From a bacterium (GTDB taxonomy: Bacteria; Lindowbacteria; 2-12-FULL-62-27), in NCBI GenBank assembly GCA_016202645.1, contig JACQOF010000017.1, positions 1 through 31,887 on the forward strand: DNA of 31,887 nt. Direction: 5' to 3'. Numbering within the stretch: the first letter of the stretch is position 1; every line of letters starts with the position of its first letter. The translations under genes and the position numbers were made by a program. Positions 1 to 31,887 of this stretch are shown here, piece after piece. The notes beneath the pieces were generated by a model that searched no databases, had not been told where the DNA came from, and worked only from the letters and a program-made list of their open reading frames with translations.

Positions 1-157
1 GCTCAGGGGTAGGCCGGTCGGGATTGCCCATCGCAAGGTCAATGACGTCGCGACCGGCCTGGCGCATCCGGTGCCGGGTCTCGTTGATGATCCCGAACAG
101 ATACGGCGGCAGACGATCCATCCGATAGGCCCATCTCAAACTGGATTTCCTCGGCAT
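1..157 (-). CDS. class I/II PLP-dependent aminotransferase, N-terminal fragment
   Basis: Reading the reverse strand from position 157 gives an open frame of about 52 residues that runs off the left edge. It contains [17 protein letters not shown] followed by [15 protein letters not shown]. This is the characteristic N-terminus of the fold-type I aminotransferases of the AlaC / LL-diaminopimelate aminotransferase group, where the RLPPYxF segment and the MGNPD substrate-loop motif are conserved. Those enzymes transfer an amino group to pyruvate or 2-oxoglutarate using pyridoxal phosphate in the cytoplasm. The ATG at 157 is preferred over the in-frame ATG at 121 because family members carry a dozen or so residues before RLPPY, although neither has a strong ribosome site. 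The catalytic lysine lies outside the window, so the exact substrate cannot be assigned. The gene is divergent from the envelope operon, with about 95 bases between the starts. Confidence 0.8.
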
Positions 158-210
158 GGCCGCACAACCTACACCGTTTGCGCGCCGGGCGCAAGGCCGG
201 CCCCCTACCC

Positions 211-239
211 TTCAGATTGAATTTTGACAGCGGTACAGT
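211..239 (+). promoter_or_regulatory. possible sigma-70-type promoter of the envelope operon
   Basis: TTCAGA (211-216) and TACAGT (234-239) are separated by 17 bases, each matching four of six consensus positions. They sit in the only gap between the divergent aminotransferase and the reductase fusion. A start near 246 would leave a very short leader before the ATG at 254, which also lacks a recognisable ribosome site. This is a weak call from inspection only. Confidence 0.22.
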
Positions 240-253
240 TACCCTCGACCGAT

Positions 254-1573
254 ATGGTCGAAGTACTTGTTTACACCAAAGCCTACTGCCCCTATTGCAA
301 GTGGGCGAAGCAGCTGCTCGCGTCCAAGGGGGTCGGGTTTCGCGAGATCGACGTGATGTCGGATGCGGAGTTGGAGCGAAAGATGCGGAAAGAATCGGGC
401 GGACGGACAGTGCCGCAGATTTTCATCGACGGCCGGCCCTACGGGGGGTTTGACGAGATTTCAGAGCTCGACCGGCGGGGCAAGCTGGATGAACTGCTGG
501 GACTCAAGCCCATCCGCGGCGGACAGGGAAGTCCAGTCCCCAACGCTCCAGTCTCAGAAAATTCCAGGACGGAATTTTCTCCATTGCGCGTTGGGGGCGG
601 CTCGGACGGCGGCGTACCGCCGCCCGAGACCGAAGATCTCGTGATTCTCGGCAGCGGCGCAGCCGGACTCACGGCGGCCATTTACGCCGCGCGCGCGAAC
701 TTGAAGCCCCTCGTCATCGACGGCCTTCAGCCGGGCGGACAGCTCACCATCACGACCGACGTCGAGAACTATCCCGGGTTTCCAAACGGCGTGATGGGTC
801 CGGAACTGATGGATCTCTTCCGAAAGCAGGCCGAACGGTTCGGAACGCGGATCATCTACGGAGAAGTTTCGCAGGCGGATCTCAAGCGCCGGCCCTTCGC
901 TCTGCGCCTCGGTCCGGACAAAACCGTCCGCGCCCGCGCCCTCATCATCGCCACCGGCGCGACGGCCAGGTGGCTCGGGATTCCCGGCGAGAAACCGGCG
1001 CCCGACGGGTACGGCGGCCGCGGCGTTTCGGCCTGCGCGACCTGTGACGCCGCTTTTTTCCAAAATCAAGTGGTGGCCGTCGCCGGCGGCGGCGACACGG
1101 CGATGGAGGAATCGAATTTTCTGACGAAATTTGCATCGAAGGTCATCCTGATTCACCGGCGCGATAAATTCCGCGCCTCGAAAATCATGCAGGCGCGCGT
1201 TTTGAACAATCCCAAGGTGGAAGTCCGCTGGAACACGGCCATCGCGGAGGTTCTCGGCGACGGCAAGGTCATGACCGGTTTGAAACTCCGGTCCACCGCC
1301 GACAAATCCGAAAGCAGGCTTGACTGCCAGGGTTTTTTCGTCGCCATCGGCCATCAGCCGAACACCGCGCCTTTTCGGGGTCAGCTCGACCTCGACGAGA
1401 TCGGATACATCCGAACGATCCCGGGAGGCGGCCCCCGCACGAGCGTCCCCGGCGTATTCGCCGCCGGCGACGTGGCCGACCGGGTATACCGCCAGGCGGT
1501 CACGGCCGCCGGCACGGGCTGCATGGCGGCGCTGGACGCCGAAAAGTATTTGGAGGAGACAAACCATGAGTAA
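254..1573 (+). CDS. glutaredoxin-thioredoxin reductase fusion protein
   Basis: A 439-residue cytoplasmic redox enzyme. Residues 1 to about 80 are a glutaredoxin with the CPYC active site (Cys12, Cys15) and the TVPQIFIDG glutathione/cis-Pro segment. Residues from about 128 on are a low-molecular-weight thioredoxin reductase: FAD-binding GSGAAG (about 133), redox pair CATC (Cys261, Cys264), NADPH-binding GGGDTAMEE, and the C-terminal FAD motif GVFAAGDVADRVYRQ. The likely role is passing NADPH electrons through FAD and the CATC disulfide to the attached glutaredoxin or to separate thioredoxins. The ATG at 254 is chosen because MVEVLVYTKAYCPYC is a normal glutaredoxin start; the upstream TTG at 224 only adds ten unrelated residues. 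The linker (about residues 95-128) is encoded by a strongly palindromic stretch. The stop overlaps the start of the next gene. A Grx fused N-terminally to this type of reductase is uncommon; the known NTRC fusions carry thioredoxin at the C-terminus. Confidence 0.9.
   Translation: MVEVLVYTKAYCPYCKWAKQLLASKGVGFREIDVMSDAELERKMRKESGGRTVPQIFIDGRPYGGFDEISELDRRGKLDELLGLKPIRGGQGSPVPNAPVSENSRTEFSPLRVGGGSDGGVPPPETEDLVILGSGAAGLTAAIYAARANLKPLVIDGLQPGGQLTITTDVENYPGFPNGVMGPELMDLFRKQAERFGTRIIYGEVSQADLKRRPFALRLGPDKTVRARALIIATGATARWLGIPGEKPAPDGYGGRGVSACATCDAAFFQNQVVAVAGGGDTAMEESNFLTKFASKVILIHRRDKFRASKIMQARVLNNPKVEVRWNTAIAEVLGDGKVMTGLKLRSTADKSESRLDCQGFFVAIGHQPNTAPFRGQLDLDEIGYIRTIPGGGPRTSVPGVFAAGDVADRVYRQAVTAAGTGCMAALDAEKYLEETNHE
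538..628. repeat. palindromic element inside the fusion-protein linker
   Basis: Nested inverted repeats lie within the coding frame. CCCCAACGC (538-546) pairs with GCGTTGGGG (588-596), enclosing GAAAATTCC (557-565) paired with GGAATTTTC (571-579). A second hairpin follows at 601-628, with CTCGG/CCGAG and CGGCGG/CCGCCG arms. It encodes a low-complexity Gly/Ser/Pro linker. The dense symmetry in a linker suggests a small REP- or MITE-like element captured in frame, comparable in principle to Rickettsia palindromic elements in genes. No second copy is visible in the window. Confidence 0.55.
1553..1559 (+). promoter_or_regulatory. strong ribosome binding site that decides the OmpH-1 start
   Basis: GGAGGAG lies seven bases before the ATG at 1566. 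That ATG overlaps the reductase stop and is in frame with the first OmpH-like gene. This supports the long N-terminus rather than the internal GTG starts at 1689 or 1719. Confidence 0.6.
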
Positions 1574-2228
1574 AACAGTCGCCACGAACGGACACGAACG
1601 AGCACGAACGGGCACGAAAAAAAGTACGAGCCATTCCGGTTATTTTTCTCGATTCTTCCGCTCGAACCTGGGTGGACTGATTTCATTCGTGTTCGTTCGT
1701 GTCCGTTCGTGTCCGTTCGTGTCCTGTATTTTGATCTGTTTCCTTACCGGTCTGTATTCAACGCCCGCCTTCGCCGAGGCCCTCATCCGGATCGCCGTGG
1801 TGAATTTCGAGGAGGTGTCCATGAGCTACCAGACATTTCAGACCCGGCTCAAGGACAACGACACGAAGAAGGACCGGGTGGTCGAGAGCGTCACGAAGGA
1901 GAACGAGGAAATCCGGCGGATGGAGAAGGACCTCTCGTCGGAGCACGATTCCGTCCGTGTCCAGCGGCTCCAGTCGATCATCGCCCAGCGCAAGGTTGAA
2001 CTTCAGACGTTTTATTATCAGTCGATGAACGTCCTCGACAAGGAGCGTGAGACCCTGATCTCGGAGGCCCGGAAATCGATTTACAACGCGATCCGGGACA
2101 TCGCGATCCAGAAAGGGTTCAGTCTCGTCTTTTCGGAAAATGAAATTTTGTACGCGTCGGAAGATTATGTCGACATGACGGCCGACGTGGTTCAGAAACT
2201 CAATCAGCCGAAACAGGCCAAACCTTAA
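1566..2228 (+). CDS. OmpH/Skp family periplasmic chaperone, copy 1
   Basis: Skp/OmpH proteins are trimeric periplasmic chaperones that hold unfolded outer-membrane proteins between the Sec translocon and the BAM complex. The mature part begins after a hydrophobic stretch ending STPAFA and shows the usual short beta segment (IRIAVVNFEEV). A long charged coiled coil follows, then the returning segment with GFSLVFSENEILYASEDYVDMT and a final VVQKLN. With the ATG at 1566 (ribosome site GGAGGAG) the product is 220 residues, but about 45 of the first 60 residues are encoded by an inverted-repeat element, giving an abnormally long and basic n-region to the signal peptide. A GTG at 1689 would give a conventional 29-residue signal. 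The gene is followed 14 bases later by a second family member and then lpxD, the classic order around lipid A genes. Confidence 0.82.
   Translation: MSKTVATNGHERARTGTKKSTSHSGYFSRFFRSNLGGLISFVFVRVRSCPFVSCILICFLTGLYSTPAFAEALIRIAVVNFEEVSMSYQTFQTRLKDNDTKKDRVVESVTKENEEIRRMEKDLSSEHDSVRVQRLQSIIAQRKVELQTFYYQSMNVLDKERETLISEARKSIYNAIRDIAIQKGFSLVFSENEILYASEDYVDMTADVVQKLNQPKQAKP
1583..1724. repeat. inverted array of CACGAACGG-type repeats inside the OmpH-1 N-terminus
   Basis: The left arm (1583-1617) is a run of short direct repeats of the form CACGAACGGA. The right arm (1687-1724) is the reverse complement of the same units (TCGTGTCCGT and variants). About 70 bases of unrelated sequence separate them. 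The whole element is open in the OmpH frame and lies between a strong start site and the hydrophobic signal core. It has the look of a dispersed genomic repeat that landed in frame. There is no transposase. Confidence 0.75.
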
Positions 2229-2242
2229 AGGAGGAATACCGA

Positions 2243-2836
2243 ATGACCCGTTTGATTTCTGTTCTGATGTCCCTCGTGGTCGCCGCGGCCCTGGCCGCAA
2301 GTCCGGCGCTCGCCGACGCCGAGCTGTCCGCCGGGAACATCAAGGCGTGTTTCATCGATTTGCAGGAAGTGCTGGAGAATTTTCCGGAGTATACCAAAGC
2401 CAAGGAAAGCCTGCAGGGCTGGGCCGAACCGAAACAGAAGATGATCTCCGAGAAGGAAAAAAACCTCCAGCGGATGGACAACGAGCTGAAAAAGAGCGTC
2501 CTCCTGACGCAGGAAGCCCGGGAGGGCAAGGAGAAGGATTTCAAAAAGGAGCTTGAGGGATACCAATCCATGGTCAAGGACCTCCAGTCGGATCTCGCCG
2601 ACAAGGAGCGGGAACTGCTGGCGCCGGTCAAGGAAAATCTCGCCAAGTCCATTGAAGCGGTCTCCAAGGATCTCGGATACAACGTCGTCTTCGACGCCGC
2701 GGCGCCCGCCGGCCGGCCGATCCTCTATGTCGACGATTCGCTCGACATCACCCAGGCCGTCGTCGAGAAATTGAAGAAAGAGGGGAAGGGCAAGGAGGGA
2801 AAAGAGAAACCGGGCAAGGAGAAGGAGGACAAGTAG
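2243..2836 (+). CDS. OmpH/Skp family periplasmic chaperone, copy 2
   Basis: A 197-residue paralogue of the preceding gene. It has a clean Sec signal peptide (hydrophobic residues 4-20, cleavage after SPALA-D), then IKACFIDLQEVLENFPEYTKA, which is the conserved first strand and helix start of OmpH/Skp. A coiled coil of about 90 residues rich in Lys and Glu follows, then the return segment DLGYNVVFDAA...ILYVDDSLDITQAVVEKL. The last 20 residues are a lysine/glutamate/glycine tail. The start is supported by AAAGGAGG about eight bases upstream. Its stop codon shares one base with the GTG of lpxD, so the two are probably translationally coupled. The role is inferred to be escorting outer-membrane proteins through the periplasm. 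Confidence 0.9.
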   Translation: MTRLISVLMSLVVAAALAASPALADAELSAGNIKACFIDLQEVLENFPEYTKAKESLQGWAEPKQKMISEKEKNLQRMDNELKKSVLLTQEAREGKEKDFKKELEGYQSMVKDLQSDLADKERELLAPVKENLAKSIEAVSKDLGYNVVFDAAAPAGRPILYVDDSLDITQAVVEKLKKEGKGKEGKEKPGKEKEDK

Positions 2837-3945
2837 TGTCCGCGCGCGAGCGGGGCCGCACGGCCCGGCAAATCGAGCGGGCCGTTTCCGAATCAGGCGT
2901 CGCCGTCGAACTGCTCGGCGACCCAGACGCGGCGGCCGCCGGTCTCACCGACCTTTCCGATCCCCGTCCGGGCTGCCTGATTTTTGTCGAACGCCCCAAA
3001 GACGTCGCGGCCGCGCTTCAGGTCGCCGCGCCCGTTCTGATTCTGCCCCGGTCTGAATTGAACCAGGTGGTTCCCGCCTCCGGCCGCGCCGTTCTCGGCG
3101 TGTCCGACGTTCGCCGCGCCATGCCGGTCCTCCTCGGGCTTTTCGATAACCGGCCGGTTCCCCCGCGCGGCGTTCATCCCGCGGCGGTGGTCGCGAAGAC
3201 CGCGTTGATTGGGAAGGACGTTTCCATCGCTCCCGGCGTGGTGGTCGGGGAAGACTGCCGGATCGAGGATGGCGTCATTCTGGAACCGCACGTCAGCGTC
3301 GGTCCCGGAAGCCGGATCGGCGCGGAGTCCCGGATTCACGCAGGCGCCCGCGTCTACGACGGCGTCGACATCGGCCGCCGCTGCCGGATCCACAGCGGCG
3401 CCGTCATCGGCAGTGACGGCTTCGGCTACGTTTCTTCGCCCGCGGGCCACGCCAAAATTCCGCAGATCGGCGGCGTGGTCATCGAAGACGACGTCGAAAT
3501 CGGCGCGAACGTCACCATCGACCGCGGCGCCGTCGGCATGACGCGGGTCGGCGCCGGCGCCAAGATCGACAATCTCGTGCATCTGGCCCACAACGTCGCG
3601 CTCGGCCCTCATTCCATCGTCATCGCGCAGTCCGGCATCGCCGGGAGCGCAAAACTCGGTGCCTGGACGATCCTCGCCGCCCAGTCGGGCGTCGCCGGCC
3701 ACATCCGTGTCGGCGACCGGTGCATGATTGGCGCCAAATCGGGCGTCACCAAATCCCTGCCGCCCGGCCAGATCGTCTCGGGCTTTCCGGCGCGGCCCCA
3801 TCCCGATGAAAAGCGGATCAAAGTTTGTCTCGGCCGGCTTCCCTCCACTGTCCGCGATGTCGCCCGGATCAGGGCCGCCGTCCTGCGGCTGTCCAAACGC
3901 CTGACCCGGGTCGAAAGCGAAGACGCCCGTGCAATACACGCTTAA
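2836..3945 (+). CDS. lpxD: UDP-3-O-(3-hydroxyacyl)glucosamine N-acyltransferase
   Basis: LpxD adds the second 3-hydroxyacyl chain, carried on ACP, to the 2-amino group of UDP-3-O-acylglucosamine, the third step of lipid A synthesis. The 369 residues have the N-terminal uridine-binding domain (ending near FDNRPVPPRGVHPAAVV). A left-handed parallel beta helix of hexapeptide repeats follows, then a helical C-terminal tail (RIRAAVLRLSKRLTRVE). The signature IDNLVHLAHNVALG carries the catalytic histidine (His252, with His249 nearby), and GSDGFGY is the family acyl-carrier contact region. Translation starts at a GTG overlapping the ompH stop. The end overlaps the next gene by 17 bases. Confidence 0.96.
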   Translation: MSARERGRTARQIERAVSESGVAVELLGDPDAAAAGLTDLSDPRPGCLIFVERPKDVAAALQVAAPVLILPRSELNQVVPASGRAVLGVSDVRRAMPVLLGLFDNRPVPPRGVHPAAVVAKTALIGKDVSIAPGVVVGEDCRIEDGVILEPHVSVGPGSRIGAESRIHAGARVYDGVDIGRRCRIHSGAVIGSDGFGYVSSPAGHAKIPQIGGVVIEDDVEIGANVTIDRGAVGMTRVGAGAKIDNLVHLAHNVALGPHSIVIAQSGIAGSAKLGAWTILAAQSGVAGHIRVGDRCMIGAKSGVTKSLPPGQIVSGFPARPHPDEKRIKVCLGRLPSTVRDVARIRAAVLRLSKRLTRVESEDARAIHA

Positions 3946-5227
3946 ATCCTCATTCCCGCTCAACGGCGTCGGCCTCCACACCGGCCAATCCGTGACGGCG
4001 ACTTTTCTTCCGGCGGAACCCGACACCGGCATTCGCTTTCGCCGGGTCGATCTTCCGGAATCTCCCGAAATCGCCGCGCGGGTCCGGCACGTCGTCCGGG
4101 CCGACCGCGGCACGAGCGTCGCGGTGGGAGACGTCCACGTCCACACCATCGAGCACCTCATGGCCGCGCTTTTTTCGATGGGCGTCGACAACTGCGTCGT
4201 GGAATTGACCGCCGAGGAGGCGCCGCTTCTGGACGGATCCTCGAAGGTCTTTGTGGAGGCGATCCGCGCGGCCGGCATCAAAGCCCAGCACCAGGCAGCG
4301 TCGAAAACATTTACGATCCGGGAACCCGTGCATCTGGTCGACGGCAGCCGCATGCTGATCGCCCTGCCCTCCGCCGATTTTCACGTTTCCGAAACCGTCT
4401 CCTTTCCCGACCCCGCCGTCGGCACCCAGCACGCGGCATTCCGCGTGACCCCGGAGGAATTTTCCGCGGAGATCGCGCCGGCGCGGACATTCGGGTTCGT
4501 GTCCGAGGCGGATGAGCTTCGGAACAAGGGCATGATCAAGGGCGCGAGCCTGGAAAACGCGGTGGTGTTCGAGAACGGCAAACTCATCAGCGGGCCCCTC
4601 CGGTTTTCCGACGAGCCGGTCCGGCACAAAATCCTCGATCTTCTCGGAGACCTCGCGCTGCTGGGCCGCCCCATTCGCGGACGCATCGTCGCCTTTCGGT
4701 CCGGCCACGCGTTTAATGTCCGGTTCGTGCGAATGCTGGTCGACCGTTATCTCAAAACGCCCGAAGGCATCGAGGAATCCGCCGGCCCGTCCACGGCCGA
4801 TTTTCCGCTCGACATCAGCGCCATCCAGCAGGTCCTGCCTCACCGGTATCCGTTTCTGCTGGTCGACCGGATCCTCGGCATGAGCGAAACGACGGCAGTC
4901 GGCCTCAAAAATGTCACCGGGAACGAATCTTTTTTTCAAGGCCATTTCCCGGATCGGCCGGTCATGCCGGGTGTCCTGATCGTCGAGGCCATCGCGCAGG
5001 TCGGCGCGATTTTGCTCCTGACCCGGCTGAATAAAAAAGGGAAGATCGTCTACTTTTTGGGACTCGACAAGGTCAAATGGCGCAAGCCCGTCGTGCCGGG
5101 GGACCAGGTGATTCTGGAATGCACCGCCGTCAACATCGGCGGCCGGATCGGCGCGATGGAGGGCAAGGCCTTCGTCGAAGGCGCGCTCGTGGCGGAAGGG
5201 CTTTTCAAGTATGCCGTCTCGGACTAA
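3929..5227 (+). CDS. bifunctional LpxC deacetylase / FabZ 3-hydroxyacyl-ACP dehydratase fusion
   Basis: A 432-residue two-enzyme protein. Residues 1 to about 285 are LpxC, the zinc-dependent deacetylase that commits UDP-3-O-acyl-GlcNAc to lipid A. HTIEH (His72-His76) holds the catalytic Glu75 and zinc ligand His76. His233 and Asp237 (HKILDLLGDL) complete the zinc site, His260 (SGHAFN) is the general acid, and the ARTFGF motif is present. Residues from about 290 are FabZ, which dehydrates 3-hydroxyacyl-ACP for fatty acid elongation: LPHRYPFLLVDRI, then GHFPDRPVMPG with the catalytic His339 and Glu353. The fusion ties the two enzymes that compete for the 3-hydroxyacyl pool. Such fusions are established in Bacteroidetes and several other diderm phyla. 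The start is the GTG giving MQYTLKSSFPLNGVGLH, typical of LpxC; lpxA overlaps the end by 17 bases. Confidence 0.96.
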   Translation: MQYTLKSSFPLNGVGLHTGQSVTATFLPAEPDTGIRFRRVDLPESPEIAARVRHVVRADRGTSVAVGDVHVHTIEHLMAALFSMGVDNCVVELTAEEAPLLDGSSKVFVEAIRAAGIKAQHQAASKTFTIREPVHLVDGSRMLIALPSADFHVSETVSFPDPAVGTQHAAFRVTPEEFSAEIAPARTFGFVSEADELRNKGMIKGASLENAVVFENGKLISGPLRFSDEPVRHKILDLLGDLALLGRPIRGRIVAFRSGHAFNVRFVRMLVDRYLKTPEGIEESAGPSTADFPLDISAIQQVLPHRYPFLLVDRILGMSETTAVGLKNVTGNESFFQGHFPDRPVMPGVLIVEAIAQVGAILLLTRLNKKGKIVYFLGLDKVKWRKPVVPGDQVILECTAVNIGGRIGAMEGKAFVEGALVAEGLFKYAVSD

Positions 5228-6014
5228 ACCGACCCGCCGGAAAAAATCGCCGGACGCCCGCGTGACCGCGCGGCCGCGCCGCATTCCCGCCGGCGTCGAC
5301 GTCGGCCCGTACTGCGTGATCGGTGACCGGGTGCGCTTCGAGGGGCCCTGCCGACTGCACGAGCGGGTTTCGATCCACGGGCGCACCGTCATCGGGGCCG
5401 GCTGTGAATTTTTTCCGGGCGCGGTCGTCGGGTCGGTACCCCAGGACCTGAAATTCGGCGGCGAGGAAACCGAGGTTCGCGTCGGCCGAAACAACATCTT
5501 CCGCGAATACGTGACGGTTCACGCCGGCACAGCCGGCGGCGGCGGCGTGACGTCCATCGGCGACCACAATCTCTTCATGGCCTATTCCCACGTCGCGCAC
5601 GACTGCCACGTCGGCAGTCACGTCGTCCTTGCCAACCAGGTCGGCCTGTCCGGCCACGTCACGATCGAGGACCACGTCATCGTCAGCGGCATGACCGGCG
5701 TCATCCAGTTCGCGCGCATCGGCAAACACGCCCACGTCGGGGGGCAGCTTCGCATCACCAAGGACGTCGCGCCCTGGTGCCGGGTGGCGGGCGAGGACAA
5801 GGTCCACATCATCGGCATCAATTCCATCGGCCTCGAACGGCGCGGATTTTCGAAGGAGGTCATCGAGGCCCTCAAGTCCGCGCTGCGCGTCCTCCTCACG
5901 CCGTCTCTCACCACCCGCGAGGCCCTCGACAAACTCCTCGCCGCCAAACCCGGCCGGGAAGTGATGGACCTGATCGAGTTCATCCAGACCAGCAAGATCG
6001 GGATTCACAAATAG
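5211..6014 (+). CDS. lpxA: acyl-ACP-UDP-N-acetylglucosamine O-acyltransferase
   Basis: LpxA catalyses the first lipid A step, moving a 3-hydroxyacyl chain from ACP to the 3-hydroxyl of UDP-GlcNAc in the cytoplasm. The 267 residues form hexapeptide repeats (VGPYCVIGD, SVPQDLKFGGEET, REYVTVHAGT) and a C-terminal helical domain starting about residue 205 (GLERRGFSKEVIEAL). The catalytic base is His130 (SHVAHDCHVG; E. coli His125), and the equivalents of His122 and His144 are His127 and His149. The usual HQF histidine (E. coli His160) is replaced by Ile165 in GVIQFARIG. The chain-length ruler glycine (E. coli Gly173) is kept as Gly178, suggesting a long hydroxyacyl chain. The first turn of the helix is shorter and more basic than usual (TKPTRRKK). 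The start overlaps the end of lpxC-fabZ. Confidence 0.95.
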   Translation: MPSRTKPTRRKKSPDARVTARPRRIPAGVDVGPYCVIGDRVRFEGPCRLHERVSIHGRTVIGAGCEFFPGAVVGSVPQDLKFGGEETEVRVGRNNIFREYVTVHAGTAGGGGVTSIGDHNLFMAYSHVAHDCHVGSHVVLANQVGLSGHVTIEDHVIVSGMTGVIQFARIGKHAHVGGQLRITKDVAPWCRVAGEDKVHIIGINSIGLERRGFSKEVIEALKSALRVLLTPSLTTREALDKLLAAKPGREVMDLIEFIQTSKIGIHK

Positions 6015-6016
6015 GG

Positions 6017-6862
6017 ATGACGCCCGGCCTGCCCGTCGGCCTGATCGCCGGCGAAGGCGATTTTCCGGTACGGTTCGCCGCCGCCGCGCGGAAAAAGGGG
6101 CATGATGTGGTCGCCTGCGCGGTCCTCGGCGCCGCCTCGAAGGAGATTGAATCGGCGGCGACGAAAACGCACTGGATCAAACTCGGCAAAATCGGAAAAA
6201 TTCTCGGCCATTTCCGGGACGAAAACGTCCGGGACGTCGTGATGTGCGGCCGCATCCGCAAGGAGATCTTCTTCAAACATCCCGCCATCGACGTCGTCGG
6301 ACTGAAACTTCTGGCCGCCCTCAAGGACCAGCGCACCGGGTCGATCCTCTCGGCCGCCGCCGATTTTCTCGAACGCGAGGGATTCACCGTTCGGTCCTCC
6401 GTGTGGGCCCTCGATGAGGATATTCCGGCCGAAGGCATTCTCACGCGGCGCAAACCCGACCGCCGCGAGCGCGCCGACGTCGAATTCGGCGTCCGCATGG
6501 CCCGGGCTCTTGCGGACCTGGACATCGGCCAGACCGTTGTCGTCAAGGACCGCATCGTGGTGGCGGCGGAGGCGGTCGAAGGCACGGACGAGACGATCGA
6601 GAGGGCCGGCCGGATCGCCGGGCCCGGATGCGTCATCGTCAAAATGAACGCCCCCGGCCGCGACCTCCGCTTCGACGTCCCCACCATCGGCCCCGAAACC
6701 CTCCGGCGCATGTCCGACGCGAAAGCCTCCGTCCTCGCCGTTCAGGCCGGGCAGACACTCCTCCTCGACAAGGAGAAATTGATCAATACGGCAAACCTGT
6801 CCAAAATTTCCGTGATCGCCGTTCCCGGCCCGGACGGAACCGGAAAGACGGAGAGAGGGTAA
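6017..6862 (+). CDS. lpxI: UDP-2,3-diacylglucosamine pyrophosphatase, LpxI type
   Basis: LpxI hydrolyses UDP-2,3-diacylglucosamine to lipid X and UMP, replacing the unrelated LpxH found in enterobacteria. The 281-residue protein has the family N-terminus GLIAGEGDFPVRFAAAARKKG. The middle holds the CGRIRKE and DQRTGSILSAAADFLE segments. The C-terminal catalytic domain holds DLRFDVPTIGPETL, with Asp220 matching the essential Asp225 of Caulobacter LpxI. The ATG at 6017 lies two bases after the lpxA stop and gives the normal family N-terminus. With lpxA, lpxC and lpxD next to it, this completes the route to lipid X; lpxB is not in the window. The last dozen residues are poorly conserved and Gly-rich. 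Confidence 0.93.
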   Translation: MTPGLPVGLIAGEGDFPVRFAAAARKKGHDVVACAVLGAASKEIESAATKTHWIKLGKIGKILGHFRDENVRDVVMCGRIRKEIFFKHPAIDVVGLKLLAALKDQRTGSILSAAADFLEREGFTVRSSVWALDEDIPAEGILTRRKPDRRERADVEFGVRMARALADLDIGQTVVVKDRIVVAAEAVEGTDETIERAGRIAGPGCVIVKMNAPGRDLRFDVPTIGPETLRRMSDAKASVLAVQAGQTLLLDKEKLINTANLSKISVIAVPGPDGTGKTERG

Positions 6863-6949
6863 CAGCGAGGCCGGCGAATTTGGATTTCAAAAGTTGCCAA
6901 GCTTGAGTTATTCTGAATACACGGATACCGAATACAGGAGGTGGCGGAC

Positions 6950-7372
6950 ATGGCCATAGAACAAATTGTCCCGAAGGAAGCCGCGGCGCGGATGAAGGAC
7001 GCCAAAAATCCGGCGACGTACCTGGATGTGCGCACGGTCGAAGAATACGAAGCGGGGCATCCTGACGGGGCTTACAACGTGCCCGTCCTGACGAGGGAGA
7101 GCGGTCAGATGATGCCCAACGCGAATTTTCTGGCGGACACTCAGAAACTTTTTCCGCCCGACAAACGTCTTGTCGTTGGATGCATGGCGGGCGGGCGGTC
7201 CCAGCGCGCCTGCGAGATTCTGGAGTCGGCGCAATTCTCGTCTCTGGCGAACGTCCGCGGCGGGTTCGGCGGCGCCCGGGACCCGTCAGGGCAGGTCGTG
7301 ACTCCGGGTTGGAGCCAGGAAGGCCTGCCGGTCGAGACGGGAAATCCGGAGGGTCGAGCTTACCGGCGCTGA
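6950..7372 (+). CDS. single-domain rhodanese-like sulfurtransferase
   Basis: A 140-residue cytoplasmic rhodanese-fold protein. The N-terminal part shows YLDVRTVEEYEAGHPDGAYNVPV, the first rhodanese signature. The active-site loop is CMAGGRS with the persulfide-forming Cys78. Proteins of this size take sulfur from thiosulfate or a persulfide donor to an acceptor such as cyanide, thioredoxin or a tRNA-modification enzyme; the partner is unknown here. The C-terminal WSQEGLPVE is also typical of the family. The ATG at 6950 is chosen over the GTG at 6941 because AGGAGGT sits about seven bases before it. An 87-base AT-richer leader separates it from lpxI, so it probably has its own promoter, though none is convincing. 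Its end overlaps the convergent gene by 13 bases. Confidence 0.9.
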   Translation: MAIEQIVPKEAAARMKDAKNPATYLDVRTVEEYEAGHPDGAYNVPVLTRESGQMMPNANFLADTQKLFPPDKRLVVGCMAGGRSQRACEILESAQFSSLANVRGGFGGARDPSGQVVTPGWSQEGLPVETGNPEGRAYRR

Positions 7373-8661
7373 AGAAGACGGCTCAGGCCGTGCGACGCGA
7401 CCAGATACAGGGCGGAAAGCGCCGGCCAGAAGTATCGCGGCTCGGTGTGCATCGGGATGAGCGTGACGAAAAAGTAAAGGGGAATCAGGCCGGCCAGAAG
7501 AACGGCTGAACGCTCCCGTGCGGCGAACCAGCAGCCCGCGAGAAACAGAACGTAAATCACGAATTCCACCGCGTGGATGGCGCCCACCAACAGGGGACGC
7601 ACTCCTGGCGCCGGGATGGACTGCATTTTCCAGACGGAAAAAAGAAGCAACCCCAGACGGCGCTCGAACGTGACCCGCAGGTATTCCGCCTTGTGGTCGA
7701 GAATGTACGCCAATGCCGTCTTCGACCGCCACGCATCCCGCTCCAGGGGGTTCGGCCAGTGCAGTTCGCTCGTCGGCGGGGCGTTCGGCTCCGACCTCGC
7801 CACGTCCCAGTCTGATTTCCAGCCGTTCAAATCCAGCATGAGACCGGTGCTGACCGCGGCGGTGAGCGGCAGGAATTTTCCGAATATCCGGTAGTTCCGG
7901 ATCGTCTGCGGAAGGACCGCAAGCGCGAACGCGGCAAACATGCACAAAAACCACCGCAGAGCGATCCTGGGCGGACGCACAACGAAAAATCCGGCAAGCA
8001 AAAACACCGGCAGGAGCATGATGTTGGGCCGAAGATAGGACGCAATCGCAAGTGTTGCCCCCAAAGCCGCCCATGGCCACACCGCACGGTCGTTCTTCCG
8101 AAGACCCACGGACAACAGCCACAGCGCGGCCGCCATCACGGCCGGCGCCGGGCCATCGTGAATGACCGCCAGGGCGTTTCGCGCGAGCTGGATTGACAGA
8201 GCATACAGCGCCCCGGAAAAGAGCGCGGGCCGGCGGCCAAGACCCAATCCGGCTGCCGCAAGCGCCACCCACACGGCGGCGAGCGCGTCGAAAATCACCT
8301 GGGGAATCTGTATGCGGGTCCATTCGAAATCGGGCGCGGCCTGGATCGCCCCCGCCAGCATCAGCGGATAAAGCCCCGTATACCGGATCATCGGGAAAAA
8401 CGTGTCCGACTCGTCCCACGGAATGGACGCATACGGCGGGAGCTTGTCCGGCCTGCCGTCCTGGTGGATCGATTTCTCGAAGGCCATGATCGACCCCACC
8501 GGGATCGACACGCCCTTGCCCTCCACAATGCTCCGCGCCACCTGCCCGCAATAAACGACCGTCCCGCCCATATAGTAATTGTCGTGCAGCGGCACAAACA
8601 CCGCCGCCCGGAACGCAAGCGCCGCGAGGAACAGCCAAATCAGATCTGATCGTTTCAGCAT
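7360..8661 (-). CDS. multi-pass membrane glycosyltransferase, GT-C / ArnT-PMT-like
   Basis: A 433-residue inner-membrane protein with about ten hydrophobic segments. The pattern fits the GT-C fold of family 39/83 enzymes, which use polyprenyl-phosphate sugars as donors. After the first helix comes the periplasmic loop PLHDNYYMGGTVVYCGQVARSIVEGKGVS, with an acidic residue (Asp27) at the position where these enzymes have their catalytic aspartate and the usual ARxIxxGxG pattern. A later segment, YLRPNIMLLPVFLLAGF, matches the common xxRPxxLLLP motif. The C-terminus (MHTEPRYFWPALSALYLVAS) is also typical. The acceptor is unknown: lipid A, a glycan or a protein are all possible. It is leftward, convergent with the rhodanese gene and divergent from the tetR-type regulator 123 bases away. 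Confidence 0.8.
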   Translation of the reverse strand: MLKRSDLIWLFLAALAFRAAVFVPLHDNYYMGGTVVYCGQVARSIVEGKGVSIPVGSIMAFEKSIHQDGRPDKLPPYASIPWDESDTFFPMIRYTGLYPLMLAGAIQAAPDFEWTRIQIPQVIFDALAAVWVALAAAGLGLGRRPALFSGALYALSIQLARNALAVIHDGPAPAVMAAALWLLSVGLRKNDRAVWPWAALGATLAIASYLRPNIMLLPVFLLAGFFVVRPPRIALRWFLCMFAAFALAVLPQTIRNYRIFGKFLPLTAAVSTGLMLDLNGWKSDWDVARSEPNAPPTSELHWPNPLERDAWRSKTALAYILDHKAEYLRVTFERRLGLLLFSVWKMQSIPAPGVRPLLVGAIHAVEFVIYVLFLAGCWFAARERSAVLLAGLIPLYFFVTLIPMHTEPRYFWPALSALYLVASHGLSRLLQRR

Positions 8662-8704
8662 CGACCTCTTGATTACTTCCTCCTCCGCCCGCCGTCAACC
8701 GGGC

Positions 8705-8734
8705 TTGACTTCCAGCTCCCGCCTGCGGTATGAT
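8705..8734 (+). promoter_or_regulatory. promoter of the tetR-RND efflux operon
   Basis: TTGACT (8705-8710) and TATGAT (8729-8734) are 18 bases apart, a good match to a housekeeping promoter. The expected start point near 8741 falls at the edge of the inverted-repeat operator, so a bound repressor would block initiation. Confidence 0.75.
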
Positions 8735-8742
8735 TTTATTAC

Positions 8743-8760
8743 GGACTGACCAGTCAGTCC
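8743..8760. promoter_or_regulatory. TetR-family operator (perfect 8-bp inverted repeat)
   Basis: GGACTGAC-CA-GTCAGTCC is a perfect eight-base inverted repeat with a two-base centre. Sites of the ACTGACCAGTCAGT form are common upstream of TetR/AcrR regulators of RND pumps. It lies directly downstream of the -10 box and 24 bases before the regulator start, implying autoregulation of the whole operon. Confidence 0.82.
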
Positions 8761-8784
8761 GATATTCTGTGGACGGAGGGATGG

Positions 8785-9354
8785 ATGAAGCGAGGGAGGA
8801 AGCCGGTGGGGGCGGACAGGCTCCTGGAGGCGGCGGCCCGGGTGTTTTCGCGGAAGGGCTATTTTCAGGCCAGCGTCGACGACGTGGTGGCGGAGGCGGG
8901 CGTGGGCAAGGGCACCGTCTACCGGCACTTCGCCGACAAACCGCGACTCCTGGTGGCGCTCCTGGACCGCACCGCCCGCCATTTGGCCGGAGAGATTTCC
9001 GGCCGGGCCGGGGAGTCCGGCGGCCTGGAACGCCAATTGACCGTCGTGGCCCGAGTCACCCTCGACTTCTTCGCCCGCCGGCCGGAACTGCTCCGGATTT
9101 TCGTCCGCGAAGGGACCCTCACGATCCCGGCGGTCCGGACCGCCATGAGGTCCATCATCAAACACAGGACCGCGGATGTCGCCGCCATCCTGGGAGGCCG
9201 GAACATGCTGCGGCCCGCGGCGGTTTTCAACGGCATGGTCTTTGGACTCCTTCGTCAGAGACTCGGCATCTCGGACGAGCCCATCCACCCCGCCCGGGAC
9301 GCCGCGTTCCTGGTCGGCATGTTCCTGTACGGATTTCGAGGGAAAAGAAGATGA
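8785..9354 (+). CDS. TetR/AcrR family transcriptional repressor of the efflux operon
   Basis: A 189-residue regulator. Residues about 9-55 form the TetR DNA-binding domain: LLEAAARVFSRKGYFQASVDDVVAEAGVGKGTVYRHFADKPRLL, containing the helix-turn-helix and the classic GVGKGTVYRHF recognition helix. The C-terminal helical domain, which would bind a ligand, has no recognisable specificity. It is the first gene of a four-gene operon with TolC, adaptor and RND pump. The operator sits in its own promoter, so it very likely represses itself and the pump until an exported compound binds. The ATG at 8785 follows GGAGGG by about five bases. Its stop overlaps the next start as ATGA. Confidence 0.94.
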   Translation: MKRGRKPVGADRLLEAAARVFSRKGYFQASVDDVVAEAGVGKGTVYRHFADKPRLLVALLDRTARHLAGEISGRAGESGGLERQLTVVARVTLDFFARRPELLRIFVREGTLTIPAVRTAMRSIIKHRTADVAAILGGRNMLRPAAVFNGMVFGLLRQRLGISDEPIHPARDAAFLVGMFLYGFRGKRR

Positions 9355-10655
9355 TCCCCAGATCCGGAAGATTCACCCTTCTCGTCCTCCCTGCCCTCTT
9401 CCTCCATCCCGAATTCGCCGGCGCACTGACGCTCGACGAGGCCTTCCGGCTCGCGCTCAAAAAAAATGAAAACATCGCCATCCGGCGGGAGGATGTCGAC
9501 GCCGCCCGGGAAAACATCCGGCTTGCCCGGGCCGCCGTCCTGCCGTCGCTCACCGCTTCCGTGACCCAGTCCCGAAACCGGGTATCCGGGTCGGGAGGGT
9601 TTGCCACGTTCAGAAATAACCGGGAGAGCCGCATCGATATTGATCAGCCGCTCTACGGCGGCGGCAAAGAATGGGCGACCCTGCGCGGGGCGGCGATCCA
9701 GGAGGAAGTGGCCCGAAAGGAACTTCAACAAATCCAGCAGGCGATCCTCTTCGAGGCCGCGCTCGAGTTTTTTTCGCTCCTGCGCGCCCAGGAAAATCTC
9801 AGCATCGCCCGCCGCGCCTTTGACCTGGCCAGGGACCAGCTTGCTCTCGCGGCCGCCCGCAAAGAGGCCGGCGCGGCGACCCGCACGGAGGTGATCCGGT
9901 CGGAAGTTTCCGTGGCGACGGCCCGGCGGGACCTCGTCCGCGCGGAAAACAGCGTCGGCGTCTATCGCGCGCGGCTGGGCCATGTCATCGGCCAGACCGT
10001 GGCCGAAGCTGTGACGGCCCCGGCTGATCCGCAGCCGGAAGCCGACTCCTCTCAATTGGAATCCCTGACCCGCCGGGCCCTGGACACCCGGCCCGATTAC
10101 CACGTGACCCGTTTGAATCTCAAAGTCGCGGAGGAGGGCGTCAAAGCGGCCCGGGCCGCGTACCGGCCCACCGCCAACCTCACCGGCAACTACAGCCGGA
10201 CCGAAAACGTGACGTCCTTCCGGGACAACGACAACTGGCAGGTCCAGGCCAAGGTCGAATACGATATTTTTGATGGACTCGGGCGCGACGCCAACTACGA
10301 GCAGTCCAGGATTGTCCTGCGGCAGGCGGCGCTCGGCCAGATGCGCATGGCCCGGCAAATTGAGCTCGAAGTTCACGAGTCTATTCTGGACATCGAAGCT
10401 CTTCGGGCCATCCTGCGGGCAACGGCGGCGGAAGTCGCCGCGGGCCGGGAAAATTACGAACGGGTCATCGCGCAATTTCGGGAAGGTCTCTCCACCGCCG
10501 TCGACGTGGCCGACGCCCATACGGCGATGATCGCCGCGGAGGTCGAACAGGCGGGCGCCCGGACGGATCTGGATCTGGCCGGAAAAAAACTTGAACTGGC
10601 CATCGGCAGCATGGGCCTGTCACATCTCAATCATTCCCCGGAGGTTTCTCGATGA
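9351..10655 (+). CDS. TolC-family outer-membrane efflux protein
   Basis: A 434-residue outer-membrane factor of the tripartite pump. It has a signal peptide (FTLLVLPALFLHPEFAGA), then LTLDEAFRLALKKNENIAIRREDVDAARENIRLARAAVLPSL, the canonical first helix of the OEP family. The rest shows the internal duplication typical of TolC, with each half containing a long coiled coil and a beta hairpin. Phrases such as LNLKVAEEGVKAARAAYRPT and QYDIFDGLGRDANYEQS-like segments (here VEYDIFDGLGRDANYEQS) mark the second repeat. Three such chains would form the channel from periplasm to exterior. The ATG at 9351 overlaps the tetR stop by four bases and gives a proper signal peptide. The end overlaps the adaptor gene in the same way. 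Confidence 0.93.
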   Translation: MIPRSGRFTLLVLPALFLHPEFAGALTLDEAFRLALKKNENIAIRREDVDAARENIRLARAAVLPSLTASVTQSRNRVSGSGGFATFRNNRESRIDIDQPLYGGGKEWATLRGAAIQEEVARKELQQIQQAILFEAALEFFSLLRAQENLSIARRAFDLARDQLALAAARKEAGAATRTEVIRSEVSVATARRDLVRAENSVGVYRARLGHVIGQTVAEAVTAPADPQPEADSSQLESLTRRALDTRPDYHVTRLNLKVAEEGVKAARAAYRPTANLTGNYSRTENVTSFRDNDNWQVQAKVEYDIFDGLGRDANYEQSRIVLRQAALGQMRMARQIELEVHESILDIEALRAILRATAAEVAAGRENYERVIAQFREGLSTAVDVADAHTAMIAAEVEQAGARTDLDLAGKKLELAIGSMGLSHLNHSPEVSR

Positions 10656-12070
10656 AATTGAATATCCAGCGCCGCGTTCCGCTTCTATTTCTATTGTTTG
10701 GACTGACCCTCGCCGCCTGCGGCGCCAAATCGCCGGCGCCTTCGACCGCCCCCCCGGCCGCCGCGCCCGCGCCGCCGCTGGTGGACGTGATCGAAGTCGG
10801 GACCGAACGGCTGGTCGACGCCGTGGAAGCCGTCGGCACGATCGACGCCGCCGAGAAAGTTTCCGTCAAACCGGAAATCGCCGGCCGAATCGTCCGGATC
10901 GCATTCGACGAGGGCCGGACGGTTCAGCGGGGAGACATTCTGGTGGAACTGGATCCGGGAAAAATGAAACAGGACGTGGAAGTCGCTTCCGCGAAATTTC
11001 TCAATATCCGGCAAACCATCCTCCAGCAGAGGGAACAGCTGGCCGCCGCCCGGGCCAAAATCGCGGAGGCCAGGGCCGGCATCGACCATGCCCGGCACTC
11101 CATCCGTGAAATGCTCGCGCGGCTGGACCGCGCCGACGCCGTTCTTGAACGGGCGCGGCAGGATCACGCCCGAACGCAGTCCCTGTTTGAGAAAGAATTC
11201 AAGACCCGGGACGATCTGGAAAAATCAGCGAGCGCCGTCAAGCAGGCCGAAGCCGCGCGGACGGAGAGTCTGGCCGCCCTTGCCGGCGTCAAGGCCGACA
11301 CCGCCGATCTCGACCGGCACCCGGCGGTTCTGCAGGCCGCGGCGGCCATGGCCGCCGCCCACGCGGCCGAACAGGCCCTGATAGCCGCGCTCGGGCCGGC
11401 CGCGGAGAATGTGTCCGGCGTGGATCATCACCCTGAAGTTCAGCGGGCCCTGGCGGAAATGAATCTGGCGAAAGAAAAACTCAAAGACCTGACGCTTCTG
11501 GCGCCCATGAACGGCATCCTGTCCGAGCGCCGAGTCGCCGTCGGCGATTTCGTCGACAAAGGCGCTCTCCTGTTTGACCTCGTGGATATTTCTTCCGTGA
11601 AGATTGCCTTCAAAGTTCCCGAGCGCTACCTCGGGCGCATTCGGACCGGGCAGGAGGCCGTGGCCCGCGTAGCCCCGTATCCGCAGGAGGCGTTTTCCGG
11701 AAGTGTCTATTACATCGATCCGACGGTTGACGCGGCAAGCCGCACGGCGCTTCTCAAAATGCGCCTCCAGAATCCCGGACACCGCCTGAAACCCGGGCTG
11801 TTCGCCAACGTCCAAATCGTCGTCGGCGATTTCCCCCGCGCCACCGTCATCCCGGAGGAGGCGGTGGTGCCGCAGGGCGGCGACATGTTCGCCTACGTGA
11901 TTGAAGCCAACACGGCGCGCCTCCGGCCCATCCGCACGGGTCTTCGAAGCCGCGGCAAAGTTCAGATCCTCGAAGGACTCACCGCCGGCGAACGGGTCGT
12001 CGTTGCCGGCGTCCAGAAACTTCGGGACGGCGCGCCTGTCCGGGTGAACGAGCCCGAAACCCCGCAATGA
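10652..12070 (+). CDS. RND efflux periplasmic adaptor lipoprotein (membrane fusion protein)
   Basis: A 472-residue HlyD/AcrA-type adaptor linking pump and outer-membrane channel. It is a lipoprotein: the signal ends LAAC with the acylated residue Cys23, followed by an Ala/Pro-rich tether. The first half of the biotinyl-lipoyl domain is GTIDAAEKVSVKPEIAGRIVRI and the second is LLAPMNGILSERRVAVGDFVDKG. Between them is an unusually long helical hairpin (about residues 105-275) that contains two similar segments beginning HPAVLQAAAAM (His223 region) and HPEVQRALAEM (His260 region). The beta-barrel and membrane-proximal domains follow (VKIAFKVPERYLGRIRTGQ, then GDMFAYVIEANTARLRPI). It overlaps both neighbours as ATGA. 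Confidence 0.94.
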   Translation: MKLNIQRRVPLLFLLFGLTLAACGAKSPAPSTAPPAAAPAPPLVDVIEVGTERLVDAVEAVGTIDAAEKVSVKPEIAGRIVRIAFDEGRTVQRGDILVELDPGKMKQDVEVASAKFLNIRQTILQQREQLAAARAKIAEARAGIDHARHSIREMLARLDRADAVLERARQDHARTQSLFEKEFKTRDDLEKSASAVKQAEAARTESLAALAGVKADTADLDRHPAVLQAAAAMAAAHAAEQALIAALGPAAENVSGVDHHPEVQRALAEMNLAKEKLKDLTLLAPMNGILSERRVAVGDFVDKGALLFDLVDISSVKIAFKVPERYLGRIRTGQEAVARVAPYPQEAFSGSVYYIDPTVDAASRTALLKMRLQNPGHRLKPGLFANVQIVVGDFPRATVIPEEAVVPQGGDMFAYVIEANTARLRPIRTGLRSRGKVQILEGLTAGERVVVAGVQKLRDGAPVRVNEPETPQ

Positions 12071-15000
12071 TTCTCTCAGACCTCTCCGTCCGCCGGCCCG
12101 TCACCGCCGTCATGATGACTCTGGGGCTCGTGATGGTGGGAATCCTCGGCTACAGGAATCTGGAAGTCCGCGAAGTGCCGGACGTGGAACTGCCGATCGT
12201 CACGGTAACGGCGGCTCTGCCGGGGGCAAGCCCGGAAGTCGTCGAGACGGAAATCACGGACGTGATCGAGGAAGCCGTGAACACTATCGAGGGCATCAAG
12301 TCTCTCACCAGCGTGTCCGGCGAAGGCGTGGCGACGGTGACCGTGGAATTCAATCTCGAACGCGACGTCGACCTCGCCGCGCAGGATGTGCGCGACAAGA
12401 TCGGCGCCGCCCGGCGGCTCCTGCCGGACGACATGGACGAACCCCAGATCAGCAAATTGGACTTGAACGCCCAGGCCATCATGTGGCTCGCCCTCACCTC
12501 CGACCGCCTGTCCAACGTCGAGCTGACGGACTACGCCGAACGGGTCCTGAAGGAACGGATCCAGCGTATGCCCGGCGTCGGCAGTCTCATCATCGGCGGC
12601 TCCCGCAAATACGCCGTCCGCGCGTGGCTCGACGCCCAAAAAATGGCGGCGATGGGCGTCACGTCCACCGACATCGTCCAGGCGTTCCGGGAGGAACACG
12701 TCGAAATTCCGTCGGGCCGAATCGAGTCCAACCGGCGGGAATTTGTGGTCAAGACCGAAGGCGAGTTCTCGTCGGTGGCGGAGATGAACGACCTGGTGCT
12801 GGCCGTCCGTCCGGCGTCAGGGACGCCGGCACTTGGGGCCGCGGAGCGGCTGATCCGGCAGGGCGTTCCGGTACGGCTCCGGGACGTGGGACACGCCGAA
12901 GACGGGATCACCAATTACCGCAGTCTCGCCCGGTTTAACCGCCGGCCCTCGGTTGGCCTTGGAGTCCTGAAACAGAGCAAGGCCAACACGGTGGACGTGG
13001 CCCGGCGGATCAAGGATCTTCTGCCGGAACTTCAGAAAGAATTTCCCGAAGGCATGCGGATCCAGCCGGCCTTTGATTCGTCCCAGTACATCGAAAACAG
13101 CATCCAAGCCATCCGCGAGGATTTTTTGCTCGGCGGATTCTTCGCCGGCGCCGTTATCTTCTTTTTCCTCCTGTCGGTCAAATCCACCCTGATCGCCGCC
13201 ATCGCCATTCCCACGTCCATCATCTCGACCTTTGCCGCCATGTACTACCTCGGGTTTTCTCTCAATAATTTCACGTTTCTGGCCCTGTCGGTCTCCGTTG
13301 GCGTCGTCATCGATGACGCCATTGTGGTTCTCGAGAACATCTACCGCCACATGGAGGAAGGCCGGCCGCGGATGGAGGCGGCCGTCGAGGGCGCCCGGGA
13401 AATTTCCGGCGCCGCCATCGCCGCCACTCTGGCCATCTTCGCCATTTTCATCCCCGTGGCGTTCATGCCCGGCATGATCGGCCGGTTCTTTCATGAGTTC
13501 GGCATGACCATCTCGATCGCCGTCCTGATCTCGCTCTTCATCGCCCTCAGCCTTACGCCCATGCTCTGTTCCAGGACCCTGTCCGTCGGTCATCCGACCT
13601 TCGGGCCCCTCCGCGCCATCGACCGGTTCTGGGAAATCTTCACGGCGGGATACAAACGGTCACTGGCCTTTTCCCTCCGGTACCGCCTGCCGGTTCTGAT
13701 CCTCGGCGCCGCGACCCTCGCCGGTTCCTTCGGCATCCTGCGCTTCTATTTGAAAACCGAATTCTTCCCGCAGGAGGACAAAGGATCTTTCGTGGTGAAC
13801 CTGGAGGCCCCGCAGGGGGCTACGTTCGAGTACATGGACCGCTACCAGCGGCAGGCCGAGGACATCGCCGCCGGCATCCCGGAGATCAACACCTTTTTCT
13901 CCGCCATCGGCCTCGCCCAGGCCGGCTCGCCCTCTCCCCGGAAAGGCATCATGTTCGTCCGGCTCAAAGCCCGCCACGAGCGCGCGCGGGGCCAGGCCGA
14001 AGTCATCACGGAACTTCGCCGGAAACTCTCCGGCATCACCGGCGTCGTCGCCTACGTCATCCCCATCCCCACCGTGCGCATCGGCCGGGCCGACGCGGCG
14101 TTGCAGTACCTGATTCAGACCGGAGATTTCGAGGCCCTGAAAAAATACGAAGCCGTCATGGTCGAGAAAATGAAGCATATTCCGGGACTGGTGGACGTCG
14201 ACTCGGACCTGGACCTCAACAAACCCGAACTCAAACTCGAGATCGACCGCAAGAAAGCCGCGGACCTCGGCCTTTCCGTGCGCGACATCGCCGCCACCCT
14301 CCAAGTGCTTCTGGGCGAGGACGACGTGGCCAAATTCAAACTGCGGGGGAAACGGTACGATGTCATCCCGCAGCTGGATGAAAAATTCCGCCGCGACCCG
14401 GAGGCGATCGACCGCATCCACGTGCGCGCCCGGGATGGAAAACTCGTGCAGATGTCCAATGTCGTGCGGCGCATCGAAGGCGTGGGGCCGGACACCATCA
14501 ACCGCCACGCCCGCGAGCGGTCCGTGCGCCTGACAGCCAATCTCGCGCCGGGCAAGACCCTCGGCGAGGCCTTGAAGGAAGTGGAGCGCCTCGCGAAGGA
14601 AACATTACCCGACGGATTTCGGACAATGGTGGTCGGCCAGAGCCGCGAGTTTCAGGAGTCCATGCAAAGCCTCCTCTTCGCGTTTGTCCTCGCGCTCCTC
14701 ATGGCCTACATGGTACTCGCGGCCCAGTACGAAAGTCTCATCCATCCCCTCACGGTCATGCTGTCCCTGCCCCTGGCCCTCATCGGGGGCCTCGGAGGAC
14801 TGGCCCTGCTCGGACAGACCATGAACCTCTTCAGCGCCATCGGCATCATCACCCTGATGGGCATCAGCAAAAAGAACGCGATTCTGCTGGTGGATTTCGC
14901 CATCTCCAGACAGCGCGAGGGCGTCGCCGCGAAGGAGGCGATGCTGGCCGCCGGGCCTGTCCGGCTGCGGCCGATTCTGATGACCAGCGTCGCCATGATC

Positions 15001-15189
15001 TGCGGCGTTCTGCCCATCATCCTCAGCACGGGCGCGGGCTCGGAAGTCCGCCGGCCCATGGGCATCGCCACGGGATTCGGCATGGTCTCCTCAACCCTCC
15101 TCAGCCTCTACGTCGTCCCGGTCATCTACACCCTCATCGAAGATGCCCGGACCCTGTACCACCGGATGGCAGGTCGAGTGTCAGGTTGA
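12067..15189 (+). CDS. RND multidrug efflux pump, AcrB/MexB (HAE1-like) family
   Basis: A 1040-residue inner-membrane proton-drug antiporter. The N-terminus (LSVRRPVTAVMMTLGLVMVGILGYRNL) is the first transmembrane helix. The porter domain follows with LPGASPEVVETEITDVIEEA. In TM4, VGVVIDDAIVVLENIYRHMEEG carries the paired aspartates of the proton relay. The second half repeats the fold, and TM10 has the relay lysine in GISKKNAILLVDFA. The length, about twelve membrane helices and two large periplasmic loops are those of a complete pump. The substrate is not predictable from sequence. It is the last gene of the TetR-controlled operon, and no strong terminator follows. Confidence 0.96.
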   Translation: MILSDLSVRRPVTAVMMTLGLVMVGILGYRNLEVREVPDVELPIVTVTAALPGASPEVVETEITDVIEEAVNTIEGIKSLTSVSGEGVATVTVEFNLERDVDLAAQDVRDKIGAARRLLPDDMDEPQISKLDLNAQAIMWLALTSDRLSNVELTDYAERVLKERIQRMPGVGSLIIGGSRKYAVRAWLDAQKMAAMGVTSTDIVQAFREEHVEIPSGRIESNRREFVVKTEGEFSSVAEMNDLVLAVRPASGTPALGAAERLIRQGVPVRLRDVGHAEDGITNYRSLARFNRRPSVGLGVLKQSKANTVDVARRIKDLLPELQKEFPEGMRIQPAFDSSQYIENSIQAIREDFLLGGFFAGAVIFFFLLSVKSTLIAAIAIPTSIISTFAAMYYLGFSLNNFTFLALSVSVGVVIDDAIVVLENIYRHMEEGRPRMEAAVEGAREISGAAIAATLAIFAIFIPVAFMPGMIGRFFHEFGMTISIAVLISLFIALSLTPMLCSRTLSVGHPTFGPLRAIDRFWEIFTAGYKRSLAFSLRYRLPVLILGAATLAGSFGILRFYLKTEFFPQEDKGSFVVNLEAPQGATFEYMDRYQRQAEDIAAGIPEINTFFSAIGLAQAGSPSPRKGIMFVRLKARHERARGQAEVITELRRKLSGITGVVAYVIPIPTVRIGRADAALQYLIQTGDFEALKKYEAVMVEKMKHIPGLVDVDSDLDLNKPELKLEIDRKKAADLGLSVRDIAATLQVLLGEDDVAKFKLRGKRYDVIPQLDEKFRRDPEAIDRIHVRARDGKLVQMSNVVRRIEGVGPDTINRHARERSVRLTANLAPGKTLGEALKEVERLAKETLPDGFRTMVVGQSREFQESMQSLLFAFVLALLMAYMVLAAQYESLIHPLTVMLSLPLALIGGLGGLALLGQTMNLFSAIGIITLMGISKKNAILLVDFAISRQREGVAAKEAMLAAGPVRLRPILMTSVAMICGVLPIILSTGAGSEVRRPMGIATGFGMVSSTLLSLYVVPVIYTLIEDARTLYHRMAGRVSG

Positions 15190-15462
15190 CGCAATTACGT
15201 CCACGCCCCTGCCGAAAATGACGGCCCCGATGCGCGAGTTGTCGAACCGGCCGAAATCAAAATATTCCGTCGAGTCGTTCCTGGTCACGCCGCAGGGACC
15301 GTCCGCTTCGCTTTCGCCCGGAGTCAAAACGATTCCCTCGGGAGAGTTTTTCAAGCTGCAATCTTTATAAAGGCGATCCGGTGGCCCGTAACCGCCGCCA
15401 GGCGGCCGAACTCTCTTGCCTCGGACAGCGGAGAGAGTTAGGGTCGGGAGAACGTGAATCAT
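15181..15462 (-). CDS. possible small ORF or gene remnant, unrecognised
   Basis: A 93-codon open frame fills most of the 281-base gap after the pump gene on the opposite strand. The first 25 codons are Pro/Gly/Arg-rich and noise-like. The rest (from about DRLYKDCSLKNSPEG to the end, FGRGVDVIAST) has a balanced, protein-like composition with several aromatic and acidic residues. No family is recognised. It could be the 3' end of a decayed gene, a small real gene with a later start, or chance. The ATG lies only eight bases from the divergent DHH-type gene, which leaves no room for a promoter if that start is used. Confidence 0.3.
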   Translation of the reverse strand: MIHVLPTLTLSAVRGKRVRPPGGGYGPPDRLYKDCSLKNSPEGIVLTPGESEADGPCGVTRNDSTEYFDFGRFDNSRIGAVIFGRGVDVIAST

Positions 15463-15470
15463 CCCTCATC

Positions 15471-18323
15471 ATGAGCGCAAGGAAAAAAGTATTTATCATC
15501 CACGGTAAAGGCGTTCAAAACAACCTTGGCAAGGAGAGCGGCGGGGATCTCGACACGGTCGCATCGAATGTTTTTTATTCGGTCTGGGCCTATCATCATT
15601 TGAGTCAGGAGCTCGGACGAAAGCCTGTGTACGGACAGGACTACGTTTTCGATTTTGTGAATTATTCTGAGGGTCTGTTTCATCTGGTCGTTCATCCGGG
15701 CAGCGACATTTATCTTCCGGATTTTCCCATCGACGCGCTGGCGCCGCGGGTCAAGATGCTGGTGATTTCGGAAAAAGCGGTGATCGGGCATTTGAACGAA
15801 TTCACGCGGCTCTTCACCGAATTGCGGCGCTGGATTGTGGACTATGCCAAAATTGTTTCGCGCGAAATTGTATCGATATCCAATGAGATATTCCTGCAAT
15901 ACGCCAAGGTGGTCGAGCATCAGGAGTCGGAGGCCATCAGGGCCGGCAGCCTTGTTGTCTGCCTCTACTACAACCTCGCCTATCTGAACATCATCGAGAA
16001 GACGAAAGCCGGTCCCGAAGCGGCGTCCAAACTCAAAAAATTGATCAGGCCAACGGTCATGTTGACGGTGGGAGACGAGTTCAAACAACTCAAGAAAACT
16101 CTGTGTGACGCCATTGATCCGAAACACAAGCAGGAACTGATCGACAGGGTCATGGCCAAAAACTACGAACCGGCCGTAGAACGCGATTATATCCTCGCGC
16201 TGAAACAGGCGTCCGACGACGATCTAACGACGAAGGGCCGCATGGATCATACAGATGAGCTGATGATATTGGTGGTCGAGACGATAGCCTATATCGTTCG
16301 AGGCGCGCGCCTGGCCCGTCTACTGCCGATGAACAAATTTGACGTCAAACTGGCCGCCAAGATTACAGAGTCCCTGGAATATGCAAGCAAGACACTGCAG
16401 AGGTATTTCGCCCGGCTTTTAACACATGCCGAAGGGATTGGCGCGGTCGGAGACGAAGGGGGCGATATTTCCGTCAATAACCTGCGGATCTGTCTGAAAT
16501 CGCTCGCGCAGATCGCCGGGGAAATCCAAAATCCATCCCAGGAGGAATCGTACGAAGGTCTTGTTCCCATCCGCCTGATGATGATCTATGAGGCATCGGG
16601 CATCGCAGTATCAAACATCGAAGTCTTTGTGAGGCGTCTTGAAGGCGCCGGCGTGTTTGTACTGCCGGATGGAACGGAACTGCCGGGACCTGAAATAAGC
16701 CGGATGACGGATCGAGATGGCGCGGTGGAACTTTATTACCGGCCGGCCTCCTCGGATGAAGCATACCGGATCAGCGCGACTTTCGACGGGATGATCCACA
16801 TCTATTTCCCCTCGGACACCAATCCCAACGTGGACTCAACCGGCCCGTATATCGAAGAGGGGATGGATTTCAGCGACGCGACCGGCATCGACCGGGCAAT
16901 GAAGGTATCGCTTGATCTCATGGAACGGCAGATCAAATTTCTGAAGGATCACGACATCGGCATCGCCGCGATTGACGATCATCACCCCTACACGCCGGCG
17001 ATTTTCGGAAAACTGCGGGAACTCGAAGAACAGGGTTATATCGGCCACATCAAACTATCCAGCCTCGCGCGCGGACAAGAGCAGGCCGTTGAGGAGCAGA
17101 AATGCGGAGCGGATCTCATTTATGAGCAGTACATCGAAGGCAGGCCGTGGGACAACGTGGGGCTGCGAAAACTGCGGGACCTTGCGCACGATCAAGACCT
17201 GGCCATCGCCCGTCACGATCTGGCGATGCAATTGTCGAAACTGATCGGGTTGAAACACAGAAAAATCGAAATGGTCATGACCCTGTCGCAAAATATCAAG
17301 GACATCCAATCGCTTGATGAAATCATGGCCCGTACTGAATGGGACAAGGAAGTGCGCTCGTTTGATGGGCATATATCCAGGGTTATTCCGCGGTGTGAAG
17401 AGATCATCGGCCATATCGTGTTGGCCCGTAACGGCGAGGACGCCGCCCCAGTATACATTCTGGCGGTGATGCCTCCTTTCTGCGATCCCAAAAAGGGCGA
17501 GCCGCAGGTCAATCTTGCGACGGCGATGGGATATTTGCTGGGAGGAAAACAGTATCCGGCGGACTATTTTTTCTACTGCTACAACTCGGATATGCTGCAG
17601 ATGCGCAGATCGAACAAGCAGGATGACAGCCTGGACCTCAGCACGCTGGCGCAGCGTCTGGGAACTCCCGGCGATGGCGGCCACAGCGGCTCGGCCACTT
17701 GCCGGCCGGGCCTGAATCCGGCGTTCCCGGCCCGGCTGTTTTCCAAAATCAATGAGCTGAATTTTCTTCAGTATCTGGGCTATGTCGGCTCGCGGATCAG
17801 CGAGGCAACCGGATTGCGCCTGATGGATGTGATGCCGCCGGCGGGCCTGGAATTAAGCGAGGAACAGAAAGAATGTATTGAAAAAATTGCCGCGAATTCC
17901 CACATTCTGGGGCTTGTCCATCGGGATTCGGACGCAAACCGGATCAATGTCCTGGTCGTCAGAGCGCCCGTGAAATCAATGCGGGTTCCAATCGGGTATC
18001 TGCAGATATTCCATTATGTGCGGACGCAAATGGACGCTCAGTACCTGATTTATTGTCAGCAGGGGCTTGGCTCGATGGTCATTCAAAATGTCAAGGATCC
18101 CGCCAGGCGTTTGAATCCGGGCCGACTGGCCAGGGATTTCGGATGGCCGGAAGATGGTGGAACGGATCTCGTTGGGATAGCCAGCGGCCGGTTGAACAAG
18201 TACATCAAGCCGGATTTCAGGTGGCTTCGGGACGATGATTTTTTCCGCCTCTGCACTCTGTTTGGGCTGATATTGGACAATCGGACGGAATACAAAGTCA
18301 AATCATATTCCAAACCAAAATGA
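15471..18323 (+). CDS. large multidomain DHH-DHHA1 phosphoesterase family protein
   Basis: A 950-residue protein with no close family recognised as a whole. Residues 1-125 start KKVFIIHGKGVQ and look like an alpha/beta domain. About 130-360 are mainly helical. About 362-445 (GIAVSNIEVFVRR...YYRPASSDEAYRISATFDG) look like an Ig-type beta domain. Residues about 455-600 resemble a DHH domain, with IDDHHP (Asp503-His504-His505) as the metal motif, KCGADLIYEQ and LAHDQDLAIA. Residues about 640-745 match a DHHA1 domain: MRRSNKQDDSLDLSTLAQRLG then DGGHSGSATC, with GGH at 736-738. A second similar block ends PEDGGTDLVGIASG (896-898 GGT), apparently a degenerate DHHA1 copy. DHH enzymes such as RecJ and NrnA cleave phosphodiesters of DNA or small nucleotides using Mn2+; the substrate here is unknown. 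The ATG at 15471 is chosen because the N-terminal strand starts there, although its ribosome site is poor. The gene is more AT-rich than all its neighbours, suggesting transfer. Confidence 0.75.
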   Translation: MSARKKVFIIHGKGVQNNLGKESGGDLDTVASNVFYSVWAYHHLSQELGRKPVYGQDYVFDFVNYSEGLFHLVVHPGSDIYLPDFPIDALAPRVKMLVISEKAVIGHLNEFTRLFTELRRWIVDYAKIVSREIVSISNEIFLQYAKVVEHQESEAIRAGSLVVCLYYNLAYLNIIEKTKAGPEAASKLKKLIRPTVMLTVGDEFKQLKKTLCDAIDPKHKQELIDRVMAKNYEPAVERDYILALKQASDDDLTTKGRMDHTDELMILVVETIAYIVRGARLARLLPMNKFDVKLAAKITESLEYASKTLQRYFARLLTHAEGIGAVGDEGGDISVNNLRICLKSLAQIAGEIQNPSQEESYEGLVPIRLMMIYEASGIAVSNIEVFVRRLEGAGVFVLPDGTELPGPEISRMTDRDGAVELYYRPASSDEAYRISATFDGMIHIYFPSDTNPNVDSTGPYIEEGMDFSDATGIDRAMKVSLDLMERQIKFLKDHDIGIAAIDDHHPYTPAIFGKLRELEEQGYIGHIKLSSLARGQEQAVEEQKCGADLIYEQYIEGRPWDNVGLRKLRDLAHDQDLAIARHDLAMQLSKLIGLKHRKIEMVMTLSQNIKDIQSLDEIMARTEWDKEVRSFDGHISRVIPRCEEIIGHIVLARNGEDAAPVYILAVMPPFCDPKKGEPQVNLATAMGYLLGGKQYPADYFFYCYNSDMLQMRRSNKQDDSLDLSTLAQRLGTPGDGGHSGSATCRPGLNPAFPARLFSKINELNFLQYLGYVGSRISEATGLRLMDVMPPAGLELSEEQKECIEKIAANSHILGLVHRDSDANRINVLVVRAPVKSMRVPIGYLQIFHYVRTQMDAQYLIYCQQGLGSMVIQNVKDPARRLNPGRLARDFGWPEDGGTDLVGIASGRLNKYIKPDFRWLRDDDFFRLCTLFGLILDNRTEYKVKSYSKPK

Positions 18324-18347
18324 TTCTCTCCTAGCGTATCTTGAATA

Positions 18348-18379
18348 CCCGGCGCCGTCAGGGCTTGCGGCGCTTCGGG
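18348..18379. other. GC-rich hairpin between the DHH and nuclease genes
   Basis: GCGCCG (18352-18357) pairs with CGGCGC (18368-18373), extended by CCCG/CGGG after a two-base bulge. It follows the DHH gene by about 25 bases and could end its transcript, but there is no T-run, so an intrinsic terminator is not supported. Confidence 0.3.
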
Positions 18380-18401
18380 ACTTCTGGGATACTGCCGCCC
18401 T

Positions 18402-20138
18402 ATGGCCAGGGGCGCTCCGGTTCTCAAGCGGTGGATTTACTGGATGAAGAAACTCGCGAAGAACGTCTACCGGTGGTTCTTCGCATGCCCGGACCGGCTG
18501 TCCTTTTCGAAAATCTCCTCGTATTTGTCCTGCCCGCAGAAATACGAATTTGAGTTCAAGAAGAAAAAGACCGTGAAGTACACGCCGATGTCCGCGTACG
18601 GGACCATCATCCACCGCGTGCTGGAAGCCTTTCACACGGACTACGACGTCAAGACCGCCTCCGAGGATGAACTCTTTCAGCTTCTCGACGAAAACTGGAT
18701 CCCCGCCGGGTTTCCGACGAAGGAGGAGGACGAACGCTTCAGGGCCCGCGGCCGAGACCTGCTCCGGCGGTATCTGGCCCACGCCCGGGAAAATCCGGCG
18801 GAGGTCTGGCGGACCGAGCTGTTTGTGACCGGCAAGATCGGCGGTGTCGACGTCGTCGGCCAGATGGACCGGATCGATCAGGAGCCGGACGGAACATACA
18901 CCATCATCGACTACAAGACCGGCGACAAGAAACTCTCGGCCGAGGGCGCCCAGAACGATCTTCAGGCGAACATCTATTATCTCCTCGGCGAAACATCGAT
19001 CGGCAAAAAATTCAAAAACTTCTTTTTCTGGTACCTCGAACGCGACGAAAAAGTCCCCGTTACGATCACCGACGAGGCCCGCAAGGAGACCACGCGGGTC
19101 GTCCGGAAAGTCGCGCACGACATGCAGTACGCAGACGTCCACCCGCGGAAGGGCGTCCTCTGCAATTGGTGCGATTTTTACGAGCGGTGCCCCGCCTGGA
19201 AAGAGCGCCCGGAACGGCTCTACAAAATCGTCCGCGAGTCCGAGGACCGGATGGGCCTTTCCTATTCCAAGATGAGTTCCTACGAAAACTGCCCCATGGC
19301 CTACAAGAAACTCTACATCGACAAGGTCGGGACCAAACCCAAATGGTTTTTCTCGATCGGGCACACCGTCCACCAGACCATGGAGGAATTCTACATGTAC
19401 GACGGCCCCCTCGCCGAGCCGTCCCTCTCATGGCTCCTCAAGCTCTACCACGAGCACTGGATCGGCCGCGGGTATGACTCCAAACAGCACGAGGAGGAGA
19501 CGAAGAGGGAGGCCGAGGGGTGGATGCGGAATTATTACGACAAATACGTGAAAGGCAAATTCCGCCGGGCCTACGCCGTCGAGGAATATTTTGAACTCCC
19601 GCTCGGCCGGCACGTCATCATCGGCTACATCGACCGCCTCGAGCAGAACGACGACGGCACCGTGTCTCTCTACGACTACAAGACAGACCCTGTCATGCGC
19701 ACGCAGGCTGACGTCAACAAGGACCGCCAGCTGTTCCTCTATGCGTGGGCCTGCAAGAAACTCGGCATTCCGCTCCGGGACCAGACACTCCTTTTCGTCA
19801 AATTCAACGAGCACATCACCACCACCCACACGGAAAAAGACATTGAGGAATTCGAGCAGTACGTCATCCGCGTCGCGGACGAAATGGTCAAGGTCGAGCG
19901 GGCCGCGAAGACCCTGCCGACCGCGGAGGCCGACCGGCTCTTTCCGCCGAAGATCAACAAATACTGCGGCGGCTGTGATTATCTGCCCATCTGCCCGAAA
20001 CGCGAGGAGATTTTGACCCAGCACAAGGACAAGATCATGCACAAGGTTGACGAGACGAAGATCCGGGACCGCGAGCCCGAATCGGTGATCGTTGTCTCGG
20101 ACGAATCGGCCGCCGTGCACGCCCCAGGCGTGAACTGA
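18402..20138 (+). CDS. tandem PD-(D/E)XK nuclease protein with two iron-sulfur cysteine sets
   Basis: A 578-residue protein made of two copies of the RecB/Cas4/AddB-type nuclease domain. Copy 1 (about 33-270): LSFSKISSYLSCPQKY, then MDRID with Asp156, IIDYKTG with Asp170 and Lys172, a QANIYYL helix, and CNWCDFYERC. Copy 2 (about 290-535): LSYSKMSSYENCPMAY, IDRLE with Asp411, LYDYKTD with Asp425 and Lys427, RQLFLYAWA, and CGGCDYLPIC. Each copy has one N-terminal and three C-terminal cysteines (44/254/257/263 and 297/522/525/531) with identical CxxC-x5-C spacing, as expected for a 4Fe-4S cluster that staples the fold. Both active sites look intact. Relatives cut single-stranded DNA in recombination, repair or CRISPR adaptation. 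No helicase is fused or adjacent. An alternative start is the ATG at 18444, which has a better-placed GGTGGA. Confidence 0.88.
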   Translation: MARGAPVLKRWIYWMKKLAKNVYRWFFACPDRLSFSKISSYLSCPQKYEFEFKKKKTVKYTPMSAYGTIIHRVLEAFHTDYDVKTASEDELFQLLDENWIPAGFPTKEEDERFRARGRDLLRRYLAHARENPAEVWRTELFVTGKIGGVDVVGQMDRIDQEPDGTYTIIDYKTGDKKLSAEGAQNDLQANIYYLLGETSIGKKFKNFFFWYLERDEKVPVTITDEARKETTRVVRKVAHDMQYADVHPRKGVLCNWCDFYERCPAWKERPERLYKIVRESEDRMGLSYSKMSSYENCPMAYKKLYIDKVGTKPKWFFSIGHTVHQTMEEFYMYDGPLAEPSLSWLLKLYHEHWIGRGYDSKQHEEETKREAEGWMRNYYDKYVKGKFRRAYAVEEYFELPLGRHVIIGYIDRLEQNDDGTVSLYDYKTDPVMRTQADVNKDRQLFLYAWACKKLGIPLRDQTLLFVKFNEHITTTHTEKDIEEFEQYVIRVADEMVKVERAAKTLPTAEADRLFPPKINKYCGGCDYLPICPKREEILTQHKDKIMHKVDETKIRDREPESVIVVSDESAAVHAPGVN

Positions 20139-20142
20139 ACCC

Positions 20143-20358
20143 GTGCAGACCGCCGCCCGCATGTCGATCCTCGCGACCCTGATCGCGGGGGCCATCGGGC
20201 TGGCCGTCATCCTCGTCAGAAACGACTACCGCCTCCCGGACATGTTTCAGTCCTACCGAAGCGTCAACCTGTCGACGAACGCCAACTACTATCCCCATGT
20301 TGGTGGTTCGTCGCCTCGGCCCGTCTCGGAACGATTCGACCCGTCCGAGGGATATTGA
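20143..20358 (+). CDS. small single-pass membrane protein, unrecognised
   Basis: A short frame of 71 codons from a GTG, or 65 from the ATG at 20161, fills the gap between the nuclease and the comEC gene. The second start gives one hydrophobic helix (ILATLIAGAIGLAVILV) directly at the N-terminus, then a polar tail (NDYRLPDMFQSYRSVNLSTN...RFDPSEGY). It begins within a few bases of the nuclease stop and ends seven bases before comEC, which is how a real operon member would sit. No family is recognised. Confidence 0.5.
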   Translation: MQTAARMSILATLIAGAIGLAVILVRNDYRLPDMFQSYRSVNLSTNANYYPHVGGSSPRPVSERFDPSEGY

Positions 20359-20364
20359 TCCCTC

Positions 20365-23262
20365 ATGGCCATCACCGGCGGCGGACTTTTTCGAGCGATG
20401 TCGAAGCAGAAAGATCCGTCCGGTGGGCGCCGGAAAAAGGAACTTCTTAAAAAACATCTAAAAACCGCCCGCGCCTGGACCGGCCAACGGCTGTTTATCT
20501 TCACCTGCTACGCCTACATCTTCGGCGTCATGGCCGGAATGTATTTCTTCCAGGTCCCGGTGTCGCACATGTCCCATGCCCTATACGCCGCCTGCGGCCT
20601 GGCCACGCTGTCCGCCGCGCTCCTGTATTTCAAGCCGCGCCACAGCCTCACCGCCTTGTGCCTTGCGGTTTGTGCCGTGGGCCTCGGCATCTACCGGTAT
20701 TCCGCCGTGCTGGACACGACCGACCCCGGGCACCTGGTGCATTTCGCGAAGGAGGGATTTGACGAGCGCGTGGATCTCACCGGAGTCATCATCCAGGACC
20801 CCGACGTGCGCGAGCGGTACACCAACTGCGTCGTCCAGCCGGAGACCCTGATCACGGACGAGGACGAGAAGGTCCAGGTCACCCAGGGACTCGTTCTCGT
20901 GCGGCTCTACCCCGACAATCTCGAGTCTTACGGCCAGTACAGCTACGGCGACAAGATCCAGGTGCGGGGCCCTCTCAGTGTTTCGAGGCCCCTCACCAAT
21001 CCCGGCGGGTTCGACTACCGCCACTGGCTGAACTCCCGCGGCATCTACGCCGTCATGTACGCCCGGCGCGACCGCGATATTTCGAAACTCGGGCGGGGCG
21101 ACATCAACCCGCTGGTGAATTTCGCGCTGAAGATGAAGGAAAAATTCATCCAGACGATACGGGAGACCGTGCCGTATCCCGAGTCGTCCTTTCTGGGCGG
21201 CGTGACCCTGGGCTTGAAGGGAGGCGTCGGCCAGGAGATGCGGTTTGAGTTTCAGTCGACCGGCATCGCCCACGTCCTGGCGGTGTCGGGCCTTCACGTT
21301 GGATTCGTGGCGGTCCTGCTGATCCTTCTCGCGAACCTCTTCAAGATCCCGGACAAGTTCCAGCCGATTTTTATCATGCTGGGGCTTCTGATTTTCGCCA
21401 TCATCACCGGCGCGTCGCCCGCCACGGTACGCGCGTGCATCATGTTCAGCCTTCTGGTCTCCATCAACACCTACATGACCGGCATGGGCCTCGCGGCGTC
21501 GACGCTTCTGACCATCCCGATCGCCGCGGTCGCGATCCTGGCCATGAATCCTCTGCTTCTCATGGACGCGAGTTTCCTCCTGTCCTTTGGCGCGGTCTTG
21601 TCCCTGGGGCTCCTGACCTCGCCCGTGAATCGCCTGTTCAGTTATATTTTCGTCGGGTTCCGGCTCATCGCCGGCGCCGTCATCATCGTGCTCCTCACGT
21701 GGATCGCGCACTCGAACTGGGACGCGTTTTTCTCGGCGCAAACCGCGCCGCAGATTTTCGGCGGCCTTGCGGCCATCTTCGCGCTCTCCTGCTGGCTGCA
21801 GAAACTGTACCCGAATGCCATCCGATTCGGCTTTTCGTCCCTCAACTACTGGTTCGCTTCCTTCATCTGCGCCCAGGTCGCGATCAACCTCGGCAACAGC
21901 CCCCTGTTTGCGTTCTATTTTTACCGGATCTCGATCTCTGGCTGGTACGCGAATTTCATCGCGATCCCTCTCTGCGGTCTTATCGTCCAGATGGGACTTC
22001 TGGCCGACCTTCTCTACCTGATTCCCTACGCGGGTCCCTACCTGGGCGCCATCGTGAATGGCGGGAATTATCTCATGTGCAAATTTTTCCTGGCGGTCGC
22101 GCATTTCTTCGCGTCCAATTTCCCGTACCCGTATGCCGGGACGCCGACCGTGAAGTTTTCGGCGTGGTATTACGGGGCGCTGTTCGTGTTTGTCTATCAC
22201 CGCTATTTCTGGAACCGGATCAAAACCGTCTACACCTGGTGGCAGTACCGGGACCAGATGCCGGAAGTCCGCGGCAAGCTCTATGCCGCTCTGGGGGCGG
22301 CGGGCCTGCTCGTCGCGTGTATTCCCTCCTATTATTATATGGAAAGCCGGGCGCCCAAACTGCTGCAAGTGACTTTTTTTGAAGTCGGCAAATCCAGCTC
22401 AACCGTCATTCAGACGCCCGGGGGCAGGGCCGTGCTCGTGGACGGCGGGGCCTACGACGTCGACCGGAACTTCGACGTGGGCCAGAATACGATCGCGCCG
22501 GCGTTTTCGGATTACGGCATCAACTTCATCGACCACGTGGTCCTGACGGGCTTTCATCCCGAACATCTCGGCGGCCTGCCCTACGTCTGCAGTCAATTCC
22601 ATGTCCGGAATTTCATCGATTGCCTCCCGCCGGCTCTCGCCGACGCCTCCACCCCCTGGGACACTTTCGCCGCGCGTCTCGCGGATGGGCCCTACAAGAC
22701 CATGACGGAAAGCAAGTACACCGACGACATTTTCGAGTCCTACCGGAACCTCCTGGCGGTCCTCGAATCGCGCGGCATCCCGCGGACGCATCCGGACGGC
22801 CCGCGCGCCCTCATCGAGGAACAGACCCCGAACGGACCGCTGAAGATCACCGTGATCGCGCCGCCTGACACGGGCCTTTCCATTCCGCGGCGGACGTCGC
22901 TGGTGCGGGTTGAACACGGAGATTTGAGTTTTCTTTTAACGGGAGATATCGACCCGGCGGACCTCGACGCGGTGGCGGCGCGGGTCGATTCCGGCGTCCT
23001 GCGCTCAACGTTTCTTCTGATGCCCTCCCACGGCGAGTCCCTGAGCGAGTCCTTCCTCGACGCCGTCTCGCCCGTCTACGCCGTCATCCAGACCCGCACG
23101 CCCTTCCGGCGCCGCGGCGCCACGGAAGCCCGCGGGCCCCTGCAGAAAACATTGGAATCGCTTGAGTCGAGAAATATCCGCGTGTATCAAACCGAATCGC
23201 AGGGCGCCATCATCGTCAAAACCGATGGGAAGGGAATCTCGATCAAGCCCTTCGCCTCCTGA
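20365..23262 (+). CDS. comEC: ComEC/Rec2-family DNA uptake channel protein
   Basis: A 965-residue inner-membrane protein. ComEC carries incoming single-stranded DNA across the cytoplasmic membrane during transformation. After a basic cytoplasmic start and two membrane helices comes the DUF4131/OB-type periplasmic region (RVDLTGVIIQDPDVRERY...GDKIQVRGPL...NPGGFDYRHWLNSRGIYA). The competence core holds FQSTGIAHVLAVSGLHVGF and ITGASPATVRACIMF, followed by further helices. The C-terminal metallo-beta-lactamase-like domain (from about residue 665, LLQVTFFEVGKSSSTVIQTPGG) is altered. Where relatives have SHxDxDHxGG this protein has GFHPEHLGG (His731, Glu733, His734), and the later HHG motif is SHG (His889). 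LLTGDI is kept. The N-terminal start could also be the ATG at 20398. Confidence 0.93.
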   Translation: MAITGGGLFRAMSKQKDPSGGRRKKELLKKHLKTARAWTGQRLFIFTCYAYIFGVMAGMYFFQVPVSHMSHALYAACGLATLSAALLYFKPRHSLTALCLAVCAVGLGIYRYSAVLDTTDPGHLVHFAKEGFDERVDLTGVIIQDPDVRERYTNCVVQPETLITDEDEKVQVTQGLVLVRLYPDNLESYGQYSYGDKIQVRGPLSVSRPLTNPGGFDYRHWLNSRGIYAVMYARRDRDISKLGRGDINPLVNFALKMKEKFIQTIRETVPYPESSFLGGVTLGLKGGVGQEMRFEFQSTGIAHVLAVSGLHVGFVAVLLILLANLFKIPDKFQPIFIMLGLLIFAIITGASPATVRACIMFSLLVSINTYMTGMGLAASTLLTIPIAAVAILAMNPLLLMDASFLLSFGAVLSLGLLTSPVNRLFSYIFVGFRLIAGAVIIVLLTWIAHSNWDAFFSAQTAPQIFGGLAAIFALSCWLQKLYPNAIRFGFSSLNYWFASFICAQVAINLGNSPLFAFYFYRISISGWYANFIAIPLCGLIVQMGLLADLLYLIPYAGPYLGAIVNGGNYLMCKFFLAVAHFFASNFPYPYAGTPTVKFSAWYYGALFVFVYHRYFWNRIKTVYTWWQYRDQMPEVRGKLYAALGAAGLLVACIPSYYYMESRAPKLLQVTFFEVGKSSSTVIQTPGGRAVLVDGGAYDVDRNFDVGQNTIAPAFSDYGINFIDHVVLTGFHPEHLGGLPYVCSQFHVRNFIDCLPPALADASTPWDTFAARLADGPYKTMTESKYTDDIFESYRNLLAVLESRGIPRTHPDGPRALIEEQTPNGPLKITVIAPPDTGLSIPRRTSLVRVEHGDLSFLLTGDIDPADLDAVAARVDSGVLRSTFLLMPSHGESLSESFLDAVSPVYAVIQTRTPFRRRGATEARGPLQKTLESLESRNIRVYQTESQGAIIVKTDGKGISIKPFAS

Positions 23263-23320
23263 CATTCTTTCCCGCCGGATCCCGTGGCGATTTTGCGCGG
23301 GCGATGCTACCGTTCGGCCC

Positions 23321-24343
23321 ATGAACGTGCTGGGGATCGAGACGTCCTGCGACGAGACTGCCGTGGCCGTTTATGCCGCGCCGCGGCTTCTTTCCAGCGT
23401 TGTCGCCTCGCAGACCAATCTGCACGCCAAATTCGGCGGCGTCGTTCCCGAACTTTCGGCGCGCGCGCACATCGAGCGCCTGCCGGCGGTGACGGCGGAG
23501 GCGCTGGCCGGCGCCGGCTGTGGATTCGGGGACCTCGGCGCGGTCGCCGTCACCGTCCGCCCGGGACTTCTGTCGGCGCTTCTGTGCGGACTCTCTTATG
23601 CGCGGGGGCTGTCGATGTCCCTCGGCGTGCCGCTTGTGCCGGTGGACCATGTGAAGGCGCACGTTGCGGCAGCGTTTTTGCGGGAAGGGAATGACCGGCC
23701 GTTGTCCGCCGAGGAGATGCCGGCGCTGGCATTGGTCGCTTCGGGCGGGCACACGCTGCTCATCAAACTGTCCGGCCCCCTATCGTTCGAACTGCTCGGC
23801 ACGACGCGGGATGACGCGGTGGGGGAAGCCTTCGACAAAGTCGGCCAGCTCCTCGGTCTTCCCTTTCCCGGCGGGCCGGCGGTCGAAAAGGCGGCCGAGG
23901 GCGGCGATCCGGAGGCATTCCGGTTTCCGGTCGGAAAAATCCGCGGCGCGCCGCTCGATTTTTCGTTCAGCGGACTCAAAACCTCCGTCCTGTACACGCT
24001 TCATAAAATTCCGCCCGCCAAACGCCGCGCGCGACGCGCGGACCTGGCCGCGTCGTTTCAATCCGCGGCGATCCGGGCCCTGACGGGCCGCGCGATTCTG
24101 GCGGTCCGTGAGACGGGCATCGCGAAGGTTGTTCTCTGCGGCGGCGTGGCGGCGAACCGTTCCTTGCGCCGCGCGATGGCGGCGGCGCTCTCGGCGGAGG
24201 GCGCGGACCTGTTCGTCCCTCCGATGCAATACTGCACGGACAGCGCGGCGCAAATTGCGCTCATGGGATCGGCCCTGCTCGAATCGGGCGCGACAGCCGG
24301 ACCGGACCTGGACGCGTCGACGACGTCCGAGCTTTTCGAATGA
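23321..24343 (+). CDS. tsaD: tRNA N6-adenosine threonylcarbamoyltransferase
   Basis: TsaD transfers the threonylcarbamoyl group made by TsaC to adenosine 37 of ANN-reading tRNAs, forming t6A with TsaB and TsaE. The 340-residue protein has the ASKHA ATPase start MNVLGIETSCDETAVAVY, then HAKFGGVVPELSARAHIERLP. The metal-binding pair is His110 and His114 (VDHVKAH), the substrate loop is ASGGHTLL, and DDAVGEAFDKVGQLLGLPFPGGP and CGGVAANRSLR are both present. The length is normal. The ATG at 23321 gives the conserved N-terminus; longer frames upstream are not supported. It heads a chain of overlapping genes: its stop overlaps the next start as ATGA. Confidence 0.97.
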   Translation: MNVLGIETSCDETAVAVYAAPRLLSSVVASQTNLHAKFGGVVPELSARAHIERLPAVTAEALAGAGCGFGDLGAVAVTVRPGLLSALLCGLSYARGLSMSLGVPLVPVDHVKAHVAAAFLREGNDRPLSAEEMPALALVASGGHTLLIKLSGPLSFELLGTTRDDAVGEAFDKVGQLLGLPFPGGPAVEKAAEGGDPEAFRFPVGKIRGAPLDFSFSGLKTSVLYTLHKIPPAKRRARRADLAASFQSAAIRALTGRAILAVRETGIAKVVLCGGVAANRSLRRAMAAALSAEGADLFVPPMQYCTDSAAQIALMGSALLESGATAGPDLDASTTSELFE

Positions 24344-25872
24344 TTCTCGAGGGCGCGCTTCTCGGAGGATTGCTCGCCATTTTTCTCTGGATGCCGGACG
24401 CCGGGCCGGGACTTCTCAAGCCTCTCGGTCAGGCGGTTCTTTTCGGATTTGTTCTCATCGTGTTGGGGGCAACCGCATCGGGTTCCGACCGGAATGCGGG
24501 ACTGGGCCGCGGCGCCGCGGCGGCGTGGGGACTCGGCGCGGTTTTTTTGATGCTGGCCGGGCTGTCCGCCATCTTGGGCGTCGATGCGTACGCCGGCGTG
24601 GAGACCCTGCTCGGATATTTGGGACTCTTCGTTTTGGCCGGAAGCCTGGCGATGGCCGCGATCCGAGCGTTTGAGCCCCTCTGGTCCGTGATCGCGGCCG
24701 GTCTGGCCGCCACGTATGCGTGGGGCCGGCTCGAAGGCATTCCGAGCGCCGCCTTTGCCGGCCTGATGCTGATTTCGATTCCGATTTTTCACAGAAAAGT
24801 CCGGGAGGACGCCAATCCCTGGCCTGCCGCCGTGATTTTGTCCGGCGTAACGGCCTGCCTGATCGCCGCCCGCGATCTCGCCGCGCTCGGCCTTTTTCTG
24901 GCCTATCTGGCCGTCGAGGTTCTGCGCAGCCGCGAAACGCGAATCTGGTCCGTAGCCATGGTCCTCGCAACCGCCGGCTTGATCATCCATCAACTCGGGC
25001 CTTCTTCCCTCTTCGGCGGCGGCGAAACAGGCCGCGCCATCGATGCCATCCGGGGGGGGTGGTCCGCAGCGTTGTCGGAGTTCCGCGATTTTCCCGTGTG
25101 GGGCGTCGGCCCAGGAAACTTCGCGCGGCTGGCCGGCCAGTACAGCGCGACGGCGGACGTGCCCCTTTCGGCGCAGGGCGCGCACATGTCGGTCCTGGCC
25201 GAGACGGGGATCGCGGGCGCGTGCGCGGCGCTGGCGCTGACGGCGATTTTTCTCCGATGGCTTCTTCAGGCGCGGCCGCGGTATGCCGGCAGTCTCGCGC
25301 TCCTCGGATCGTATTCGCTTCTGGGCGACGCCGCGAACCTGCCGGCCCTGGGCCTCATTTTTTTTCTGCTGATCGGCCTTTCCGCTCCGGCCGATTTCAC
25401 CGCCGGGAAACCTCTCCGGGTTGCTCTCGCCGGCGCGGCGCTCTTCGGATTCGCCGTTTCTCTTGTGTTCCTCACGGCCGGCGTTTATCATCGGAAGGGC
25501 ATGGAGATCCTTGACCGTCTCCCCGCGGCCCGGGCGGAATTGTATACCGCCGCTCTCTATTTCGAAAAAGCGCGGCGCTTCTGGCCCAGCGCGGAGGAGG
25601 ACGCCGCCCTAGGACGGGTCTGGATGCGCTTGTCCGAGGACGCCGGCTCGGACCGGGAGGAGTCAGTCCTGCGCGCCGTGAAACATTTCCGGGAGGCGGT
25701 CCGAAAAAGTCCGGAGACCCTCGCGCATCGTCTTGCCCTCGGCGGCAGTCTCCTCTCCGCCGGCGACCGCCGGAACGCCGCGGAGGAATTCCGCCAGGCG
25801 GCGCGTCTTGATCCGCGCGGGCCGCACGTCGAAACCTATCTTCAGATCCTGGCGACCCGGCCCAATGCCTGA
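24340..25872 (+). CDS. O-antigen ligase/polymerase-like membrane protein with C-terminal TPR-like region
   Basis: A 510-residue membrane protein with about ten hydrophobic helices in the first 375 residues. The large periplasmic loop contains FPVWGVGPGNFARLAGQYS...AQGAHMSVLAETGIAGA, the Wzy_C signature of O-antigen ligases (WaaL) and polymerases (Wzy), which join or extend polyprenol-linked glycans at the periplasmic face. Residues about 390-505 are soluble and look like two or three TPR helix pairs (RAELYTAALYFEKARRFWPS, LAHRLALGGSLLSAGDRRNAAEEFRQAARLDP). Related O-antigen-ligase-domain proteins with TPR tails exist in several phyla, including protein-glycosylating ones. It overlaps tsaD by four bases and the GGDEF gene by eight. 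Confidence 0.85.
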   Translation: MILEGALLGGLLAIFLWMPDAGPGLLKPLGQAVLFGFVLIVLGATASGSDRNAGLGRGAAAAWGLGAVFLMLAGLSAILGVDAYAGVETLLGYLGLFVLAGSLAMAAIRAFEPLWSVIAAGLAATYAWGRLEGIPSAAFAGLMLISIPIFHRKVREDANPWPAAVILSGVTACLIAARDLAALGLFLAYLAVEVLRSRETRIWSVAMVLATAGLIIHQLGPSSLFGGGETGRAIDAIRGGWSAALSEFRDFPVWGVGPGNFARLAGQYSATADVPLSAQGAHMSVLAETGIAGACAALALTAIFLRWLLQARPRYAGSLALLGSYSLLGDAANLPALGLIFFLLIGLSAPADFTAGKPLRVALAGAALFGFAVSLVFLTAGVYHRKGMEILDRLPAARAELYTAALYFEKARRFWPSAEEDAALGRVWMRLSEDAGSDREESVLRAVKHFREAVRKSPETLAHRLALGGSLLSAGDRRNAAEEFRQAARLDPRGPHVETYLQILATRPNA

Positions 25873-27370
25873 CCGCCTGATCTCGCTTCTGTCCGATTCC
25901 GGCGGAAGTCCTCTCGAAAAACTGCGCGCGCTTGGCCGGGAGGCCATGGAAAGTCTCAAGGCCGACTATCTGGAAATCCGGGTCGAGGGCATCGGCGAAG
26001 TGCGGCTCGGGGAAACCGTCACCGTCGCGGACCGCCGGCCGATCGGTCCCGCGTCGCGGCCGCTGGGCGAATGGGCGGCGAGTTGCCCGAACGGCGGCGA
26101 TCCTTCGCCCTTCATTCACTGCGCCGAAATTCTACACCGTCTTCAAGCCGGCCACGTCGACGGCCTGACCGGTCTGTACAACCGCCGGCGGCTCGACCTG
26201 GAACTGGCCGGCCTGCATCTGGCGGCCGACACCGCGGCGCTGGTGATGCTGGACATTGATCATTTCAAGCGCGTCAACGACGACCACGGCCACGACGCGG
26301 GGGACGCGGTCTTGCGCGCGTTCGGCGCGCGTCTCCTGGCGGCGCTTCCTGAAAATACCTTTCTGGCGCGCTACGGCGGCGAGGAGTTTTGTCTGATTCT
26401 TCCGGGAGCCGACGAGGCCGCAGGCGCGCGCATCGCGGATGAACTGCGCGGCGCGGGAACCTCGGATCCCGTCAAGTGGGGACCGCAGTGGATCCGATTC
26501 ACGTCGAGCGCCGGCGTCGCCGCCGGGGATTCCGCCCGCTCCGGGGACCTGCTCCGGCAGGCGGACGAGGCGCTCTATGCCGCGAAGGAGGGCGGCCGGA
26601 ACATCGTGGTGAAGGCCTCCGATATCCGACGGCGACGCGCGACCGGGTTTCTCAAGCGCCGCTTCCGAAAAATTCTGAACCGTCCGATTTATGATCTGGC
26701 CTGGTGCGGCCAGCGCGTGGCGGGCCTGGACCAGGCGGCGTCGCGGATGGTGTATATCGATTATTTCGGCGGAGTCATCCCAATCGGAGAAATTCTCGAC
26801 GGCGCCCATTCCGTTGCAAGGGCCGGCCGGAGGGTTTTCTGGGCCGGCGGGGGCCAGCCCGGCCTGCGAATCGGCCGCGGCGGCGCGCCCGCGGCGACGA
26901 ACGGTCCGGCGGGCATTCCGGACCTTCGGCGCGTCCAGGCCGACTTGAAACTTCGACGGCTGTATCTGATCTCGCAGGACGGCGTTTCTCTTCACTGGAC
27001 CGATTACGCCGCAACCCGGGCCCACGTCGTTTCTCTGCCGGCCGCGCCCGCCTGCGGCATCACGGCGGTTTTGCCGGTGGGACCTCTTCTTCTTGTGCTC
27101 GACGCGCTCGGCCGGCGGATCGTCGTGCTGGACCGGGACCGCCTGACGCTCAAAACCGTGTGGCCTCTTCCGGACGAGGCCTACGAGTTGTGTCTCAGCT
27201 ATCTGCCTGAACTGAAGCTTCTCTTGCTCGGCGGCGCGGAAGGCATGAAATTCCTCTCCTTCGAAGGCGCGGTCGAAGAGCGGTCCGACCAGCCGGTGAT
27301 CTCCGCGTATGCCCATCCCCTCGTGGGGCTGGCGATTTCCACCCCGGATGAGACGTACCTCGTCCGATGA
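25865..27370 (+). CDS. GGDEF-domain diguanylate cyclase with beta-rich C-terminal half
   Basis: A 501-residue protein. After about 95 N-terminal residues of unknown type comes a GGDEF domain (about 97-255): DGLTGLYNRRRLDLEL, LDIDHFKRVNDDHGHDAGDAVL, active-site GGEEF at 171-175 (RYGGEEF), and ADEALYAAKEGGRN. All catalytic positions look intact, so it should make cyclic di-GMP from GTP. The inhibitory RxxD site is absent: PENT occupies the place before FLARYGGEEF. The C-terminal 230 residues are rich in short beta strands with recurring blocks (RRLYLISQDGVSLHWTDY, ITAVLPVGPLLLVLDALGRRIVVLD, LCLSYLPELKLLLLGGAEGMKFLSFEG), suggesting a beta-propeller-like sensor. No signal peptide or membrane helix is seen. 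It overlaps both neighbours. Confidence 0.9.
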   Translation: MPDRLISLLSDSGGSPLEKLRALGREAMESLKADYLEIRVEGIGEVRLGETVTVADRRPIGPASRPLGEWAASCPNGGDPSPFIHCAEILHRLQAGHVDGLTGLYNRRRLDLELAGLHLAADTAALVMLDIDHFKRVNDDHGHDAGDAVLRAFGARLLAALPENTFLARYGGEEFCLILPGADEAAGARIADELRGAGTSDPVKWGPQWIRFTSSAGVAAGDSARSGDLLRQADEALYAAKEGGRNIVVKASDIRRRRATGFLKRRFRKILNRPIYDLAWCGQRVAGLDQAASRMVYIDYFGGVIPIGEILDGAHSVARAGRRVFWAGGGQPGLRIGRGGAPAATNGPAGIPDLRRVQADLKLRRLYLISQDGVSLHWTDYAATRAHVVSLPAAPACGITAVLPVGPLLLVLDALGRRIVVLDRDRLTLKTVWPLPDEAYELCLSYLPELKLLLLGGAEGMKFLSFEGAVEERSDQPVISAYAHPLVGLAISTPDETYLVR

Positions 27371-28494
27371 TCCGATGTTTTCTTTTTTTCCTGCTGCTTC
27401 TTCCCGCCTCCGGCGCCTTCGGCTGGGGACTCGATGCCCACAAAACCGTGACCGACCGCGCGGTGCGTTTGCTTCCGACGCGTCTTCAAGAATTCTACTG
27501 GGAGAACCGGGAGACTCTGCGGGAACTTTCGATCGACGCGGACCGGCGGAAGGATGGCGATCGAAGCGAGGGGCCGAAACACTACATTGATCTGGAGCTT
27601 TACCCGGAGGGTCCTCTGCCGGTTCTCCGAAAAGACGCGATCCGGAAGTTCGGAATGGATCACCTGCGCGCGAGTGGGTGGGCCGTGTGGAACACCCAGA
27701 AGGTTTACGACGATCTGGTGGCCGCGCTTCGCCGCCGGGATTACGAATCGATTCTCCGTCTGTCCGGGGACCTGTCACACTACGTTTCGGACCTTCACGT
27801 GCCGCTCCACACCACCGTAAATTTCAACGGCCAGTTCACGGACGACACCGGTGTCCACGCCCGATTCGAGTCCCGCCTGGTGGAACAGTTCCCGGAACAG
27901 CTGGCCTTCAATCCGAAACCGGCCGAGCGCATTCCCGACGTTCCGAAATGGCTGCACCAGATCGCTGAAGCTTCACACCGCCTGTTCAAAGGGGTCCTCG
28001 AAGGCGACCGAAAGAACGCGTACGCCGACCGCGCCGACGGCTACAGCATGGCGAGGGCCGTCGCCACGCACGCCCCGATGGCGCGCGGCCGGATGAATGA
28101 CGCGGCGGCCGCCATATCGTCCGTCTGGTACACCGCATGGATCGACGCCGGCCGGCCGGTTCTTCCGCGGATCGATTTTTCCGGGCTTATCTCAACGCCG
28201 AAGTCCATCGAATCCGGCGAAGCGGTCTTCTATGAAGGCCGCTATCTCACCCCCCCGCCGGAGACGTGGCCGGAGGACATCCGCCGGATGCTTCTTCAGA
28301 TCGAGCACCACCTTCGGACTAAATCATCTGTCCGTCTGGCCGACGTCACTTGGGAAGGCGCGGACCGCCATACGACCCGTTTCCGGATCGATGTGCGGGA
28401 GGGCGCCGCCGGCGACGATCTCCAGACGATCCAGACAGAACTTCAGAAACTTCTGAAGACGATGTCCGTTCGCGTGCGTCGGCAGGATAGATGA
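27367..28494 (+). CDS. secreted zinc-dependent S1/P1 nuclease / phospholipase C family protein
   Basis: A 375-residue exported protein. The signal peptide (FLFFLLLLPASGAFG) should be cut before Trp20, placing tryptophan at the mature N-terminus, where this family uses its amino group as a zinc ligand. The other expected trinuclear zinc ligands can be matched: His25 (WGLDAHKTV), Asp57 or Asp59 (SIDADRRKD), His72 (KHYID), His138 and Asp142 and His148 (SHYVSDLHVPLH), and His164 and Glu168 (GVHARFES). Family members hydrolyse single-stranded nucleic acid or phospholipids; which one applies cannot be told. The last 60 residues are an extra soluble region beyond the zinc domain. Its ATG overlaps the GGDEF stop. 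Confidence 0.85.
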   Translation: MIRCFLFFLLLLPASGAFGWGLDAHKTVTDRAVRLLPTRLQEFYWENRETLRELSIDADRRKDGDRSEGPKHYIDLELYPEGPLPVLRKDAIRKFGMDHLRASGWAVWNTQKVYDDLVAALRRRDYESILRLSGDLSHYVSDLHVPLHTTVNFNGQFTDDTGVHARFESRLVEQFPEQLAFNPKPAERIPDVPKWLHQIAEASHRLFKGVLEGDRKNAYADRADGYSMARAVATHAPMARGRMNDAAAAISSVWYTAWIDAGRPVLPRIDFSGLISTPKSIESGEAVFYEGRYLTPPPETWPEDIRRMLLQIEHHLRTKSSVRLADVTWEGADRHTTRFRIDVREGAAGDDLQTIQTELQKLLKTMSVRVRRQDR

Positions 28495-28513
28495 CTTCCA
28501 GCGGAGCAGCGTC

Positions 28514-29497
<984 letters not shown>

Positions 29498-29522
29498 TGT
29501 ACTCCGTCAGACATCTCTTTAC

Positions 29523-29586
29523 ATTCGCCATCCCCGCGAAAGCGGGGATCCAGGTTCTGGATTCCCGCTTTCGCGGGAATGACGAT
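29523..29586. repeat. dispersed palindromic repeat (CCCGCGAAAGCGGG type)
   Basis: Two inverted arms, CCCCGCGAAAGCGGGGATCC and GGATTCCCGCTTTCGCGGGA, flank a short centre, and each arm is itself a hairpin with a four-base loop. Sequences of this kind (ATTCCCGCGAAAGCGGGAATCCAG and its complement) are scattered in many unrelated bacterial genomes. It fills the gap between the OCD-family gene and aroE. It may form a stable RNA structure in any readthrough transcript, but it lacks a terminator T-run. Confidence 0.85.
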
Positions 29587-29612
29587 CCTATGACCAAACA
29601 CCTCACCACGCG

Positions 29613-30434
29613 ATGACCGACCTTTACGGCATCATCGGCTATCCGCTTCACCATACGCTTTCGCCCGCCATGCAGAACGCCGCGTTCAAGGCGGCGGGGA
29701 TTGACGCGCATTATGTGGCTCTCAGCGTGGCGCCCAATCGGATCCGGGCGGCGCTGCGCGGCCTGAAGTCATCCGGATTCGCGGGGTTTAATGTCACGGT
29801 TCCCTACAAGGAAACCGTTCTCCCCTTTCTCGACCGAATTTCTCCCGAGGCCAGGTCCGTCGGCGCCGTCAATACGATTCTGGCGCGGCGGGGGCGTTGG
29901 ATCGGGCACAACACGGACGTCCACGGATTTCGGATGCTGATCCGGCGACTCAAGGTTCGTCTCAAGAGCGCGCGCGTCCTCGTCTATGGCGCCGGCGGCG
30001 CGGCTCGGGCGGTCGTGTCGGCCCTCATCCGGGACGCGGAGTGCGTGATGATCCAGAATCGCACGGCCCGGAAGGCCCGGACCCTCCGCGATTTTTTTCC
30101 AGCCCCGCACCGGCGGAAAATCATCCTGGTCCGACAGCCCGAAGCCGTCAGCGGCCCCGCGCTCGATCTCATCGTCAACGCGACGTCCGTCGGGCTCCGG
30201 CCCGCCGACCGCTCGATCGTTCCGGCCGCCGTTCTTCGAAAATCCCGCGCGGCGGTCGACCTCATCTACAATCCTCCGCTCACGCATTTTCTTCGACTGG
30301 CCGCCGCGCAGGGCTGCCGCTCCGCCAACGGATTTGACATGCTTCTGTACCAGGGCGCGCTCGCGTTCGAACTCTGGACCGGCCGCAGCGCGCCTCTGTC
30401 GGCGATGCGCCGGGCGCTCAGGAAAACTTTCTGA
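29613..30434 (+). CDS. aroE: shikimate dehydrogenase (NADP+)
   Basis: AroE reduces 3-dehydroshikimate to shikimate with NADPH, the fourth step of the chorismate pathway. The 273-residue protein has the substrate-binding start YGIIGYPLHHTLSPAMQNAAF, then FNVTVPYKET with catalytic Lys66, and GHNTDVHGF with catalytic Asp102. The NADP motif GAGGAARAV and the C-terminal NATSVGL, DLIYNPPLT and GFDMLLYQGALAFELWTG follow. All expected residues are present. The ATG at 29613 gives the standard N-terminus; an ATG at 29590 is out of frame. It ends TGATG with the prepilin peptidase start, and chorismate synthase follows, so this is a mixed aromatic/pilus operon. Confidence 0.97.
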   Translation: MTDLYGIIGYPLHHTLSPAMQNAAFKAAGIDAHYVALSVAPNRIRAALRGLKSSGFAGFNVTVPYKETVLPFLDRISPEARSVGAVNTILARRGRWIGHNTDVHGFRMLIRRLKVRLKSARVLVYGAGGAARAVVSALIRDAECVMIQNRTARKARTLRDFFPAPHRRKIILVRQPEAVSGPALDLIVNATSVGLRPADRSIVPAAVLRKSRAAVDLIYNPPLTHFLRLAAAQGCRSANGFDMLLYQGALAFELWTGRSAPLSAMRRALRKTF

Positions 30435-31219
30435 TGCTAATCGCGGCTCTGCTCGGTCTCGGGGTCGGCAGTTTTCTCAACGTCTGCATCCACCGCGTCC
30501 CGCAAAATATCAGCGTGGTCATGCCGAGATCGCGGTGTCCCGCCTGCGGGCACGTCCTCAGTCCCGGCGAGTTGATTCCCGTTCTCAGTTTTCTCTGTCT
30601 GCTCGGCAAATGCAAATCCTGCAAAGTCCGGATATCCGCGCGCTATCCCATCGTCGAAATCCTCACGGCGGGCGTCTTCCTCTTCTGCCACGCCTTTTTC
30701 TGGCGTGCTGGCGACCCGTCGAGCGCCGCGGCCTACGCCGTTTTTTATTCGGCCCTCATTGTCATCACCTTCATCGACATCGACCACTTCCTGATCTTCG
30801 ACGTCATGACCTATCCCGGCATGCTGATCTTTCTGGCCTGGTCGCTGGCCGGCCATCATCCCCTGCACGGCGGGATGCTCGAGCGCCTCATCGCCTCTTT
30901 CCTCGGCCTCCTCGCCGGCGCGGGCGTTCTCTGGGTGATTCAATTTTTCGGCGCGTTATGGTACCGTCAGCAGGGATTGTCAGCGATGGGCCTCGGGGAC
31001 GTGAAGCTGGCGGCTTTCACCGGCGCCTTTCTCGGACCCCGTTACGAGTTGGCCGCGCTCCTGCTCGGCGTCTTCATCGGCGGCACAATCGCGGTGGCCC
31101 TGATGCTGGCGGGTCGGAAAGGCCGGAAGGACTACATGCCCTTCGGCCCGGCCCTGGCGATCGGCGCCGCCATAGCCCCATTTGCGGGCGACTGGTTGTT
31201 GGCCATTTACAACTTCTGA
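30434..31219 (+). CDS. pilD: type IV prepilin peptidase / N-methyltransferase
   Basis: A 261-residue inner-membrane aspartyl protease that cleaves the leader of type IV pilins and type II secretion pseudopilins and methylates the new N-terminus. The N-terminal cytoplasmic domain has the zinc-type cysteines CPAC (35, 38) and CKSC (60, 63), then RYPIVEILTAG. About seven membrane helices follow. The aspartates of the protease site are in FIDIDHFLIFD (115-123) and GLGDVK (Asp189). No pilin or secretion genes are in the window; its position between aroE and aroC is often seen in bacteria. Natural transformation usually needs this enzyme to process competence pilins, so it may serve with comEC upstream. 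Confidence 0.95.
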   Translation: MLIAALLGLGVGSFLNVCIHRVPQNISVVMPRSRCPACGHVLSPGELIPVLSFLCLLGKCKSCKVRISARYPIVEILTAGVFLFCHAFFWRAGDPSSAAAYAVFYSALIVITFIDIDHFLIFDVMTYPGMLIFLAWSLAGHHPLHGGMLERLIASFLGLLAGAGVLWVIQFFGALWYRQQGLSAMGLGDVKLAAFTGAFLGPRYELAALLLGVFIGGTIAVALMLAGRKGRKDYMPFGPALAIGAAIAPFAGDWLLAIYNF

Positions 31220-31235
31220 AAGATTCGAGGACGAC

Positions 31236-31887
31236 ATGGATTCACTGAGACTTCTGACCGCCGGCGAGTCGCACGGCAAGGCGGTCGTCGCAATTTTGGA
31301 CGGCATGCCCGCGGGCGTTCCCATCGACCTCCGCCGCGTCAACGCGGAACTCCGGAAACGCCAGGGCGGCCACGGCCGCGGCGGCCGGATGAAAATCGAA
31401 AAAGACGCCGTGGAAATCCTGTCGGGCATCCGCTTCGGCAGGACCCTCGGCAGTCCCATCGCTTTTGAAATCCGAAATCTCGATTACGTCAACTGGCAGG
31501 CCAAGATGGCCGTCGAGGGCGAGCCGCCGAAAGGCTGTGATCCGATCACGCTGGCGCGGCCAGGCCACGCCGACCTCGCCGGCGTTCTGAAATTCGGGCA
31601 CACCGACATCCGCAACGTCATCGAGCGATCAAGCGCCCGCGAGACCGCCGCGCGTACAGCCGCGGGCGCGCTCTGCAAGGAACTCCTCCGGCCGTTCGGC
31701 ATTTCATGGCTGTCGCATGTCACGAACCTCGGACCCGTCGCCGCGCCACGCCGGGAGTGGACTGAATCCTCCGCTCCGCCGAAATTTGTCCAAGCCGTCG
31801 AAGCGTCGCCCGTCCGGTGCGCGTCAGCCGCCGCCGGCCGGAAAATGGTGGCCTCAATCGATGCGGCGAAAAAACGCGGCGACACAC
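31236..31887 (+). CDS. aroC: chorismate synthase, N-terminal part
   Basis: AroC converts 5-enolpyruvylshikimate-3-phosphate to chorismate using reduced FMN, the last step of the shikimate pathway. About 217 residues are present before the window ends. They show MDSLRLLTAGESHGKAVVAILDGMPAGVPID, the first chorismate synthase signature with its active-site histidine. Also present are RQGGHGRGGRMKIEKD, the flavin and phosphate contact region, and FGHTDIRNVIERSSARETAARTAAG, which contains the second signature. The ATG at 31236 is 16 bases after the prepilin peptidase stop, preceded by GAGGA. The gene is truncated only by the window edge. Confidence 0.96.
   Translation, partial: MDSLRLLTAGESHGKAVVAILDGMPAGVPIDLRRVNAELRKRQGGHGRGGRMKIEKDAVEILSGIRFGRTLGSPIAFEIRNLDYVNWQAKMAVEGEPPKGCDPITLARPGHADLAGVLKFGHTDIRNVIERSSARETAARTAAGALCKELLRPFGISWLSHVTNLGPVAAPRREWTESSAPPKFVQAVEASPVRCASAAAGRKMVASIDAAKKRGDT

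Follow-up and report, generated by a model that had tools for sequence, protein, structure and literature searches.

Cells rely on enzymes with a DHH and a DHHA1 domain to remove short RNAs, to repair DNA, and to turn over nucleotide signals. The chemistry of the DHH superfamily is two-metal hydrolysis of a phosphodiester or phosphomonoester (PMC8268124); among described members, the archaeal Hef-associated nuclease HAN is a 3'-5' exonuclease on single-stranded DNA and RNA (PMC5717133), and NrnB is a 3'-5' exoribonuclease (PMC12709177). In Cdc45 the DHH domain is interrupted by a helical insertion, part of which is acidic and disordered (PMC4873980), and the expected metal-binding residues have been lost (PMC5484177).

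We describe here the domain layout, insertion site, motif invariance, repeat homology, and selection of P0001, a 950-residue protein encoded in a 31,887-nucleotide stretch of bacterial DNA (the window), and we propose a catalysis, substrate, and polarity for it as well as roles for its insertion and its second DHHA1 copy. P0001 represents an unnamed subfamily within a known superfamily, a variant set apart by its unusual split architecture, laid out as follows.

15471..18323, plus strand: whole gene, split-DHH and tandem-DHHA1 protein P0001 (950-residue open reading frame)
15471..15740, plus strand: first half of the DHH domain (residues 1-90), with strand KKVFIIHG and motifs I and II; collinear with an insertion-free paralogue, aligned with DHH folds from residue 1, and aligned with RecJ by hhalign once the insertion is removed
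15546..15554, plus strand: motif I aspartates D26 and D28 (GGDLDT), invariant in 21 members
15720..15722, plus strand: motif II aspartate D84 (DIYLPDFPID), invariant, following strand 78-83 of the model
15747..15767, plus strand: apparent first strand of the inserted Ig-like domain (residues 93-99), where Ig-fold alignments begin before resuming at the Ig block
15774..16523, plus strand: nested helical domain (residues 102-351), AlphaFold pLDDT ~90, missing from the short paralogues
16554..16814, plus strand: Ig-like domain of the intimin/invasin BIg type (residues 362-448), VIA-align Z 9.6-9.8, rmsd 1.7-2.3
16815..16895, plus strand: disordered acidic linker (residues 449-475), pLDDT <50 at 452-471, acidic in 17/18 long members
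16896..17366, plus strand: remainder of the DHH domain (residues 476-632), where motifs III and IV lie, from the alignment, AlphaFold model, and fold matches
16977..16988, plus strand: motif III DHHP (residues 503-506), invariant in 21 members
17196..17198, plus strand: putative motif IV aspartate D576 (QDL), invariant, assigned from motif order and helix position
17373..17834, plus strand: DHHA1 copy 1 (residues 635-788), with R712 and DGGH 735-738, from alignment, fold, and hhalign
17835..18320, plus strand: DHHA1 copy 2 (residues 789-950), degenerate, R and H replaced, from hhalign to copy 1 and a match to the AlaRS C-terminal domain (Z 7.8)

Coding status and composition of the gene

The P0001 gene is real and evolutionarily maintained. 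A 950-residue reading frame with DHH and DHHA1 signatures had been noted at 15471-18323 from the DNA letters alone, and its translation, motifs, and orthologues bear this out. Relatives begin MRKKxFIIHG in the alignment of family members, and the ATG at 15471 is therefore the likely start; the same beginning counts against GTG 15381, which we rejected. Full-length orthologues, 68% and 59% identical, are found in two genomes of the same family, the host's nearest relatives by genome being the Candidatus Lindowbacteria records MFPR01 and JAHFCY01. The dN/dS ratio is ~0.2 overall and <0.35 in each domain, reflecting purifying selection throughout, as befits a maintained protein-coding gene.

When codon usage is compared among the genes of the window, the GC3 of P0001 (0.65, reduced alike in core and insertion) falls below that of most neighbours (0.72-0.86) and of the surrounding genes (~0.79); the foreign composition reported in the earlier note is real to this extent, but the closest orthologue has a normal GC3 of 0.78. 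The gene lies in a different location in each of three related genomes. Elsewhere in the window, by reading only, 3929-5227 appears to encode an LpxC-FabZ fusion in an OmpH-LpxD-LpxC/FabZ-LpxA-LpxI lipid A run, and 224-1573 a glutaredoxin-like domain fused to thioredoxin reductase.

A DHH domain divided between motifs II and III

Four motifs bearing the metal-binding aspartates and histidines of the DHH superfamily occur in P0001 in order; motifs I-III align with RecJ, and motif IV is placed by order only. Residues D26, D28, D84, D503-H504-H505-P506, D576, R712, and G736-G737-H738 are invariant in 21/21 aligned members, and IDDHHP is found in the translation at 501-506, where it had been noted before. 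The predicted active site is intact: its catalytic residues are all conserved.

The division of the domain is seen from a shorter protein in the same genome.

L004:6091-7257, minus strand: insertion-free 388-residue paralogue, otherwise collinear with P0001

This paralogue joins the equivalent of P0001 residues 1-90 straight to ~497-789, and residues 1-90, which carry motifs I and II, are therefore the first half of the DHH domain. Thus KKVFIIHGKG, previously read as a separate alpha/beta start to an unassigned N-terminal half, is actually the first DHH strand, and the part that is foreign is an insertion inside the DHH domain at ~91-475. A similar insertion-free protein is present in the relatives and in L038, and in a tree of the core the insertion-free forms all fall on one side of a well-supported branch, so that a single gain or loss of the insertion is enough. 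In three Lindowbacteria genomes (L004, L018, L019) the insertion-free paralogue adjoins a DinG-like helicase gene.

The insertion (~385 residues between motifs II and III, absent from the short paralogues) contains both the helical region and the Ig-like beta region (362-445) that had been proposed from the sequence, each now seen in an AlphaFold model, and it keeps its shape when folded alone (pLDDT 85, pTM 0.84). The Ig part superposes on intimin/invasin domains with an rmsd of 1.7-2.3 over 79-84 residues (VIA-align, Z up to 9.8). Since these alignments start at insertion residues 1-5 (= 90-94), end at 358-359, and so span both the insertion start and the Ig block, strand 93-99 seems to be the first Ig strand, and the Ig sandwich is apparently interrupted after it by the helical domain of ~250 residues, a nesting that we read from the alignment ranges together with secondary structure. 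The intimin/invasin BIg domains have a fold like that of P0001 residues 93-99 plus 362-448, but the Ig domain of P0001, unlike theirs, sits inside an enzyme and is apparently split by a helical domain; no signal peptide was seen in P0001 by eye.

The helical part, searched alone, best matches designed four-helix bundles; since the Z of 8.4 is within the range expected for any bundle, we claim no family for it, and its fold may be a known one. It is the fastest-evolving part of the protein (44-59% identity among close orthologues), and in most members it has a net charge that is negative or close to zero, which argues against its binding nucleic acid itself.

Repeated DHHA1 domains

A DHHA1-like block, MRRS...LAQRLG...DGGHSGSATC, had been recognized before and is present at 711-744; the arginine and GGH motif after DHH, the invariance of R712 and G736-G737-H738, and the fold all agree with a DHHA1 domain. 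The simple DHH-DHHA1 build drawn from it stands in this respect but overlooked a second, C-terminal DHHA1. By hhalign, copy 1 matches copy 2 with a probability of 99.8% (E 1.2e-28), and a third DHHA1 in ten longer relatives matches copy 1 at 98.4% and copy 2 at 98.8%; unrelated domains used as negative controls gave 0.2-0.4%. Copy 2 looks like a duplicated DHHA1 that has since decayed, because its arginine and histidine are gone in P0001, yet L033 retains both, and L034 and L037 retain the arginine. To our knowledge there is no earlier case of repeated DHHA1 domains.

Structural and sequence relatives

An AlphaFold2 model of P0001, built with 18 family sequences, has a pLDDT of 87 and pTM of 0.84, with disorder confined to 452-471. 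Its best PDB matches over residues 1-783 (VIA-align) are DHH-DHHA1 proteins: i) P. furiosus PF0399 (5yh1), which we take to be HAN, with the best Z (14.1, 334 residues, 3.7 A), the common fold covering P0001 residues 1-782, although P0001 differs from HAN in its 385-residue insertion between motifs II and III and its second DHHA1, no S1/OB domain was detected in it, and the two are only 12% identical; ii) PAP phosphatase 8a8k, Z 13.3, which is within 1 Z unit of PF0399 and hence tied with it; iii) M. jannaschii RecJ2 (Z 10.9), Cdc45 (Z 10-11.5 over 1-781), and PggH (Z 10.1); and iv) NrnA, GdpP, and DhhP (Z 7-8). A Foldseek search of the PDB with the whole model gave nothing below E 0.001 (best PggH, E 0.009, probability 1.0), and the fold assignment therefore rests on VIA-align, on the motifs, and on Foldseek matches to viral models. 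A phage NrnB, a DHH family phosphohydrolase, and a DHD phosphohydrolase are among the four best of these viral matches (E <0.001).

Support from sequence is much weaker than that from the fold. When the insertion is cut out, RecJ aligns with P0001 at motifs I, II, and III (hhalign, E 0.004) and NrnA at the GGH block (E 0.001-0.006), at probabilities of only 6-21% despite the small E-values; in the uncut protein, only motif III still aligns with RecJ. One natural relative matches PHROG 4771 'DHH phosphoesterase' over 300 residues (E 0.0032). With HMMER, Pfam DHH (PF01368) matched neither P0001, nor its pieces, nor 20 relatives, and none of the PF01368 matches in the genomes falls on the loci of P0001-family genes; no Pfam, NCBIfam, PADLOC, or PDB sequence model recognizes P0001, PADLOC giving no match up to E = 1. 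Helical segments (coiled coils, viral stalks) accounted for most of the weak PDB sequence matches, which were set aside as compositional. Lack of a DHH/DHHA1 profile match, named in the earlier note as grounds for abandoning the assignment, was thus what HMMER returned against Pfam, but it is overruled by the fold, the insertion-free hhalign alignments, and the weak PHROG match: P0001 almost certainly belongs to the DHH-DHHA1 superfamily, and the family is missed by Pfam, NCBIfam, and PDB sequence searches because its catalytic domain is split and diverged.

The same note was right that parts of P0001 are foreign to RecJ, NrnA, and PPX1, these being the Ig and helical insertion; no family named in the libraries searched was found to have the whole architecture. 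The NrnB nanoRNases (COG2404) are also DHH-DHHA1 proteins, and one of viral origin ranks among the best matches to predicted structures, but NrnBs were collected by a GGGH motif (PMC12709177) that the P0001 family lacks, its own DGGH being invariant, and the family has in addition the insertion and extra DHHA1 copies. NrnA, DhhP, GdpP, PggH, and PAP phosphatase resemble P0001 in fold, motif order, and the R plus GGH block; unlike this group, P0001 has motif I GGDLDT (21/21 members) rather than PDxDAxGS and has no PF01368 match, nor any Pfam match corresponding to the PF01368 plus PF02272 of NrnA. RecJ aligns at motifs I-III after removal of the insertion, but the RecJ models of Pfam and NCBIfam do not match P0001, whose C terminus is the second DHHA1. 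Cdc45 has a helical insertion of ~80 residues (L118-S197) and no longer an active site, whereas P0001 carries ~385 inserted residues, an Ig domain among them, and keeps its predicted site intact. The host genome separately encodes a 337-residue, NrnA-size PF01368 protein and a 793-residue, RecJ-size DHH protein.

Distribution and sister forms

Among the hosts of the P0001 family are Lindowbacteria, Auribacterota (Erginobacter, Euphemobacter, Tritonobacter), Elusimicrobiota, Muiribacteriota, and a Spirochaetes MAG, besides further uncultured lineages, but it occurs patchily: 10/386 genomes of a broad sample, 6/16 and 6/44 in two phyla, and 2/2 in another. Long forms are single copy per genome among the genomes examined, and no relatives were found by sequence in viral contigs, phages, or plasmids. 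Ordinary PF01368 proteins coexist with the family in all 20 of the 20 family-bearing genomes checked, and we therefore rule out that it replaces RecJ or NrnA.

A sister subfamily has its insertion elsewhere.

L109:1468-3615, minus strand: sister DHH protein of 716 residues, N-terminal GYF_2, ~190-residue insertion before motif I
L110:1462-3582, minus strand: sister DHH protein of 707 residues, N-terminal GYF_2, ~190-residue insertion before motif I

In these two genomes the GYF_2 form (Pfam) has no insertion between motifs II and III. Two loops of the DHH core thus carry insertions, one between motifs II and III (Ig with nested helical domain, as in P0001), and the other before motif I (~190 residues, with GYF_2, in the sister subfamily). 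A 619-residue member (L039:1505-3361) has an insertion between the first strand and motif I and no detectable GYF_2.

Predicted function and alternatives

We suspect, with about even confidence, that P0001 is a metal-dependent, single-strand exonuclease or nanoRNase-type phosphoesterase, judging from the model and by analogy with its nearest folds. The DHH domain (1-90 plus 476-632) would bind two divalent metals, probably Mn2+, via D26, D28, D84, H504, and D576; DHHA1 copy 1 (635-788, R712, GGH) would close over the substrate and position the phosphodiester for hydrolysis, in the manner of NrnA, NrnB, and HAN; short or single-stranded RNA or DNA would most likely be shortened step by step in this way; copy 2, without the usual arginine and histidine, would probably widen the binding surface; and the nested Ig and helical insertion, on its acidic tether, probably controls access or serves as a docking site for a partner. 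We infer the preference for single-stranded RNA or DNA from the nearest folds (HAN and NrnB, both acting 3'-5') and from the extra DHHA1 copies. Against the exonuclease reading, the fold matches PAP phosphatase and dinucleotide phosphodiesterases as well and does not fix the substrate, and the neighbourhood offers no clue to the role of P0001.

The same fold matches, PAP phosphatase (8a8k, Z 13.3), PggH (Z 10.1), and GdpP/DhhP (Z 7-8), make it conceivable, if somewhat doubtful, that P0001 is instead a small-molecule phosphodiesterase or phosphatase whose substrate is a nucleotide signal (pAp, pGpG, c-di-AMP, or another) and whose active site is gated by the helical insertion as a sensor of ligands. 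Parts of that insertion do align with sensor four-helix bundles, among them the ligand-binding domain of McpS (Z 10.5 within the whole model and 7.3 for the insertion by itself), but helical-bundle matches at such Z are common by chance, the helical domain evolves fastest (44-59% identity), unlike a conserved ligand pocket, and the extra DHHA1 copies fit a longer polymer better than a dinucleotide. A catalytically dead, Cdc45-like scaffold, in which the DHH fold and insertion organize a replication or repair complex, would account for the Cdc45 match across 1-781 (Z 10-11.5) and for the acidic disordered linker in the insertion, which Cdc45 has likewise (PMC4873980); it is quite improbable given that the expected metal-binding residues, lost in Cdc45 (PMC5484177), are invariant in 21/21 members.

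The earlier note had favored a component of an undescribed system. In the window, the gene is followed by a nuclease gene.

18402..20138, plus strand: P0002, a tandem PD-(D/E)XK, Cas4-like (RecB-like) nuclease of 578 residues (PDDEXK_1, E 9.5e-62)

That P0001 acts in an anti-phage or mobile system, perhaps with this nuclease, would fit its low GC3 (0.65 vs ~0.79 around it), its different location in each of three related genomes, and the occurrence of P0002-like tandem nucleases in 5/6 Auribacterota-type genomes with the DHH gene vs 0/38 without. The last pattern may reflect shared ancestry, however, and fails in another phylum (6/6 with vs 7/10 without); the nuclease adjoins the DHH gene in this genome only, among the genomes examined; and there are no PADLOC matches, no viral, phage, or plasmid relatives by sequence, and no conserved neighbours. 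We consider this the most remote of the readings, and a functional pairing of P0001 with P0002 unsupported. Gene-neighbourhood clustering found nothing shared right beside P0001-family genes beyond close relatives, and since no neighbourhood is conserved across phyla, nothing supports a multi-gene system around P0001. Many genomes of an Elusimicrobia-related phylum encode P0002-like tandem proteins. Unrelated GGDEF/response-regulator-type genes lie within several kb in six family loci.

Returning to the exonuclease reading, we put forward, tentatively and as something rather less probable than that reading itself, that these proteins form a distinct class of DHH enzymes, built on a catalytic domain that accommodates large insertions at two loops and is combined with two or three DHHA1 domains, the insertion recruiting or sensing a partner and gating a multi-site exonuclease. 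The P0001 motif residues make direct loss-of-activity controls possible, and a family profile would allow annotation pipelines to name proteins of this type. The family spans at least five phylum-level lineages of uncultured bacteria in which sequence searches have missed it, and in its sister subfamilies the DHH core is interrupted at two different loops.
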